Assembly: GCA_001725155.1 (NCBI GenBank)
Contig: MEFP01000019.1
Location: 372,001-436,000, forward strand
From: Lysobacteraceae bacterium SCN 69-320
GTDB taxonomy: Bacteria > Pseudomonadota > Gammaproteobacteria > Xanthomonadales > Rhodanobacteraceae
Direction of reading: 5' to 3'
DNA length: 64,000 nucleotides
Made by a program: the position numbers and the translations under genes. The notes beneath the pieces are model-generated. The model did no database searches and was not told the origin of the DNA. It saw nothing but the letters and a program-made list of their open reading frames with translations. This document shows positions 1 through 64,000 of the stretch, in pieces (positions within the stretch are counted from its first letter, which is position 1; each line of letters begins with the position of its first letter).

Positions 1-114
1 CTGCGGGCCGGGGATTCAACTGCGCCGCAAGACGATACGGCGGCGGCGCGGGCGGCGACGATAGGGAAGCCCGCGCCGCCTGGTCAATGCCCGTGCAGCG
101 GCGGACTCCACAAC

Positions 115-144
115 GCAAAAAGCCGCCCAACGGCGGCTTTTTGC
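115..144 (-). terminator. Intrinsic terminator of the rpsP-rplS operon
   Basis: A perfect 13-bp inverted repeat (GCAAAAAGCCGCC, CAAC loop, GGCGGCTTTTTGC) lies just past the rplS stop codon. Because the A-run and T-run belong to the stem it can work in both directions, but its position says it ends the ribosomal operon. Confidence 0.9.
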
Positions 145-160
145 ACTGCAACGAAACGGC

Positions 161-529
161 TTACTCGGACTTGCCGGCGTGCTTGCCCAGGTCTTCCTGG
201 ATGCGCGCCGCCTTGCCTTCCAGACCACGCAGGTAGTACAGCTTCGCGCCGCGCACCTTGCCGCGACGCTTGACCGAGACCGAGTCGATCACGGCGCTGT
301 GGGTCTGGAACACGCGCTCCACGCCGGTGCCGTGGGAGATCTTGCGCACCGTGAAGGCGGAGTTCAGGCCGGCGTTCTTCTTGGCGATGCAAACGCCTTC
401 GTAAGCCTGCACGCGCTCGCGGTTGCCTTCCTTGACCTTGACGTTGACGACGACCGTGTCGCCCGGGCCGAAGTCCGGCAGGGAACGCTTGATCTGGGCG
501 GCTTCGAACTGCTGAAGGAGGTTGCTCAT
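161..529 (-). CDS. rplS: 50S ribosomal protein L19
   Basis: A 122-residue L19, a large-subunit protein at the 30S-50S interface. The N-terminus [10 protein letters not shown], the central [13 protein letters not shown] and the basic segment [17 protein letters not shown] are typical of the family. I chose the ATG at 529, preceded by GGTGAG, over a TTG four codons upstream, because L19 normally begins at this point. It is the last gene of rpsP-rimM-trmD-rplS and is followed at once by a strong terminator. Nothing unusual is seen. Confidence 0.97.
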
Positions 530-553
530 GACACTCACCAATCTGGTCTTGAA

Positions 554-1360
554 TTATGTTTCCGGCGCCGTGCCGGCCCTAGGCTCTTGATGCGCCGCCG
601 CCTGTGGCGGTGCCGCACCGGCCGCGAGCCACTCGCGGCGGAATTCGTCCAACAACTCGCGCGACGTCTTGTCGAGCGTGACACGCGCCAGCAGGTCCGG
701 GCGGCGCAACCAGGTCCGACCCAGCGATTGCTTCAGGCGCCAGCGCCGGATCATCGCATGGTTTCCCGATTGCAGCACGGCAGGCACCTCGCCGAGCTCG
801 TCGTGCATCGGCCGCGTGTAATGCGGACAGTCGAGCAGGCCGTTCGCGAACGAATCCTGTTCGGCCGACGCCGCATCATTCAGCGCGCCTTCCTGCAGCC
901 GACCGACCGCGTCGATCAGTACCGCTGCACCCAACTCGCCGCCGGACAGCACGTAGTCGCCGATGGAGATTTCCTCGTCGACCTCGTGCGCCAGCAGGCG
1001 CTCGTCCACCCCTTCGTAGCGGCCGCACAGCAGGATCAGACGTTCCTGCCGCGCGAGCTCGACCACTTTGGCCTGAGTCAGCCGCGTACCCTGCGGACTC
1101 AGGTAAATCGTTCGCGCCGGCCCCGCTGCAGCCTGCCGCGCCGCCGCCAGCGCGGCGCGCAGCGGCGAGATCAGCATGACCATGCCCGGACCGCCGCCGC
1201 AGGTGCGGCCGTCGACGGTACGGTAGTTGTCGGTGGCGAAGTCGCGCGGATTCCACGCTTCGACGCCGAGCAACCCGCGTTCCTGCGCGCGGCCGATGAC
1301 GCCGACGGCCGCGCACTGGCGCACAAACTCGGGAAACAGCGTGATGACGTCGATGCGCAT
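554..1360 (-). CDS. trmD: tRNA (guanine-N1-)-methyltransferase TrmD
   Basis: A 268-residue SPOUT methyltransferase that makes m1G37 in tRNAs reading CNN codons, preventing +1 frameshifts. The start [12 protein letters not shown], the [11 protein letters not shown] segment and the knot region around [11 protein letters not shown] are diagnostic. The C-terminal tail is rich in Ala/Pro and poorly conserved. It sits 24 bp before rplS and 13 bp after rimM, in the standard gammaproteobacterial operon order. Confidence 0.97.
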
Positions 1361-1373
1361 CGCGCTGCCTCGC

Positions 1374-1877
1374 TCAGAAATCCGGATCCCAGTCGACGAC
1401 CAGACGCCGCGCGTCGAGATCCACCTGCTTGATGTAATGCTCGAGCACGAACGGAATCATCCGTTCGCGTTCGGCGTCGCGGACCACGAGCACGTCGTTG
1501 GCCCCGGTCGCGAACAGATGCGATACCTGGCCCAGCGCCACACCATCGACCGTCGCGACATCCATGCCTTCGAGGTCGGTCCAGTAGTACTCGCCGGGCT
1601 TGGGCGCGGGCAGCGCCGAACGCAACACCCAGATCTCCGTACCGATCAGCGCCGCCGCCTGGTCCCGGTCGTCGACGCCGGGCAAGGTCGCGATCATTCC
1701 CTTGCCCTGCTCACGGCCGCGGCAACCGCGGATCTCGCGTTCACCGCTGCCGGACTTCAGAATCCACGGCTGGTAGCGGAAGATCTGCGTGCGCGGATCG
1801 GTCCAGGACTCCAGCTTGACCGTACCGGCCGTGCCCGAGACCCCGACTATCCTGCCGACGAGAACGCGGCGTTCCAC
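1374..1877 (-). CDS. rimM: Ribosome maturation factor RimM
   Basis: A 16S rRNA processing factor that binds S19 and helps mature the 30S head. The N-terminal barrel ([18 protein letters not shown]) and the C-terminal PRC-type domain (YYWTDLEGM, then [18 protein letters not shown]) are both present. I chose the GTG at 1877: it gives 167 residues, usual for RimM, has GGGAG 7 nt upstream, and avoids overlap with rpsP. Longer in-frame readings into rpsP would have no counterpart in the family. Confidence 0.94.
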
Positions 1878-1900
1878 TTCCGCGCTCCCGTCCGTATGAC

Positions 1901-2164
1901 TCAGGCGGCAGCCGCGGCGACCTGCTTGGCGGCCTGCTTCAGCAGCGCGCGCACCTTCTCGGTCGGCTGGGCGCCCTTGGCGATCCATTCGTTCGCGCGC
2001 GTGACGTTGAGTTCCAGCGGAACTTCCTTGCCGGCGGCGATCGGGTTGAAGAAGCCCAGGCGTTCGATGCTACGGCCGTCGCGGGCATAGCGCTCGTCGG
2101 CGACGACGATGTGATAGAACGGGCGCCCCTTGGCGCCGCCGCGGGACAGGCGAATCTTGACCAT
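1901..2164 (-). CDS. rpsP: 30S ribosomal protein S16
   Basis: An 87-residue S16, first gene of the rpsP-rimM-trmD-rplS operon. It opens with [20 protein letters not shown], the family signature, and continues with [15 protein letters not shown]. The start at 2164 follows a GAGAAGATCAAGCA leader. The C-terminus is Ala-rich and slightly extended. Confidence 0.97.
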
Positions 2165-2225
2165 TGCTTGATCTTCTCTATGAGATTGGGCGGTCGCGGA
2201 CGCAACGAGCCCCGGGAAACGCGGC

Positions 2226-2254
2226 ATTCTAAGCCAAGGCCCGCGGAAATTCAA
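2226..2254 (-). promoter_or_regulatory. Sigma-70 promoter of the rpsP operon
   Basis: On the minus strand TTGAAT (2249-2254) and TAGAAT (2226-2231) are separated by exactly 17 bp. The -10 box lies about 60 nt before the rpsP ATG, leaving a short leader. Confidence 0.75.
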
Positions 2255-2288
2255 AGCGGGTCGGCGAGTCTACCGCATCGTGAGTCAA

Positions 2289-2310
2289 CGGTCCGCTGTC
2301 GTGCGGACCG
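2289..2310 (-). terminator. Hairpin after ffh
   Basis: An 8-bp perfect stem (CGGTCCGC / GCGGACCG) with a 6-nt loop starts 9 bp past the ffh stop. There is no U-run, so it is only a candidate terminator or 3'-end stabiliser. Confidence 0.4.
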
Positions 2311-2318
2311 GTCGCACT

Positions 2319-3707
2319 TCAACGCATGAGCCCGCCGCCGCCCGGGAAGCCGCCGCCGCCCATGCCCTTGAGCGCGCCGGACATCTGCCGCATCAGCCCC
2401 TTGAGGCCGCCGCCGGACAGCTTGGACATCATCTTTTCCATCTGCTGATATTGCTTGAGCAGCTTGTTGACGTCGGAAGGCTGCATGCCCGAACCGCGCG
2501 CGACGCGCGCCTTGCGCGAGCCGTTGAGCAGATCCGGATGGCGCCGCTCCTTCTTCGTCATCGAGTTGATGATCGCGATCATGCGATGCACTTCGCGATC
2601 GTTGGCCTTGGCCTTGACGTGGTCGGGCAGGTTGGACACGCCGGGCAGCTTGTCCATCAGCGAGCCGAGACCGCCCATGTTCAGCATCTGCTGCAGCTGG
2701 TCGCGCATGTCGTTGAGGTCGAAGCGCTTGCCCTTCATGACCTTTTCGGCCAGCTTCTGCGCCTTTTCCTGGTCGACCTTCTGCTCGACCTGCTCGACCA
2801 GCGACAGCACGTCGCCCATGCCGAGGATGCGCTGCGCCAGACGGTCCGGGTGGAACGGCTCCAGCGCCTCGGTCTTCTCGCCGGCACCGATGAACTTGAT
2901 CGGCCGGCCGGTGATGTAGCGCACCGACAGGGCCGCGCCGCCGCGGGCGTCGCCGTCGGTCTTGGTCAGCACCACGCCCGACAGCGGCAGTGCCTCGGCG
3001 AAGGCCTTGGCGGTGTTGGCCGCGTCCTGGCCGGTCATCGCGTCGACGACGAACAGGGTCTCGATCGGCTTGAGCTCGGCATGCAGGGCCTTGATCTCGG
3101 CCATCATGTCGGCGTCGACGTGCAGGCGGCCCGCGGTGTCGACGAGCAGCACGTCGGCGAAATTCTTCTTGGCCGCGTCCAGCGCGCCGCGCGCGATCGC
3201 GACCGGATCCTGTTCGCCGGTGGACGGATGGAACAGCACGCCGACCTGCTCGGCCAGCACGCGCAGCTGCTCGATCGCGGCCGGGCGGTAGACGTCGCAG
3301 CTGACGACCATGACCTTCTTTTTCTTGCGCTCCTTGAGGAAGCGCGCGAGCTTGGCCGTCGTCGTCGTCTTGCCGGCGCCCTGCAGGCCGGCCATCAGCA
3401 CGACGGCCGGCGGCTGGGTCGCGAGATTCAGATCGGTATTGACCGTGCCCATCAGCGCGGTCAGCTCGTCGCGCACGACGCGGACCAGGGCCTGGCCCGG
3501 CGTCAGGCTCTTGAGCACGTCCTGGCCGACCGCGCGCACCTTGACGCGTTCGATCAGCGCCTGCACCACCGGCAGCGCGACGTCGGCTTCGAGTAGCGCG
3601 ATGCGCACTTCGCGCAGCGACTCGCGGATATTTTCCTCGGTCAGGCGGGCGCGACCGCGCAGGCGCTCTATGGTGGAGGACAGGCGCTGGCTCAGGGACT
3701 CGAACAT
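2319..3707 (-). CDS. ffh: Signal recognition particle GTPase Ffh
   Basis: The 462-residue SRP54 homologue, which with 4.5S RNA targets nascent membrane proteins to FtsY. It shows the N domain (MFESLSQRLSSTIERLRG), the G domain with P-loop GLQGAGKTTT, DTAGRL and TKTDGDARGG, and a Met-rich M domain ending in a Gly/Phe/Pro-rich tail. I chose the ATG at 3707, where the family starts. A TATACT box lies 34 nt upstream. It is transcribed divergently from the YpjD-like gene. Confidence 0.97.
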   Translation of the reverse strand: MFESLSQRLSSTIERLRGRARLTEENIRESLREVRIALLEADVALPVVQALIERVKVRAVGQDVLKSLTPGQALVRVVRDELTALMGTVNTDLNLATQPPAVVLMAGLQGAGKTTTTAKLARFLKERKKKKVMVVSCDVYRPAAIEQLRVLAEQVGVLFHPSTGEQDPVAIARGALDAAKKNFADVLLVDTAGRLHVDADMMAEIKALHAELKPIETLFVVDAMTGQDAANTAKAFAEALPLSGVVLTKTDGDARGGAALSVRYITGRPIKFIGAGEKTEALEPFHPDRLAQRILGMGDVLSLVEQVEQKVDQEKAQKLAEKVMKGKRFDLNDMRDQLQQMLNMGGLGSLMDKLPGVSNLPDHVKAKANDREVHRMIAIINSMTKKERRHPDLLNGSRKARVARGSGMQPSDVNKLLKQYQQMEKMMSKLSGGGLKGLMRQMSGALKGMGGGGFPGGGGLMR

Positions 3708-3740
3708 GTGCGGCAGGGGCGACTGGGCAAAAGGACGGAG

Positions 3741-3746
3741 AGTATA
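3741..3746 (-). promoter_or_regulatory. -10 box of ffh
   Basis: TATACT on the minus strand, 34 nt before the ffh start, in an otherwise GC-rich intergenic stretch. No good -35 box is visible at 16-18 bp. Confidence 0.45.
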
Positions 3747-3835
3747 GCAGCGCGTTCCGCCGCAGGCTCGCCGGCGGCCGCCATGCCAGCGGGCGACCAC
3801 GCCCGCATGCACGCAGCCTGTGCCAAACTCGCGGC

Positions 3836-4636
3836 ATGCTGACCCTCGTTCTGTCCCTCGTGGCGGTCGCCGCCTATCTGGCTGCCACCTTGCGCATCGC
3901 CCTGCCCGCCCTGCGCGGCGGCGCGCCGCCGCGCGCCCAGGGACTGGCCCTGGCCATCATCGGCGTGCTCGCCCACGCGGGTTATCTGCTGGCCGCCCAC
4001 CGCGGCGGGCTGGATCTGCACTTCTTCGCCGCCCTGAGCGCGGTGTCGATGCTGATCGCCGGCACCACCCTCGCGGTCAATCTCGCCCGGCCCGTCGACG
4101 CGCTCGGCGTGCTGGCATTTCCGCTGGCCGCCGTCCTGCTCGCCATCGACGCCTGGATCGCGCCGCCGACGCAGCCGACCGCAATGGGCTGGCAGATCAA
4201 ACTGCACGTCATCGTCGCCCTGCTCGGCTATGCATTGCTCAGCGTCTCGGCCGTGCTGGCGCTGCTGCTGCTGGTGCAGGAACGCGCGCTGCGCAACCGC
4301 GACATCGCCAACCATTGGCTGCGCGTGCTGCCGCCGCTGACCCTGACCGAAAATCTGATGTTCCGTCTGGTCGCAGCGGGCTTCGTGCTGCTGACCGCGA
4401 CCCTGCTCAGCGGCGTGCTGTTCGTCGAAAACCTGTTCGCCCAGCACCTGGTGCACAAGACCGCGCTGTCGATCGCCGCCTGGGTCGTGTTCGGCACCCT
4501 GCTCATCGGCCGCTGGCGCTTCGGCTGGCGCGGCCGGCGCGCCGTGCGCCTGCTGCTCAGCGGCATGGCCGTGCTGCTGCTGGCCTTCTTCGGCAGCAAG
4601 TTCGTGCTCGAGCTGCTGCTCGCGCGCGGCACCTGA
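3836..4636 (+). CDS. YpjD/CcsA-family inner-membrane protein
   Basis: A 266-residue protein with about eight hydrophobic helices, matching the cytochrome c assembly (CcsA/HemX) superfamily, YpjD subgroup. The conserved histidines in IKLHVIVALLGY and QHLVHKTALS, and the C-terminal GWRGRRAVRL segment, fit that group. Placement beside ffh is common in related genomes. The physiological role of YpjD proteins is not settled. A heme-handling function is a family-based guess, since no other cytochrome c maturation gene is nearby. Confidence 0.85.
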   Translation: MLTLVLSLVAVAAYLAATLRIALPALRGGAPPRAQGLALAIIGVLAHAGYLLAAHRGGLDLHFFAALSAVSMLIAGTTLAVNLARPVDALGVLAFPLAAVLLAIDAWIAPPTQPTAMGWQIKLHVIVALLGYALLSVSAVLALLLLVQERALRNRDIANHWLRVLPPLTLTENLMFRLVAAGFVLLTATLLSGVLFVENLFAQHLVHKTALSIAAWVVFGTLLIGRWRFGWRGRRAVRLLLSGMAVLLLAFFGSKFVLELLLARGT

Positions 4637-4732
4637 GACAGCCCGCACGGCTTGCCCAGAGTCGTGCCGCAAGCGCAGAATCGCCCGGCCAGCCAGCACT
4701 TATACGATTGACTTGAGGATGTTTCCCAAGCC

Positions 4733-5101
4733 ATGAAGCCCGATCCTGCCGCCGAACGCCGTCGCTTCCAGCGCTTCAACTTCGAAGGCACGGTACGTCT
4801 GTACTCGGGCTCGGCGATGTGGGAGACCAAGCTCGTCGACGTTTCGCTCAAGGGTGTGCTGATCGAACGCCCGGTCGACTGGAGCGGCAAGATCGGCGGC
4901 GGCTACCGCATGGATCTGCGCATCAACAACAGCGTCATCATCAGCATGGGGGTGTCGATCGCCCACATCATGCCGCACCGGCTCGGTTGCCGCTGGGAGA
5001 AGATCGACCTCGACAGCTTCGCCCAGCTCAAGCGACTGATCGAACTGAACCTCGGCGATCCGGCCCTGCTGAACCGGGAACTGTCCGCGCTCGGCAGCTG
5101 A
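4733..5101 (+). CDS. PilZ-domain protein
   Basis: A 122-residue single-domain PilZ protein, the usual cyclic di-GMP receptor fold. Both ligand motifs are intact: an RxxxR in RRRFQRF near residues 10-16 and D-x-S-x-x-G in DVSLKG near residues 37-42. It therefore probably binds c-di-GMP, but the output cannot be read from the context because no GGDEF, EAL or pilus gene is adjacent. A TTATAC element about 40 nt upstream could be its -10 box. Confidence 0.9.
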   Translation: MKPDPAAERRRFQRFNFEGTVRLYSGSAMWETKLVDVSLKGVLIERPVDWSGKIGGGYRMDLRINNSVIISMGVSIAHIMPHRLGCRWEKIDLDSFAQLKRLIELNLGDPALLNRELSALGS

Positions 5102-5178
5102 ACCGCCGATCCGCCACAAGCGGGCTCGGCAGCGTTTTTAGATGGCCTGCTCCATCCACCTCATGCATGTTGCACCGC

Positions 5179-5790
5179 ATGAAAACGTCCGCCAGCCGAA
5201 CCGCCCTCATGAGTCTCTACCGGTCCCGCCGTCCGCCCGAGCGCCTGCGCTTCGGTGCTGCAAACGACGTCCCGATGCCGAATGGCGAGCTGCTGACCGC
5301 CCGCGACGGCACCGTATTCCAACTCCGGGCGATTCACGCCGATGACGTTGCTGCACTGCAACGCGGCTTTGCCCATCTCAGTCCCGACGAAGTGCGCATG
5401 CGCTTCCTGCATACGCTGACGGCCCTGCCCGACCAGTTGGCCCAGCGCCTGTGCCGGCTCGATCCGGAGCAGGAAATGGCCTTCGTCCTGGTCGACCCGC
5501 CCGGCACCAAAGAGCCGGAAATCTACGGCGTCGGCCGCGCCTACATCGACCCGAACACCGACAGCGCCGAGTTCGCGCTGATCGTGCAGCGCCGCTTCAC
5601 CGGCCAGGGCCTCGGCAGCTGCCTGCTGAATCGCGTCATCGACGCCTGCCGCGCCCGCGGCGTGCGCGAGATCTGGGGCGACGTGCTGACCGAGAACCAC
5701 GCCATGCTCGAACTCTGCGACGAGTTCGGCTTCCGTCGCGAAGGCGTGTTCCACGATGCCTCGCTGACCCGGGTGCGCCTGACTCTCTGA
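5179..5790 (+). CDS. GNAT-family N-acetyltransferase
   Basis: An acyl-CoA-dependent acetyltransferase of about 200 residues. The N-terminal part (QLRAIHADDVAALQRGFAHL) and motif A (RRFTGQGLGSCLLNRVID, with the pyrophosphate-binding Q-G-L-G) are clear. The C-terminal motif B reads ENHAMLELCDEFGFRREG. The substrate is unknown. The start is uncertain: ATGs at 5167, 5179 and 5209 are in frame and none has a convincing ribosome site. A 7-bp GGGGGCG/CGCCCCC hairpin lies at 5796-5818, just after the stop. Confidence 0.88.
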   Translation: MKTSASRTALMSLYRSRRPPERLRFGAANDVPMPNGELLTARDGTVFQLRAIHADDVAALQRGFAHLSPDEVRMRFLHTLTALPDQLAQRLCRLDPEQEMAFVLVDPPGTKEPEIYGVGRAYIDPNTDSAEFALIVQRRFTGQGLGSCLLNRVIDACRARGVREIWGDVLTENHAMLELCDEFGFRREGVFHDASLTRVRLTL

Positions 5791-6043
5791 CGATCGGGGG
5801 CGGCGCCGGAGCGCCCCCCGCCACCCGGTGCAACACCGCCCGATGCCTGTACCGCAGGCGTCGGGCGCGCCGTACCGGCAGGTTCAGTCGCGCGACCCCG
5901 GACCGGACTCCGGCACAGCCGCCCGTTTCCCGGCAGCTCCGCCACCGCAGCGGCCCAAGCCCCGCAGCCGGACGGAGGCCCGCCTTCCGGCACCCTGCTA
6001 GACTACGCGGTCCTGCTGCCGCCGCCCCCGGCCGGCAGCCTCC

Positions 6044-9000
6044 ATGCGTACCGCGATGACTGCCACCCTGCTCCGCCCGCCGCTGCCCAAGTCCGCCAAA
6101 GTCCGCCGCTACTGGGAGAACCCGCCCGGTTCCAGCTTCGCGCTGCTGCTGGCGGAAACCGCGCGCAGCCATGCGGGACTCGTCGTCGCCGTCACACGCG
6201 ACACCCAGTCAGCGCACACGCTGGAAACCGAACTCGCAAGCTTCGTCGGCGACGGCACCGAAGTGCTGCATTTTCCCGATTGGGAAACCCTGCCGTACGA
6301 CCTGTTCGCCCCGCATCCGGAAATCGTCTCGCAGCGCATAGCCACCCTGTACCGGCTGCCCGCGCAGACGCGCGGCGTGCTCGTCGTGCCGGTGGCGACC
6401 CTGATGCAGCGCCTCGCGCCGCGCAGCTACATCAGCGGCACCGGGCTGGCCCTGAACGTGGGCCAGAAGCTCGATCTCGGCGCCGAGCAGCGCCGCCTCG
6501 AAGCGGCCGGCTACCGCAACGTGCCGCAGGTACAGGAACCCGGCGACTTCGCCGTGCGCGGCGCGCTGATCGACATCTACCCGATGGGCGCGGCCGAGCC
6601 CTACCGCATCGAGCTGTTCGACGAGGAAATCGAGTCGATCCGCAATTTCGACGCGGAAACCCAGCGCTCGCTGCACAAGGTCGAATCCGTTCGCCTGCTG
6701 CCGGGACGCGAGTTCCCGCTGACCGACGAGTCGGCCAAGAGCTTCCGCACGCGCCTGCGCGAGCGGTTTCCGATCGACATCCGCCGCTGTCCGCTCTATC
6801 AGGACATCAAGGAAGGCGCGACGCCGGCCGGCATCGACTATTACCTGCCGTTGTTCTTCACCCAGACCGAGACCCTGTTCGACTACCTCGGTGCCGACGC
6901 GCTGTTCGTCGTCGCCGATGGCGCGCTGGACGCGGCCGAGCAGTTCTGGCGCCAGACCGGCGAGCGCTACGAGCAGCGGGCCCACGACATCGAGCGACCG
7001 GTGCTGCCGCCGGCCGAGCTGTATCTCGCGCCGGACCCGCTGCGCGAGCGCCTGAACCGCGAGCTGCGCGTCGACCTCGTGCCGCGCGCGAGCAACGAGC
7101 ACGTGCAGGCGCTGGGCCTGCAGCCGGCGCCGGAGCTGCCGATCAATCGCAAGGGAGAGCAGCCCGCCGAAGAACTCACGCGTTTCCTGAGCGCGTATCC
7201 GGGCCGCGTGCTGATCGCCGCCGAATCGGCCGGCCGGCGCGAGGCGCTGATCGAGCAGTTGCAGGGCGCCGGCCTGCGTCCGCAGACCCTGACCGGCTGG
7301 GCCGAATTCGCCCGCAGCGATACGCGCTTTGCGATCGCGGTCGCGCCGCTGCAGGCCGGCTTCGCGCTGACCGAGCCGGCGCTGGCCGTGCTGACCGAGC
7401 GCGAGCTGTACGGCGAACGCGTGCAGCAGCAGCGCCGGCGCAAGCGCGCCGCACGCGACCCGGAAACCATCATCCGCGATCTGACCGAGCTCGGCCTGGG
7501 TTCGCCGATCGTCCACGTCGACCACGGCGTCGGTCGCTACCAGGGCCTGATCAAGCTCGACGTCGGCGGCAGCGCGAACGAATTCCTCGCGATCGAATAC
7601 GCCAAGGGCGACAAGCTCTACGTGCCGGTCGCCCAGCTCAACCTGGTCTCGCGCTATTCGGGCACCTCGCCCGAGCTCGCACCGCTGCATTCGCTCGGCG
7701 GCGATGCCTGGGAGCGCGCCAAGCGCAAGGCCGCGGAAAAGGTCCGCGACGTGGCCGCCGAGCTGCTCGCGATCTATGCCCAGCGCGAGGCGCGCCAGGG
7801 CACGGCGCTGGCAATCGACCGTGCTGCCTACGAGCAGTTCGCCGCGGCGTTCCCGTTCGAGGAAACGCCCGACCAGATCAGCGCGATCGACGCCGTGCTG
7901 GCCGATCTCGCCGCACCGAAGCCCATGGACCGCGTGGTCTGCGGCGACGTCGGTTTCGGCAAGACCGAGGTCGCGCTGCGCGCGGCCTTCGTCACGGCCA
8001 TGGCCGGCAAGCAGGTCGCCGTGCTCGTGCCGACGACCCTGCTCGCGCAGCAGCACTACCAGAACTTCCGCGACCGCTACGCCGACTGGCCGATCCGCGT
8101 CGACGTGCTGAGCCGCTTCAAGACCAAGAAGGAAGTCGAGGAGGCCATGGCCAAGCTGGCCGACGGCCGCATCGACGTGATGATCGGTACGCACCGACTG
8201 CTGCAGCAGGATGTGAAGTTCAAGCAGCTCGGCCTGGTCATCGTCGATGAGGAACAGCGCTTCGGCGTGCGCCAGAAGGAACAGCTCAAGAAGCTGCGCG
8301 CCGAGGTGGATCTGCTGACCCTGACCGCCACGCCGATCCCGCGCACCCTGAACATGGCCATGTCGGGCATGCGCGACCTGTCCATCATCGCGACGCCGCC
8401 GGCGCATCGCCTCGCGGTCAAGACCTTCATCGCGCCATGGGATCCGGCCCAGCTGCGCGAAGCGTTCCAGCGCGAGCTGCAGCGCGGCGGCCAGGTGTAC
8501 TTCCTGCACAACGAGGTCGAGACGATCGAGAAGATGCAGCGCGACCTGCAGGTGCTGATTCCCGAGGCGCGCATCCGCATCGCCCACGGCCAGATGCCGG
8601 AGAAGGAACTCGAGCAGGTCATGCTCGATTTCCATCGCCAGCGCTTCAACGTACTGCTGTGCACGACCATCATCGAGTCGGGCATCGACATTCCGAGCGC
8701 CAACACCATCATCGTCAACCGCGCCGACCGCTTCGGTCTGGCCCAGCTGCATCAGCTGCGCGGCCGCGTGGGCCGTTCGCACCACCGTGCCTACGCCTAT
8801 CTCGTCGTACCGGACCGGCGCCAGATGACGGCCGACGCGGAGAAGCGCCTCGAAGCGCTGGCGTCGATGGAAGAACTCGGCGCCGGCTTCACCCTGGCCA
8901 CCCACGACCTGGAGATCCGCGGCGCCGGCGAACTGCTCGGCGACGAGCAGAGCGGCCAGATGCAGGAGATCGGTTTCTCGCTGTACACCGACCTGCTCGA

Positions 9001-9508
9001 ACGCGCGGTGCGCGCGCTCAAGAGCGGCAAGGTGCCCGACTTCGAGCTCGTCAGCGCGCACGAGACCGAGGTCGAGCTGCATCTTCCGGCGCTGATCCCC
9101 GACGACTACCTGCCCGACGTGCATGCGCGCCTGACCCTGTACAAGCGCATCGCGAGCGCCCGCGACGGCGAGCGCCTGCGCGAGCTGCAGGTGGAAATGA
9201 TCGACCGCTTCGGCCTGCTGCCCGATCCCGTCAAGCATCTGTTCGCGGTGACCGAGATCAAGCTGCGCGCGACCGAGCTGGGCGTGCGCAAGATCGACTT
9301 CGGCGCCCAGGGCGGCCGCGTCGTGTTCGCGCCGCAGCCCAACATCGACCCGCTCGCCGTCATCAAACTGCTGCAGAGCCAACCGCGCGTCTACGCGCTG
9401 GACGGCCAGGACAAGCTCAAGGTGCGTCTGGAAATGCCGGGCGCCGCCGAGCGCCTGCGCTCCACTCACGACCTGCTCGCCGCGCTGGGCCAGCGCAAGG
9501 CCGCCTGA
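6044..9508 (+). CDS. mfd: Transcription-repair coupling factor Mfd
   Basis: A 1154-residue translocase that removes RNA polymerase stalled at lesions and recruits UvrA, of normal length. The N-terminal UvrB-like module is followed by the CarD-like RNA-polymerase-interacting domain (IVHVDHGVGRYQGL, near residue 490). Next come the helicase core (Walker A GDVGFGKTE, Walker B VDEEQRFGV, HQLRGRVGRSHHRAYAY) and the C-terminal TRCF domain. The first ATG (6044) is used; one four codons later is equally possible. About 250 bp of featureless DNA precede it. Confidence 0.97.
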   Translation: MRTAMTATLLRPPLPKSAKVRRYWENPPGSSFALLLAETARSHAGLVVAVTRDTQSAHTLETELASFVGDGTEVLHFPDWETLPYDLFAPHPEIVSQRIATLYRLPAQTRGVLVVPVATLMQRLAPRSYISGTGLALNVGQKLDLGAEQRRLEAAGYRNVPQVQEPGDFAVRGALIDIYPMGAAEPYRIELFDEEIESIRNFDAETQRSLHKVESVRLLPGREFPLTDESAKSFRTRLRERFPIDIRRCPLYQDIKEGATPAGIDYYLPLFFTQTETLFDYLGADALFVVADGALDAAEQFWRQTGERYEQRAHDIERPVLPPAELYLAPDPLRERLNRELRVDLVPRASNEHVQALGLQPAPELPINRKGEQPAEELTRFLSAYPGRVLIAAESAGRREALIEQLQGAGLRPQTLTGWAEFARSDTRFAIAVAPLQAGFALTEPALAVLTERELYGERVQQQRRRKRAARDPETIIRDLTELGLGSPIVHVDHGVGRYQGLIKLDVGGSANEFLAIEYAKGDKLYVPVAQLNLVSRYSGTSPELAPLHSLGGDAWERAKRKAAEKVRDVAAELLAIYAQREARQGTALAIDRAAYEQFAAAFPFEETPDQISAIDAVLADLAAPKPMDRVVCGDVGFGKTEVALRAAFVTAMAGKQVAVLVPTTLLAQQHYQNFRDRYADWPIRVDVLSRFKTKKEVEEAMAKLADGRIDVMIGTHRLLQQDVKFKQLGLVIVDEEQRFGVRQKEQLKKLRAEVDLLTLTATPIPRTLNMAMSGMRDLSIIATPPAHRLAVKTFIAPWDPAQLREAFQRELQRGGQVYFLHNEVETIEKMQRDLQVLIPEARIRIAHGQMPEKELEQVMLDFHRQRFNVLLCTTIIESGIDIPSANTIIVNRADRFGLAQLHQLRGRVGRSHHRAYAYLVVPDRRQMTADAEKRLEALASMEELGAGFTLATHDLEIRGAGELLGDEQSGQMQEIGFSLYTDLLERAVRALKSGKVPDFELVSAHETEVELHLPALIPDDYLPDVHARLTLYKRIASARDGERLRELQVEMIDRFGLLPDPVKHLFAVTEIKLRATELGVRKIDFGAQGGRVVFAPQPNIDPLAVIKLLQSQPRVYALDGQDKLKVRLEMPGAAERLRSTHDLLAALGQRKAA

Positions 9509-9538
9509 GCGCAGCGCCAACGACCACGGAATCTTTCC

Positions 9539-10021
9539 ATGCATACCCGAGCCGAAGAACTCATACGCGCGCTGCAGCTGGAACCGCACATCGAAGGCGG
9601 CCACTACCGGCGCATCTACGAATCCGCCACGCGCGTGGCTTACGGCGACAGCACACAGCGCGCCGTCGCGACCTCGATCTATTTCCTGCTCGCCGACGGT
9701 GAACTCAGCCGCTGGCACCGCGTCGATGCCGACGAGGTCTGGCATTTCTACGAAGGCCAGCCGCTGGAGCTGCTGCGCTACGACCCGGCCGAAGGCGTAC
9801 TGACCACGCATATCCTCGGTCCGGCCTCGCGCGATTCGGCTCCGGTATTCGTGGTGCCGGCCGGCATGTGGCAGGCGGCGCGGCCGCGCGGCGCCTACAC
9901 CCTGGTCGGCTGCACGGTCGCGCCGGGCTATGAATACCGCGGCTTCGCATTGCTGGACCAGGCGCCCGACGTCGCGCGCCGTCTCGGCGACATCGACGAC
10001 GCCCTGCTCGATCTGGCCTGA
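9539..10021 (+). CDS. Cupin_5 (DUF985) family protein
   Basis: A 160-residue single-domain cupin. IEGGHYRRIYES near the N-terminus, SRWHRVDADEVWHFYEG in the first cupin motif and GYEYRGFALLD at the end match the DUF985/cupin_5 family, and the HRVDADEVWHF residues can bind a metal. The reaction is not known for this family. It lies 30 bp after mfd and 4 bp before yaeQ, so the two small genes are probably cotranscribed. Confidence 0.88.
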   Translation: MHTRAEELIRALQLEPHIEGGHYRRIYESATRVAYGDSTQRAVATSIYFLLADGELSRWHRVDADEVWHFYEGQPLELLRYDPAEGVLTTHILGPASRDSAPVFVVPAGMWQAARPRGAYTLVGCTVAPGYEYRGFALLDQAPDVARRLGDIDDALLDLA

Positions 10022-10025
10022 CGCC

Positions 10026-10559
10026 ATGGCACTGAACGCGACCATCCACAAGATCGAGCTGCAGGTCAGCGACATGGACCGGCACTACTACGCCACCCAT
10101 GCGCTGACCCTCGCGCGCCATCCGTCGGAAACCGAAGAGCGCCTGATGCTGCGCGTGCTCGCGTTCGCGCTGAACGCCGACGAGGCGCTGAGCTTCGGCA
10201 AGGGCCTCAGCGATCCCGACGAGCCGGATCTCTGGCGCAAGGATCTGACCGGCGCGATCGCACAGTGGATAGAACTGGGTCAGCCCGACGAGCAGCGGCT
10301 GCGCCAGGCCGCCGGCCGCGCGGCTGACGTGAAGGTGTACAGCTACGGCCGCGCTGCGCCGATCTGGTGGGACAAGTCCGGCGCCGCACTGAGCCGCCAG
10401 CGCCGGCTCAAGGTCGTGGAGATCGGCGCAGCGACCTGCGCGGCGCTGGCCGCCATCGCCGCCCGCAAGCTCGAACTGCAATGCCTGATCCAGGACGGCG
10501 TCGTGCAGCTGCTCGGCGCGCACGGCACGATCGACGTCGAACTGCTGCCGCGGCTCTGA
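10026..10559 (+). CDS. yaeQ: YaeQ family protein
   Basis: A 177-residue YaeQ protein with a PD-(D/E)XK nuclease-like fold and no established activity. The start MALNATIHKIELQVSDMDRH and the segments HPSETEERLMLRVLAFAL, DEPDLWRKDLTG and IQDGVVQLLG are family landmarks. Length is normal. It is followed by an inverted repeat, CAACCG-N5-CGGTTG at 10586-10602, in the convergent gap before the RCC1 gene, possibly a terminator. Confidence 0.92.
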   Translation: MALNATIHKIELQVSDMDRHYYATHALTLARHPSETEERLMLRVLAFALNADEALSFGKGLSDPDEPDLWRKDLTGAIAQWIELGQPDEQRLRQAAGRAADVKVYSYGRAAPIWWDKSGAALSRQRRLKVVEIGAATCAALAAIAARKLELQCLIQDGVVQLLGAHGTIDVELLPRL

Positions 10560-10623
10560 AGCCGCGGCAGATGTCGGCCTGCGCACAACCGTACCGCGGT
10601 TGCGTGCCGGATCTTCGCAGTGC

Positions 10624-12888
10624 TCAGTATTCGGTCACCGGCTCGCCGCCGGAAAGGCGCAGGTTCAGCACCGCCGTAGCGGGTACTTCCAGGCGCTCCG
10701 GCGACACCACGGCGCGCTCGCCGGGCGACAGATCGGCGCGCACGAACACCACGCCGTTGGCGCGCGCGGCCGAGGTGTAATGCTCGAACACGGCCTGATT
10801 CAGCGCCGCGACCAGATCGAGTTCGCAGTCGGCACTGTCGGCCCAGCCGAAGTAATGTTCCTCGCCGCTGTCCTCGTCCTGCCGCACTTCGAAGAAGTCG
10901 ACCAGGCGCTGATGCGCGCGGCGGCCATCGCAGGACGTCGCCGGATCCGGCACGATCAGATAGATCTGCTCCGGAAACAGCGCCGCCAGACGCTCGCTTT
11001 TCCAGCTCGCCGCAAGCCGCTCGCGCGCCGGCTGCAGCTCCGAGGCGAATATGCGGAAGCGGTCCAGCGCTTCCTGATCGCGCGAGGCCGGGCCGCTGTC
11101 GCCCGGTGCGGCCACGTCCTGCAGCGCGCGCGCGACCCAGTCGTCGAGCGTGAGCAACTGCACCGGCGCGAACAGCGCGACAGCCGGGTAATGTTCGCCG
11201 CCGACGCCGAGACTGAACGGCCCGATGCTGCGCAGCGCCTCGCGGTAGGCCTTCGGCAGACGGCGGCCAAGCTGCTTCTCGTAGAGGTCGAGCAATTGTG
11301 CTGGCGGCGCGACACCGGCGTGCAGATCGGCGCGACCGTCCAGTGGCGTCACCGCGCGCAGCTGCGCGACGGACTGCCGATAGGCCGGCAGCAGCCCCTG
11401 CGCCGCGGCGCGCGCACGGAACTGCGCCTCGACGCCGCCGCTCGTGACGACGATCGCGCCGCGTCCCTGCAGCGCCTGCGGCGGCGCCGCGCTCGGCCGC
11501 GCTTCGCCGCGCAGTTCGTAGGCATGCAGACCCGGCGCAAGCTCCACGACGATCTGACCGCGATGGCTGCGCGGCGTCGCGCGATCCAGATCCAGCACCG
11601 CCCGGCGGCTGCCGTCTATCCACAGCTCGATGCGCGCGGCTGCCTCGTCGCTGGCCAGGTCGGCAGAGAACTGAAACGCCGCGGCGCCGGCCTTGACCGC
11701 GACACTCGGCGGCACCGGCTGACGCTCTCGGTCCAGCGCGGTCGGCAGCAGGGTCACATCGTCGCCGGCCGCGTCGAAACCGCCGACATTCGCGCCGTTC
11801 GCACCCCAGCCGAGCAGTCCGCCGTCGGCCAGCCGCGCGTACGCGTTGTAATCGCCGGCGAACAGCTCGACCACGCCCTTGCCGTCGAGCAGTTCAACGC
11901 GGCGCAGATCGCCTTCGAGCTCGTCGCCGCCGTCACCGAGCGTGCCGTAGACGTTGCCGCCGCGCGCCCAGACGCTGCCGTCGCGTTTGAGCACCAGGCT
12001 GTAGTCGTCACCGGCCGCGATCGCCGCGGCCTGATCCAGGCCGGCCAGCGGCTGCGGCGCGCGCATGGTCAGGTCCACTGCCGGCGTGGCGAGCTGGGCC
12101 GATTCGTTCGCGCCCCAGCCCCAGACGCGGCCGTCGCGATCCAGCGCGAGGCCATGAAAGCGGCCGACGCTGATCGCCGCAATGCCGTCCAGGCCGGCGA
12201 TGCGCAGCGGCTCGGCCTGCGGCGGATCGGCGAAATCCAGCGGCCGCCAGCGACCGCCTTCGCCGAGCAGCCCCCAGCGCGCGCTGCCCATGCCCCAGAC
12301 CGTGCCGTCACTGCGCAGCACCAGACTGGTGTCGCCCTGCGCGGCCACCGCCACTGCATCGGGAATCGCATCGACGATGCGCGGCAACCGCGCCTGCATG
12401 CGCGATTCGTTGCGCAGCGGGCCGCTGCCGAGCTGGCCGAGCGTGTTGCTGCCGACACTGCGCAGGCGGCCGTCCCTGCCGATCGCGAGCAGATGCTGTC
12501 GGCCCAATGCAACCGCGCGCACGCTGCCGAGCGCCTCGAAGCGCCGCGGCTGATGCGGCGCCGCCTTGCATTGCTCGGTCGGACAGGCCAGCTCGCCGAG
12601 CTCGCCCCAGAGCCACAGCGCGCCGTCGGCGTCGATGGCCGCCGCCGAATCGGATGCGTCGTGATTGATCGCGAGGCTGACGATGCGCGACAACCCGTCG
12701 ATGCGGCGGAAGGTCTTGCGCGGCCGCGGATCGTCGTCGCCGCGCACGGGCTCGGCATCGCCGCTGGCCCAGACCGTGCCGTCGGGCTGCAGCCAGAGCA
12801 CCTGGCTGCCGGCGACGATCTGCGGCGTGGCAGCAGCAGCGGCGAGCGCGGGCAGGCTGAGCAACAGACTCGCGAGCGTCCTGAGCAT
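10624..12888 (-). CDS. Exported RCC1-repeat protein with a SUKH-like C-terminal region
   Basis: A 754-residue protein with a signal peptide (about residues 1-19). About seven RCC1-type repeats follow at 30-375: DGTVWASGD, DGALWLWGE, GSNTLGQLG, DGTVWGMGS, DGRVWGWGANE, DGSVWARGG, GLLGWGANG. A beta-rich segment lies near 395-470. The C-terminal third contains LDLYEKQLGRRLPKAYREAL (532-551), which looks like the opening helix of SMI1/KNR4 (SUKH) domains. Bacterial RCC1 proteins are usually exported propellers of unknown ligand. The SUKH resemblance is by eye and needs a profile search. Confidence 0.75.
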   Translation of the reverse strand: MLRTLASLLLSLPALAAAAATPQIVAGSQVLWLQPDGTVWASGDAEPVRGDDDPRPRKTFRRIDGLSRIVSLAINHDASDSAAAIDADGALWLWGELGELACPTEQCKAAPHQPRRFEALGSVRAVALGRQHLLAIGRDGRLRSVGSNTLGQLGSGPLRNESRMQARLPRIVDAIPDAVAVAAQGDTSLVLRSDGTVWGMGSARWGLLGEGGRWRPLDFADPPQAEPLRIAGLDGIAAISVGRFHGLALDRDGRVWGWGANESAQLATPAVDLTMRAPQPLAGLDQAAAIAAGDDYSLVLKRDGSVWARGGNVYGTLGDGGDELEGDLRRVELLDGKGVVELFAGDYNAYARLADGGLLGWGANGANVGGFDAAGDDVTLLPTALDRERQPVPPSVAVKAGAAAFQFSADLASDEAAARIELWIDGSRRAVLDLDRATPRSHRGQIVVELAPGLHAYELRGEARPSAAPPQALQGRGAIVVTSGGVEAQFRARAAAQGLLPAYRQSVAQLRAVTPLDGRADLHAGVAPPAQLLDLYEKQLGRRLPKAYREALRSIGPFSLGVGGEHYPAVALFAPVQLLTLDDWVARALQDVAAPGDSGPASRDQEALDRFRIFASELQPARERLAASWKSERLAALFPEQIYLIVPDPATSCDGRRAHQRLVDFFEVRQDEDSGEEHYFGWADSADCELDLVAALNQAVFEHYTSAARANGVVFVRADLSPGERAVVSPERLEVPATAVLNLRLSGGEPVTEY

Positions 12889-12987
12889 GGCGATATTCGT
12901 CCTGAACTGCGCGAAGTATAGGCAAGCGCCCGCCGGGCCGGAATCGCACGGCTGGCAGCCGCAGCGCCTGCGGCGCAGACCGGTGCG

Positions 12988-13896
12988 TTACGGCCGATCG
13001 CTGCCGTGCGCGTCCCGCAACGCCTGCATGCGTGCATCCTTTTCCCGCCACAGCGCATTGAGCCAGTGCTGAAAGCGTTCGCGGAACGCGGCGTCGTTCT
13101 GGTAGTCGCCGGACAGGAATTCGGACGGAATCGCGCGCCGGCGCACATCGACGCGAACCTCGCCGACGCGGCTGGCGAGCAGGTCGTACAAGGTCGGCCG
13201 GCCGCGCGGATAGACCACGGTCACGTCGACGATCGCCTGCAGCAGCGGGCCCATGGACTGCAGCACGAACGCGACGCCGCCGGCGCGCGGCGGCAGCAGA
13301 TGCGCATACGGCGACGACGACTGCACATGCTTGGCCGGCGTGAAACGCGTGCCCTCGACGAAGTTCATGATCGCCACGGGCTGCTCGCGGAATTTCTCGC
13401 AGGCACGTCGCGTCGCTTCGAGATCCTTGCCGCGCCATTCCGGATGCCGTTCGAGCTGCGCGCGGGAATGGCGCCGCATGAACGGGAAATCCAGCGCCCA
13501 CCAGGCCAGCCCCAGCACCGGCACCCAGATCAGTTCGCGCTTGAGAAAAAAAGTCAGCAGCGGGATGCGGTCGTTGAAGGCCATCTGCAGCACCGGGATG
13601 TCGACCCAGCTCTGGTGATTGCAGACCACGAGATACCAGCCTTCGCGCTGCAATCCGTCGGCGCCGTCGACCTGTACCCGGGTGCCGACGCCGCGGATCA
13701 GGCGGCTGTTGAACGCTATCCAGCTGTGCGCGATCCGCGCGAGCACGCGACTCAGGCGCCGGCGCAGCGGCGCCGACGGCAGCAGGGCCTTGAGTGCGGC
13801 CAGCGGCAGCAGCAGGGAGGCGTGGAACAGCGTGCTGCCGACCACGAGCAGGAACGCGAGAGCGGCGCGCAGCGGCGCCAGAGCAGTGCGGGCCAT
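12988..13896 (-). CDS. PlsC-type 1-acyl-sn-glycerol-phosphate acyltransferase-like protein
   Basis: A 302-residue membrane acyltransferase with an N-terminal hydrophobic helix (LAFLLVVGSTLFHASLLLPL). It has the catalytic NHxxxxD motif (CNHQSWVD, near residue 93), FFLKRELIWVPVLG, and the FVEGTRF substrate motif. These match the YihG branch of the LPLAT superfamily, so it probably acylates a lysophospholipid at the inner membrane. It is a single gene between two minus-strand genes. The exact acyl acceptor cannot be inferred. Confidence 0.9.
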   Translation of the reverse strand: MARTALAPLRAALAFLLVVGSTLFHASLLLPLAALKALLPSAPLRRRLSRVLARIAHSWIAFNSRLIRGVGTRVQVDGADGLQREGWYLVVCNHQSWVDIPVLQMAFNDRIPLLTFFLKRELIWVPVLGLAWWALDFPFMRRHSRAQLERHPEWRGKDLEATRRACEKFREQPVAIMNFVEGTRFTPAKHVQSSSPYAHLLPPRAGGVAFVLQSMGPLLQAIVDVTVVYPRGRPTLYDLLASRVGEVRVDVRRRAIPSEFLSGDYQNDAAFRERFQHWLNALWREKDARMQALRDAHGSDRP

Positions 13897-14059
13897 CGGC
13901 GTCAGAAGGTCGCGAAACGGCGTTCGAACATACGCGAACGAATTGATGCTGTTGCACTAGGACGCTTACGCCGCGGTCTTCGGCCTGCTGCCGGCGATTC
14001 GGAGCCGGACAACGGCGCAGCCCTGCGCGCACATTCGCGACCCGCCGGCGCCACGCGGT

Positions 14060-16888
14060 TCAACGCAGGCCGACGGCGCGCACGCGCAGACCGGCACCGG
14101 CGCCGCCGAAGCTGGCCGCGGCGGCGTCCTGTTCGACCGACGCCGCCGGCCAGGGCTGCGCGACGCCGCGCAGACCCGACCGGGCCAGCAGACGTTCATG
14201 GCGCTCGGCCGCGCAGAGCTCGGCGAGCCGTGGACCGGCGAGGCTGTGCAACTGCAGTTCGGCCAGCACGTCGCCGCGCTCGCGCGCGGCCCCGTGCAAC
14301 GCGCCGAGCTGCTGCCAGGCGTCTGCCGCGCGGCCCTGGGCGCGCAGCAGCAGCACCAGCAGGCTTTGCAGCTGCTGGCGCGCCTCCCAGTCGTCGGCCG
14401 GCGCGAGCTCGTCCACGCGGCGCAGCTCGGCCTGCGTTTCGGCGAGCTCGCCGCGGGTCAGCGCGAGTTCGGCCGCGACCAGCCGCGCGTCGGTTTCGAT
14501 CGCCGCCAGGCCACTGGACACCGCCGCCGCGACCAGGGTGTCGATCAGCGCGGCGGCGCGCGGCGTATCGCCGAAACGCGCGAGCAGCGGCACGAACTCG
14601 ACGGCGAGCCGCCAGTTCTCGACCTGCGAGGCCGGCCGCAGCAGCGGCGAATCCTGCAGTCCGAGCAGCATGCGGCGCGTCGTGCCGGCATCACCGGCGA
14701 GCACGCTCAGGCGCGCCTGGAGAATGCCGGCACGCGCCGCGTAGAACGGCAGCTGCGGCGTATTGCAGGCGCTGATCGCGGTACTCGCATCGGCCATGCG
14801 TCCCTGGCGCAGGAACACGGCCGCGCGCGTGCAGGCCAGTCCGGCCGCGATCGGCGGCAGGCTGCGCGCCTGACTCGTGCGCAGCTGTTCTTCGGCCACA
14901 TCCAGCGTCGTCAGCGCCGCCTCGTACTGGCCGCGGCGCAGTTGCAGACGCGCCGCGGCCATGCCGGCGACGAAGGCCGCGCGGCCCTGCAATGGCGCGG
15001 CGCGCAGCGCGGCGAGGCGGCGCCCGACTGCGCCGAAATCGTTGCGCCAGGAATCCAGGCGCAGCAGGTCCGCGTCGACCTCGCGCTCCAGCGAACGGTC
15101 GCCGGTCGACTCGGCCACGGCTTCGGCCTGCTTGAAGCGTTCCTGCGCCTCGTGCACCTCGCCGCGACGCAGATCGTGCAAACCGACCCGGCGCAAGGCA
15201 TCCACCTCGATCGCCGCGTTGCCTGCGGCGCGCGCTTCGGCCAGCAATTCGTCCAGATCCGAGATCGCGCCGTCGCCGCCCGTTTCGCCGAGCTCGCGCA
15301 GCAGGCGCGCACGGCGCAGGCCGAGGCGGTCGCCGGAGGCGCCGAAACCCGCGATCGCGTCGTCGTACAGCGCCGCGTCGATAGGCAGATCGCTCCAGCT
15401 CATCGCGTCGGCCAGCAGCAAGGTCGCGCGCGCCCGGCCCTGGTCCCAGCCCAGCACGCGCGCCAGCTTGACGGCTTCGGCCGCCGTTGCGCGCGCGTGC
15501 GCGAGATCGAGATTGGCAAGCTCGGCCTCGGCACGCTCGATCAGCCACGGCAGCGCCTGCGCCGGCGCTGCAGGCAGCTCGCCGGACAGCCGCTCCTGGG
15601 CGTCGCGGCTGCGACCGGCGCGGCGCAGATTCTCGGCCTCGGCCAGTCGCAGATCCGGCCGCACGCCGCGGCTGGCTGTCCACAATTCGCCAAATTGCTG
15701 CGCGGCGGCCGGATAGTCCTGGCGAATCGCGAGCATCTGCGCCCGCGGCAGCGGCTGCATCGCAGCCGGCAGGCTCGCCACCCAGCGCTCGGCCAGGGCG
15801 AGTTCGGCCTGGGCCGCGTTCGACTGGCCCAGTTCCGTCAGCGCGACGGCGAGCCGCAGGCGGGCGAAACCGAATTCGGACGCCGCTTCGAGCACGCGCC
15901 GGTACAGCGCCGCGGCGTCGCTCCAGCGATCGTGCTGCTCGGCGGCTATGGCCCTGACCAGGTCCGGCGCGACCGCGTTTTCCAGGGGCGTCAGCGACGG
16001 TGCCGCGGCTGTATCCGTGTCCGGCGCGAAATGCTGCACGACAACGCGGCTGACCTGGTCGATCGCACCGACCAGCCGTTCCTGCGTGCTGCCGCGGTCG
16101 ACGCTCTCGTCGCCGTGGATGTCGTGCAGATGCGCACGCACCTGCCACTCGCCGTCGCGGCCGACCGGCATGGCGACGCTGAGCAGCACGACCACGTCGT
16201 TGCGGTCGCGCTCGGAGGCCGCATCGGCCAGAACCACGCGGTCGCTGTATGCGGCCAGTTGCCATTCGATCCAGCCGTACAGCAGCTCGGCCGGCCAGCG
16301 CGCGTCGGCCTGCACGGCGTTGTCGGGTACGGCGACGAGCACGACGCGGCGCGGCGCCGACGGCTCCAGCGGCCAGGCAAACGCGGCCAGCAGCAACGCA
16401 CCGATCAGCAGCAGAGCGACCGCGGCCGCGGCGCTGTGCCGCCGCGTCGGCGCGACGGTCGCCGCCGGCGCCCCGGCTGCGGACGGCACATCGGGCACCG
16501 GTACAGCGAGCGGCTCCGCAGCGACGAGGTCGGTGACGGTTACCGGTTCCAGCACGGCCGGCGGATCGAATACGTAGCCCTGCTTGGACACCGTGCGTAT
16601 CCAGCCCTTGGCTTCCTCGCCGAGGGCCTTGCGCAGCATCCAGATGCTGGTCGTGATGTTGGCGTCCTCGACCACGACGCCGGACCAGACGCGGCGAAAG
16701 ATCTCCTCACGCGTGTGCAGTACGTGCGGTTCGCGCAGGAACAGCAGCAGCAGGTCGAAGCAGCGCTGGCTCAGCTCGTGCTCGCGCCCTTTGCGATGCA
16801 CGCTGCGATAGCGCAGATCGAACTCCACGCCGCCCAGTCGCAGGCGGTGCGTGTTCTCTGGCCAGGGCTGGCCGATTGCCTCAGACAT
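14060..16888 (-). CDS. CadC-type membrane-anchored winged-helix regulator with TPR-like C-terminus
   Basis: A 942-residue transcriptional regulator. Residues 15-108 are an OmpR/PhoB-type winged helix (HELSQRCFDLLLLFLREP, then TSIWMLRKALGEE and WIRTVSKQGYVF). A Pro/Ala linker leads to one transmembrane helix at 153-172. The remaining ~770 residues are Ala-rich helical hairpins resembling TPR repeats, presumably periplasmic. Such proteins bind DNA from the membrane without a partner kinase. The gene faces 17572 across a 683-bp gap, so that exported protein is a possible target. Confidence 0.85.
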   Translation of the reverse strand: MSEAIGQPWPENTHRLRLGGVEFDLRYRSVHRKGREHELSQRCFDLLLLFLREPHVLHTREEIFRRVWSGVVVEDANITTSIWMLRKALGEEAKGWIRTVSKQGYVFDPPAVLEPVTVTDLVAAEPLAVPVPDVPSAAGAPAATVAPTRRHSAAAAVALLLIGALLLAAFAWPLEPSAPRRVVLVAVPDNAVQADARWPAELLYGWIEWQLAAYSDRVVLADAASERDRNDVVVLLSVAMPVGRDGEWQVRAHLHDIHGDESVDRGSTQERLVGAIDQVSRVVVQHFAPDTDTAAAPSLTPLENAVAPDLVRAIAAEQHDRWSDAAALYRRVLEAASEFGFARLRLAVALTELGQSNAAQAELALAERWVASLPAAMQPLPRAQMLAIRQDYPAAAQQFGELWTASRGVRPDLRLAEAENLRRAGRSRDAQERLSGELPAAPAQALPWLIERAEAELANLDLAHARATAAEAVKLARVLGWDQGRARATLLLADAMSWSDLPIDAALYDDAIAGFGASGDRLGLRRARLLRELGETGGDGAISDLDELLAEARAAGNAAIEVDALRRVGLHDLRRGEVHEAQERFKQAEAVAESTGDRSLEREVDADLLRLDSWRNDFGAVGRRLAALRAAPLQGRAAFVAGMAAARLQLRRGQYEAALTTLDVAEEQLRTSQARSLPPIAAGLACTRAAVFLRQGRMADASTAISACNTPQLPFYAARAGILQARLSVLAGDAGTTRRMLLGLQDSPLLRPASQVENWRLAVEFVPLLARFGDTPRAAALIDTLVAAAVSSGLAAIETDARLVAAELALTRGELAETQAELRRVDELAPADDWEARQQLQSLLVLLLRAQGRAADAWQQLGALHGAARERGDVLAELQLHSLAGPRLAELCAAERHERLLARSGLRGVAQPWPAASVEQDAAAASFGGAGAGLRVRAVGLR

Positions 16889-17571
16889 CGTTTCTCCCGC
16901 GCGGAATCATCCCGGATCCGCGTCTACGCGCCACCCGCCAACGCGGGAACCCCTGCACACCCTGTGCGGATGCAAACACGCGTCCGCCGCCTTTGCCGGC
17001 GCGCCCGCGTCTGCCCGCGGAAAATTGCGATCGCACTATCGACGCAAGCCTTCGGCGAAACAAGTAACAAGCGGTAAATCTTGCAATTCTTACCTGACGA
17101 AGCGCATGAAATCCCGCGCGATCCGGCAACCTTCGCCGAATCGCCGCGTGACGATTTGCAAATATTCCGCCACAGTAGTTTTCGATCGCGGCAACGGCAC
17201 GAATTCGCGCTCCCGCATGACGACACGGCGGCCGACGTCGCCGCCGCGGCAGTGCCGCGGTGCGGACGGCGGTCATGCCCTCACTGCCGCAAGCGAGCCG
17301 AACCTCTCGTCCGGACGCATCGCCGTCACGCCAGGGAATCGCCCCCGAGCGGAGATCCGCCGGCGCTTCTCCACGGTCGCGCGCACTCGCGGCGCGGCGA
17401 CGCTCGTCGTGTTGCAGCGGCAAGCTCGAGCCCCCTGACCGTGGTCACGGATTTGCCGGATAGCGCGCATTCGTGCGCGCCGACGCGCAGCCGGCCGCGG
17501 CGATTGCTATACAGCTGCCCGGAGGCCGGCCCGGTGCCGGCCGCGGTTTTCTCAACCTGACGGAAGGACTC
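16889..17571. other. Divergent intergenic region, 683 bp
   Basis: No convincing gene. The 17040-17200 part is less GC-rich than its surroundings and holds the perfect 10-bp palindrome ATTTGCAAAT (17154-17163), a candidate operator between the CadC-like regulator and the exported protein at 17572. The rest looks like unremarkable GC-rich DNA. Confidence 0.5.
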
Positions 17572-18489
17572 ATGTTGCAAACGATGTTGTTCACGCTGGC
17601 GCTGGGCGGACTGGCGTTGAGCGCGCCCGGTGCGGCCGCCACGCCACCGGCCGCCACGGCCCAGGCTGCGGTCGACGCGCTGCTCGCCACCGATCGCGAC
17701 TTCGCCCGCGCCAGCGCCGCGACCGATCCGGTCAGCGGACTCAGCGCCATGTTCGCCGACGACGTGGTCATGCCGGTGCGCGGCAACCGCTTCGCGCGCG
17801 GACTGGACGAAGTGCGCGACTATCTGCGCAGCACGCCCGACTATCCGAAGTCGCAGATCGAATGGACGCCGCAGCGCGGCGGCATCTCGGCCGACGGCCA
17901 GCACGGCTTCACCTTCGGCTACATGACCCTGCACAAGCCCGATGCGAGCACGCAGCCGCTGAAATATCTGGCCTACTGGGTGCGCCGCGACGGCAAATGG
18001 CGCGTCGTCGCCTACAAGCGCAGCGTCAGCCGCGCCGCACCGCAGTCGATAGCGCCGATGCCCTCGGCGCTGCCCGGCACGCCTGGCGCCACCGCAGCCG
18101 ATGCGGCGCGCACGCAGGAATACACGCGCAGCCTCGACCAGGCCGAGCGGGCGTTCTCCGACGAGGCTCAGCGCATCGGCCTCGGACCGGCCTTCGCCAA
18201 ATACGGCAGCGACGACGCGATCAACCTCGGCGGCCCGGACGATGCGCAGGTCATCGTCGGCGCCGACCGGATCGCCGCGAGCGTCAGCGCCGGCAGCGCG
18301 CCGGGCACCAGCCCGGTCACCTGGGCGCCGGACGAAGTCATCGTCGCCGGCAGCGGCGACCTCGGCGTCACCATCGGCTTCCTGCAGCCGAACGCCGCCG
18401 GTCCCGACGGCAGTCGCAAGCCGATTCCGTTCTTCACGATCTGGCGCCGACCCGACACCAAGGCCGCCTGGCGTTACGTGGCCGAATGA
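17572..18489 (+). CDS. Exported protein with two SnoaL/DUF4440-like domains
   Basis: A 305-residue protein starting at an ATG with a strong GGAAGGA site, followed by a signal peptide (LFTLALGGLALSAPGAAA). The first domain (VDALLATDRDFARASAATD, then MFADDVVMP, and YWVRRDGKWRVVAYKRS) is a typical DUF4440/SnoaL cone. A second, more degenerate copy begins near residue 182 (YTRSLDQAERAFSDEAQRIG) and ends FTIWRRPDTKAAWRYVAE. These domains bind small ligands or act as simple enzymes. No substrate can be named. Confidence 0.82.
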   Translation: MLQTMLFTLALGGLALSAPGAAATPPAATAQAAVDALLATDRDFARASAATDPVSGLSAMFADDVVMPVRGNRFARGLDEVRDYLRSTPDYPKSQIEWTPQRGGISADGQHGFTFGYMTLHKPDASTQPLKYLAYWVRRDGKWRVVAYKRSVSRAAPQSIAPMPSALPGTPGATAADAARTQEYTRSLDQAERAFSDEAQRIGLGPAFAKYGSDDAINLGGPDDAQVIVGADRIAASVSAGSAPGTSPVTWAPDEVIVAGSGDLGVTIGFLQPNAAGPDGSRKPIPFFTIWRRPDTKAAWRYVAE

Positions 18490-18540
18490 GTCGTTGAACA
18501 GGCGTGAGGCGCGGCTCCACCACGGCAACCGCGGTATGCG

Positions 18541-18902
18541 GCAACCCCATCCCCACCCATACCCGTCCGGCCCGTTGGGCGTTCAGGGCGCCGCCGGTGG
18601 TTATGCACGGGCGCCTTTCACCCTCGAGGAAACCGCGAAAAGCCCGTCGTTCCGGCGGTCTAGCGAGTCGACGAGTCCGGCGCAGGTCCGGACTCGTCTC
18701 CATCGCTCAAGCGCCTGCGCGCTCGATCGCGAGCGGCACGCCACCGGGCCGCGGGCACCTCGACGTTGTTCGAGGTGCCCTTGAACGGCAGGACTTGAAA
18801 GCGGCGGCGCTCCGCGAAAGCCCGTCTGGAACAAGCGAACTTCCCGCTTGTCGCCGGAAAACCCGCGCCTTCAAGGAGAAGGCATGGGGGGGATGGGGTT
18901 GC
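18541..18902. mobile_element. MITE-like module bounded by inverted family-2 repeats
   Basis: The left end reads GCAACCCCATCCCC followed by ACCCAT (18541-18560). The right end (18884-18902) is its reverse complement with one indel, ATGGG then GGGGATGGGGTTGC. The 362 bp between encode nothing and contain one complete copy of the hairpin repeat described separately. No target-site duplication is obvious. It may be a non-autonomous element or a nested pair of extragenic repeats. Confidence 0.45.
18616..18780 (+). repeat. Hairpin-rich dispersed repeat, copy B
   Basis: About 165 bp matching the copies at 27687-27846 (minus strand) and 51285-51445 (plus strand). Successive perfect stems are CGAGTCCGG/CCGGACTCG (7-nt loop), a CGCTCG-ATCG-CGAGCG hairpin, and GGGCACCTCGA/TCGAGGTGCCC (6-nt loop). 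The order of stems is the same in all copies. Confidence 0.85.
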
Positions 18903-18906
18903 TTAG
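18861..18906 (+). repeat. Short G-rich repeat, family 2, copy 1
   Basis: Contains CAAGGAGAAGGCATGGG, then GGATGGGGTTGCTTAG. It aligns with 47822-47874 in the pattern CAAGGnGnAGGCATGGG...GGAnGGGnTTGCT. Such elements commonly lie between genes in Xanthomonadales. Confidence 0.6.
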
Positions 18907-19248
18907 CCCTTCCCTTCCTGCGCCCACCTGTTGTCGATGCCGTGAGGACGTTCCGGCTGGATCTTGCCGCGAAACCAAGCGCCCCAAAAAATCGACGCCA
19001 CGGCGGCGAACAACGACGCCGCATCGAAGCGAAGCCGCCCGCAGGCACCCGGTAGTCATCTGCGGAACGGGACACTAGACTCGCGCCGGCGTCGCTGCGG
19101 CGGTCATCACCGCGCCGCTGCTGCCCGACGGCCGCGTCGTTCCATGGCACGGCATCCGACAATTTCAGGCCTGTTCTCTCCGCATCCGGCTGCCCTGCAG
19201 GGCATGCGCGGCAGCGGCCGGACCGGTGCGCGTCGAGACCGCCAGGAC

Positions 19249-20646
19249 ATGCCGCAGGACACGCCCGCCCCATCGACCACCGATCACCTGCCGCAACGTC
19301 GCGACGGCGCATCACTGACACCGGCGCGTACAACCGCCGTGGCCGTGATCGTCGCGGCCGCGACCGCGGCACTGCTGTTCGCAGCGGCGTTCTATCCGGG
19401 CTGGCTGTCCTTCGACAGCAGCTACCAGTGGTGGCAGGCGCGCAGCGGCGAGATCTCCAACATCAACGGCATCGGCATCGTGCTGCTGTGGCAGGCCGCG
19501 CGCTGGTTGCACGACGGCCCGCAGCCGCTGTTGCTGCTGCAGCTCGCGCTGTTCTGGAGCGGCGCCGCGCTGCTCGCGCTCGATGCTCCCGTGACAGCGC
19601 GCGCGCGTCTCGTACTGCCGCTGCTGCTCGCGCTGGCGCCGGCCAGCTGGCTGCTCGCGCAGATCTGGTCCGACGCGGCGCTGCTCGCACTGCTGGTGTT
19701 CGCGGTCGCGGCGATACGACGCCATCGCCGCGACGGCAGCCGCGTCTGGTTCGTCGCCGCACTGGCCGCGCTCGCGCTGGGTCTGGCGCAGCGGCACAAC
19801 GCGCTGTTCGCGGTGCTGCCGCTGCTGGGCTGGCTCTGCGGCGTGGAACGCCGTGACGCGCGCCGGCGACGCCTGGGCGCGACCATCACACTGGCCGCGG
19901 TGCTGCTGCTCGTCGTTCACGCCACCACCGCCGCGCTGACGCGGCAATGGTTTCCGGTGCTGCCATCGCTGACCTTGTGGGACCTGAGCGGCATGTCGGT
20001 GCGCCAGCAGCGTGTGCTGCTGCCCGACTACGCGATCGCGCCGCAAAGCACGGTCGATGACCTGGCGTCGGCCTATGCGGCCTGGAGCAATACGCCGCTG
20101 TTCGCGAGCCCGCGCGCCGGCGTGCGCTATCCGTTCCAGCCCTGGCCGGAGGCTGATCAACAGCGCCTGCGGCGGCACTGGCTGAGCACGATCACGCAGC
20201 ATCCGCAGACCTATCTCGCGCATCGCGGCGAATTGATGGCCGGCCTGTTCGGCACGCGCGCCCGCGAACTGCCGCCCGAGCTCACCTACGTGCCCGGTCC
20301 GGTGCAGTATCGCGACAACCCGGCTGTCGCCGTCCCCGACGGCGCACTGCGCCGTTTCGCGCTGGCCACCTTCGAACGCCTGCGCGCGACTCCCGCGTTC
20401 GCAGCCTGGCCCTATCTGCTGATCGGCATCGCCGCGGCGCTGCGTGTCCGGCGTCGGCGTGACGCACGGGGCGCGGCGGTGCTCTGGCTGATCGCGAGCG
20501 CCTGGGCCTATGCCCTGCCCTACACGGTGCTCGCGCCGGCGGCCGAGTTTCGCTATCTGCTCTGGAGTTGCATCGCGAGCCTCATCGCCGCCTGGCTGGC
20601 CTTCGCGACACACAGGGACGAAGCCATCGCCGACCTGCGCGACTGA
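19249..20646 (+). CDS. Multi-pass membrane protein, GT-C-like, unknown function
   Basis: About 465 residues with roughly ten hydrophobic helices. The first helix (AVAVIVAAATAALLFAAAFY) leads to a WLSFDSSYQWWQARSGE loop. A large C-terminal extracytoplasmic part begins near LTLWDLSGMSVRQQ, and the end is rich in helices (YRLLWSCIASLIAAWLAF-like). The acidic first loop and layout recall GT-C glycosyltransferases, but I do not recognise the exact family. The start is uncertain: ATG at 19249 places the first helix near residue 27, and an ATG at 19204 is also in frame. Confidence 0.7.
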   Translation: MPQDTPAPSTTDHLPQRRDGASLTPARTTAVAVIVAAATAALLFAAAFYPGWLSFDSSYQWWQARSGEISNINGIGIVLLWQAARWLHDGPQPLLLLQLALFWSGAALLALDAPVTARARLVLPLLLALAPASWLLAQIWSDAALLALLVFAVAAIRRHRRDGSRVWFVAALAALALGLAQRHNALFAVLPLLGWLCGVERRDARRRRLGATITLAAVLLLVVHATTAALTRQWFPVLPSLTLWDLSGMSVRQQRVLLPDYAIAPQSTVDDLASAYAAWSNTPLFASPRAGVRYPFQPWPEADQQRLRRHWLSTITQHPQTYLAHRGELMAGLFGTRARELPPELTYVPGPVQYRDNPAVAVPDGALRRFALATFERLRATPAFAAWPYLLIGIAAALRVRRRRDARGAAVLWLIASAWAYALPYTVLAPAAEFRYLLWSCIASLIAAWLAFATHRDEAIADLRD

Positions 20647-20890
20647 AAGCTACGGCCGCCGCGTTCGCGACCGTGCGACGAAATTTCCGGAACGGCCGTC
20701 CAGGGTTTCGGGCGACCGCGGCGGACGGCGGTCACCAAGGCAACGCACCGCATCGACGTCGATGGCGCCACGTTGCCGACGATTTCCGCGTCCGCAACCG
20801 TTGTCGCAACCGCCATCGCCAGGCATGCATCGTCGTCGCTCCGACACCGCGCGCCGGGCCCGCTCATGACCGCGTCCAGGGAAAATCCGC

Positions 20891-21238
20891 ATGAACACGA
20901 CCATCACCCGCAATGCCGCATTCGCCACATCCGGCAAAAGCGACAAGTTCGCACGCCACACGTTCGCGCTGCTGATGCTTGCCGCAAGCGTGGCCGCCGC
21001 ACCGGCCTTCGCCGGGAACGCGACGAAGTCCAAGACCACCGGCAGCCATATCAGCCGCGGCACGGAAGCAGCGACCGGCGAGGATACGCGCCTGGAACCC
21101 GTCGACGTGATGATCGGCGCCGTGCGCGACGCGCGCAGCGCGGCACGCGAGGCGCGCGACGAACCCTCCCGTCTGCCGGACCTGCCGCAGCTCGACGCCG
21201 CGGCGTTCCTCGACGCGCCGTCGCAGCCGCCGCGCTGA
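20891..21238 (+). CDS. Small exported protein, unknown function
   Basis: A 115-residue protein with a long N-region and a signal sequence ending ASVAAAPAFA near residue 41. The mature part is hydrophilic and low in complexity (DARSAAREARDEPS, LPDLPQLDAAAF). AGGGA lies 9 nt before the ATG. It ends 10 bp before the transglutaminase-like gene, so the pair is probably one transcript. No family is recognised. Confidence 0.6.
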   Translation: MNTTITRNAAFATSGKSDKFARHTFALLMLAASVAAAPAFAGNATKSKTTGSHISRGTEAATGEDTRLEPVDVMIGAVRDARSAAREARDEPSRLPDLPQLDAAAFLDAPSQPPR

Positions 21239-21248
21239 AGGCCTGCGC

Positions 21249-22745
21249 ATGCGCGCCGGCGTGACGAGCAGCGCCGCAACCGGTCGGACCGCCGCGCGCG
21301 ACGCGGCGGTCCGCCTCGCCCGACGGAGCCTGCGGCTGGCGCTCTGTCTTGCCGCCGCCGTGCTGGCGCACCCGGCCTGCGCTGCGCCGATGCTGCAGAT
21401 CGCGCTGATCGAACAAGACGGCACCAGCTACGGCCGCGTCCTGTTCGAACGCCGCGAGGACGGCGCGACCGTGCGCACGCGCGAACAGTCACGGCTCGGC
21501 ATCAGCGCCCTCGGTGCGCGCGAATGGCGCAGCAGCGAACGGCTCAGCAGCGAGACCGCCGACGGCCGGCCGCTGAGCCAGGTCCAGCGCAGCGCCTCGG
21601 GGCCTGCCGTCGCGCAGGCCGAGGCGCGCATCCGCGACGGCGAAATCCGCCTGCTGCGCCGCGAAGGGCCCTACACACGCCGCGACGTGCTGGCCGCGCC
21701 GGCGGATCTGCTCGTCGATGCGGGCCTGCAACGGCGCATCGCGGCGCAAGCGCCGGATCGTCCGTGGAGTTTCGACTACAGCGAGATCGACCTGACTGCC
21801 GCGCGCGTCGTCGCCGTGCGGATGAGCAGCCATGGGCGTGCCGATGGCGACCGGCTCGAACTGCTGCGCGAGGCCGAGGTCGACGGCAAGCCACAGCGCC
21901 AGCGTCTGTACTGGTCGCTGTCGCAGCAGCGCCTGCTGCCGAGCTGGGAGATCGCCGGCGCGCGCTTCGACAGCCGTGCCTGTGCCGAGGACTGCGACCC
22001 GCCCGCGCGCTACTACGACCTGCTCGACGGACTGGCCCTGCCCTCGCCGTACCGCTTTCCGGCCGCGGCGCGCCGGCGCACCTTGCGCTACGTGTTCGAG
22101 AACGCCACCGGCACGGCGCCGCCCTTGCCGACGACCGGCGAACAGGCCGTCGTGCAGCGCGGCCGGCGCAGCATCGTGACGATCTGTTCGGGCTGCGGTG
22201 AGGAAACCGCGCCCGACGCGGACGCGCTCGCGCGCTATCGCGCGCCGAACGCCTGGGTGCAGAGCGACCACGCGGCGCTGCGCGCGCTCGCGCGCGAGGC
22301 GCGCGCCAACGGCTCGACCGAAGCGCGCATGCACAAGCTCGTACGCTTCGTGCAGAGCTACATGACCGGCGAGCGCCGTTCGCTGGGCTATGCCAGCGCG
22401 CTGCAGGCGGCCGAGAGCCGCAGCGGCGACTGCACCGAATTCGCGCTGCTGCTCGCCGCACTGGCCCGCGCGCAGCAGATTCCGGCCCGAGTCGTCGGTG
22501 GCCTGGTGTACTCCAGCCATTTCACCGGCAAGGGCGAGGTGTTCAGCCCGCACGCCTGGGTGCAGGTCTGGAACGGCACGCGCTGGATCAGCTTCGACGC
22601 CGGCCTCGGCGACTTCGACTCCACCCATATCGTGCTCGCGATCGGCGACGGCTCGGCCGGCGACTACGCCGGCCTGCTGCGCCAGGTGCGCAGTCTGCGT
22701 CTGGTCGATGCCGGACAGCTCGCGCCCCACCCGCCTACGCCTTGA
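21249..22745 (+). CDS. Exported transglutaminase-like protein
   Basis: A 498-residue protein with a signal peptide ending near residue 45 (LAAAVLAHPACA). The C-terminal third is a transglutaminase-like fold: Cys in SGDCTEFALLLAAL, His in SPHAWVQVWNG and Asp in WISFDAG form the expected triad in order. The N-terminal ~300 residues are beta-rich and unassigned. Bacterial members of this superfamily include cysteine proteases and peptide-processing enzymes; the substrate here is unknown. Its stop overlaps the convergent rtcB stop by 11 bp. Confidence 0.85.
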   Translation: MRAGVTSSAATGRTAARDAAVRLARRSLRLALCLAAAVLAHPACAAPMLQIALIEQDGTSYGRVLFERREDGATVRTREQSRLGISALGAREWRSSERLSSETADGRPLSQVQRSASGPAVAQAEARIRDGEIRLLRREGPYTRRDVLAAPADLLVDAGLQRRIAAQAPDRPWSFDYSEIDLTAARVVAVRMSSHGRADGDRLELLREAEVDGKPQRQRLYWSLSQQRLLPSWEIAGARFDSRACAEDCDPPARYYDLLDGLALPSPYRFPAAARRRTLRYVFENATGTAPPLPTTGEQAVVQRGRRSIVTICSGCGEETAPDADALARYRAPNAWVQSDHAALRALAREARANGSTEARMHKLVRFVQSYMTGERRSLGYASALQAAESRSGDCTEFALLLAALARAQQIPARVVGGLVYSSHFTGKGEVFSPHAWVQVWNGTRWISFDAGLGDFDSTHIVLAIGDGSAGDYAGLLRQVRSLRLVDAGQLAPHPPTP

Positions 22746-24144
22746 ACGTGCGCCACGGTCGCAGCCGCACCGCGGCGCGCAGCAGACCGGCCTGTTCCTG
22801 CGCGTCGATGACCGGCCCTATCGGCTTGTAGGCTTCGGGGGCTTCTTCCCAGCGGCGCTCCTCGCGCAGGGTCAGGCAACGCCAGGCCGCCGACGCTTCG
22901 TCGCGTTTCGCTTCACGCCGCAGCAGTTGCCGGCGCACTGCGCGACCTGCGCCGTGGCTGCAGGACCACAGCCAGTCCGGATGTCCCAGGCCCGACACGA
23001 GATACGACGCGTCGCCCATGGAGCCGGGCAGCAGCGCCCACTGGCCTGCCTGCGCCGGCGTGGCGCCCTTGCGATGCAGATTCATGTCGTGCTCGGCGCT
23101 GACCACGTTGTGCGGCACGTCGACGACGAGCCTCGAGCCGGCCGCACCCACGGTTGCCTGCAGCGCTTCGCGCACCCATTCGGCCAGCACGACGCGATTG
23201 AGCCAGGCGTAGCGCGCCGCCGTGCCCATGGCTTCGAGAAAACCCTGCGCATCGGCGCCGCGCAGCGCATACAGGCGGCTGGCCGGATGCTTGTGGCCCG
23301 CCGGCCAGGATTCGCGCGCCCGATCCATCCAGCGCTGCCCGACATGAAAGCCCAGGCCGCGCGAACCGCTGTGGATCATGACGGCGACATCGCCGGAACG
23401 CAGCCCGGCCGCATGCGCGACATGACGGTCCAGCACCGCGTCGACGACCTGGAACTCGACGAAATGATTGCCCGAGCCGACCGTGCCGAGGTCCGGAGCG
23501 CGCACGCGCCCGGAGCCCTGCACCCAGGCCGGCGGCGCATGCCGCGCGGCGCCGCCGAACCCGGCCAGGCCGACGCAGCCGGCGAGTTCCCGCTGCAGGC
23601 GTCCGTGATCGGCGCCGGCCCACACGCCCTGCGCGGTCAGGGCGTCCAGGAACGCCGCGGCGCCGTGATCGAACAGCGCGCGAAACGCCGCGGCAGGCAC
23701 CGGCGCATCGGTTTCTCCGTGCAGCAGGCGCCGCGTCAGCAGCGCGGTCCAGCGCGGCTCGTGCGCCGCGAGCTGCGCCTGACTGACGCCGGTCGTCAGC
23801 AGACGCATGCCGCAGTTGATGTCGGTGCCGATCGCCGCGGGCACGACCACGTCGGGATCGGTCGCGACGATGCTGCCGACCGGCGCGAGGCTGCCCGGAT
23901 GGAAATCCGGCGTGGCGCAGGCGCAGCGCACCGGCTGCGGCCGGTCGGGCCAGCCGACACCGGCGAAATCGAGCAGCTGGCTGACGGCCTTGAGTTCGAG
24001 CGGAAACTCGGCCGGAAGCAGCAGCTGGGCTTCGGCCTGGTCGCGACGCAGGCGCCAGACATTGCCCTGGCGCTCGGCCGTGACGCCGGCACGCGCGAGG
24101 CGCCTGGCCAGGCGCGGCCACGAGGAAACGGGGGAGGTATTCAT
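22735..24144 (-). CDS. rtcB: RtcB-family RNA ligase
   Basis: RtcB joins RNA 2',3'-cyclic phosphate (or 3'-phosphate) ends to 5'-OH ends using GTP and Mn2+. The protein is 469 residues from the ATG at 24144, longer than the ~400 of many bacterial RtcBs because of an N-terminal extension. Metal and nucleotide motifs are present: AIGTDINCGMRL (metal Cys), VGSGNHFVE, IHSGSRGLG and the guanylylated His in SCSHGAGR. No rtcA, rtcR or prfH neighbour is seen. The start has no clear ribosome site, and a GTG at 24177 is possible. Confidence 0.9.
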   Translation of the reverse strand: MNTSPVSSWPRLARRLARAGVTAERQGNVWRLRRDQAEAQLLLPAEFPLELKAVSQLLDFAGVGWPDRPQPVRCACATPDFHPGSLAPVGSIVATDPDVVVPAAIGTDINCGMRLLTTGVSQAQLAAHEPRWTALLTRRLLHGETDAPVPAAAFRALFDHGAAAFLDALTAQGVWAGADHGRLQRELAGCVGLAGFGGAARHAPPAWVQGSGRVRAPDLGTVGSGNHFVEFQVVDAVLDRHVAHAAGLRSGDVAVMIHSGSRGLGFHVGQRWMDRARESWPAGHKHPASRLYALRGADAQGFLEAMGTAARYAWLNRVVLAEWVREALQATVGAAGSRLVVDVPHNVVSAEHDMNLHRKGATPAQAGQWALLPGSMGDASYLVSGLGHPDWLWSCSHGAGRAVRRQLLRREAKRDEASAAWRCLTLREERRWEEAPEAYKPIGPVIDAQEQAGLLRAAVRLRPWRTFKA

Positions 24145-24351
24145 GGGGTTCGGTCTGCCGAAACGACACACGGACACGCCGCAAGCAGCGTGTGTCCAGG
24201 AAAGGTGTGTTTTCAGCAGCCGTGAAGGCGCGCGGAATAGACCACGCGCGGCTCAACCGGTCAAGCCTGCGCTCGCGACCTCAGGCCACATCAGCCTCGC
24301 AGACCGCCGCGCCGATTGCGCATACGCGGCGCCAACGGGCTCCGTTTCGCA

Positions 24352-25629
24352 TCAGCCGGACCAGGCGCGACCCACCTCGGCGCGCGCCCTCGCATTTTCC
24401 TGTTCCCCGCTGCCGATTCCCGCCCCGAAGGGGTCGTCAATCGAATGCGCCGGCTGCGTGAACCAGCGCGGCCCCTGCGGCGTGAGATAGAAATGGTCCT
24501 CGTGGCGTATGCCGAACTCGCCGGGCACGCAGATCATCGGCTCATTGCTGAAGCACATGCCCGGCGCGAGCGGCGTCGTGTCGCCGCCGACGAGATACGG
24601 CCATTCGTGGATGTCCAGGCCGATGCCATGGCCGGTGCGGTGCGGCAGTCCCGGCAAGGCATAGCCCGGCCCAAGTCCGTGCCGTTCGAGGCAGCCGCGC
24701 GCGGCCGCGTCGACGTCCTGGCACGGCACGCCGATCTGCGCCGCGGCAAACGCGGCGGCCTGGGCGGCTTTTTCCAGATTCCACAATTCGCGCTGGCGCG
24801 CGCTCGGCGTGCCGAACACGTAGCTGCGCGTGATGTCGGACATGTAGCCATGCACGAGGCAGCCCGTGTCGATCAGCACCATGTCGCCGAGGGCCAGCGG
24901 CTTCGGGTTTTTCACGCCGTGCGGGAATGCGCTGTCGGCACCGAACAGCACGATGCAGAAGTACGAGCCCGCGGCGCCGACGCGGCGATGCGCCGCGTCG
25001 ATGAAGTCCTCCACCTCGGCCGTGGTGACGCCTTCGTGCAGCATGCGCGCCGTGGCCTGGTGCACGGCCAGGGTCATGTCGTGGGCGCGCTGCATCAGGG
25101 CCAGTTCCTGCGCCGACTTGTGCATGCGGCAGGCCGCCGTCGCCGGCCTGGCGTTGACGAACTGCCAGTCGCCGGCCACCTCGCGCAGGCCATCGACGAC
25201 GAAGAACGGCGTGCCCTCGCACAGGCCGACGCGACGGCCCCGGGCCGGGTCCAGCGCATCGAGGCGCGCGCGCAGCAGGCGGCAGGGATTCTCGTGTTCG
25301 TGCCAGGTATGGATCGTGCCGGGCACGACCTGGTAGCCGCGTATCGTGCCTTCCTCGAACGCCGGCGCGAGAAATTCCGGTTCGCCGTCGGCCGGCAGCA
25401 GTGCGCCGACCAGACGTTCGCTGCCGCGCCAGATCAGGCCCGTGAAATAGCGCAGGCTGGTGCCCGCATGCAGATAGATCGCCGCCAGGCCCTGCTCGCG
25501 CATCAGCGCCTGGGCGCGGGCGATGCGCGCCCGGTACTCGGCCAGGCCGGTCGGCTCGGCGTCACCGGGCGGAGGCTGCAGGCTCGCCAGCGCGGCTTCG
25601 CGCGTGCTGCCACCGATACCGATCGTCAT
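24352..25629 (-). CDS. M24 family Xaa-Pro peptidase
   Basis: A 425-residue metallopeptidase of the creatinase/prolidase fold. The N-terminal creatinase-like domain (residues 30-170) precedes the catalytic domain with the five expected metal ligands: Asp in LIDTGC, Asp in SDITRS, His in GHGIGLDIHE, Glu in SNEPMI and Glu in RHEDHF. It probably cleaves X-Pro dipeptides or N-terminal X-Pro bonds in the cytoplasm. It faces an XRE-cupin regulator and has a textbook promoter with a palindrome in its spacer, so it is likely under that regulator. Confidence 0.92.
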   Translation of the reverse strand: MTIGIGGSTREAALASLQPPPGDAEPTGLAEYRARIARAQALMREQGLAAIYLHAGTSLRYFTGLIWRGSERLVGALLPADGEPEFLAPAFEEGTIRGYQVVPGTIHTWHEHENPCRLLRARLDALDPARGRRVGLCEGTPFFVVDGLREVAGDWQFVNARPATAACRMHKSAQELALMQRAHDMTLAVHQATARMLHEGVTTAEVEDFIDAAHRRVGAAGSYFCIVLFGADSAFPHGVKNPKPLALGDMVLIDTGCLVHGYMSDITRSYVFGTPSARQRELWNLEKAAQAAAFAAAQIGVPCQDVDAAARGCLERHGLGPGYALPGLPHRTGHGIGLDIHEWPYLVGGDTTPLAPGMCFSNEPMICVPGEFGIRHEDHFYLTPQGPRWFTQPAHSIDDPFGAGIGSGEQENARARAEVGRAWSG

Positions 25630-25668
25630 GGGCTTGCTCCCGTTGGCGCGCAGCGCCGTCGGCCGCAG

Positions 25669-25697
25669 AATTTATGTCCCACTAAAATTTAGGTCAA
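25669..25697 (-). promoter_or_regulatory. Promoter/operator of the M24 peptidase gene
   Basis: On the minus strand TTGACC (25692-25697) and TAAATT (25669-25674) are exactly 17 bp apart, about 40 nt before the peptidase ATG. The palindrome CTAAA-A-TTTAG (25682-25692) fills half of the spacer. CTAAAAT recurs at 25699-25705, giving two half-sites 17 bp apart, a plausible operator for the divergent XRE-cupin protein. Confidence 0.75.
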
Positions 25698-25809
25698 GCT
25701 AAAATCCCTCGCGCCGCCGCAGGGATCCGCCAGGAGGCCGATACGCCGCTGTGCTGGCGAGGCGCGCGTCGCGCGAGCTATCGTGGCGGCGGGGCCGGAG
25801 GAGAACACC

Positions 25810-26367
25810 ATGGAGCAACTCGGCGAACGGCTGCGCCGCTACCGGCGCGAGGCGCGCAAGACCTTGCTCGACGTCGCACGCGAAGCCGGCCTCTCCGTCG
25901 GCTTCCTGTCGCAGGCCGAACGCAATCTGTCCGGCGTGTCGCTGTCGTCGCTGGCCAACATCGCGCGCGCGCTGAACGTACCGCTGCGTCTGCTGATCGA
26001 CCAGCCCGAGCAGCGCTCGCCGGATTCGCATGCGGGCCAGCGCCGGCGCTATACGACGATGGATCGCGGCCAGAGCTACGAACGCCTGTCGAGCACCTTC
26101 CCGGGCAGCCAGATCAACGCCGTGAAAATGAGCCTGCCGGTCGGCTACCGTTCCGAGTCGGTGACCCACGACGGCGACGAATTCGTCTACGTGCTCAGCG
26201 GCAAGGTCTGCTACTGCGTCGCCGGCACGGACTACGTATTGCAGCCCGGCGACGCGCTGCATTTCGACGGACGCCAGCAGCACCACCTGGCCAATGTCGG
26301 CGAAGTGGCGGTCGAAGTCGTCTCGGTCGGCACCCTGCCGATCTTCGACGACGTCGCGAGCACCTGA
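25810..26367 (+). CDS. XRE-cupin transcriptional regulator
   Basis: A 185-residue regulator. Residues 1-66 form an XRE helix-turn-helix (LGERLRRYRREARKTLLDVA, then GLSVGFLSQAERNLSGVSLS) and residues 100-180 a cupin effector domain (VTHDGDEFVYVLSGKVCYCV, PGDALHFDGRQQHHL). Regulators of this build often control peptidase, amino-acid or polyamine genes. The start follows GGAGGAGAACACC. It probably acts on the shared region with the M24 peptidase and on its own gene; the effector is unknown. Confidence 0.9.
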   Translation: MEQLGERLRRYRREARKTLLDVAREAGLSVGFLSQAERNLSGVSLSSLANIARALNVPLRLLIDQPEQRSPDSHAGQRRRYTTMDRGQSYERLSSTFPGSQINAVKMSLPVGYRSESVTHDGDEFVYVLSGKVCYCVAGTDYVLQPGDALHFDGRQQHHLANVGEVAVEVVSVGTLPIFDDVAST

Positions 26368-26387
26368 GCAGCCACGATCCGCACCGC

Positions 26388-27062
26388 ATGAATACGACCC
26401 GATTGCTGCGCCGCCATCCGTCCGCCCTGCTGCTCGCCATGCAGCTCGCCAGCCTGCTGCTGTATCCGCTGACCGACGCCAACGAAAGCGGCCGCGTGCT
26501 GTTCGGCGCGATCGGCGTCGTCGCCGTCGCGCTCGCGGTCTGGGTGGTCGAACGCAGCCCGGCGCGGACCTGGATAGCGGCGACCCTGGCCGTACCGGCC
26601 GTGCTGCTGACCGTGACCGCGACGATCAGCGGCAGCCCGAACGTGCTGACCGCCGCGGCGCTGCTGGAGTCGGCCCTGTACTTCTATGCCGCCGGCAGCC
26701 TGATCGCCTACATGATGCACGACCACCGCGTGACCACCGACGAATACTTCGCGGCCGGCGCGACGTTCACCCTGCTGGCCTGGGGTTTCGCCTACGCCTA
26801 TTTCGTCTGCCAGGCCTGGCATCCCGGCAGCTTCGCCGGCATGCGCGCACCCGAGGAGCCGCGGCGCTGGATGGAGCTGCTGTTCCTGAGCTTCACGACC
26901 TTGTCGGGCGTCGGCATCGGCGACGTGGTACCGCTGGGCATGCCGGCGCGCGCGCTGGTCATGCTGGAGCAGTTCGCCGGCGTCGGCTACATCGCCGTTG
27001 TCGTGTCGCGCCTGATCGGCCTGGGCATGCTGCGGCTCGCGCGCGGCAACACGCCGGAGTAG
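26388..27062 (+). CDS. Potassium-channel-like (Ion_trans_2) membrane protein
   Basis: A 224-residue protein with about six hydrophobic helices and a re-entrant pore segment near residues 165-182. The segment reads FTTLSGVGIGDVVP where typical K+ channels have TTVGYGD: the flanking Thr pair, the GxG-D spacing and the trailing P are kept, but the filter is GVGIGD. A last helix (EQFAGVGYIAVVVSRLIGL) follows as usual. It starts 20 bp after the regulator, perhaps in one transcript. Ion selectivity is uncertain. Confidence 0.8.
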   Translation: MNTTRLLRRHPSALLLAMQLASLLLYPLTDANESGRVLFGAIGVVAVALAVWVVERSPARTWIAATLAVPAVLLTVTATISGSPNVLTAAALLESALYFYAAGSLIAYMMHDHRVTTDEYFAAGATFTLLAWGFAYAYFVCQAWHPGSFAGMRAPEEPRRWMELLFLSFTTLSGVGIGDVVPLGMPARALVMLEQFAGVGYIAVVVSRLIGLGMLRLARGNTPE

Positions 27063-27148
27063 CCGCACAGGCACGCCGGCGCGCGCGGCATCCGGATCCT
27101 CATTCGGCCGTACCGCGGTCACGACCCGATGCCCGCACGGCGACCTGT

Positions 27149-27541
27149 CTACGATTTCGCCGCCCTGGCCGCGTCATGCGCGACGCAGCCCGCGAGATCT
27201 GCCGGCATCGCCGCAAAGCTCTCGGTCAGCCAGCGGCGAATCGCGGCCTCGCCTTCGGGCAGCGCGAACACGCCTATCGCATCGACGTAGCGCTGCCTGG
27301 CCGGATCGGCGGAATAGAACACGAAGCTGTCGTCCGCATCGCGCGCACCGATCAGGAACACGCGCCAGTCGCCGCGGCGCAGCGATTCGCGCACCGTGAC
27401 GCCGCGCAGCTCGAGCTGGCGGCCGATCAGCGGCGCGAGCGCAGCCTTGTCGGCGTCGGCCAGATTCCTGTCGATACCGGCACAGGGATCGGCCGCGGCC
27501 AGCAGCGGAACGAACAGCAACGACAGCAGCGGCAAGGGCAT
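27149..27541 (-). CDS. Small exported protein, unknown function
   Basis: A 130-residue protein starting at ATG 27541, with AGGA just upstream and a signal peptide (PLPLLSLLFVPLLAAA). The mature part has two Cys (DPCAG and AGCVAHD) that could pair. The central DWRVFLIGARDADDSFVFYS and an acidic/Ala-rich helix follow. It is convergent with the channel gene. I do not recognise the family. Confidence 0.6.
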   Translation of the reverse strand: MPLPLLSLLFVPLLAAADPCAGIDRNLADADKAALAPLIGRQLELRGVTVRESLRRGDWRVFLIGARDADDSFVFYSADPARQRYVDAIGVFALPEGEAAIRRWLTESFAAMPADLAGCVAHDAARAAKS

Positions 27542-28071
27542 GATCCTGACTCCGGCAACCCGACGCCGCGACGATCGCAGCAGCGGCCGCGCGTGTCGAG
27601 ACGCAGCAGCCGGCGAAACGGCGTGCGTCGCGGCGAAGCCGGGGCCCGGGGGATCACCGGCGATCAAATCCGCAAGAACCGCAACAGGGCACTCGAAAAC
27701 ATCGAGCTGCCCGCGGCACGGCAACGTGCCGCTCGCGATCGAGCGTGCAAGGGCTTGATCGGCGGAGACGAGTCCGGACCTGCGCCGGACTCGCCGACTC
27801 GATGAACCGTCGTTCCGACGGTTCATCGAGGTTCCCACAAGGGAAACTCGCCGGGCCTTCGCGCACCGCATCGGCCGCGCGACCACGCAACCGTCGACCT
27901 GCGTTGCAGAACCGGCACGGTCCGCTTGCGGAGCCGGCAGTCGCCGCCGCTATGATCGGGCGTCCCGCCGGCCCGTCCTGGCCGCGGCAACCGCGCCGCC
28001 GCATCCGCGCGACTATCCGGAGATCCGATGCGCGTCGCGCCGTTCCACCGTCCCACCGGCAATCGCCCCGC
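27542..28071. other. Divergent intergenic region with hairpin repeat, 530 bp
   Basis: Holds repeat copy C (27687-27846). The rest is GC-rich with no gene or clear promoter visible. Confidence 0.5.
27687..27846 (-). repeat. Hairpin-rich dispersed repeat, copy C
   Basis: Read on the minus strand, 160 bp that align throughout with copies at 18616 and 51285. This copy has the strongest stem, a 15-bp perfect hairpin CTCGATGAACCGTCG with a 3-nt loop (27798-27830). The CGAGTCCGG/CCGGACTCG, CGCTCG/CGAGCG and GGCACG/CGTGCC hairpins follow in the same order as elsewhere. Confidence 0.85.
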
Positions 28072-28809
28072 ATGAGTCCGCCGACGACGCGATTGAGCCG
28101 GCGCGAAGCAACGGCGATCGCGCAGGCCTTCCTGCCGCCGCGGCGCTTTGGCGACCGCACGCCGTACTACTACGTGCGCAGCAAGCTCGCGGCCGATCCG
28201 CTGTACGGCGGCATAGTCGCCGTGTTGCGCGACAGCCGCGCGCCGCTGCTGGACCTGGGCTGCGGCCTCGGCCTGCTCGCGCATACCTTGCGCAACGCCG
28301 GCGTGGAGCTGCCGTATCGCGGCGTCGACAACGACGCGCGGAAGATCGAACGCGCGCGCCGCGCCGCGCAGCGCGCCGGCCTCGCCGCAACGCAGTTCGA
28401 CACCCTGGATCTCGCCACGGTCCTGCCCGCACACGCGGGCAGCGTCGCACTGCTCGACGTGCTGCAGTTCCTCGCGCCGGTGGCGCAGGAGCGTCTGCTC
28501 GAAGCCGCCGTCGCGATGCTGACGCCGGGTGCAAGCCTGGTGCTGCGCTGCGGCCTCGACGACGGCAGCTGGCGCGCACGGGTCACGCGCCGGGTCGACG
28601 AGTTCTCGCGCTGGGTGCGCTGGATGAACGCGGCGCCGACGCGCTATCCGGCCCGCGAAGCGCTGGAGCAGCGCTTCGCCGCCGCCGGACTGCAGACCAC
28701 GTTCTCGCCGCTGTTCGGCCGCACGCCGTTCAACAACTGGCGCATCGTCGCGACGCGGCCGCTCGAGGCCACCACCGCCGGGCACGATTGCGGCGCGTGC
28801 GCGCGGTAG
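28072..28809 (+). CDS. Class I SAM-dependent methyltransferase
   Basis: A 245-residue Rossmann methyltransferase. Motif I is LLDLGCGLGLLAHTL near residues 59-73, the acidic ribose-binding residue is in YRGVDNDARKIERA, and motif IV is SVALLDVLQFL. The N-terminus (RRFGDRTPYYYVRSKLAADP) precedes motif I as in small-molecule or lipid methyltransferases. The substrate is unknown and no biosynthetic neighbours give a hint. Confidence 0.85.
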   Translation: MSPPTTRLSRREATAIAQAFLPPRRFGDRTPYYYVRSKLAADPLYGGIVAVLRDSRAPLLDLGCGLGLLAHTLRNAGVELPYRGVDNDARKIERARRAAQRAGLAATQFDTLDLATVLPAHAGSVALLDVLQFLAPVAQERLLEAAVAMLTPGASLVLRCGLDDGSWRARVTRRVDEFSRWVRWMNAAPTRYPAREALEQRFAAAGLQTTFSPLFGRTPFNNWRIVATRPLEATTAGHDCGACAR

Positions 28810-28851
28810 CGCTGCGTACAGCGGCCGCCTGCGCGGCGTCGCGCGCCCAGC

Positions 28852-29751
28852 TTACGGCGTAGCCGTCACGCCGGCCGCATCGGCCGCAGCCTGCGGGACG
28901 ATCTCCGCGCGGGCCTGCTGCAGCGGCAGCACGCAGCGATAGCCGGCCTGCGTCAGATGGTCGAGCACGGCCGCGACGACGGCGACGCTGCGCCCATGCG
29001 GCGCGCCCTCGTGCAGCAGCACGATCGCGCCCGGACGCAGCCCGCGTGCGATGCGCGCGACGACGCGCTCGGGATCAGCCTCGCGCGCATCGAAGCCGCG
29101 CGCCGACCAGGCCACGCGAGTCAGCCCGAGCGGCTGCAGCGCCGCGGCAACGAAGGGATTGGCCATGCCGACGACGGCGCGGAACCAGCGCGGCGGCTGG
29201 CCAGCCAGCTCGCCCAGCACCTGCTGGGCTTGCGCGACCTGCGCGCGCATCGCGCGCGGCGGCAATGCCCAGAACCATTTCTCGGGATGACTCTGACTGT
29301 GATTGCCGATCTCGTGACCGCGGCGCACGATCTCGCGCACGAGCGCCGGCCGCGCCGCGGCGCGTTCGCCGACCAGGAAGAAACAGGCCTTGGCGTCGTA
29401 GCGGTCGAGCAGATCCAGCAGCGCCGGCGTGTCGTCCGACGGGCCGTCGTCGATGGTCAGCCAGACCAGGTGCTGGTGAACCCTCATGCGGACGAGCACG
29501 GGGCTCAGCAGCCGCGACTGCGGCCACAGGGTCGCCCAGAACGACAGCGCCTGAGCCCCGAGGATCAGCGGCAGACCCCAGCGCCAGCCGAGGCTCAGGC
29601 CGATCAGGATGCCGCCGATCTGCGACAGCGCGAACAGCCAGGCCCAGGCATAGGGACGGCGCGGCGGTGCCGAAACGGCCGGAAACGCAGCGGAGGGCAA
29701 GGACAGGGCGATGGCGCGACTCCCGGGTGCGCCGCGGCGGCGCCGTCGCAT
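28852..29751 (-). CDS. Membrane-anchored polysaccharide deacetylase (NodB domain)
   Basis: About 299 residues with two N-terminal hydrophobic helices (WLFALSQIGGILIGLSLGW and LPLILGAQALSFWATLW). A NodB carbohydrate-esterase 4 domain follows: TIDDGPSDDTP supplies the catalytic and metal Asp, GNHSQSHP the two metal His, and RWFRAVVGMANP and IVLLHEG later motifs. It probably N-deacetylates a cell-envelope glycan or a lipid-linked sugar. The start is unclear: ATG 29751 is used; a TTG at 29700 is an alternative. Confidence 0.85.
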   Translation of the reverse strand: MRRRRRGAPGSRAIALSLPSAAFPAVSAPPRRPYAWAWLFALSQIGGILIGLSLGWRWGLPLILGAQALSFWATLWPQSRLLSPVLVRMRVHQHLVWLTIDDGPSDDTPALLDLLDRYDAKACFFLVGERAAARPALVREIVRRGHEIGNHSQSHPEKWFWALPPRAMRAQVAQAQQVLGELAGQPPRWFRAVVGMANPFVAAALQPLGLTRVAWSARGFDAREADPERVVARIARGLRPGAIVLLHEGAPHGRSVAVVAAVLDHLTQAGYRCVLPLQQARAEIVPQAAADAAGVTATP

Positions 29752-29927
29752 CCTAGTGGCCGGCCTGCGCACGCACAATGCGCCGGGCGTTGCTGCGGCG
29801 TGGCGGCCACGCCTGCTCGGGCCGGTTCCAACCATGGCGTTTTCTGTCCGGCGCCGGTCCCGATCCGGCCTGTCGCGCCGGGGCACCGGCGGCGAAGATG
29901 ACCTACCATCCCGCCACGGAGCACACC

Positions 29928-30491
29928 ATGTCCATCGCCGATACCGCCCTGCTCGTCATCGACGCCCAGCAATCCTTCCGCCATCGTCCGTACTGGAGCG
30001 ACGCCGACACGGCGGCGTATTTCGACCGCCAGCAGGCCCTGATCGACGGCGCGCGCGCCCGCGGCATCGCCGTCGTGCAGATCTTCCACGTCGAGCCCGA
30101 AGGCGCGTTCTCGCTGTCCTCGGGCCATGTCGCGACCTTGACGCCGCTGCGCGTCGAGGCCGACGCGCTGTTCCACAAGACCCGCCACAGCGCACTGGTC
30201 GGCAGTGGTCTCGGCGTCTGGCTGACCGCACGCGGCATTCGCCGCCTGTTGATCAGCGGCATCCGCACCGAACAGTGCTGCGAGACCACGACGCGGCACG
30301 CTTCGGATCTGGGCTACGCCGTCGACTTCGTCAGCGAGGCGACGTTGACGTTCGCCATGCGCGACGCGCACGGCCGCGACTGGAGCGCCGCCGAGATCAA
30401 GGCACGCAGCGAGCTCGTGCTCGACCAGCGCTTCGCGCGCATCGTCACGGTCGACCAGGCGCTGGCCGGCCCGCTGCGGCAAGCTGCATGA
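29928..30491 (+). CDS. Isochorismatase-family cysteine hydrolase
   Basis: A 187-residue hydrolase. The triad is visible: Asp in LLVIDAQQSF, Lys in FHKTRHSA and Cys in RTEQCCETT. The fold includes nicotinamidases, ureidoacrylate and isochorismate hydrolases; this sequence is not assignable further. CGGAG lies upstream of the ATG. Its stop overlaps the start of the AraC-type gene (ATGA), so the regulator is translationally coupled and may respond to the enzyme's substrate or product. Confidence 0.88.
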   Translation: MSIADTALLVIDAQQSFRHRPYWSDADTAAYFDRQQALIDGARARGIAVVQIFHVEPEGAFSLSSGHVATLTPLRVEADALFHKTRHSALVGSGLGVWLTARGIRRLLISGIRTEQCCETTTRHASDLGYAVDFVSEATLTFAMRDAHGRDWSAAEIKARSELVLDQRFARIVTVDQALAGPLRQAA

Positions 30492-31486
30492 GCACCGCGG
30501 CGGAACGCACGGTGCCGGTCTGGCTCGTCGTGCCGCCGCGCTGCCTGTTGCTGGATCTGGCCGGCCCGGCCGAAGTGCTGCGCCGCGCCAACATGGAACA
30601 ATCGTCGTTGCGCTTCGCGCTGCGCTACACCGCCGCGCGGCCGCGGCTGACCAGTTCGTCGGGACTGCAGCTGGCCGCGCTCCAACCGCTGCCGGCGCGG
30701 CTGCCCGATGACGCAGTCGTCATCGTCAGCGGCAGCGTCGATCGCATCGACTTCGCCAGCGCCTCGCCACGCGACGCGGACGAGGCCGACGAGCAGCGCC
30801 TCGTAGCCTGGCTGCGCCGCTGCATCAGGCCGGCACATCAGCTGCTGACCGTCTGTTCCGGCGCCCTGCTCGCCGCACGCGCCGGCCTGTTCGACGGCCG
30901 CGCCTGCACCACGCATTTCAGCTGCCTCGACGCTTTGCGCGCCTGCGCGCCGGCCGCGCGCGTGCTCGACAACCGCCTGTTCGTCGAGGACGGCAACTGC
31001 TGGAGCAGCGCCGGCGTCACGGCCGGCGTGGACCTGCTGCTGCACTGGCTCGCGCGCCTGACCGGACCGGCCAGCGCGGCCGCCGTCGCGCGCCAGCTCG
31101 TGATCTACCTGCGCCGCAGCGGCAGCGACCCGCAGCTTTCGCCGTGGCTGCAGGGGCGCAACCACATCCACCCGGCCGTGCACCGCGTGCAGGACGCGAT
31201 CGCCGCAGCGCCGCAGCAGACCTGGACCCTCGCCGCACTCGCACGCGCGGCGCACACGAGTCCACGCCATCTGTCGCGCCTGTTCAACGAACATGCCGGC
31301 ATGAGCCTGCCCGACTACGTCAACCGCCTGCGCGTCAGCCTCGCGCGCGCGCTGCTGCAGACCACGCGGCTGGACATGGAGCGTGTCGCCGAACGCAGCG
31401 GCTTCGCCTCGGCGCGGCAGCTGCGCCGCGCCTGGGCGCGCAGTCATGCGACGCCGCCGCAGGCGGCGCGGCAGGATGCGGACTGA
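30488..31486 (+). CDS. GlxA-type AraC-family regulator
   Basis: A 332-residue regulator. Residues 10-200 are a DJ-1/PfpI-like amidotransferase-type domain with the usual LLTVCSGALLAARAGLFDGR elbow, and residues 225-325 are an AraC double helix-turn-helix (WTLAALARAAHTSPRHLSRL, and VAERSGFASARQLRRAWAR). Proteins of this build control amino-acid, amine or nitrogen-compound catabolism. Start ATGA overlaps the isochorismatase stop, so the pair is one operon. The effector is unknown. Confidence 0.92.
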   Translation: MSTAAERTVPVWLVVPPRCLLLDLAGPAEVLRRANMEQSSLRFALRYTAARPRLTSSSGLQLAALQPLPARLPDDAVVIVSGSVDRIDFASASPRDADEADEQRLVAWLRRCIRPAHQLLTVCSGALLAARAGLFDGRACTTHFSCLDALRACAPAARVLDNRLFVEDGNCWSSAGVTAGVDLLLHWLARLTGPASAAAVARQLVIYLRRSGSDPQLSPWLQGRNHIHPAVHRVQDAIAAAPQQTWTLAALARAAHTSPRHLSRLFNEHAGMSLPDYVNRLRVSLARALLQTTRLDMERVAERSGFASARQLRRAWARSHATPPQAARQDAD

Positions 31487-31788
31487 AAGCAGCGGCCGGC
31501 GCGGGCGCGCACTGCCGCGCCTGCGGCAGCACGCGCAATGGGCCGTTTGCGCACATGCGCCCACCGCACGCTGCCGGCAAGACCCCGGTGTGCCTCGCAG
31601 GACGTGGCGACGTCCCCGTTGCCGAAGTGGTCACAGAATCGTCAAGCTGCACGGGCAGGCTGGGCGCGCCGGCCGTAAGATCGCCGCGTGCGCGGCAAAC
31701 CGGCGAGCGGAACGCCGCCGCGCAGCGGTTCCCGCTGCAACAGACGCCCGCGCCGGACGGAAGCCGCGTGGACGCAAGGGAGGCTTTC
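31487..31788. other. Intergenic region, 302 bp
   Basis: GC-rich leader between the AraC-type gene and the ParA gene. A TAAGAT hexamer about 110 nt before the ParA start could be a -10 box but has no matching -35. Nothing else is seen. Confidence 0.4.
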
Positions 31789-32496
31789 GTGTTCCGCATC
31801 CTCATCGCCAACAGCAAGGGCGGCAGCGGCAAGACCACCGTGACGACGACCCTGGCCGGCTATTACGCCCGCGCCGGCCGCCGCACCTGTCTGCTCGACT
31901 GCGATCCGCAGGGTTCGTCCCTGGACTGGCACCGGCTGCGCGCCCCCGGGCGGCCGCCGCTGCACGTGATCGCCGGCCACGATGCCCTGCACACGAGCAG
32001 CGCCGCGTCAGTGCTGCGCCTGCCGCGCGATACGCAGGTGCTGCTGATCGACACGCCGGCCGGCCTGCGCGCGCACGAGTTCGCGCCGTTCGCACGCCAG
32101 GCCGACGTACTGCTCGTGCCGCTGGTGCCTTCACCGCTGGACCTGCGCGCGACCCTGGACTTTCTCGATCGGGTGCGGCGCCTGCCCGAAGTGCGCCAGG
32201 GACGCCTGCGCGTGAGCCTGATCGCCAACCGCCTGCGCGAACGCAGCGTCGCCGCGCGCGATCTCGACGCGACCTTGCAGAAACTGACGCAGACCTGCGC
32301 GATCCGCGTGCGCGACTCGCAGCGCTACCTGCATCTGGCCGCGGCCGGGCTCAGCCTGTTCGACGACGACAGCGCCGCGGCGCGGCCGCATCGCGACGAC
32401 TGGACCGCGCTGCTGAACTGGCTCGCGCTGCGCGAACGCGAGCCGCACAGCGATGCCGGCGCGGCCGTCGCGACAGGTCCTCGGTGCAACGCGTAG
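31789..32496 (+). CDS. Orphan ParA/MinD-family ATPase
   Basis: A 235-residue deviant-Walker ATPase: KGGSGKTT at residues 10-17, LLDCDPQGSS (A'), LLIDTPAGL (B). It starts at GTG with a strong AGGGAGG site, so the longer open frame upstream is not used. Family members position plasmids, chromosomes, chemoreceptors or secretion machines with a partner protein. No parB or other cargo gene is adjacent, so its cargo is unknown. The C-terminal ~20 residues are poorly conserved. Confidence 0.88.
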   Translation: MFRILIANSKGGSGKTTVTTTLAGYYARAGRRTCLLDCDPQGSSLDWHRLRAPGRPPLHVIAGHDALHTSSAASVLRLPRDTQVLLIDTPAGLRAHEFAPFARQADVLLVPLVPSPLDLRATLDFLDRVRRLPEVRQGRLRVSLIANRLRERSVAARDLDATLQKLTQTCAIRVRDSQRYLHLAAAGLSLFDDDSAAARPHRDDWTALLNWLALREREPHSDAGAAVATGPRCNA

Positions 32497-32571
32497 AACC
32501 GGTCATCCCGCCACTACGCCGCATACGCAACCAGCGTTCGCCGGCGCAGACGAAAAACGCGCGATGTCCAG

Positions 32572-32964
32572 TCATCCGTCCGACACTTCCCCGCCGGCCA
32601 CGACCGCTGCCAGTCCGAGTTCCGCACGCCGCCGCCGCGTCAGCCCGGCGGCCGCATGCGCATGCGACCAGCGCACGAGCTCGCGCAGATAGGCCGCCGG
32701 AAACACCGCGACGTCGACGACGGTGACCCAGCGATGCCGTGCCATGTAGCGCGCGGGCTTCACGCCGGGCATGTCGGTCAGCTCGAGAAAGCGCTCGGCG
32801 CTCGTGCGGAAGCTGAAGCGCCAGCGTTCGGGCTCGCTGGTCTTGAACCAGGCGAAATTCCGGTCGCCGACCGAGTACACGAGGATGTTGTACGGCGGTT
32901 CGAGCAGACGTTCGCGCGTTGCGGGGAGGCGGCGGCAGAACGCCTTGAGCGCGGTGACATTCAT
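32572..32964 (-). CDS. MmcQ/YjbR family protein
   Basis: A 130-residue protein with the YjbR (CyaY-like) fold: NILVYSVGDRNFAWFKTSE, FRTSAERFLEL, PGVKPARYMARHRWVTV and LRELVRWSHAHAA follow the family order. These proteins may bind DNA, but the role is undetermined. It is convergent with the ParA gene. The ATG at 32964 is chosen by homology to family N-termini; no good ribosome site is visible. Confidence 0.82.
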   Translation of the reverse strand: MNVTALKAFCRRLPATRERLLEPPYNILVYSVGDRNFAWFKTSEPERWRFSFRTSAERFLELTDMPGVKPARYMARHRWVTVVDVAVFPAAYLRELVRWSHAHAAAGLTRRRRAELGLAAVVAGGEVSDG

Positions 32965-33302
32965 GCGGGATGACCATCGCATCGAGTGATGACGCACCGA
33001 TCCTAGACCAGTCCGCGCGCCGTCGCGCCGCGATGCTCCGCTTGCACCGGTCGCTGCCGGGGACGCCGCGTGCCTGTGCCGACTTTGCAAAAAAACGCAT
33101 AAAGGAAATCGCACTGATTTCCGTTGGGGGAAATAACGCCGGACGCGCGTCATTCCGTGCGACGCATGCGCCAGCCGCGGCGACGCAGGAACGGCAGCGA
33201 CGCCGGTCCGCGCGACGCGATGTGCCGTCTTAACCGGAAGTCAAAAAAACTACGACTTCATTCGTATGTAATCGCCTCAAAGAACAACGACAAGGAAAAC
33301 CC
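32965..33302. promoter_or_regulatory. Divergent regulatory region before the secreted 487-residue protein
   Basis: This 338-bp region is relatively A+T-rich between 33080 and 33300. It has the palindrome GGAAATC-N5-GATTTCC (33104-33122). CTTAACCGGAAGTCA (from 33229) is 74 bp before the ATG and resembles the boxes before the two tandem paralogues at 55.2 and 56.6 kb. TATGTAAT near 33265 may be part of a -10 region. Confidence 0.5.
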
Positions 33303-34766
33303 ATGCATCTCTGGCTTCGACCCTTGAGCCTCTGCCTGCTCGCCGCCGGCGCCGTTGCGCCGGCCCAGGCCGTCTTCATCAACACCAACGGCACCGGCCA
33401 GGCGCTGATCTATCCGTATTACACGATCAACGCCGGCCAGCAGACGATGCTCTCGCTGACCAACACCACCGACCGCGTCAAGGTCGCGCAGGTCAACGTC
33501 CGCGAGGCCTATAACGGCCGCCTCGTGCTGCGCTTCGACGTGGTGCTCAGCTCGCACGACACCTGGAACGCGATCGTGGGCGACCTCGGAGCCTACGGCA
33601 ACGGCGTTCCGGTCTTTGCCGTGCGCGACGACAGCTGCACCATTCCGAACGTTTCGCTGTGGACCCAGCCCAGTCCGCAGGCGTTCGGTCCCTGGCAGGA
33701 CTTCCTGCCCTGGGACTACACCGGCGACAACGAGGACGGCGGCCCGATCGACAAGTCGCGCATGCGCGAGGGCTATATCGAGATCGTGGAGCGCGCCGAA
33801 CTCGTCGGCGATCTTGCCACCGCGGCGAACCAGCACAACTGCAGCCGCCTCGACGATCCGAAAACGCTTCCGAACTACGCCGGGCTGCACGCCCCCGGCG
33901 GTGGCCTGCGCGGCAGCTTCGCGCTTGTCGACGTCGCCCAGGGCACCATATTCGGCGGCAACGCGACCGCGATCGACGGCTTCAGCAGCACACCGCTGTA
34001 CCAGGCCGGGCAGGAGGCGCTGCTGTTCGACACCTTCGCCTCGCCGAACGCCGGCGGCAACGACGTCAGCGCGCAGGTTCCGGTCAACGGCAAGATGGTC
34101 AACCTGCTGTTCCCGGCCAGCCGCAAGGTCGATGCCATCTCGGCACTGCTGATGACCGACAAGCTGTACGGCGACGTCGCGCACGAAGCCAATGTCGGCA
34201 GCAACAGCGAATGGGTAGTCACGGCACCGACCAAGCGTTTCCACACCGACGGCGCGCGCGCACTGACCCAGCTCGCGCCGTTCGCGAGCAAGTTCAACAC
34301 GACGAACGCAAAGGCCTCCTGCAGCGCCTACGCCGGCAAGCTGTACGACCGCACCGGCCGTGCAATCACCCTGACGCCGGACGCGGTCATCGGCACGCCG
34401 CCGCCGGGCCAGCTGCCGCAATCGGCGCTGTGCCATACGGTCGACGTGGTCAGCTTCTCCGCCGCCGCCGACCACACGCCGGTGCTCGGCTCGGCGTTCG
34501 GCTCGTATCTCGGCACGCCGAATCCGGCCACCGAAAGCGGCTCGCTGGAACTGACCCTGGGCGTCGCCGGCGACGCACGCAGCCGCCTGCCGGCCGGCAC
34601 CACCGGCCCGAGTCTGATCGGCCTGCCCGTGCTCGGCTTCGAGACGTTCAAGTACACCAACCGCAATCTCGAACCCGGCGTGCTCGCCAACTACACGGTC
34701 GCGCGTCCGCTGGGCGCGACGGCGAACTGCGCCAACGCCGCCGGAACCGTCATCGCCTGCCCGTAA
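33303..34766 (+). CDS. Large secreted protein, unknown function
   Basis: A 487-residue protein with a signal peptide (LSLCLLAAGAVAPAQA, cleavage near residue 23) and an AAGGA ribosome site. The mature part is beta-rich, with repeated Asn/Thr/Gly patches (INTNGTGQALIYPYYTINAG, LSLTNTTDRVKVAQVNVRE) and scattered Cys that could form disulfides. There is no anchor or autotransporter domain, so it is probably periplasmic or released. The upstream box suggests coregulation with the pair at 54-56.5 kb. Confidence 0.75.
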   Translation: MHLWLRPLSLCLLAAGAVAPAQAVFINTNGTGQALIYPYYTINAGQQTMLSLTNTTDRVKVAQVNVREAYNGRLVLRFDVVLSSHDTWNAIVGDLGAYGNGVPVFAVRDDSCTIPNVSLWTQPSPQAFGPWQDFLPWDYTGDNEDGGPIDKSRMREGYIEIVERAELVGDLATAANQHNCSRLDDPKTLPNYAGLHAPGGGLRGSFALVDVAQGTIFGGNATAIDGFSSTPLYQAGQEALLFDTFASPNAGGNDVSAQVPVNGKMVNLLFPASRKVDAISALLMTDKLYGDVAHEANVGSNSEWVVTAPTKRFHTDGARALTQLAPFASKFNTTNAKASCSAYAGKLYDRTGRAITLTPDAVIGTPPPGQLPQSALCHTVDVVSFSAAADHTPVLGSAFGSYLGTPNPATESGSLELTLGVAGDARSRLPAGTTGPSLIGLPVLGFETFKYTNRNLEPGVLANYTVARPLGATANCANAAGTVIACP

Positions 34767-34945
34767 CGCGTCACGAGAACGGCAGGTCCGGCCCGCGCGC
34801 CGGCCTGCCGCCATTCCCCCGGCCAGGGACGGCCACCTTCTCTTCGGATCGCCGGGCGACGTGTCCGCGATCGTCGATGTGCGCCTTTGCGCCGTGCAGT
34901 CGTTTGCGGTCACGGAACCCGCCGTTCCGTCACCGGAGCCCTGCG

Positions 34946-35866
34946 ATGAAACCGCGCCATCTGCTCGCCATGTTGAGCCTGATGCCCTTGCTGCACGCCT
35001 GCGGCAGCACGCCAGAATCCTTCGCCGCCCAGGTGCAGCAGGCCTTCGAAAGCGGCGACATGGACCGCGTGCTTGCCTTCAGCGCGATCGACGACGCGCC
35101 GGCCGACCTGCGCTTCTTCCTGCTCGATCAGGTGCGCGAATGCGGCGAGGCCACGACGACCTGCACCGCGCAGGCCGAGCCGCTCGACGAGAAATTCAAG
35201 CAGAGCCTCGGCGAACTCGGTGCGCAGGGCCTGGAAAGCCCGCAGATGCCCGAGGGCCTGATCGTGCTGACGACCCGGGAGGCCGACGGCCAGGGCAGCG
35301 GCCAGCTCAAGATGCCGTACGCAAAGGTCGGCGGCCAATACCGGCTGATCAGCCAGCGCTATACCGCGGCGAAACTGACCGAGCTGCGCGCGACGACGAA
35401 TCAGCAGCTGCTCGACCAGATGCTCGCCGCCGGCATCTACGACATGACCGCCGGCGAACGCCGCACCGACTGGAAGGACACGGCGACGGCGCTGCCGGCC
35501 GACGGGGGCGAGCCGGGCCAGATGCTGGTCAAGACCAGTGCGGCGCTCTATGCCGCCGCGCAGGCCGGCGATCCCGATGCGGCCGCAGCCTCCGGCAACG
35601 ACTTCGCGAAGCTGATGCTGTCGGCGACGGACTTCAGCGGCAAGCCGGTCGCGCTCGAGGTGCGCAAGGCCAAGCTGCGCACGCAGGCGCTGCGCTTCCT
35701 GCACGACGTCCGGATCGGCGGCGGCTGGCAGCACGGCGACGAAGCCGTGCTGCTCGTCGATGCAAAGAACGGCGCCGGCTGGATCGAACGCGGGGCGCTG
35801 TTCCTGAGCAAGCGCGACGGCGGCTGGGGCATCGCCGGCAAACAGACCATCAGCTATCCGCAATAA
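34946..35866 (+). CDS. Lipoprotein, unknown function
   Basis: A 306-residue lipoprotein: the signal peptide ends in a lipobox (PLLHAC, Cys near residue 19). The mature part has an NTF2-like look at the start (ESFAAQVQQAFESGDMDRVL) and again near the end (GDEAVLLVDAKNGAGWIERG, WGIAGKQTISYP). CGGAG lies 7 nt before the ATG. It is 180 bp after the secreted protein at 33303. Residue +2 is Gly, which favours the outer membrane. Confidence 0.8.
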   Translation: MKPRHLLAMLSLMPLLHACGSTPESFAAQVQQAFESGDMDRVLAFSAIDDAPADLRFFLLDQVRECGEATTTCTAQAEPLDEKFKQSLGELGAQGLESPQMPEGLIVLTTREADGQGSGQLKMPYAKVGGQYRLISQRYTAAKLTELRATTNQQLLDQMLAAGIYDMTAGERRTDWKDTATALPADGGEPGQMLVKTSAALYAAAQAGDPDAAAASGNDFAKLMLSATDFSGKPVALEVRKAKLRTQALRFLHDVRIGGGWQHGDEAVLLVDAKNGAGWIERGALFLSKRDGGWGIAGKQTISYPQ

Positions 35867-35941
35867 GGGCGACACATTCGCCCCGGACCGGCAGGGCCGC
35901 GATAGGAATCGTCGCGGCCTTGCGCTGGCATGCCTTTGGAT

Positions 35942-35966
35942 CGGCAATGTACATTTGTCATTGCCG
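35942..35966. promoter_or_regulatory. Candidate operator before the sulfatase gene
   Basis: A perfect inverted repeat CGGCAATG-N9-CATTGCCG ends 33 bp before the sulfatase ATG. The spacer (TACATTTGT) is AT-rich and could overlap a -10 region. It has the size of a TetR- or LacI-type dimer site; no such regulator gene is adjacent. Confidence 0.5.
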
Positions 35967-35998
35967 CCGCGTATTCCACTAGCGCCCAAAGGTGAGTC

Positions 35999-37954
35999 AT
36001 GAGCAGCCAGCCCAGCCGCCCCAACATCCTCGTCATCCTCGTCGACCAGCTGCGCTTCCCGCGCTTCGCCTACGGTCCCGACGGGGGTTTCGCGCCGGCG
36101 CTGAAGAACATCGTCGGCTTCCAGGGCGACGATGCCGAGATAGCGCCGTATCGCGAGTACTTCCCGGGCCTCTGCGCGCTGCGCCGCAACTCGGTCGTGC
36201 TGCGCCGGCACACCATCGCGTCCTCCGCCTGCATTCCGAGCCGCGCCGCGCTGATGACCGGCCAGTACGGCACCCGCACCGGCGTGACCCAGACCGACGG
36301 CCTGTTCAAGAACGGCGACGCGGCCAGCTTTCCGTGGCTGGCCGCCGACGGCATACCGACCCTGGGCCACTGGTTCCGCGGCGCCGGCTACCGCACGCAC
36401 TACTTCGGCAAGTGGCATGTCAGCAATCCGCCCGACCACAGCCTGCACGCCTACGGCTTCGACGACTGGGAACTGTCCTGGCCCGAGCCGCACGGATCGA
36501 GCATCAACAACCTCGGCGCCTATCGCGACATCGGCTTCGCCGATCTGGTCTGCGGCTTCCTGCGCGGCCAGTCGCTGGGCCTGGACTACAACCGCAAGCT
36601 CGCCCAGCAACTGCAGAGCGCGCCGCTGGCACCGTCGCCGGCAGCCGAACAGCGACCGTGGCTCGCGGTCGCCTCGTTTGCGAATCCGCACGACATCGCG
36701 ACCTATCCGGCGCTGCCGCGCGGGCTGGATCCGGACGCGCCGAAGTTCGGCCCGCTGACCGTACCCGCGGCCGGCGCGCGCTCGAACTCGCCGATGGCCG
36801 GCAGCCTGCAGTTCGACCTGAATCCGCGCGGCTTCCCGCAGGACAACGCGCGCCTCGCACCGACCACGACCGAAGACCTGCGCCGCAACAAGCCGCAGTG
36901 CCAGTATGACTACGCCTACAAGATGGGCCTGGCGCTGGCCAGCAAGACCGGTCTCAGCGCGCAGCAGCAGGCCGGCCTCGATGCGGTCAGCGCGGCGCTG
37001 CTCAGCGGCATTCCGTTCCAGCTGACCGCCGATCCCGCCGACGCCGCGCAGAAGTTCCTGCAGTATTACGCCTGGCTGCAGCATCTCGTCGACGGACACA
37101 TCCACCGCGTGCTGACGACCCTGGACGAATGCGGCCTGCGCGACGACACGGTCGTGGTGTTCCTGGCCGACCACGGCGAATACGGCGCGGCGCATTCCTA
37201 CCTGATGGAAAAATGGCATACGGCTTATCAGGAGGCGCTGCACGTGCCCGTCGTCGTGCAGTCGGCGCGCTACAACACCGGCGACACGCCGCGCCAGATC
37301 GACGCGCTGACCAGCCACGTCGACATCGTCCCGACCCTGCTCGGTCTGGCCGGCGTCGGCACGCACGAGATCGAACGCATCGCCGGCGAGCTGCGCCGGA
37401 CGCGGCCGGTGCCGCCGCTGGTCGGCGCCGACCTCGCGCCGCTGATCCGCGGCCACAGCGACGTCGTCGTCGGCGCCGACGGCCAGCCGCGCGAAGGCGT
37501 GCTGTTCGCGACCGACGACGAGATCACCCAGCCGCTGGCCGATGCGCGCGATCCGCACCAGCTGCATTCGGAGCACGAGTTCGCCGTGTATCTGCAGCTC
37601 GTCGAAGCCGTGCGCAGCGGCGACAGCCGCATCCCGCACAGCGGCCCGATCGCCGACCTCGCGCCGGGCCCCGTGCGCCAGCCCAATCATGTGCGTTGCG
37701 TGCGCTCGGGCGACTGGAAACTCGCGCGCTATTTCGATCCGTCCGGCGAACAGGCCGATCAATGGGAACTCTACGATCTGGCCGGCGACGGCTGCGAAGC
37801 GACCAACCTGCTCGTGACCGACGCGGCGTTCCCGACCCCGATCGCCGATCCGCCGGCACCGCATACGCCGGCCGGAATCCGCGCAACGGCCGAACGCCTG
37901 CACCGGCTGCTGCAGCGCTACGAGGCGGAGATGCTGAGCTGGCCGTCCGCGTAA
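35999..37954 (+). CDS. Cys-type sulfatase (alkaline phosphatase superfamily)
   Basis: A 651-residue sulfatase that hydrolyses sulfate esters. It has NILVILVDQLRFPRFA at the start for metal binding, the formylglycine motif C-x-P-S-R at ASSACIPSRAALMTGQY (Cys78), GYRTHYFGKWH, and VVFLADHGEYGAAHSYLMEK near residue 387. The C-terminal VRSGDWKLARYFD and YDLAGDG are typical. There is no signal peptide, so it is probably cytoplasmic and resembles choline-sulfatase-like enzymes. Cys78 must be converted to formylglycine; no maturase gene is in the window. Confidence 0.9.
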   Translation: MSSQPSRPNILVILVDQLRFPRFAYGPDGGFAPALKNIVGFQGDDAEIAPYREYFPGLCALRRNSVVLRRHTIASSACIPSRAALMTGQYGTRTGVTQTDGLFKNGDAASFPWLAADGIPTLGHWFRGAGYRTHYFGKWHVSNPPDHSLHAYGFDDWELSWPEPHGSSINNLGAYRDIGFADLVCGFLRGQSLGLDYNRKLAQQLQSAPLAPSPAAEQRPWLAVASFANPHDIATYPALPRGLDPDAPKFGPLTVPAAGARSNSPMAGSLQFDLNPRGFPQDNARLAPTTTEDLRRNKPQCQYDYAYKMGLALASKTGLSAQQQAGLDAVSAALLSGIPFQLTADPADAAQKFLQYYAWLQHLVDGHIHRVLTTLDECGLRDDTVVVFLADHGEYGAAHSYLMEKWHTAYQEALHVPVVVQSARYNTGDTPRQIDALTSHVDIVPTLLGLAGVGTHEIERIAGELRRTRPVPPLVGADLAPLIRGHSDVVVGADGQPREGVLFATDDEITQPLADARDPHQLHSEHEFAVYLQLVEAVRSGDSRIPHSGPIADLAPGPVRQPNHVRCVRSGDWKLARYFDPSGEQADQWELYDLAGDGCEATNLLVTDAAFPTPIADPPAPHTPAGIRATAERLHRLLQRYEAEMLSWPSA

Positions 37955-37972
37955 CCCCTGGCGCCGCCCGGA

Positions 37973-38098
37973 TTGCGGTGAGCGCAGCGAACCGCAACCT
38001 CGGGGCATTTCCGCACGGCGATCCTCGAGCCAGGCGAAGGCGGGGTCGGCGCCGGCGCAGCGAGACCGGGTAACCGGCTCGCGCCTGGAGCGGGGCAG
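37973..38098. repeat. Structured extragenic sequence between sulfatase and XRE genes
   Basis: Two nested inverted structures lie in the convergent gap. TTGCGGT-N11-ACCGCAA (37973-37997) starts 19 bp past the sulfatase stop. A CCAGGCG/CGCCTGG stem (38030-38098) encloses a GCGAG-A-CCGG/CCGGCTCGC hairpin with a GUAA-type tetraloop (about 38059-38082). This could be a bidirectional terminator or an extragenic palindromic repeat. Confidence 0.5.
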
Positions 38099-38178
38099 AC
38101 CTTCACTTCGTTCGACGCTGTTCGCGTCGCCGACAGCCTGACGCTGCGAGTCGCCTCCGGCTCGCCGCAACCTGCCTG

Positions 38179-38982
38179 TCAGGCGCCGCGGAACCAGCGC
38201 TCGGTAGCCGTGTCGGCCGGCACGAGAAATTCCACGCGCAGCCGCTCCACGCGCGTGTCCAGCGGCGCGTGCAGGCCGGCGATGACGACGAACAGCGCCA
38301 GGCGCACCTCGTCCAAGCGGTAACGCAGCAGCACCACCGGCGATGCCGGCGCAGCGGCGTCGCTGCACAGCAGTTCGCGCACCTGCGGATCGGCGGCCAG
38401 GCGCGCGGCCAGCGCGTCGAGCTCGGGCCGGCGCAACTGCACATGTTCGGCCATGTAGCGGCGCAGCAGGCAGGCGGCGGCCTCGCTCCAGTTCTCCAGC
38501 CGCTCGCGGCGCGCCCCGGGACGCAGCATCAGCTCGAACACGTTGTCCTGCGGCACCTCGTCCAGCGGCGTGCCGCGCACGGCCGACCACAGCCGCGCGG
38601 CGCCGCGGTTGCCCTGCTCTATCCAGGCACCATCGCGCAACAGCAGCGCCGGAAACGGTTCGTGCGCCTGCAGGAACGCGCGCATTGCACGCTCGACCAG
38701 GGCAAGCTCGGCCGCCGACTGCACGCCGGCGTCGTAGGAGGGCGCGAAGCCGGCGGCGAACAGCAAGCGATTCTGCCGCGCGACATCCAGTCCCAGCGCC
38801 GCGCTCAGCGCAAGCACGACGCCGCGCCCGGGCCGCGCGCGGCCGCTTTCGAGAAAGCTCAGATGGCGCTGCGAAATGCCGGCGATCAGCGCGGTCTGCA
38901 ACTGCGAACGACCGGCGTGACGGCGCTGCGCGCGCAGCACGGCGGGAAACGACTCGGCAGCGGGCAGCGGATCGGCGTTCAT
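38179..38982 (-). CDS. XRE-family regulator with MmyB-type ligand domain
   Basis: A 267-residue regulator. The N-terminal helix-turn-helix (LQTALIAGISQRHLSFLESG, then GRGVVLALSAALGLDVARQN) is followed by an MmyB-like PAS-type domain (FPALLLRDGAWIEQGNRGAA, DNVFELMLRPGARRERLENW). The family binds a small, possibly fatty, ligand and usually controls an adjacent gene. It is divergent from the small secreted protein at 39333, and the palindrome ATTACC-N5-GGTAAT lies between them. The start chosen is MNADPL, three codons inside the longest frame. Confidence 0.88.
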   Translation of the reverse strand: MNADPLPAAESFPAVLRAQRRHAGRSQLQTALIAGISQRHLSFLESGRARPGRGVVLALSAALGLDVARQNRLLFAAGFAPSYDAGVQSAAELALVERAMRAFLQAHEPFPALLLRDGAWIEQGNRGAARLWSAVRGTPLDEVPQDNVFELMLRPGARRERLENWSEAAACLLRRYMAEHVQLRRPELDALAARLAADPQVRELLCSDAAAPASPVVLLRYRLDEVRLALFVVIAGLHAPLDTRVERLRVEFLVPADTATERWFRGA

Positions 38983-39332
38983 GCGGCACACGGCGGACGA
39001 CGCCGCATGCTAGCGCGCGCCGCCGGCAGGTCGCGCCGTCGCGCACGCGGCTGCGCGAAGCTGCAACATCGCCGGAGCCGCGCATTGTCGACGCCGCCGG
39101 CCCCGGCATTGCTTCCGGCGTGCCGGCCGCGACGCGGCGACTGCCTGGGCGGCAATCGGCACGCACGGCGCAGAGCCAGCGCCGGCGGGCTGGCGCATTT
39201 TCCATTTCTTGCGCCATCGCCGATCAGGGATCGCGCTGCGGCCCGATGATTACCCGCGCGGTAATTGGCGTATGCCGCGCGCCGCGCTGTGCTCGCCCGG
39301 CGGCCGATCCGCGCCGCTTCCGGAGACCACGC
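38983..39332. other. Divergent intergenic region, 350 bp
   Basis: No gene. It holds the palindrome annotated at 39249-39265. The remainder is GC-rich. Confidence 0.5.
39249..39265. promoter_or_regulatory. Candidate operator of the XRE/MmyB regulator
   Basis: ATTACC-CGCGC-GGTAAT, a 17-bp dyad 68 bp before the secreted-protein ATG and 267 bp from the regulator start. It is the only clear dyad in the shared region. Confidence 0.45.
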
Positions 39333-39803
39333 ATGAAGACCCTGACCACGATCGGCTTTCTCGCCGCCGCGCTGACCGCCCACGCGGCTTTCGCCTCGCC
39401 GCAGTGCCATGCGGTCCGCGGCCTCATCGTCGACGTCCAGTTCACCGACGGCTGTACCAGCCCGAACCGCTTCTGTGCCGCCGGCACCGTCGACGGCAAT
39501 CGCAACTTCCGCGGCAGCACCGAGTTCGTCATGGACGGCGCCGTCCGCGGTCCGGCCAGCGCGCCGGGCACTCTGGCAACCTCGGGACTGCTGACCTACA
39601 CCTTGCGCGACGGCACGCTGGTCGTGCGCGAAAGCGGCCTGTCCGGCCTGCAGCAGGATGGCGAGAAGCGCTTCACCGCGTTCCAGCAGGTGCAGTCCGG
39701 CAGCGGCCGCTATGCCGGCGCCAGCGGGCATTTCTACGTGCTGGGCCAGGCCTTCGCCGATCACTTCGAAGCGGAAATCCAGGGCGAAATCTGCACACCC
39801 TGA
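39333..39803 (+). CDS. Small secreted beta-barrel-like protein
   Basis: A 156-residue protein with a signal peptide (LTTIGFLAAALTAHAAFA) and GGAG before the ATG. The C-terminal half (LTYTLRDGTLVVRESGL, FQQVQSGSGRYAGASGHFYV, DHFEAEIQGEIC) recalls the dirigent/allene-oxide-cyclase barrel pattern, in which SGxGxYxGAxG is typical. Four Cys (CHAV, GCTS, FCAA, EICTP) may form disulfides. The assignment to that fold is by eye only. It is probably controlled by the divergent XRE regulator. Confidence 0.7.
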   Translation: MKTLTTIGFLAAALTAHAAFASPQCHAVRGLIVDVQFTDGCTSPNRFCAAGTVDGNRNFRGSTEFVMDGAVRGPASAPGTLATSGLLTYTLRDGTLVVRESGLSGLQQDGEKRFTAFQQVQSGSGRYAGASGHFYVLGQAFADHFEAEIQGEICTP

Positions 39804-40103
39804 GCGCAAGACAGGGCCGCGGCGGCGCGCAGTCGGCGCGTCGCCGCGCACCTGCCGGACAGGTCTTCCGCAGCTACAGCGATACCGGTGCAAGCGTGCC
39901 GCGGCGCCGCCGACTATCACGAAAAACCCGCGCCATACGCAAATAATCCGTTTCCCGCGACGCAGTCACGAATGTGAAAAGCGAAATGCAAATTTTTATT
40001 GCATGCAGCATTACGCATTGGTATACAACGCGTGCTCCGGCAGCGCCCGGTCCGGGCGCCCCACATCGCTTGCCGCGGAAACGCGGCCACCTGGAGTCCG
40101 CTC
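39804..40103. other. Leader region of the lanthipeptide locus, 300 bp
   Basis: The 39930-40030 part is clearly less GC-rich than the flanks and contains the promoter and inverted repeat annotated at 39986-40027. The first half shows nothing. Confidence 0.6.
39986..40027 (+). promoter_or_regulatory. Promoter with overlapping inverted repeat before the lanthipeptide precursor
   Basis: TTGCAT (39999-40004) and TATACA (40022-40027) are 17 bp apart, with TG one base before the -10 (extended type). The inverted repeat ATGCAA-N7-TTGCAT (39986-40004) covers the -35 box, a layout expected for repression. The likely start site leaves a leader of about 70 nt. Confidence 0.75.
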
Positions 40104-40448
40104 ATGAGTCTCAACTGGCCCAATACTCTGTCGCTGTCCACGCTCGACAAGCTGCGCATCGAAAGCGCCGTGAACCAGACCCTGCGCGACCGGCTGCTGA
40201 AGGACCCCGCCGGCGTACTCGCCGAGCACGGCATCGCCGTGCCGGCCGGCATCAAGGTCAATACGGTCGCCGACACCGCCGACACGCATACCCTGACCCT
40301 GCCGCCGTTCGTCGGCACCGACCTGTCGAACAAGTCGCTGGGTTCGGCCACCGCCGCCGCGTCGACCTGGGAATGCACGACCTGCACGCCGACCTCGCCG
40401 ATCTGTGCCGGCTCGCTGGCTTCGCTGACCTGCGTCGGCAACAAGTAA
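40104..40448 (+). CDS. Class II lanthipeptide precursor with NHLP-type leader
   Basis: A 114-residue RiPP precursor. Residues 20-68 (NQTLRDRLLKDPAGVLAEHG, VPAGIKVNTVADTADTHTL) follow the nitrile-hydratase-like leader (NHLP) pattern: LL-DP, AL-E-G, P-G-VKV, and a terminal LP. The rest is Ser/Thr-rich and holds all four Cys (91, 94, 101, 110) in WECTTCTPTSPICAGSLAS and LTCVGNK. About a dozen Ser/Thr lie near them, as needed for lanthionine rings. TGGAG precedes the ATG. The next gene encodes the matching LanM. The leader cleavage site is not evident; KSLG/S (near 80) is a guess. Confidence 0.88.
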   Translation: MSLNWPNTLSLSTLDKLRIESAVNQTLRDRLLKDPAGVLAEHGIAVPAGIKVNTVADTADTHTLTLPPFVGTDLSNKSLGSATAAASTWECTTCTPTSPICAGSLASLTCVGNK

Positions 40449-40516
40449 CCCCGCAACCGCTTCGACTTCGCACGCCTGACCGCTGCCGCGGGTTCCTGCC
40501 GGAGCCCCGCCGGAGT

Positions 40517-40550
40517 GGTGCGCGCCGAAGAAACCGCAAGGCGGCGCACC
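40517..40550 (+). terminator. Hairpin between precursor and LanM genes
   Basis: GGTGCGCGCC pairs with GGC-G-GCGCACC around a 13-nt loop, with one bulged G. There is no U-run. Its place between a peptide gene and its enzyme fits partial termination or mRNA processing that keeps enzyme levels lower than substrate. Confidence 0.45.
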
Positions 40551-40608
40551 CGCACCGATCGCGCCGGGCGCGCCGCCGCTCTTTCCCGCCCCCCACAGCG
40601 AGATTCGC

Positions 40609-43545
40609 GTGACCGACCACGTCTCCGACGACAGCGCCGCCGACTTCGACGCCACAGCCGACACTTCGACGGCACGGCGCGGTTGCACGATCACGCCGCA
40701 GCGCGCGGCCGAACTGGCGAACGAGCCGGTCGTCATCGAGATCGTCGCGCCGTGGTTCGCCGAAGCTGCCGCACGCCTCGATGCGGCGCTCGCCGCCGAC
40801 GGCATCCATCTCGCTGCGGCGCTGCGCGAGGATTTCCTCGCCGCGCACCGCCAGGCCGTCGCGCGCCTGACCAATCTCGCGATACTGCAGCGCTATTCCA
40901 GTTTCCATCTCGTCGTCGACCCGCTGTGGCGACCGATCGAAGCCGCGCCCGGCGACGCAGCGGCCGGCAGTCCGCGCGGCGTGCTCGATGCCTATGTCGC
41001 CTGGGAACGCGGCGAGCGCCTGCTCGCCGCCGACGGACCGTATCCCGAGCTCGCCGCCCTCGTGCAGACCGCGCAGGACCAGTGGCTGGCCAACACGCGC
41101 GAACTGCTGCAGCGCGTGGCTGCGCAGCACGGCGCCATCGCCGCACTCGCCGGCTGCACGCCGCAGGCATTGGGGCCGCTGACCGGCGTACGCTTCGGCA
41201 TTTCCGATCCGCACCATCAGGGCCGCAGCGCCGCGATACTCGCGTTCGGCGCGCGCCGCATCGTCTACAAGCCGCGCAACCTGACCGGCGAAGCCGGCTT
41301 CGACGCCCTGCTGGGACGCGCGACCGCGGCCGCACTGGATCTGCCGCCGCGGCCGCTGCGCCTGATCAGCCTGGACGATCACGGCTTCATGGAATTCGTC
41401 GACACGCGCGACTGCGACGATGCCGACGCCGTGATCCGCGCGTACCGCCGCTACGGCGCGCTGGCCGCCGTCGCGCATGCGCTGGGCACCTGCGACCTGC
41501 ACCACGAGAACGTCATCGTCGACGGCGAACATCCGCTGGTCATCGACGCCGAACCGCTGTTCCGCGCGCGCCTGGCCGTATCGGCCGACGGCGAGGCGCG
41601 CCTGGCGTTCGAACGCAATCTGTCGCTGCAGGGGCTCGACGTGCGCGAGTCCCTGCTCGAACTGGGCCTGCTGCCGCTGACCCTGCGCTCGCCGCTGCCG
41701 ACCGACGACGGCGACCCGCGCGAGGAACTGCTGATCGGCGCGCTCTGCGCCTATGCCGCGCAGCCGCTGCGCGATCTCGTGCCCTGCGCACGGGGTTCCG
41801 ATCACGTGCAGATGCGCGCGGTGCAGGTGCAGGCCGACACGTTTCCGAACCTGCCGCGACTCGGCGGCCGGCACGTCGATCCACGCACGCAGATCGACGC
41901 GATCGTCGACGGCTTCGTGCGCACGCATGCCTGGCTGCGCAGCCGCCGCGACGCCTGCGCGCAGGAGCTGGCCGTGCTGCGCGACAGTCGCGTGCGCCTG
42001 CTTGCGCGGCCGACGATGGACTACACCGCGATCCTCGCGCGCTCGCTGAGTCCCGAACGGCTGCGTTCGCGCGCCGCGCGCGAGGACGGCATACGCGCGG
42101 ATCTCGCCTATACCGCCGCGGTGCGCTTCGATACCGTGCACGACCTGGCCGCCACGGAAACCGCGAGCCTGCTGATCGGCGACGTGCCGCGCTTCGAACT
42201 CGGCAGCGAGCAGACGCAGTGCGTCGCCGCGCTGCTGAAATCGCCGCTGGCCAGCGCCGCGGAACGCTGGCACGCGCTCGACGAGGAGGACTGCCGGCTG
42301 CAGACCGCGTCACTGCGCGAACGCCTGCAGCAGCGCGAGCAGACCGCCCTGGCCGTGCTGCCGCGCGGCGACGACGCCGCTGCGCTGCTGCGCCACGGCC
42401 TCGGCGTGGCCGAACTGCTGGCCGCGGCCGCGGCATCGGACACGACAGCACCACCGTGGACCTTCGCGAGCTATGCGCCGGGCTTCGGCGCGACCATGGT
42501 CCACGCCGACAACGAGTCGCTGTACGAGGGCGCCGCCGGCACCGCCGTGTTCCTGGCCGAAGCGGCGCGCTGCGGCGGCGATCCCGACTGGCTGACGCTC
42601 GCGCGGCGTCCGTTCGCCGCGCTGCTGCGCGGCGAGACGCCGCAGTGCCTGCAGCGCAGCGGCGGCGTCGGCCGCGGCCTCGGCGGACTGATCTATGCGT
42701 TGCTGCGCGTCGCCGACTGCGGCGGCGGCGCGGATCTGCTCGCCCTGGCGAAACGCCTCGCCGCCGCGCATGCGCGCGCGGTCGCTGCCGCGGACGGGCT
42801 CGACGAAGTGCTGTACGGCCGCAGCGGTCTGCTGCTCGCGCTGCTCGCGTTGCGCGCGCGGCTGCAGGATTCCAGCCTGGACGCGCCGGTCGACGCGATC
42901 GCCGGCCAGCTCGTCGAGCGCGCCGTCGTCGCGGCCGACGGCTGCCACTGGCCCGCGCCGCAGGGCCGCGGCATGCCGAACGTCAGCCACGGCACGGCCG
43001 GCATCGCGATGGCGCTCGCGCGCTGGGCGCAGGCGCGCAGCGCGGTCGAAGGTGCCGAACTCGCCGCGGCCGCATTGCGCTACGACGACACGTTCTGGCT
43101 GCCCGGCGAAGCCGGCTGGCGCGACGCGCGCCTGGACGAGCGCAGCAGCGAACAGCTGACGACCTGGGCCTGGTGCAACGGCCGTTCCGGCGCCCTGCTC
43201 GCGCGCCAGGCCGTCGCCGCGGCGCTGGGCCGGCCGTTTGCCGCCGATCTGGTCTGCGCAGCCTGCGCCGCGACAGCCGGCGACGTGCTCGCCGAGGTTT
43301 CGCCGGGCCTGTGCTGCGGCACGCCGGGCGCGGTCGACGCACTGCTGCAGGTCGCCGGCGAACTGCCGACGGACGCGTTGACGGCACGGCTGCACGCGGC
43401 CGTAGCGCTGCTCGCACGGCATACGCCGGCCAGCCAGTATTCGACCCTGACGCCGTCGCTGTTCGCCGGCACGGCCGGCCTCGGCTTCGCGCTGCTGCGC
43501 GCGGCGTGCCCGACGAGCGTTCCCAGCGTGCTCGCGTTCGGCTGA
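40609..43545 (+). CDS. lanM: Class II lanthipeptide synthetase LanM (CCG type)
   Basis: A 978-residue bifunctional enzyme, full length for the family. The N-terminal DUF4135 dehydratase (about 90-560) phosphorylates and eliminates Ser/Thr: RRIVYKPRNLTGEAGFDALL (Lys221), GTCDLHHENVIVDG and LVIDAEPLF (near 313) are its kinase-like residues. The C-terminal LanC cyclase (about 620-978) adds Cys thiols: LYEGAAGTAVFLAEA, SHGTAGIA (His794), WCNGRSG (Cys856) and LCCGTPGAVD (Cys902-Cys903). The zinc site thus reads Cys-Cys-Cys, as in ProcM-like enzymes, not Cys-Cys-His. It starts at GTG with a weak site. Confidence 0.93.
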   Translation: MTDHVSDDSAADFDATADTSTARRGCTITPQRAAELANEPVVIEIVAPWFAEAAARLDAALAADGIHLAAALREDFLAAHRQAVARLTNLAILQRYSSFHLVVDPLWRPIEAAPGDAAAGSPRGVLDAYVAWERGERLLAADGPYPELAALVQTAQDQWLANTRELLQRVAAQHGAIAALAGCTPQALGPLTGVRFGISDPHHQGRSAAILAFGARRIVYKPRNLTGEAGFDALLGRATAAALDLPPRPLRLISLDDHGFMEFVDTRDCDDADAVIRAYRRYGALAAVAHALGTCDLHHENVIVDGEHPLVIDAEPLFRARLAVSADGEARLAFERNLSLQGLDVRESLLELGLLPLTLRSPLPTDDGDPREELLIGALCAYAAQPLRDLVPCARGSDHVQMRAVQVQADTFPNLPRLGGRHVDPRTQIDAIVDGFVRTHAWLRSRRDACAQELAVLRDSRVRLLARPTMDYTAILARSLSPERLRSRAAREDGIRADLAYTAAVRFDTVHDLAATETASLLIGDVPRFELGSEQTQCVAALLKSPLASAAERWHALDEEDCRLQTASLRERLQQREQTALAVLPRGDDAAALLRHGLGVAELLAAAAASDTTAPPWTFASYAPGFGATMVHADNESLYEGAAGTAVFLAEAARCGGDPDWLTLARRPFAALLRGETPQCLQRSGGVGRGLGGLIYALLRVADCGGGADLLALAKRLAAAHARAVAAADGLDEVLYGRSGLLLALLALRARLQDSSLDAPVDAIAGQLVERAVVAADGCHWPAPQGRGMPNVSHGTAGIAMALARWAQARSAVEGAELAAAALRYDDTFWLPGEAGWRDARLDERSSEQLTTWAWCNGRSGALLARQAVAAALGRPFAADLVCAACAATAGDVLAEVSPGLCCGTPGAVDALLQVAGELPTDALTARLHAAVALLARHTPASQYSTLTPSLFAGTAGLGFALLRAACPTSVPSVLAFG

Positions 43546-43636
43546 AGCCCGCAGCGCCGCCGGTTGCTGCGGCCGCTGTCATCGTTGGCGCCCCCGCCGT
43601 ATAGCTCGTGCATACGCCCCCAACCCGGAGTCGCCC

Positions 43637-44623
43637 ATGCACCTGCTCAGCCGCCGTATCGCCGCCGTACTGCTGTTCGCCGCCGGCCTGCCGGCCGTTC
43701 CCGCCCTTGCCGCCGACAGCAGCGCGCTGCGACAGGCCGCGCAGACCGCCGCAAGCGGCTATCGCCAGGCCCAGCGCGAGCGGCTGATCGCCGCCGGCGG
43801 CCGCGACAACCGCATCGCCGCGGCCCTGCTGACCCTGCCGGCCGACGCGAACGCGCCGATTCCGGCCGCGGCGGGCGACGCGGCGCGAGCGCTGCTGCGC
43901 GAGGACGCGAACGACGAACTCGCGCTGTATGTCGCCGCGCTGAGCTGCCATCTGCAGCCCGACTGCAACGACCGCGGCGCCGTCGACCGGCTGACCGCGC
44001 GCGCCGGCGGCAATGCGCTGCACTGGCTGCTGACGCCGGGTGCGGCCGCGCCGGCCGACGCGGCGCTGCAGAAAGCCGCCGCGGCGAAAACGGCCGAGCC
44101 GCATCTCGGCGCGCTGGTCGGTGTGCTCGACAAGGCCCTGGCCGATGCCGCCGCGCCGGCCGTCACCGGCGTCGACCCGGCGGCGCTGGCCGCACAGCTG
44201 CGCGCCGATGCGATCGCGGCGATTCCGCTGCCGCGCTTCGCGCCGGCCCTCGCCGTCTGCAAGGAGGCCGCGCGCCGCGACGTCTGCCTGGACCTGGGCC
44301 GCCGCCTGTTCACCGACGCGCAGGGCAGCATCCTCTCGCGCATGATCGGCGGCGTGCTGCTGCGCCGGCTCGCCAAGGGCACGGCCGAGGAGGATGCGGC
44401 CAAGGCGTTCCGCCGCGACTATGTCTGGCTCGGCGAGCACGATCTGAATCGGGACGGGCTCGACGCAACCCTGCGCGCCGACCTCGTGCGCCACGGCGAA
44501 TGGGAGGCCTGGCAGCGCGCGGCCGAGCGCGCCGGCTTCACGCGCACGCCGCCGGCCGGCTGGGCGCCGCGCGATCCGCAGCAGCTGCTGCTGTCCGAAG
44601 AACGCAAGCCCGCGGCGCAGTGA
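43637..44623 (+). CDS. Secreted paralogue of the neighbouring kinase's sensor domain
   Basis: A 328-residue protein with a signal peptide (VLLFAAGLPAVPALA). Its sequence from about residue 95 parallels the C-terminal ~240 residues of the kinase at 45401. Shared segments include RLTARA, ALHW/AVHW, AAIPLPRFA versus EAVPLPRYA, ILSRMI, YVWL, GEWEAW and a terminal LLL-E-RKP. Helical, with paired Cys. It lies 95 bp before the sigma factor, in the same direction. It may compete for, or help present, the signal seen by the kinase; this is inference. Confidence 0.8.
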   Translation: MHLLSRRIAAVLLFAAGLPAVPALAADSSALRQAAQTAASGYRQAQRERLIAAGGRDNRIAAALLTLPADANAPIPAAAGDAARALLREDANDELALYVAALSCHLQPDCNDRGAVDRLTARAGGNALHWLLTPGAAAPADAALQKAAAAKTAEPHLGALVGVLDKALADAAAPAVTGVDPAALAAQLRADAIAAIPLPRFAPALAVCKEAARRDVCLDLGRRLFTDAQGSILSRMIGGVLLRRLAKGTAEEDAAKAFRRDYVWLGEHDLNRDGLDATLRADLVRHGEWEAWQRAAERAGFTRTPPAGWAPRDPQQLLLSEERKPAAQ

Positions 44624-44718
44624 GGCGCCCGCGACGGCGCCCGGCACGCGCCGGCGCCGTCGCGATCACGCCGCCCCCGCTCCCGCACTAGACTGCTGCC
44701 CGTATCCGACGGAGCGCC

Positions 44719-45399
44719 ATGGCCGCCTTCCCCACTACGCGCTGGAGCCTGATCCACGCCAGCCGCCGCTCGCCGGCGCAGACCCGGGCGGCCTGGGCTG
44801 CGCTGATGCGCGACTACCGGCCGGCCATCGTCGCGTATTTCCGCCGCGGCGCGCTGGCGCGCGATGCGGAGGATCTGGCCCAGGAATTCCTGCTGCGCTC
44901 GATGCAGTCCGACTGGTGGGCGCGCGCCGACGCCGAAGTCGGCAGCTTCCGCCGCTTCCTGCTCGCCCTGCTCAAGCGCTTCCGGCTCAACCGCGAAAGC
45001 GCCGCGTCCCAGCGGCGCGAATTCGGCGACGAGGCACTGGATGGCGTGGACGGCAGCGACGGCGCCGACACGCCCGAAGCCCGCTTCGACCTGCAATTCG
45101 CCCTGTGTCTGACGCGCACGGCGCTGGACGGCCTGCGCGAACGCTATGCGCGCGAGGGCCGTGCCGAACTGTTCGCGGGCCTCGAGCCCTGGCTGGCCGA
45201 GGCGCCGGGCCACGGCGAACTGGCCGCGCTGGCGACCCGGCTGCAGGTCGCGCCGAACACGCTCGCGGTCAGTCTGCGCCGCCTGCGCCAGCGCCTGCAG
45301 GAAGGCATACGCACGGCACTGGGCGAACTCTGCCTCGAACACGCCCAGGTCGACGCCGATCTCGCCGCGTTGCGCGAAGCGCTGGCGCGGACACGCTGA
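44719..45399 (+). CDS. ECF-family RNA polymerase sigma factor
   Basis: A 226-residue sigma factor with region 2 (DYRPAIVAYFRRGALARDAE, then DLAQEFLLRSM) and region 4 (ALATRLQVAPNTLAVSLRRL, then RQRLQEGIR). CGGAG precedes the ATG. No anti-sigma gene is near; instead the next gene, 1 nt after the stop, encodes a Ser/Thr kinase. ECF factors paired with kinases (EcfK/PknS in Xanthomonas, EcfP/PknT in Vibrio) are activated by phosphorylation, and this pair probably works the same way. Confidence 0.9.
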   Translation: MAAFPTTRWSLIHASRRSPAQTRAAWAALMRDYRPAIVAYFRRGALARDAEDLAQEFLLRSMQSDWWARADAEVGSFRRFLLALLKRFRLNRESAASQRREFGDEALDGVDGSDGADTPEARFDLQFALCLTRTALDGLRERYAREGRAELFAGLEPWLAEAPGHGELAALATRLQVAPNTLAVSLRRLRQRLQEGIRTALGELCLEHAQVDADLAALREALARTR

Positions 45400-45400
45400 G

Positions 45401-47638
45401 ATGTCTGCAGACCGCGACCTGCTCGCACTGGCCCGTGCCGTGTTTCCGGGCGTCGGCGAAGCGCAGTCGGCACTCGATGCGCTGGATCTGGCCGACCCGC
45501 AACAGCGCCGCTTCGGCGACTACGAACTGATCGGGCGCATCGGCCGAGGCGGCATGGGCGTGGTCTATCGCGCGCGCCAGCACAGCCTCGGCCGCGACGT
45601 CGCGCTCAAGGTCATCGCCGGCACGCACGATGACGCCGCGGCGGTCGCGCGCCTGCATGCGGAGGCGCGCGCCGCGGCGCAACTGCATCATCCGAACATC
45701 GTGCCGGTGTACGAGGTCGGCCTCGTCGACGACGTGCATTTCTTTTCGATGCCGCTGCTGCGCGGCACCACGCTCGCGCAGACCCTGCACGGCGCGCTGG
45801 CCGAAAGCACCGCGATAGAACTGACCCTGACCCTGGCCCGCGCGGTCGCCTACGCACACAGCCTCGGCCTGCTGCATCTGGACCTGAAACCGGCCAACGT
45901 GCTGCTCGACGACACCGGCCGGCCGCTGATCGGCGACTTCGGCCTCGCGCGCGCCTTCGATGCGGCCGGCGACGAGGACGCCGTGCGCGGCACGCCGGCC
46001 TACATGTCGCCCGAACAGATCGACCGCCGCCTCGGCGCGCTGAGCCCGCGCAGCGACGTCTATGCGCTCGGCGCGATGCTGTACGAATTCCTGACCGGCG
46101 CGCCGCCGCACGGCAACGACGCGAGCGCGCGCCTGCGCGCGTTGCCGGCAGCGTCGCAGCGCGGGCCGCGCGCGCTGCGCGCGGAGCTCGGCGCCGACAT
46201 CGACGCGATCTGCCGACGCTGCCTGCGGACCTCGCCGGACGATCGCTATGCAACCGTCGACGAACTCGTCGCCGATCTCGCGCGCTGCCGCGACGGCAAC
46301 GCCGTCCTCGTACGGCCGCGGCGCTGGCCCGAACGCGCCTGGCGCAGTCTGCGCCGGCATCCCGCGCTGAGCGCGGCCGTCGCGCTGGCCGCGCTGGCAC
46401 TGCTGCTGGGCCTGCTCGGCACGGTCTGGCAATGGCGCCGCGCCGAACGCGCCCGCGTCGTTGCCGAACACGAGCGCGCCGTCAGCGGTGCGCGCGCCGA
46501 GCGGCTGCGCCAGCTCGCCGGCCTGCTCGCGGCCACCTTTCCGGCCGCCGAGGCCGGCGACACCGAGCGCCGGCGCAGCGCGCGCGATGCGGTCGCCTGG
46601 CTTGCGCGCGAAGCCGGCGCCGACGCGGCCGTGCAGCGCGAGCTGCTCGAGGCGTTCGGCCAGGCCCTGCGCGCGGCCGGCAAGGGCGATGCGGTGGACA
46701 CCCTGCTCGACGAGATCCTGCGCCAGCGCGGCGCCGCCTATCGCCACGACCGCCTGGCCGCACTGCTCGCCCGCGACGATCGCGACGGCCTGCTCGCGCT
46801 GCAGTGGATCGCCGCCGGCGACACCGACGCCGCCGTACGCGAACTCGCCGCCGCCGGTGCGACGCGCCTGGTCGAACGCTACGGCGACGACGTCGATGCG
46901 CTGTACGTGCTCGCTCTGGGCTGCAGCACCGGCAGCATTCCGTGCATGCCGGACATCTTTGCGCGCCTGACCGCGCGTGCGCCGGACAATGCGGTGCACT
47001 GGATACTCGCGCCGGCCGACGAAGCCCCATTGATGACGCGCGAGCGGCTGCGGCAGGCCGCGCGCGCGCCGCGGTTCGACGATCACCTTGCCGCACAGAC
47101 CGCGCTGCTGCGTGCCACACTCGCGCCGACCACGCCGCCGCCGGAACTCGGCGAACCCCTGCAGGGCGTGCTCGACACGGCCGAGGTCGGCCCGTCGCTG
47201 CGACGCCGCGCGATCGAGGCGGTGCCGCTGCCGCGCTATGCGGCCGTCGTCGGCCTGTGCCGACCCGACCGCGCGCCGGCCGCCACCGATGCCGCGCTGC
47301 GCGCCGACTGCGACGCATTCGGCCGGCTTGCGCTGGATGCGCCCGACGCAGCGATCCTGTCGCGCATGATCGCCAGCGCCATCCTGCGCCGACTGCATCC
47401 GGACGACGCGATCGGCCGCAAGGCCTACGGCTACCGGCGCCAGTACGTCTGGCTGTCCGAACAGTTCGTGCCGCGCGGCTTGGACGCCGAACAGCTGCAG
47501 CAGGACGTCGCTCGCTACGGCGAATGGGAAGCCTGGCTGCGCCAGGCCGACCGCAGCCATGTCGCGCGCAGGCCTCCGGACGACTGGCAGCCGAAAAATC
47601 CACAGGCGCTGCTGCTGGCCGAGCAGCGCAAGCCGTAG
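45401..47638 (+). CDS. Membrane Ser/Thr protein kinase with extracytoplasmic sensor
   Basis: A 745-residue kinase. The cytoplasmic domain (40-295) has the Gly loop GRIGRGGMGVVY, Lys70 (VALKVI), HLDLKPAN (159-166, Leu replacing Arg of HRD), GDFGLARA, and GTPAYMSPEQ. One transmembrane helix lies at 322-343 (ALSAAVALAALALLLGLLG). The remaining ~400 residues face the periplasm, and the last ~240 are paralogous to the secreted protein at 43637. It is translated with the ECF sigma gene (1-nt gap), so it probably phosphorylates that sigma factor in response to an envelope signal. Confidence 0.92.
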   Translation: MSADRDLLALARAVFPGVGEAQSALDALDLADPQQRRFGDYELIGRIGRGGMGVVYRARQHSLGRDVALKVIAGTHDDAAAVARLHAEARAAAQLHHPNIVPVYEVGLVDDVHFFSMPLLRGTTLAQTLHGALAESTAIELTLTLARAVAYAHSLGLLHLDLKPANVLLDDTGRPLIGDFGLARAFDAAGDEDAVRGTPAYMSPEQIDRRLGALSPRSDVYALGAMLYEFLTGAPPHGNDASARLRALPAASQRGPRALRAELGADIDAICRRCLRTSPDDRYATVDELVADLARCRDGNAVLVRPRRWPERAWRSLRRHPALSAAVALAALALLLGLLGTVWQWRRAERARVVAEHERAVSGARAERLRQLAGLLAATFPAAEAGDTERRRSARDAVAWLAREAGADAAVQRELLEAFGQALRAAGKGDAVDTLLDEILRQRGAAYRHDRLAALLARDDRDGLLALQWIAAGDTDAAVRELAAAGATRLVERYGDDVDALYVLALGCSTGSIPCMPDIFARLTARAPDNAVHWILAPADEAPLMTRERLRQAARAPRFDDHLAAQTALLRATLAPTTPPPELGEPLQGVLDTAEVGPSLRRRAIEAVPLPRYAAVVGLCRPDRAPAATDAALRADCDAFGRLALDAPDAAILSRMIASAILRRLHPDDAIGRKAYGYRRQYVWLSEQFVPRGLDAEQLQQDVARYGEWEAWLRQADRSHVARRPPDDWQPKNPQALLLAEQRKP

Positions 47639-48019
47639 GCCATCACGCGGCGGTTTCAGCGTCGAGGCGCTCCGGCGACAGCGAGCCGGATTTGAAGCGG
47701 TGCTTGCCTGAAGCCCATGCGCTGCTCTGCGCGCATTTTGCGAGAGCACCTGCTGGTGCGCCATGAAGATCACAGCAATACGAGCTGCATCTGCACAACA
47801 ACCAGCGCGGCGAAACCCATCCCCGCCCTCCCCGTCAAGGGGAGGCATGGGCGAGGACGGGATTGCTCTGCTCGATTGAATTCCCGGCAATGATTTCAAC
47901 ATCACGTCACGCAGCGGTCGCGATAGCTCCCCGATGCGCCCGCCGAACGCCGCCGTGCCGGCACCGACGCAAGCACTGCGCAGCCTACAATCGCGCATCG
48001 CCGACGTGACCCGCCCCGT
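47639..48019. other. Intergenic region with family-2 repeat, 381 bp
   Basis: No gene. A small hairpin GCACC-TGCT-GGTGC lies at 47746-47759, and the family-2 repeat at 47822-47874. The rest is unremarkable. Confidence 0.5.
47822..47874 (+). repeat. Short G-rich repeat, family 2, copy 2
   Basis: Contains the hairpin CCTCCCC-GTCAA-GGGGAGG (47827-47845), then CATGGGCGAGGACGGGATTGC. It aligns with 18861-18906 on the same strand. Confidence 0.65.
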
Positions 48020-49051
48020 ATGCCGCGCCATCCGCTCTGCTTTCTCACCGCCGCGCTGCTTGCAGCCTGTTCCGCAACGCCGCCGCCTGCTGCGCCCGCC
48101 GCGGTGTCGGACCTGGACCAGAGCAGCGCCGGGGCCACGAGCGCGACGAATGCCGCCGCAAACCTTCTCGCCGCCGGCACGGCACGCGACGTCGCCCCCG
48201 ACGCGATTCCCGACGCCTCGCCGTACACGCTGAGCAATACCGAAGTGCATGTGCTGCAGTCCGCCGCGCTCGGCCGCCGCTATCCGCTGCTCGTGAGCCT
48301 GCCGCGCGACTACGCGAGTTCGGGCGAACGGCGCTATCCGGTGCTCTACATCACCGACGTCAACTACGCGTTCCCGCTCGTGCGCAGTATCGGCACGATG
48401 GTCGGCGACAAGGGCGCCGGGCTCGAAGACTTCATCCTCGTCGGCCTGGGCTATGCCGAAGGCGACACACCGCCCTACAGCCGGCGCCGCGACTACACGC
48501 CGACACGCAACGGCCCGCGCGACGCGGAGCCCGACGAATCCGGCCGACCGGCCCTGCACGGCGAGGCCGAAGCCTATCGCCGCTTCGTCGCCGGCGAAGT
48601 GTTCCCGTTCGTCGAGGCGCGCTATCGCACTGATCCGGCCCGGCGCATCTTCGCCGGCCATTCCTACGGCGCGCTGTTCGGCACGCACGTGCTGCTGACC
48701 GAGCCGCGCATGTTCGAGCGCTACATCCTGAGCAGTCCGTCGCTGTGGTTCGACGATCGCGTCATGCTCGAACGCGAGAGCCGCTACGCGCTCGGCCATG
48801 CCGACCTGCCGGCCCGGGTGTTCTTCGCGATCGGCAGCTACGAAACGGTGAAACCCGGCTCGGGCGACCGGCGCTACAACCGCACGCGCGACATGATCGC
48901 CGACCTGCGCACGTTCGAGGCGCGGCTGGCCTCGCGCCGCTATCCGAGTCTGACGGTGGATTCCACCGTCGTCGCCGACGAGGACCATCTGAGCGCCTAT
49001 CCGGCCGCGATCACGCGCGGCCTGCGCTGGGCGCTGCCGGCGCGACGCTGA
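48020..49051 (+). CDS. Esterase-like alpha/beta-hydrolase lipoprotein
   Basis: A 343-residue protein. The signal peptide ends in a lipobox (LLAAC, Cys near residue 17), followed by a long Ala/Pro/Ser linker to about residue 65. The hydrolase domain of the esterase D/IroE type has YPVLYITDVNYAFPLVRSIG, the nucleophile elbow IFAGHSYGALFG, the acid likely in FFAIGSYE and His near DEDHLSAYPAA. It probably hydrolyses an ester in the periplasm or outer membrane. The substrate is unknown. Confidence 0.85.
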   Translation: MPRHPLCFLTAALLAACSATPPPAAPAAVSDLDQSSAGATSATNAAANLLAAGTARDVAPDAIPDASPYTLSNTEVHVLQSAALGRRYPLLVSLPRDYASSGERRYPVLYITDVNYAFPLVRSIGTMVGDKGAGLEDFILVGLGYAEGDTPPYSRRRDYTPTRNGPRDAEPDESGRPALHGEAEAYRRFVAGEVFPFVEARYRTDPARRIFAGHSYGALFGTHVLLTEPRMFERYILSSPSLWFDDRVMLERESRYALGHADLPARVFFAIGSYETVKPGSGDRRYNRTRDMIADLRTFEARLASRRYPSLTVDSTVVADEDHLSAYPAAITRGLRWALPARR

Positions 49052-49433
49052 GTCCGGCAGCGCGCTCCGCCGCTGTTCGCTGCACCCGGCGGCCGGCGCT
49101 GACAATGGAGCGGCGGTGATCCGTCGCCGGACCAAACTGCGCTAGGTTCCGCTCAGGGAGCACCGGAAAAACCGGCAATACCCGAACGAACCGCAACTGC
49201 AGCGATCGTCATGCCTTCCGCCCTGCGCGAACACCCGCCCCGCACCGCGGCAGTCGCCGCCGGGCGGCATGACGAAGCGAACGCTGCGCCGCGGTTTTCC
49301 GCATGGGTTGCGACCGGCAATACCGGCCTCCGCTTTGAGCAGCGCCGTAGCGGCGCTACAGGCACTTTGGCGAAGTTCGACTCACTGCGCGGCGCGCTAT
49401 TGCAGCGGGACCGCATCCGACCGGGAGAACACC
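49052..49433. other. Intergenic region, 382 bp
   Basis: No gene. An AGCGCCG-TAG-CGGCGCT hairpin lies at 49341-49357, about 75 bp before the S74-protein start. No promoter boxes stand out. Confidence 0.4.
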
Positions 49434-51098
49434 ATGACTGAGTTCACAGGCAAACAGCGCCTCGTCGCCACCGTTCTGATCCTCGCAGCGAGCCTGGCCG
49501 GCAGCGCTGCGTCCGCTGCCACCGCGACGCCGGCCGCCGGCAGCGTGCAGCTGACGCCGGCGCTGCGCGCACCGGCCTACCAGCTGCGCGTGACCGGCCC
49601 GGCCGGCTTCCTCGTCGAACAGACCTTCGCCGGCAGCCAGCCCCTGTTCATCACCGCGCCGGCCGGCGGCTGGACCGACGGCGACTACCGCTACGAGATC
49701 GTCGCCATACAGACCGCCACGCGCCGCCGGGGCGATGACGAAACCGTCGCCCCGGCGGCGCCGGCACAGATCGAGAACGGCAGTTTCGTCGTGCGCAACG
49801 GCAGCGTGCTGCTGGCCGACAGCGTATTCGCCGCGCGCCGCGACGACGGCCAGAACGCCGCCCCCGTACCCAACGACCAGGTCATTCCCGACGACCTCAT
49901 CGTGCAGGGCAGCACCTGCGTCGGCCTGGACTGCGTCAACAACGAAAGCTTCGGCTTCGACACCCTGCGCCTGAAGGAGAACAACACGCGCATCAAGTTC
50001 GACGACACGTCGACCGGCGCCGGCTTTCCGGCCACCGACTGGCAGCTGACCGCCAACGACAGCGCATCGGGCGGGCAGAACAAGTTCTCGATCGAAGACG
50101 TGACCGCGGCTACGGTACCGTTCACCGTGCTCGGCGCGGCGCCGAACAATTCCATCTTCGTCGACTCCACCGGCCGCGTCGGCTTCCGCACCGCCACACC
50201 GGTGCTCGACCTGCATGTGTTCGACAGCGACACGCCGGCGCTGCGCCTGGAACAGTCGGCGGCCGGCGGCTTCACGCCGCAGACCTGGGACGTGGCCGGC
50301 AACGAGGCGAACTTCTTCGTGCGCGACGTCACCGGCGGCAGCCGCCTGCCGTTCCGCATCCGTCCGGGCGCGCCGACGAGCTCGGTCGACATTTCCGCCA
50401 GCGGCAACGTCGGCGTCGGCACGGCCTCGCCGTCGGTCAAGCTCAACGTCGTCGGCAGCGACGGCACGACGACCCAGGTGCTGGTGCAGGAGAACAACAC
50501 GACCGCGAGCGGCCGCGATCTGCTGCGCCTGGAAAACAAGGGCCCGACGCGCTTCCGCATGAAGAACACCAACACCAACAACGAGTGGAGCATCAACGCG
50601 CACGACGCGGATTTCCGCATCACGCCGGCCGGTGCCGCCGTCGTCGCGATGACGATCTTCCCCAACGGCAACGTCACGATCGGCGGCACCCTGACGCAGA
50701 ACTCCGACCGCAACAGCAAGGAGAACTTCCGCGCCCTGGACCACAAGGCCCTGCTGCAGAAGATCGCCGAACTCGACATCACCGAGTGGAACTTCAAGAC
50801 CGAGAACGAGGCCGTGCGGCACATCGGCCCGATGGCGCAGGATTTCCACCAGCTGTTCGGCCTCGGTGAACGCGAGGACCGCATCGCGCCGCTGGACACT
50901 TCCGGCGTCGCGCTCGCAGCCGTGCAGGGACTGCAGCAGGAAATCGCCGAACGCGACCGGCGCATCGCCGATCTCGAAGCGAAGCTGCAGCGCCTGGATG
51001 CACTGACGCAGCAGATCGCGCGCCGGCAGGAGGCCCAGGCACTGCCGACGGCGTTCGTCGGCCGCTGCGAGGAAAAGACCGTCGCTGCAGGGCTGTAA
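49434..51098 (+). CDS. Secreted protein with C-terminal S74 intramolecular chaperone
   Basis: A 554-residue protein starting at ATG after GGGAGAACACC, with a signal peptide (TVLILAASLAGSAASA). The middle (residues 190-430) is beta-rich with repeated short patterns (NNSIFVDSTGRVGFRTATP, SGNVGVGTASPSVKLNVVG) typical of trimeric fibre shafts. Residues ~425-500 (SDRNSKENFRALDHKALLQK, IAELDITEWNF) match the peptidase S74 domain, which trimerises and then cleaves itself off. A coiled coil (EIAERDRRIADLEAKLQRLD) follows. No phage genes surround it, so it is probably a cell-surface fibre. Confidence 0.85.
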   Translation: MTEFTGKQRLVATVLILAASLAGSAASAATATPAAGSVQLTPALRAPAYQLRVTGPAGFLVEQTFAGSQPLFITAPAGGWTDGDYRYEIVAIQTATRRRGDDETVAPAAPAQIENGSFVVRNGSVLLADSVFAARRDDGQNAAPVPNDQVIPDDLIVQGSTCVGLDCVNNESFGFDTLRLKENNTRIKFDDTSTGAGFPATDWQLTANDSASGGQNKFSIEDVTAATVPFTVLGAAPNNSIFVDSTGRVGFRTATPVLDLHVFDSDTPALRLEQSAAGGFTPQTWDVAGNEANFFVRDVTGGSRLPFRIRPGAPTSSVDISASGNVGVGTASPSVKLNVVGSDGTTTQVLVQENNTTASGRDLLRLENKGPTRFRMKNTNTNNEWSINAHDADFRITPAGAAVVAMTIFPNGNVTIGGTLTQNSDRNSKENFRALDHKALLQKIAELDITEWNFKTENEAVRHIGPMAQDFHQLFGLGEREDRIAPLDTSGVALAAVQGLQQEIAERDRRIADLEAKLQRLDALTQQIARRQEAQALPTAFVGRCEEKTVAAGL

Positions 51099-51469
51099 CG
51101 AACCCGGCGCCGCCGATGCGTCGGCGACCGTCCGGGAATCGTCCGTGACCTGCGCAAGCCGGGGCGCCGGACGTCTCGTCTGCCGCCCCTCGCCTCGCCT
51201 TCTCCCCAGGCGCGGACGCGCTGGAGGGAGAGGGCGTGGTGCGCAGCGGCGGCCGTGGCGCTGCTTCCTGCCGGTGACTGTGCATTCCCTTGCAGGGGAA
51301 CCGCGAAAGACCGTCGTTGCGGCGTTTCTTGCGTCGACGAGTCCGTCGCAGGTCCGGGTTCGTCTGCGCCGATCGAGCGCTTATGCACCGATCGCGAGCG
51401 GCACGTTGCCGTGCTGCAGGCACCTCGACGTTTTTCGAGGTGCCCGCATCCGGACGCGATGCATCCGGA
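51099..51469. other. Convergent intergenic region with hairpin repeat, 371 bp
   Basis: Contains repeat copy A and, before it, a CTTCTCCCC...GGAGGGAGAGGG-type stem near 51203-51234. No gene is seen. Confidence 0.5.
51285..51445 (+). repeat. Hairpin-rich dispersed repeat, copy A
   Basis: 161 bp matching copies B and C over the full length. GATCGCGAGCGGCACGTTGC is almost identical in A and C, and the terminal stem GGCACCTCGA/TCGAGGTGCC is perfect. The CGAGTCCG stem is weaker here. Confidence 0.85.
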
Positions 51470-53293
51470 TCAGAAGATCACGACATCCGTATCGCTGAAG
51501 TTCTGCGTCGTCAGCAGCAGATCGAATTCCAGGCTCTCGCCGGGCGCGCAGCCGGCGCAGCCGTAGACACGCGAGATCGCATCGGCCGCGCGCAGCACGA
51601 CCGGCCGCGAGGCCGCCGTGAACTCGACCTTGGCCGCGCCGACGAAGAAGGCCATGTCGGAAATCGCCAGATGCTCGCCGGGCTGCAGCACGACGCGATA
51701 GCGCCGCTGCTCCGGCGGATTCACGCGCGGCAGATGCACCGGATACAGCGGCCGCTCCGGTGTTGCGAAGGCGTCGCCGCCGAGTACGCGACGCACCGGA
51801 AACAGCGCGAGTGCGCCGACCCGGCGTGACGGCGTCAGCGCGGCGGACCTGGCCAGGTCGCGCGCGAGGCCGAGCCAGTGCGTGCGCGCGGCATCGTCGC
51901 CGCCGGCGAGCACGTCGCTGCGCGCGCAGCGCAGGCGCATTTCCATCGCGTAGTCGTAGAGCAGGTGCCGCGCATAGGCGCCGTGCGCGCTGGGGGCGTT
52001 CTGGCCGCAGAGGAATTCGCCGCTGTCGCGCATCGCATAGGCCGGCAGCAACAGCAGGCGCTGCGGTTCGCCGCGCGCGCCGCTGACGTCGAACAGGGCC
52101 TGGAAATCGAACGGCCAGTTGCCGTCGACGACGAAGCGTGCGGCGGCGCCGGCGCAGAGCAGATTCAGTCCGAGCGCCAGCGCCACGGCTGCGCCGCGCA
52201 GGAATCCCGCCCCCGGCACGCGCAGCGGCGCCAGCCCGAGCGCGACGGCGCCGAGCAGGACGACGCGCAGCGGCGTGGTCATGTAGTACGTGGTCTGGTA
52301 CCGGATCAGCGCCGCGGTCACCGTAAGGGCCACGACACTGCCGAGCACGATCAGGGCAAGGCGCCGCGCGGCCGGCTCGCGCAGGCCGCGCAGCAGTCCG
52401 TACAGCGCCGCAACGAACACGGACACGAGCAGCGCCGTCGTCGCAGCCACCGTGGCCGGTGGCCAGGCCAGCAGCACTTCCAGCCAGTAGCGCGTGCCGC
52501 CGACGGCCACGGCCTGCAGCAACGGCAAGGCGTTCGCCAGCGTGCCGGTGCTCTGCCCGTCCGTCAGGTAGGCGCTGCCGGCGCGCAGATCGGCGAAGTC
52601 GTTGGCCAGGCTCCAGTACAGATACGGCAGCAGCGGCAATGCCGCGACAGCGGCCGCAGCGAGCCAGGCGCCGGGCCGGAAGCGGCGCGCCGCCACGGAC
52701 TGCACGAGCACACCGAGGCCTATCCAGGCCAATCCCAGACTGCTCGGATGCGCATGCAGCGCGAGCACGAAGGCCAGCGCCATGCCGACCAGCCAGCGCG
52801 TGCGGCGCTGCTGCACGTAGCGCACGGCGCAAAGCAGGAAGGCCAGCACCAGCGGCGCGGTCAGCAGGTAATGCTGCGGCAGCATCCACTCGAAACTCGA
52901 CCAGCCCGGCAGGGCCAGCAGCGCGGCCCAGAGCAGGCCGGCGCGCTCGCTGTGCAGCGCGCGGCCGAGACGCCAGGCCAGGATCACCTGGGTCGCCGAC
53001 AACAGGCCAAGCAACGCAACCACGCCGAACCCGCTGCGCGTGAGCGCCAGCAGCGCGGCCAGCAGCCAGTACCAGACCGGACCGAGATGAATAGTGCCGG
53101 CCAGCACCGGCCCGGCCAGCGGCACTTCCTCGCCCTGCAGGAAGCGCCAGGCCACGAACAGGTCGCGCGAGAAATCCAGATGCGTGGCCGCGTACGGCAC
53201 GCGCAGCAGATGCAGCGCCAGCAGCAGCGCGAGCAGCGCATAGCTGAGGCGCGCGGCGCCGAGCCGCGCCGGCGGCCCGGCTGCGTTGTCCAT
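51470..53293 (-). CDS. GT-C (family 39-like) membrane glycosyltransferase, putative
   Basis: A 607-residue protein with about ten or eleven hydrophobic helices. The first extracytoplasmic loop, LDFSRDLFVAWRFLQGEE, carries an acidic pair, and HLGPVWYWLLAAL follows, as in ArnT/PMT-like GT39 enzymes that use polyprenyl-phosphate sugars. The C-terminal ~200 residues are soluble and contain four Cys (LCGQ, RCAR, YGCAGCAPGE). GGGGAG lies before the ATG at 53293. Donor and acceptor are unknown; no undecaprenyl-sugar genes are nearby. Confidence 0.75.
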   Translation of the reverse strand: MDNAAGPPARLGAARLSYALLALLLALHLLRVPYAATHLDFSRDLFVAWRFLQGEEVPLAGPVLAGTIHLGPVWYWLLAALLALTRSGFGVVALLGLLSATQVILAWRLGRALHSERAGLLWAALLALPGWSSFEWMLPQHYLLTAPLVLAFLLCAVRYVQQRRTRWLVGMALAFVLALHAHPSSLGLAWIGLGVLVQSVAARRFRPGAWLAAAAVAALPLLPYLYWSLANDFADLRAGSAYLTDGQSTGTLANALPLLQAVAVGGTRYWLEVLLAWPPATVAATTALLVSVFVAALYGLLRGLREPAARRLALIVLGSVVALTVTAALIRYQTTYYMTTPLRVVLLGAVALGLAPLRVPGAGFLRGAAVALALGLNLLCAGAAARFVVDGNWPFDFQALFDVSGARGEPQRLLLLPAYAMRDSGEFLCGQNAPSAHGAYARHLLYDYAMEMRLRCARSDVLAGGDDAARTHWLGLARDLARSAALTPSRRVGALALFPVRRVLGGDAFATPERPLYPVHLPRVNPPEQRRYRVVLQPGEHLAISDMAFFVGAAKVEFTAASRPVVLRAADAISRVYGCAGCAPGESLEFDLLLTTQNFSDTDVVIF

Positions 53294-53445
53294 CGTCTCC
53301 CCGTCCTTTCGCCCGGGCCGCGGAGCGTTCCGCGGCGGCGCCGGTCCGCGATGGTAGCCTGCGCCCGCCGCGACAGCGACGCAGGGCATGCGGCCGCCGA
53401 ATTCGGCTAGGCTGTCGCCCCGCGTCCACGGCCACCGCCACCGCC

Positions 53446-54024
53446 ATGCAGCAGATCGTCGATTTCATCCTCGAGCTGGACAAGCTCAAGGGCGTCACGC
53501 GCAAGACCCGGCCACTGGGCCTGGATCGCTATGAGAACTCGGCCGAGCACAGCTGGCAGCTGGCTCTGCTCGCCACCTCGCTCGCGCCGTATGCGCCGGC
53601 GCCGGTCGACATCGACCGGGTCGTCGCGATGCTGCTCGTGCACGACATCGGCGAGATCGACACCGGCGACACGCTGGTCTACGCGGAGCACGGCTGGGCC
53701 GAACGCAAGGCCGCCGAGCGCGCCGCGGTCGAACGCATCTTCGGCCTGCTGCCGACCGCGCAGGCGCAGCGTTTCCTCGTGCTGTGGCAGGAGTTCGAGG
53801 ACGCCGAAAGCGCCGAGGCGCGCTTCGCCCATGCGGCCGACCGCGCGATACCGGTGCTGCTGAATCTCAACAATCAGGGCCAGAGCTGGCGCGAGAACGG
53901 CATCAGCCACGAACGCGTCGTCGCGCGCGTCGGTCCGCCGATCCAGGCCGGCTGTCCGGCGCTCTGGGACTATCTCGAAATCCGCCTCGCCGACGCCCGC
54001 GCGCAGGGCTGGTTCGGCGCCTGA
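53446..54024 (+). CDS. HD-domain phosphohydrolase (YfbR/HDDC2-like)
   Basis: A 192-residue HD hydrolase. His in ENSAEHSWQLAL, the His-Asp pair in LLVHDIGEIDTGDT and Asp in AHAADRAIPVLLN give the H..HD..D metal set. FVLELDKLKGVTR-type N-termini and EFEDAESAEARFAHAADR match the YfbR/HDDC2 group, whose members are 5'-deoxynucleotidases. It probably removes phosphate from dNMPs, though activity may differ. It is a single gene convergent with the secreted paralogue. Confidence 0.88.
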   Translation: MQQIVDFILELDKLKGVTRKTRPLGLDRYENSAEHSWQLALLATSLAPYAPAPVDIDRVVAMLLVHDIGEIDTGDTLVYAEHGWAERKAAERAAVERIFGLLPTAQAQRFLVLWQEFEDAESAEARFAHAADRAIPVLLNLNNQGQSWRENGISHERVVARVGPPIQAGCPALWDYLEIRLADARAQGWFGA

Positions 54025-54061
54025 CGCGCGCTGTCCGGCCGCGCGCACAGGGCGCCGCGGC

Positions 54062-55165
54062 TCAGGGCCATGGCGGCGAGCCGGGCGAGACCCGGTTCTG
54101 CAGCACGTTGCCGCAGGAGCCCGTGCAGTACGAGTCATTCGGCGCGGTCAGGCTCGCATGCAGGACATTGAGGTAGTAGGTACGGCCGGCTTCGAGACGG
54201 CAGAAACCCGCTGCCGTGTCGCCGACGATCCAGCGCAGGCTGCCGCCGGGCGCCAGGTCGTCGACGACGCAGGCGGTATTCAGGGGCGCTGCCGGCGTCG
54301 TGCCGAAGTCGCCGCAGTTCGCGCTGATCGTCAGCGACATCCGGGCCGGCATGCTCTGCGGCTGGGCCTCGCCGAAACGCAGCAGGCCGGCGGTGCCGGG
54401 GGCCAGGCCGGCCGGCACCGCGAAACCCAGTGCGGCATAGGTGTTGCGCCCGAGGAGCAGGCGCTGATCGGAATCGGCGAGGCCCGGGAAACCGCGCCGC
54501 GTGGTCTCGTCGACATGGCCGAAGACGTTGTCGAACCGGGTCACGTCGGCGGCGCGTCCGACGCCGTTGGACTCCACCTGCGCCATCGTGATGCGCGTCA
54601 ACCCGATCGGGCCGCCGACGCAGGGAGGCGCATCGGGAGGCATCGCGAAGACCGTGCGCTGCGACACTGCCGCCGCGGCGACGCCGATGCGCCGGCAGGT
54701 CAGCACGAAGGTGTAGGTGCCGGGCGAGGGCAAGGTCAGCGAAACCGCAGGCACCGAAGCGCAGGCTGCAGCACTGCTGCAGATCGTGCCGCCGGTCGGC
54801 CAGCCGCTGACCGGCTCGGGGAAACGGCTGGCCGCATAGTCGCAGTCGTCGGCGTCGGCCGCCCAGCCGGCGACCAGCGTCGTACCGGCCAGGACGAAGG
54901 GAGGCAGCTCGTTCGCATCCAGGCCATCGGTGATTCGCGGCGGCGGCGCTTCGCGGCCGGGACAGCCCGGACCGAAGCTGCCGCGAGCCGTCAGCTGCGC
55001 GCCCTGACCCAGGACGCCCTGCTCGTCGGTCGTGATCAGGCAGGTGGCCGGCGAACCGTCCGGCGCGGTCCACTGCACCGCTATCGTGATCTGCGCAGAC
55101 ACAGCCGCCGTAAACAAGGCAACGGCTGCGGCCGCTGCGGACACCGCGACACGCGAATGACTCAT
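54062..55165 (-). CDS. Secreted protein, paralogue of the next gene upstream
   Basis: A 367-residue exported protein with a signal peptide (AVALFTAAVSAQ). It shares layout and motifs with the 382-residue protein at 55363: an opening segment with CLITTDEQG, ITDGLDANELP, a Cys-rich middle (YTFVLTCRR), then ARMSLTISANCGDFG and YYLNVLHASL near the C-terminus. Ten or more Cys suggest disulfides. No known domain is recognised. The ATG is 74 bp from a box shared with its paralogue. Confidence 0.78.
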   Translation of the reverse strand: MSHSRVAVSAAAAAVALFTAAVSAQITIAVQWTAPDGSPATCLITTDEQGVLGQGAQLTARGSFGPGCPGREAPPPRITDGLDANELPPFVLAGTTLVAGWAADADDCDYAASRFPEPVSGWPTGGTICSSAAACASVPAVSLTLPSPGTYTFVLTCRRIGVAAAAVSQRTVFAMPPDAPPCVGGPIGLTRITMAQVESNGVGRAADVTRFDNVFGHVDETTRRGFPGLADSDQRLLLGRNTYAALGFAVPAGLAPGTAGLLRFGEAQPQSMPARMSLTISANCGDFGTTPAAPLNTACVVDDLAPGGSLRWIVGDTAAGFCRLEAGRTYYLNVLHASLTAPNDSYCTGSCGNVLQNRVSPGSPPWP

Positions 55166-55223
55166 CGGAATGTTCCCCCGGAAACCTGACTGCGCATCCT
55201 GCGCAGCCGGAATCGGGTTCGCG

Positions 55224-55243
55224 CTAACTGCCGGTTAAGCGCG
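55224..55243 (-). promoter_or_regulatory. Shared upstream box of the first secreted paralogue
   Basis: On the minus strand, CGCTTAAC-N5-GTTAGCG, 74 bp before the ATG at 55165. The two TTA cores are 11 bp apart, like OmpR/PhoP-type direct-repeat boxes. The same sequence recurs before the gene at 56511. Confidence 0.65.
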
Positions 55244-55292
55244 GCGCCGGATTGCCGTATCGGCGCACGGCGCAGGAACTGCCGGTCACAAG

Positions 55293-55319
55293 AAACCCCG
55301 GCGCGATGCGCCGGGGTTT
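55293..55319 (-). terminator. Intrinsic terminator after the second secreted paralogue
   Basis: A perfect 12-bp stem AAACCCCGGCGC / GCGCCGGGGTTT with a 3-nt loop lies 44 bp past the stop of the gene at 55363. It separates the two paralogues into independent transcripts. Confidence 0.88.
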
Positions 55320-55362
55320 TCGATGGACGGCCGCGGCGCATCCGCGCCGCGTCGCGGACCGG

Positions 55363-56511
55363 CTATTGGCCGGCCGGCCAGGGCTGCAGACCGAGCTGCT
55401 GGTTCTGCACCGTGTTGCCGCAGTAGCCCTCGCAATACGTCGTCAACGGTGCGTTGAGCGAGGCGTGGATGATGTTGAGGAAGTAGGTCTCGCCGGGCTG
55501 CAGTTGGCACAGCACCGCGCTTCCCGGCACATAGCCCCAGGCCAGCGTACCGTTGGCGGGCGCATTGTTGAGCACGCAGGCGCTGGTCAGCGGTGCGGTC
55601 GCGACCGGATTGAAATCGCCGCAGGACTTGCTGATCGTCATCGACATGCGCGCCGGGCTGGTCTGCGGCTGGGTTTCCTCGAAGCGGAACGCGCCGGCGG
55701 TCTGCAGCGGCAGATCGCGCGGCACGGTGAACTGCAGCGCCACGTAGCTGTTGCGCGGCATGAACACGCGCTGGTTCAGATTGACGGTCCCCGGGAAGGT
55801 GTGCAGCGGCGCCTCCGCCGTGCTGTAGCCGAAGATGCTTTCGAAATGCGTCGCGTCGGTCGTGCGGCCGTTGCTGACCGTGTAGTTGAACTCGACGTAG
55901 GCCGTGCTCAGGCGCATGAGCCCGGCCGGCGCGATGCAGCCCGTCGGCGGCGGCGGCGCCACCGCGACGGCGACCTTGCGTCGTGAGGTCGCGATCACGC
56001 TGGAACCGTTGCGCCGGCAGCTCAGCACGAAGGTGTAGTTGCCGGCGGCGGACGGCAGCACGACGGGCACCGAGTGCGCGGCCGCACAGGAGGCCGCATC
56101 GGTGCAGACATCGCCGCTGGTCGGCCAGCCGGCGACGGCGGCCGGCAGACTGCTGTCGGCATAGCTGCAGCTGTCCGCATCGGCGGACCAGGTGGCCGTA
56201 TGCGTTGCGCCGGTCACGCTGCTGTCGGGCAATTCGCTCGCGTCGAGACCGTTGGTGATGACCGGATCGCGCACCGGCGGCGGCGGCGTCACGGCGACGC
56301 TGGGGCAGTTCTCGCCGAAGGTCACGTTCGCGAGCAGCCTGCCGTTGGCGGGATCGAGCGAAACACCGGTCGCATCGCTCGTGAGCACGCAGGTCTTGAT
56401 GCCGCCGCTGCTGTCGGTCCAGTTCAGTCGCAAGGTGGTCTGGGCCGTCGCGGCCGCAGGCAGAACGGCGGCAGCGAGTGCTGCAACGAAGGAGAGACGC
56501 GTAAGGGACAT
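55363..56511 (-). CDS. Secreted protein, paralogue of the next gene downstream
   Basis: A 382-residue exported protein with a signal peptide (FVAALAAAVLPAAATAQ). It parallels the 367-residue neighbour segment by segment: CVLTSDATG, ITNGLDASELP, YTFVLSCRR, ARMSMTISKSCGDF and YFLNIIHASL, plus a shared Cys pattern. This is a tandem duplication that has diverged. Function unknown. The start is the ATG at 56511 (a TTG precedes it). It has its own terminator and an upstream box matching its paralogue's. Confidence 0.78.
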   Translation of the reverse strand: MSLTRLSFVAALAAAVLPAAATAQTTLRLNWTDSSGGIKTCVLTSDATGVSLDPANGRLLANVTFGENCPSVAVTPPPPVRDPVITNGLDASELPDSSVTGATHTATWSADADSCSYADSSLPAAVAGWPTSGDVCTDAASCAAAHSVPVVLPSAAGNYTFVLSCRRNGSSVIATSRRKVAVAVAPPPPTGCIAPAGLMRLSTAYVEFNYTVSNGRTTDATHFESIFGYSTAEAPLHTFPGTVNLNQRVFMPRNSYVALQFTVPRDLPLQTAGAFRFEETQPQTSPARMSMTISKSCGDFNPVATAPLTSACVLNNAPANGTLAWGYVPGSAVLCQLQPGETYFLNIIHASLNAPLTTYCEGYCGNTVQNQQLGLQPWPAGQ

Positions 56512-56981
56512 CAACGGAATGGCCGGCCGGAAAGCGCGCTATGGTGCAACGCCGCAGCCGAGGCTGCGCTAACGCGGCGTTAAGCGCGCCCCGGCAGCCT
56601 CGCCGACGTCGCCGCGGCGGTGCGGAACCGGCAGGAAAAATCCCGCCCGCTCAGCCAATTAGCGCCAATGACGCCGCGTCCGCCACGCGCCGGGACACGG
56701 CTTGCGGCACTGCCGGCAGCGGCCGATCCGGCTCTGACCGGCCGGCCATTCCTGCCCATTCTGCGCAAGGCGGCGACAGATCCGGCGACCGTCTCCAGCG
56801 CGGCTGCAGCCGCCGGATTGGCGCTGCGCGCCCTGCCGCGCCACTCGCTGCAGCGGCCCAGCGCTCGTCGCACCCGCGAACCGCGGCGCCGCGACGGGCT
56901 GCCGTCAAACGCGGCGCTGCCCGCGCGCCGTGTCGCCGCATCCGGCTTCCGACAGCGCCGCACAACGCCGCCGGCCTGCCG
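56512..56981. other. Intergenic region, 470 bp
   Basis: Contains the box annotated at 56566-56588. The rest (to the end of the gene at 56982) is GC-rich with no gene seen. Confidence 0.5.
56566..56588 (-). promoter_or_regulatory. Shared upstream box of the second secreted paralogue
   Basis: On the minus strand, CGCGCTTAAC-N5-GTTAGCGC, 73 bp before the ATG at 56511. Core and spacing match the box at 55224-55243. Confidence 0.65.
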
Positions 56982-57893
56982 TCACAGCCCCGATTTCATG
57001 CTCGTCTTGTCGACCTTCCACTGCCCGCCTTCCTTGCGCAAGGTCGAGGTGCCCGAGGCCTTGTCGCCGGACTGGTCGAGCGCTTCGATGACGAGTTCGG
57101 CGCGGTCGCCGAAGTCCTGTCCGCCGGTCACGTTCGCGCTCTTCGGCGCGAAGGCTTTCATCATCTCGAGCATCGCGGCGAAATCCGGGGCGTTCTTCTG
57201 CGCGCGCATCTTCTCGGCCTGGGCCTGCGTCACGGTCGCGAGCATCGCGTCGAAATCGCCTTTGCGCATCGCGGCGAGATTGGCCTGGAACACCTTGCCG
57301 GCGTCGCCGCCGCCGGGCGGCAGGGGCTTGCCCTTGGCCGCGGGCCCGGTCGCGCCGCCGCCAGCCGCAGCGCCCGCCGCTGTCGCTGCCACCTTCGTCG
57401 CATAGGCCAGGTCGAAATCGAGCGCGCACTGCAGCTCGTCGGGGTCGCCGTCGAGCGTGAAGCCCGCATCGACATGGCTCGCGTCGTTGGCGCGCGTCTG
57501 CAGCTTGCCGACATTGCTGCCCGAGGTGGAAAAACTCATGCCGCCGCCGCTGTAGCCGAGCGCGCTGACCTTGCCGCCGGCAAGCCGCAGCATCAGGGTG
57601 CGTCCCTCGTCGGCGGCGAAGCGCTGGTCGGATACGGCGTCGCTCTTGTCTTGCGCCGCGGCCAGCGCAGTCTTGTCGATCGCGAACGTGGCCAAGGTGA
57701 CGACGACGTCGCTCCTGCTCTTGTCGAAGTAGCCCGGCTCCTGAAAGACGACGCCGTCGCTGAAGCGGATGGACTCGCCCTTGTAGCGGCAATCGCCGCG
57801 GATGCTGTCCGCCTGGGCCAGCGGCGCGAGGGCGAGCAAGACGACTGCAACGGCAACGGCGCGACGTTGCACACCGGCAAACAGGCGGGGCAT
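56982..57893 (-). CDS. Exported protein, unknown function
   Basis: A 303-residue protein starting at ATG 57893 with a signal peptide (VAVAVVLLALAPLAQA). The first half is beta-rich with two Cys (GDCRYKGE, LQCALDFD). A Gly/Ala/Pro linker near residue 185 follows. The C-terminal part (NLAAMRKGDFDAMLATVTQA, then LRKEGGQWKVDKTSMKSG) resembles an NTF2/DUF4878-like fold. No adjacent gene suggests a role. Confidence 0.7.
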   Translation of the reverse strand: MPRLFAGVQRRAVAVAVVLLALAPLAQADSIRGDCRYKGESIRFSDGVVFQEPGYFDKSRSDVVVTLATFAIDKTALAAAQDKSDAVSDQRFAADEGRTLMLRLAGGKVSALGYSGGGMSFSTSGSNVGKLQTRANDASHVDAGFTLDGDPDELQCALDFDLAYATKVAATAAGAAAGGGATGPAAKGKPLPPGGGDAGKVFQANLAAMRKGDFDAMLATVTQAQAEKMRAQKNAPDFAAMLEMMKAFAPKSANVTGGQDFGDRAELVIEALDQSGDKASGTSTLRKEGGQWKVDKTSMKSGL

Positions 57894-58048
57894 GACGGAC
57901 ACGGCGAACTCCAGGCGCGACTGGTGACGCCTGTGCAAACGTATCGGCGCGTGCAAGCGAACAACGCAGCGAGGATGCGCAGTCGCAAGCCGTCGCGCGA
58001 ATGCCGCGGACGGTCCCGCGCGCGCGGCGAATTCGCGCTTCGGAACAA

Positions 58049-59146
58049 TCACGGCAACCGCCGCCGCATCGCATGCACGCTGTGATTCCAGACACGCAGC
58101 CCGCAGACGCGCCAGCCTTCTTCGCCATCGCCACCGTAGCGCCGCAATTCCACGCTCGGCGGGAACTGCGTCTCCCAGGCGCCGAGGTCGATGTACAGCG
58201 AGTCGCGCAGCGGTGCCGGCCCGTAACGCACGAGGTTCCAGCCATGCCAGGCGACGAGCGCGCCGTCGCGATAGCGCACGGCGACGTCGCAGCGTGCCGA
58301 CGGATAGATCAGCGCCCGCACGCCGCGCGCGCGCAGATGCTCGCCGAGCGCCTGCAGGCGCCGGTTGTCCGGCGTGGAACCGCCGCAGGCCAGCGCAAGC
58401 AGCTCGGGCAGCACGTCCTCGAAGCAGCGGGCCGGCGTCGGCAGCATGCCGCACTGCACGAAGCTTGCGAAGAACCAGCGCTGCGCCGCCGGCAGACGCA
58501 GATCCAGCACGCCGCCGATTTCTGCATCCACGACCGTCGTGCCGAGACTCAGGAGGAACGGCGAGCGAGTGGTCGCAGCGGCGTCGACTGCCGCGCGAAA
58601 TGCCGCGGAAAATGTCGCGGCGAACGGCTGCAGCGCGCAGGCCTCGTGCACGAAGAGCAGCACCTGGCAGCCCCGCGGCGTGTCCAGCGCGACCGCGACC
58701 TCGTCGCGCATGAGGTCGAAGAACTGCAGCGGGATTCTCAGGCTGCGGTAGGCGTTGAGTTCTTCGGCCAGCACGCCGGCATCGTCGCCGTCAGGCCCGC
58801 TGGCCACGGAAAAATAGCGCTCGCGCGGCAGCTGTCCACCCTGCTCCGGCGCGCGGACCTTGCCGGAATAGCGCCGGAACGTCGTGCGCGCCGCCATCGG
58901 TGCGGCAGCCCGATTCGCGGCGCACGTCGCCGCGTCGTCGGCTGCGCCGTCGAGCTCGAAGAAACGCGGCACGCACAGACGCAGCACGGCCAGGCCATCG
59001 CTGCCGGCAGAGGCGGCGTTGATCTGGCGCAGCTGCCCTTTGAACGTCGTCAACGGAATGCGGCCGGCCGCCGCTTCGGAACGCATCGAAACCATTGCCC
59101 TGTTGCTCGCGAAATGACCTGCCGGCGCAAATGTCTGTACCGGCAT
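58049..59146 (-). CDS. Protein of unknown function
   Basis: A 365-residue soluble protein with no signal peptide or membrane helix. The middle segment RYFSVASGPDGDDAG and the C-terminal RALIYPSARCDVAV faintly recall the RES-domain fold (which has an IRYPSA motif), but the remaining RES residues are not clear, so I leave it unassigned. The start is uncertain: ATG 59146 abuts AGAAGGG, and ATG 59095 is also in frame. Confidence 0.6.
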   Translation of the reverse strand: MPVQTFAPAGHFASNRAMVSMRSEAAAGRIPLTTFKGQLRQINAASAGSDGLAVLRLCVPRFFELDGAADDAATCAANRAAAPMAARTTFRRYSGKVRAPEQGGQLPRERYFSVASGPDGDDAGVLAEELNAYRSLRIPLQFFDLMRDEVAVALDTPRGCQVLLFVHEACALQPFAATFSAAFRAAVDAAATTRSPFLLSLGTTVVDAEIGGVLDLRLPAAQRWFFASFVQCGMLPTPARCFEDVLPELLALACGGSTPDNRRLQALGEHLRARGVRALIYPSARCDVAVRYRDGALVAWHGWNLVRYGPAPLRDSLYIDLGAWETQFPPSVELRRYGGDGEEGWRVCGLRVWNHSVHAMRRRLP

Positions 59147-59243
59147 CCCTTCTCTGCGCTGTCGGCGGCCGCTCTCTCAGACGACGCGCGAGTGTTCGCG
59201 TGCGCGCATGCCGATTGCCGTCACTGCAAGTTCGTTGCAGAAA

Positions 59244-59606
59244 TCAGTCAGCAATGACGTGGTAGCCGCGCCCGGCCAGACAGCGCGACACGATCGCGCG
59301 CTGCTCTTCGCTGCCTTCGACGCCGCCGGCGATGCCGTAGCTCGTCGCGCTCCAGGCCGCGACGTGGGCGACGTCCTCGCCGCGCAGGCCGACGGCGAGC
59401 GCGAACAGCGCGCCGAGCGCCGCGCCGGCGGTGGCCGCGCCGGCCGCCCTCGCCGCTGCCGGGCGCCGCCCGGCCAGGTTCTGGCAGTCGGCCAGGTCGG
59501 CCTCGTAACTGCCGCGGCTGGTGCCCGAATCGACGATGGGCCGATAGCCGACCGGCGCGCAGCCCGCCGCGAACAGCGCCGTCGTCAGCAGCCAGATACC
59601 TCTCAT
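59244..59606 (-). CDS. Small glycine-zipper lipoprotein
   Basis: A 120-residue lipoprotein with lipobox LFAAGC near residue 16. A Gly/Ala-rich helix (AAGAATAGAALGALFALAVG) resembles glycine-zipper segments of outer-membrane lipoproteins. Three more Cys (DCQN, RCLAG and the lipid Cys) are present. The role is unknown; proteins of this shape often stabilise or thread the outer membrane. Confidence 0.75.
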   Translation of the reverse strand: MRGIWLLTTALFAAGCAPVGYRPIVDSGTSRGSYEADLADCQNLAGRRPAAARAAGAATAGAALGALFALAVGLRGEDVAHVAAWSATSYGIAGGVEGSEEQRAIVSRCLAGRGYHVIAD

Positions 59607-59772
59607 CGCGATGCCTCCGTTGCCTGACGCCACGGCAATCCCCGCCCGGCAGGAGCCGCGCGCATCATCGCGCAGAACGATGCGCAGCGCGACGAACGTA
59701 CATGCGCCCCCCGTGGCCGCGACATCCGGCTGCCGTCCTGCGCCTGTAACGCAATCGCCACGGAGCAACGAC

Positions 59773-60672
59773 ATGCCGCGACTGCCGCAACGCCCCTGGA
59801 TCGCCGCCCTGCTTCTGCCGGGCTTGCTCGGCGCCGCTGTCGCCGCGCCACCGCCGGCAGCGGCGGCGTCCGTCGGCGCGGCGCGCTGGCTCGTGCCGGC
59901 CTATGCCAATCCCTGTTGCGACGGCGGTCCGGCCCTGTGGTCGGCGCTGATCGCCACGGCGCAGACGCGACCGCAACAACTGGCCGTCATCGTCAATCCG
60001 GACAGCGGCCCCGGCGCCTCGCCGATCGACCCGAACTACATCGCCGCCAACGGCCAGGGGCCGCTGACGACCTTGGCCGCGACGGATGCGCTGCTCGTCG
60101 GCTACATCCCGACCGACTACGGCAACCGCGATGCTGCGGCCGTGCGCGCCGAAATGACGCGCTATTTCGACGCCGCCTACTGGCGCCACACGAATGTGCG
60201 CCTGGACGGCTTCTTCTTCGACGAGATGTCCAACGAGCTGGGCAAGGTCGGTTATTACCGCGACCTGCACGACCACGCGCGCACGCTCTCGGCCAACGCG
60301 CTGCTGATCGGCAATCCGGGCGTCCATACCTATGCCAACGGCAGCGGCCAGAACGTCTACACCGCCGCCGACTACGCGCGCGTCTTCGACGTACTGGTGC
60401 TCTACGAGGCCGACGACCGTACCGTCAACCGCGACTACGCGGCGCCGGACTGGCTCGGCGTGTCCGGCGCGGCCGCAATCAGCTTCATTGCATATGACGC
60501 CGCTACCGGCATGCGCACGCGCGCCGCACTGAGCCGCATGCTCGCGCGCGGCGGGCGCTGGCTCTACGTGACCGACGACACCGCGGCCAATCCCTACGAC
60601 CGGCTGCCCACATGGTGGAATGCACAGCTTGGCTGGCTCGACGAGCTGATCTTCGCCGACGGCCTCGAATGA
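59773..60672 (+). CDS. Secreted spherulin-4-like (GH135-type) protein
   Basis: A 299-residue protein with a signal peptide (IAALLLPGLLGAAVAA). LVPAYANPCCDGGPALW, VIVNPDSGPG, VGYIPTDYGNRDAAAVR, and VRLDGFFFDEMSNELG match the Spherulin 4 family, whose fungal relative Sph3 (GH135) hydrolyses galactosaminogalactan. The acidic residues in DGFFFDE are the likely active-site area. Bacterial members have no proven substrate. CGGAG precedes the ATG. Confidence 0.82.
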   Translation: MPRLPQRPWIAALLLPGLLGAAVAAPPPAAAASVGAARWLVPAYANPCCDGGPALWSALIATAQTRPQQLAVIVNPDSGPGASPIDPNYIAANGQGPLTTLAATDALLVGYIPTDYGNRDAAAVRAEMTRYFDAAYWRHTNVRLDGFFFDEMSNELGKVGYYRDLHDHARTLSANALLIGNPGVHTYANGSGQNVYTAADYARVFDVLVLYEADDRTVNRDYAAPDWLGVSGAAAISFIAYDAATGMRTRAALSRMLARGGRWLYVTDDTAANPYDRLPTWWNAQLGWLDELIFADGLE

Positions 60673-60688
60673 GCACGCCGTCGGCGCG

Positions 60689-61417
60689 CTACCAGTCGCG
60701 CTCGCTGTTCGGCCTGCGGTACCAGACGACGAGTCCGGCCAGCAGCAGCACTACGCCGCACCAGACCAGCCAGCGCGGCCACGACGCCCCGCGGCCGAGC
60801 AGATCCAGATGGTCGATCAGGATGATTTCGCAGCCGGCATCGTCGCGCGTGACCGAGGTGCTGCGATGGAACGGGAAGCCGGTGTTGTGGCTGTAGTTCG
60901 CGAGCCGGCCGCGCAGGCGCACCTGATCGCCGACGCGCAGGCGGCGTATCGCGCGAGCCACGGCCGCGTCGGTGGTCAGCAGATGATTGTTCGACACCGC
61001 ACGCGTGTCCGCGGCCCGCACCGGCCAGTCGTCGGCATAGCCGAAGTAGCAGGTGAACTGCCCGTTGTGGAAATACATGTGGCGATACGCGCCGCCGGCC
61101 GCATTCGCGCCCCAGACCAGGCACAGGTCGGCGACGTTCAGATGATCGTTGCTGTCGGCGTGAATCGTGTCCCACCAGGTCGCGCTGTCGTGCAGGCTCA
61201 CCACGAGACCGGCGATGTCGTAGTCGAACAAGGGCTCCAGGCGATAGTCGATGCCGCTGGACTGCAGCGCGAACGCGCGCGTGTCCGTCGGCGTCTGCAG
61301 CGGCTCCCCGCGCACCAGCGGCGAAAGCTGCGATGGCGACGGCAATCGGCCGCTGCAGGAAATTCCGGCGCCGCTCAGGACCAGGCCGGCGAGCATCAGC
61401 AAACGATAGGACGGCAT
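60689..61417 (-). CDS. Membrane-anchored periplasmic protein, unknown function
   Basis: A 242-residue protein with an N-terminal signal or lipobox-like region (AGISCSG) and a C-terminal helix (WPRWLVWCGVVLLLAGLVVW) followed by YRRPNSERDW. The middle has HLNVADLCLVWGANAAGG, FTCYFGYADDWPV and VGDQVRLRGRLANYSHNTG, a beta-rich domain that looks OB-like near the end. The family seems widespread in proteobacteria but I cannot name its role. Confidence 0.65.
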   Translation of the reverse strand: MPSYRLLMLAGLVLSGAGISCSGRLPSPSQLSPLVRGEPLQTPTDTRAFALQSSGIDYRLEPLFDYDIAGLVVSLHDSATWWDTIHADSNDHLNVADLCLVWGANAAGGAYRHMYFHNGQFTCYFGYADDWPVRAADTRAVSNNHLLTTDAAVARAIRRLRVGDQVRLRGRLANYSHNTGFPFHRSTSVTRDDAGCEIILIDHLDLLGRGASWPRWLVWCGVVLLLAGLVVWYRRPNSERDW

Positions 61418-61506
61418 GAAAGACAGCGATGGGCGTTGCGGCCGATCCTGCCACAGGCGGCGGCGCGGCCACAGCGCCGGAATGCACAGGCGCAGATCGG
61501 CGGCGC

Positions 61507-61830
61507 TCAGCTGCGCCTCACGCAGATCCGGTCATGCACGACCGCCAGGTTCGAAGCAAACGCCTGCGGTGCCGGATCCGCATCCAGCGGGGCCTCGCGC
61601 AGACGCTGCAGCAGCAGCGCCAGGCGCTGATCCGCCGAAGGGTCCGGGGGATCCAGCCCTTCGGCCCGGCGCATGCCGCGAACCAGTTCGACGAATTCCG
61701 CGTCGAGGCGGATGGACAGCGCGACGTCGGCCGCCAAACCCATCGCCGGCAGCAGCGACGCGGCCGCGGCGACGAGCATGCCCATGCAGATACGTCGATG
61801 GCCGTCGAGTCCCGGAACGCTCGTGCGCAT
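61507..61830 (-). CDS. Small exported protein, unknown function
   Basis: A 107-residue protein with a strong ribosome site (GGAGGGG) and a signal peptide ending PAMGLAAD. The mature part is a single predicted helical region (LSIRLDAEFVELVRGMRRAE, LALLLQRLREAPLD) with one Cys (DRICVRR). It is 90 bp from the gene at 60689. No family recognised. Confidence 0.65.
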   Translation of the reverse strand: MRTSVPGLDGHRRICMGMLVAAAASLLPAMGLAADVALSIRLDAEFVELVRGMRRAEGLDPPDPSADQRLALLLQRLREAPLDADPAPQAFASNLAVVHDRICVRRS

Positions 61831-61997
61831 GATCCCCTCCTGTGCAGGAACGGCGCCGCGGCTACGGCCGCAGACGACGGGCACGACACTATCCACAGGT
61901 GAAAAAGCGCGCTTGATGCAGATCAAGCTTGCAGGCCGGAACGATGCGCAGCACGGCAACCGCTGCGGCATGACCGGACCGGCGCCGCGGCGCCGGC

Positions 61998-63197
61998 TCA
62001 GCCCAGGACCATCGCCGCCCCGGCGCAACCGACGACGACCGCCCAGGGCGGCGCGCGGGCCAGCACGAGCAGCGCGAACGCCGCCGCGGCCAGCAGCAGG
62101 TCCGCCGGACCGTGCATGGCCGTGATCCATACCGGATCGACGAACGCCGCGAGCAGCACGCCGACGACGGACGCATTGATGCCGAGCAGCGCGCGCTGCA
62201 TGAACGGATGGCCGCGCACGCGCTGCCACAGCGGCAGCGCGCCGCCGACGAGCAGGAAGGCCGGCAGGAAGATCGCGACCAGCGCGAGCGCGGCGCCGGC
62301 GATGCCGTTCGGTGCCGGCGCGGAAACCGCGCCGAGATAGGCCGCAAACGTGAACAGCGGTCCCGGCACGGCCTGGGCAGCGCCGTAACCGGCCAGGAAC
62401 ACGTCGTTGGACACCCAGCCCGGCGCGACGGTCTGCGCCTGCAGCAGCGGCAGCACCACGTGGCCGCCGCCGAACACCAGCGCGCCGGCGCGATAGAACG
62501 CATCGAACAGGCGCAGCGCCTGGCTGTCCGCCTGCCGCGCGAGCAGCGGCAGCACGAACAGCAGCAGCGCGTACAGCGCGAGCAGGATCACGCCGCCGCG
62601 CGTGCGCAGCGACGACGCAAACGGCGGCGGCGGCAGCGCCGTCGCCGTCTTCAGCACGCTGCCGGCCAGGCCGCCGAGCCCGAGTGCCGCGGCCTGCGTG
62701 GCCGCTCCGGGCCAGCGCAGCGCGAGCGCCGCAGCGACGAGCGCGATGCCCGCACGCGGCAGGTCGGGGCAGAGGCTGCGTCCCATGCCCCACAGCGCCT
62801 GCGCGACCACGGCGACGGCGACGACTTCGAGGCCGTGCAGCCAGGCCGCGCCCGGGCTGACGCCGCTGCCGCGCAGCAGCAGAGCGAACCCGACCAGCAG
62901 CACGGCCGAGGGCAAGGTGAAACCGAGCCAGGCCGCGAACGCGCCGCGCCAGCCGGCGCGCAGCAGACCGAGCGCGATGCCGACCTGGCTGCTCGCCGGC
63001 CCCGGCAGGAACTGGCACAACGCGACGAGATCGGCATAGGCGTGATCGTCCAGCCAGCGCCTGCGCTCGACGAATTCGCTGCGGAAATAGCCCAGGTGCG
63101 CGAGCGGGCCGCCGAAGCTGCTCAGGCCCAGGCGCAGGAAGATGCGGAACACCTCGGGCGCCGGACCGCGTGCCGGCGCCCCGGTGGCGGTAGTCAT
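61998..63197 (-). CDS. chrA: Chromate transporter ChrA
   Basis: A 399-residue membrane protein with two homologous halves (long-chain CHR type). Half one has FGGPLAHLGYF and CQFLPGPASSQVGIALG; half two has FGGGHVVLPLL and AQAVPGPLFTFAAYLGAV. Family members export chromate, conferring resistance, though many are uncharacterised. The ATG at 63197 sits just downstream of a TTGCCG-N18-TACCAT promoter. Confidence 0.92.
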   Translation of the reverse strand: MTTATGAPARGPAPEVFRIFLRLGLSSFGGPLAHLGYFRSEFVERRRWLDDHAYADLVALCQFLPGPASSQVGIALGLLRAGWRGAFAAWLGFTLPSAVLLVGFALLLRGSGVSPGAAWLHGLEVVAVAVVAQALWGMGRSLCPDLPRAGIALVAAALALRWPGAATQAAALGLGGLAGSVLKTATALPPPPFASSLRTRGGVILLALYALLLFVLPLLARQADSQALRLFDAFYRAGALVFGGGHVVLPLLQAQTVAPGWVSNDVFLAGYGAAQAVPGPLFTFAAYLGAVSAPAPNGIAGAALALVAIFLPAFLLVGGALPLWQRVRGHPFMQRALLGINASVVGVLLAAFVDPVWITAMHGPADLLLAAAAFALLVLARAPPWAVVVGCAGAAMVLG

Positions 63198-63228
63198 GCG
63201 CGCACGTCCCGACGGAAATCGACGGAGC

Positions 63229-63258
63229 ATGGTAAGAAAGCACCCGCGACAGCGGCAA
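63229..63258 (-). promoter_or_regulatory. Promoter of chrA
   Basis: On the minus strand TTGCCG (63253-63258) and TACCAT (63229-63234) are 18 bp apart, 32 nt before the ChrA ATG. Confidence 0.5.
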
Positions 63259-63472
63259 CCGCGACGCCTACGTTGCCGCTCCGCCCCCATTGCGCCGATC
63301 GGCGTCGCTGCCGTCGCGCGGCGGCGGACGCGCAGACCGGTCGGCTGGCCGCGACCATGGTCGCAGTCGCCCTGCCCCTGTTCCCGGCCCCAATCGCCCC
63401 CAACTGGCTGCGATCGTCCGGCCGGCGCGATGCACCGGTCCCGCCATTCCGCCAACCCGACCGGAGATCCCG

Positions 63473-64000
63473 ATGCCGCCCATTTCCCTGCTCGAACTCG
63501 GCCGCGTGCGCGAAGGCTCAGACCGCCGCGCCGCCCTCGACGATGCGCGCGCGCTGGCCTGCGCCGCGGAGACCTGGGGCTATCGCCGCATCTGGGTCGC
63601 CGAGCATCACAACATGCCGATCGTCACGACGGCGGCGACCTCGCTAGTCATCGCGCATCTCGCGGCCGCGACGCGGACCATCCGCGTCGGCGCCGGCGGC
63701 ATCATGCTGCCCAACCACGCCCCCTACGTCATCGCCGAACAGTTCGGCACCCTGGAAACCCTGTTTCCGGGGCGCATCGACCTCGGCCTCGGCCGCGCGC
63801 CGGGCACCGACCAGGTCACCCTGCGCGCGCTGCGCCGCGATCCGTCCGCGTCCGATCATTTCCCGCAGGACGTGCTCGAACTGCAGGCCTTTCTCGCACC
63901 GGCGCAGCCGGGCCAGCGCATCGAGGCCGTGCCGGGATCGGGCACGCAGGTGCCGCTGTGGATACTCGGCTCCAGCCTCTACGGCGCCCAGCTCGCAGCC
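63473..64000 (+). CDS. Luciferase-like flavin-dependent monooxygenase (5' part)
   Basis: The first 176 residues of an LLM-class flavin oxidoreductase, cut by the window end. The start [16 protein letters not shown] after CGGAGATCCCG, then [56 protein letters not shown] and [17 protein letters not shown] are typical of the MsnO8/LLM subgroup. It probably uses FMNH2 from a partner reductase; the substrate is unknown. Confidence 0.9.

Follow-up and report, generated by a model that had tools for sequence, protein, structure and literature searches.

In terms of leader type, the closest described systems are the NHLP-LanM systems with an export cassette, in which a nitrile-hydratase-like leader adjoins a LanM (Haft 2010, PMC2887384), and the roseocin family, which belongs to class II and has an NHLP-type leader (PMC10027976). 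In terms of the zinc site, they are ProcM of the prochlorosins and the other LanMs with a CCG motif (PMC11667668, PMC10027976). As far as these accounts go, CCG enzymes occur together with Nif11 leaders and their motif is linked to promiscuity (PMC10027976), whereas the NHLP precursors of the roseocin family pair with CHG LanMs, the exception being a cyanobacterial subclade of NHLP precursors with both CHG and CCG LanMs (PMC10027976). The literature on NHLP and CCG systems describes leaders that are conserved and cores that vary (PMC2887384, PMC10027976, PMC7268733), and the NHLPs reported by Haft end in Gly-Gly, continue into a hypervariable core, and have transporters nearby (PMC2887384).

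The lanA–lanM pair described here lies in a window of 64,000 nucleotides (the whole stretch of DNA that was analysed) from Lysobacteraceae bacterium SCN 69-320. As in the NHLP systems, an NHLP-like leader adjoins a class II LanM; as in ProcM, the zinc motif is CCG, which sets the pair apart from the roseocin family as described. It differs from ProcM and the prochlorosins in its leader, which is NHLP-like and not Nif11, in the single precursor found, and in its conserved core, and it has none of the three features of the reported NHLPs named above. According to PMC10027976, the ProcM-like precursors of Zhang et al. (2014) have highly varying leader families, so an NHLP leader with a CCG enzyme may already have been seen. 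The pair is probably a horizontally mobile cassette of two genes that directs formation of a conserved class II lanthipeptide. An earlier sequence-only reading of this DNA had not noted the CCG zinc motif, the lack of a Gly-Gly site and of C39 in the genome, a core shared between phyla, or a vacant site in congeners.

The precursor and its synthetase

The precursor gene, lanA (40104..40448, + strand), supported as an ORF, by profile search, and by homologues, encodes the 114 residues and the Ser/Thr-rich, four-cysteine C terminus noted in the sequence-only reading. It is preceded by GGAG, a likely ribosome-binding site (40093..40096, +). The NHLP-like leader spans residues 1–86 (40104..40361, +), with a putative boundary, and matches TIGR03793 over profile positions 15–73 of 77 (32.7 bits, E 4.9e-08); the two homologous precursors described below score 37.5 and 39.3 bits, and all three fall below the curated cut-off of 50.9. 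Judged by profile, the leader is related to TIGR03793 but falls outside the family as curated. The match is weak but above chance because homologous pairs exist in two other genomes, so the proposed NHLP-type leader holds as a relationship and fails as a family assignment. The core region, residues 87–114 (STWECTTCTPTSPICAGSLASLTCVGNK; 40362..40445, +), has its cysteines at residues 91, 94, 101, and 110. No Gly-Gly cleavage site is found in the alignment of the three precursors. The window leader has Gly-Ser at residues 80–81, which might be acceptable to some C39 enzymes and which is absent at the matching place in both homologues.

The synthetase gene, lanM (40609..43545, +), has a GTG start and is free of internal stops; its product of 978 residues is the intact, full-length class II synthetase that had been proposed (TIGR03897, 438.2 bits; cut-off 304). 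Both domains whose absence would have spoken against that proposal are present, namely a DUF4135 dehydratase domain at residues 145–530 (41041..42198, +; 278.5 bits) and a LANC_like cyclase domain at residues 634–975 (42508..43533, +; 125.4 bits). Its PDB relatives, LicM2 (E 1.5e-43) and CylM (E 2e-18), are chains of 979–993 residues from the same class II synthetase fold family (CylM and LicM2, PDB 5dzt and 6st5). The nine dehydratase residues described as mutationally tested in CylM (PMC4550811), D252, H254, K274, D347, H349, N352, D364, R506, and T512, align by eye with D200, H202, K221, D296, H298, N301, D313, R463, and T469 of LanM, and nine of nine are kept in all three LanM homologues (mapped by eye). 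With the two domains, these residues support the class II assignment well, and, as judged from its sequence, the locus is a real class II lanA–lanM pair.

The putative zinc ligands of LanM are C856, C902, C903, and H794, at positions kept in all three homologues; C902 and C903 belong to a ProcM-like CCG motif in place of CHG, the motif type of LicM2 in the alignment. C856 and H794 are assigned this role by analogy with LanC enzymes. A predicted structure of LanM (AlphaFold, two-row alignment) was discarded at a pLDDT of 38.

Homologous pairs, conserved core and empty site

Homologous lanA–lanM pairs were found in Chitinophaga sp. S165 (G790) and in G1284, a genome of Chitinophaga's phylum. Like the pair in the window, both consist of two genes alone, with an NHLP-like leader without Gly-Gly, a CCG LanM, and a core of the type TW.CTTCT.T[ST]PIC.GSLASL.C; the cysteine spacing C-x2-C-x6-C-x8-C is common to all three precursors. 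They differ from it in their unrelated flanking genes, in their lanA–lanM gaps (81 and 117 nt, versus 160 nt in the window), and in LanM sequence, with pairwise identities among the three of 39–45%. A near-identical peptide core is present in two bacteria distantly related to the producer, so the core, for which the sequence-only reading named no match, does have close matches. Over core residues 88–110, 17/23 positions are identical across all three homologues (17/23, 20/23, and 19/23 pairwise), compared with 39/86, 48/84, and 38/84 (45–57%) for the leader, so that the core is conserved more strongly than leader or LanM. The Fisher p values for core versus leader (0.013, 0.0063, and 0.0012) are post hoc because the core boundary 88–110 was chosen after the alignment was viewed. 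Identical core residues are encoded by different codons at 14/17, 11/20, and 12/19 positions, so what keeps the core is selection at the peptide level and not recently shared DNA. This family of three members reverses the published pattern, its core being nearly unchanged across very divergent hosts, and such retention suggests that the product has a single defined target or function.

Occurrence is sporadic (1/294, 3/395, and 1/391 sampled genomes). A scan of one genome collection returned a single relative, a literature search with core fragments gave no match, and no descriptions of the Chitinophaga and G1284 pairs were found; the suggestion that the locus is apparently undescribed survives these searches. 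In 398 genomes of its phylum, the precursor (P0001) has matches at E <= 0.001 in 15, its own included, the others scoring 20–28 bits mainly over the leader part, and among the fetched loci the core pattern is confined to its own, the Chitinophaga, and the G1284 precursors. The 49 matching stretches on viral contigs include no relative. Among plasmids, LanM has matches in 150 records, none with 80% query coverage, and the precursor in three, all weak.

Two congeners lack a segment of ~3.77 kb (39804..43573, +; blastn of flanks) that comprises the promoter island, lanA, and lanM. In blastn against the two congener regions (L078, L079), left-flank homology stops at 39803 and 39799 and right-flank homology restarts at 43576 and 43574, and tblastn finds neither lanA nor lanM between the shared neighbours in these congeners (G326, G289). 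Both flanks are shared by two of the four congener regions fetched. The site is vacant in both congeners, with the same genes on either side, so the cassette was most likely gained. As to integration marks, the window has no tRNAs and one weak tandem repeat, inside lanM; the GC3 values of the two ORFs, 0.90 and 0.88, are host-like. The two-gene size of the cassette should make expression easy. The window also encodes Mfd, whose closest PDB matches are four Mfd chains (~1304 bits), presumably those of E. coli, with Mycobacterium at 682 bits.

Proposed modification, leader removal and export

What follows on how the lanthipeptide is expressed, modified, closed into rings, freed of its leader, and exported, and on its activity, is inferred. 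LanM would bind the NHLP-like leader, and its dehydratase domain would phosphorylate and then eliminate core Ser/Thr. The CCG-type cyclase would add the four core cysteines to the dehydrated residues and so most likely form four rings, three of which could be of the form (S/T)-x-x-C (T88–C91, S98–C101, and S107–C110), with the fourth lying within CTTC; the multi-ring product suggested earlier would fit the four cysteines. Leader cleavage would not involve a C39 peptidase, and a general route would carry the product out.

A search for the C39 peptidase (PF03412) in the producer genome (G000, 100% complete) gave no matches, with four candidates scored; the search control was positive in 8/14 genomes. 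The producer thus seems unable to use the standard pathway for cleaving the leader and exporting the product. Chitinophaga sp. S165 has four C39 domains, none on the cassette contig, and G1284 has one weak C39 domain (26.4 bits), so C39 processing could still operate in those two. No transporter ORF was recognised beside the pair in any of the three genomes. The missing C39 poses a concrete question, that of lanthipeptide trimming and release in a Gram-negative host.

We tentatively propose that the pairs may represent a distinct lanthipeptide family, spread between phyla as a bare lanA–lanM pair, in which a CCG synthetase, normally relaxed, has specialised on one conserved core; leader removal and release would follow a host route independent of C39, or the product would work without export. 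In the separate case that the modified peptide is not exported at all, it would function intracellularly, or as a peptide that retains its leader, consistent with three genomes without an adjoining transporter, a producer without C39, and precursors without Gly-Gly. However, genes for a leader protease or an exporter can lie elsewhere, the search having covered C39 alone, and known lanthipeptides as a rule act outside the cell; we regard retention in the cell as unlikely.

The CCG group and expression signals

Within the order, lanthipeptide synthetases are no rarity: 47/398 sampled genomes, the producer included, have a LanM match. All 31 of the other LanMs inspected from the order carry CHG (30 of the 56 non-own LanM places, plus one from another search). 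In a tree of 40 rows, the CCG LanMs form one group with support 100/99; the reference CCG rows are few (Nostoc L083 and G1451 L063) and exclude ProcM, the window and L082 rows are the same gene, the plasmid loci L086 and L087 were left out by the motif filter, and long branches join (L063 with the window clade). The G1451 LanM (251 bits), with its Nif11-like precursor, was set aside as a relative and not a family member.

The CCG motif, with the promiscuity tied to it (PMC10027976, as far as that account extends), and the grouping with a Nostoc plasmid CCG LanM, which is adjoined by a Nif11 precursor and a peptidase transporter, would suit a ProcM-like diversity system, in which one relaxed LanM acts on numerous scattered precursors whose cores vary, a single one of them being seen here. 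However, the producer genome has lanA as its sole precursor match at E <= 1e-5, the three others having E 0.3–0.8, and Chitinophaga has one strong match, with the other at E 0.25; at E < 0.01 this is one precursor in each genome, short of ProcM-like multiplicity, in searches that reach related leaders and that precursors with an unrelated leader would escape. The core is moreover the most conserved part, the opposite of a diversity system, and we think this reading quite improbable. A CCG LanM with one conserved substrate would be a test case for whether CCG alone means promiscuity.

Upstream of lanA lies an AT-rich island (39930..40035, +) of 46% GC, versus 70.6% for the window, with an imperfect inverted repeat, I2 (39968-39991 / 39999-40022, +; 71% complementary). 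The clear promoter of the sequence-only reading is not borne out: a scan of 39750–40700 returned no sigma-70-type sites, and only a weak promoter-like TTGCAT-17-TATACA with 7/12 consensus bases is discernible by eye within the island (39999–40027, +). Nor is the hairpin proposed between lanA and lanM a special feature, since folding of the 160-nt gap is not above chance (z = -1.31; 21/200 shuffles equal or better); two sites came out of the terminator scan, each of them on the − strand, against a mean of 0.9 in shuffled sequence. The empty promoter scan and the sporadic occurrence would fit a decaying or silent acquired locus without a product, but both ORFs are intact, with host-like GC3, the catalytic residues are retained, and the core has been maintained over a large divergence, and we consider this reading very improbable.

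The lanA-lanM pair and its predicted chemistry

The window contains a genuine class II lanthipeptide locus on the plus strand. The precursor gene, lanA (40104-40448), encodes 114 residues with cysteines at positions 91, 94, 101, and 110, and lanM (40609-43545) lies 160 nt downstream, opening with a GTG start at 40609 and encoding a 978-residue product. These open reading frames confirm the four-Cys peptide and full-length LanM of the sequence-only reading; the promoter it placed before the peptide gene and the hairpin between the two genes were not borne out. Its assignment of an NHLP-type leader stands in part: the lanA product matches the NHLP leader model over profile positions 15-73 of 77, with a score (32.7 bits) under the cut-off of 50.9. 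Against the PDB, the precursor scores best with an NHLP leader chimera (8tb1, E = 4.9e-06); nitrile hydratase alpha chains come next.

LanM has DUF4135 and LANC_like domain matches, scores 438.2 bits against TIGR03897 (cut-off 304), and matches the solved structures of LicM2 and CylM. Replacement of CylM residues D347, H349, N352, D364, and K274, or of D252, H254, R506, and T512, impairs phosphorylation or elimination, as described in passages of PMC4550811. By an alignment read by eye, these correspond to D296, H298, N301, D313, and K221, and to D200, H202, R463, and T469; all nine carry the correct letter and are identical across three LanM homologues, those of the window, Chitinophaga sp. 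S165, and a further genome, G1284. Lanthionine chemistry is expected from homology. The cyclase zinc site (C856 and C902-C903-G) has the CCG form, whereas the 31 further LanM loci examined within the window's order have CHG without exception.

A rare family with a conserved core

The window's genome encodes one LanC-like protein and one precursor. LanM matches (E ≤ 1e-20) were found in 47 of 398 genomes of the order, the best outside the window's own genome reaching 194.5 bits and 29% identity; in the genus, three of eight genomes, own included, have a LanM match, the other two being 30-32% identical. The single LanM relative in a scan of genome_contigs was that of Chitinophaga sp. S165 (39% over residues 15-978), with a 120-aa precursor directly upstream that is 51% identical to the window precursor over 110 residues. 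A profile built from these two LanMs matched 3 of 395 genomes of the Chitinophaga phylum: Chitinophaga sp. S165, G1284 (1051 bits), where a precursor is likewise directly upstream, and G1451 (251 bits). At the G1451 locus (L063, 6275-9398), a very short (79 aa) Nif11-like precursor lies directly upstream of a CCG LanM. In further searches the family proved rare: the precursor profile (294 genomes of the Chitinophaga family) and the LanM profile (391 genomes of the G1284 class) each returned a single genome, the member already known. Its occurrence in more than one phylum departs from the single phylum described as usual, with exceptions, in parts of PMC7268733.

The core, residues 88-110, is the conserved part of the precursor. 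Pairwise identities are 17/23, 20/23, and 19/23, compared with 39/86, 48/84, and 38/84 in the leader and 39.2, 45.1, and 39.0% in LanM, and positions invariant in all three precursors number 17/23 in the core versus 28/86 in the leader (Fisher p 0.0004, with the boundary set post hoc). Much of this identity in the core is encoded by different codons (14/17, 11/20, and 12/19 of the identical residues). The spacing C-x2-C-x6-C-x8-C is common to all three, as are eight Ser/Thr positions (T88, T92, T93, T95, T97, S/T98, S104, and S107). Predicted rings join (S/T)-x-x-C pairs at T88-C91, S98-C101, and S107-C110, plus one within CTTC. A literature search with fragments of the core found no match; work on lanthipeptides of Xanthomonadales or Chitinophaga includes PMC12715929 and PMC13060382.

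Leader type, maturation, and export

In a 40-row LanM tree, the CCG enzymes form one group (support 100/99) comprising the three family members, G1451, and a Nostoc plasmid enzyme; the three-member clade (100/100) has a long stem of 1.94, and the tree tool flags long-branch joins for G1451. Because the precursors of G1451 (22.6 bits, under the cut-off of 32.3) and the Nostoc enzyme (51.8 bits) are Nif11-like, the tree suggests that the three-member clade swapped leaders, putatively from Nif11 to NHLP-like. An NHLP-like leader with a CCG LanM departs from the pairing of NHLP precursors with CHG and Nif11 precursors with CCG enzymes described in sections of PMC10027976.

The family also departs from the NHLPs as characterized in excerpts of PMC2887384, which have a Gly-Gly end, then a hypervariable region, and adjoining transport genes. 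Gly-Gly is absent from all three precursors, the core is conserved, and no transporter gene was found beside the pair among the window proteins scanned or among the ORFs of the Chitinophaga and G1284 loci (read by eye, part scanned). A protease/exporter search, with PF03412 (C39) as its sole model, gave no match in the window's genome (control positive in 8 of 14 genomes), four in Chitinophaga sp. S165 on contigs 2, 3, and 6, with the cassette on contig 14, and one weak match in G1284.

Probable gain of the cassette, and the operon beside it

Two congeners, G326 and G289, keep the order sulfatase, HTH regulator, 156-aa protein, 328-aa protein, ECF sigma factor, and Ser/Thr kinase, with lanA and lanM absent between the 156-aa and 328-aa genes. 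Window DNA homology to them ends at 39803 and 39799 and restarts at 43576 and 43574; regions from two others, G322 and G398, hold the right-hand genes only, within the 18 kb fetched. The simplest account is gain of the cassette in the window's species, although it may instead have been lost from the other congeners. GC and GC3 of lanA and lanM are host-like, and a gain was therefore either not a recent event or one from a donor rich in GC. A tRNA scan found none in the 64-kb window, and no mobile genes were recognised among the flanking proteins scanned.

The operon to the right (43637-47638) encodes the 328-aa secreted-looking protein, the ECF-type sigma factor (44719-45399), and the Ser/Thr kinase, which is similar to the 328-aa protein in its C-terminal part; the operon is matched in six of the eight genomes of the genus, own included. 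Upstream, at 43577-43604, TGTCATCGT is followed by a spacer and CCGTAT, an arrangement kept before the same operon in three congener regions (L078, L079, and L080) and present as a variant in a fourth (L081). It is likely the promoter of the sigma factor encoded by that operon; the element occurs once in the window and is absent from lanA. Elsewhere in the window, a 754-aa protein (10624-12888) contains RCC1-type repeats.
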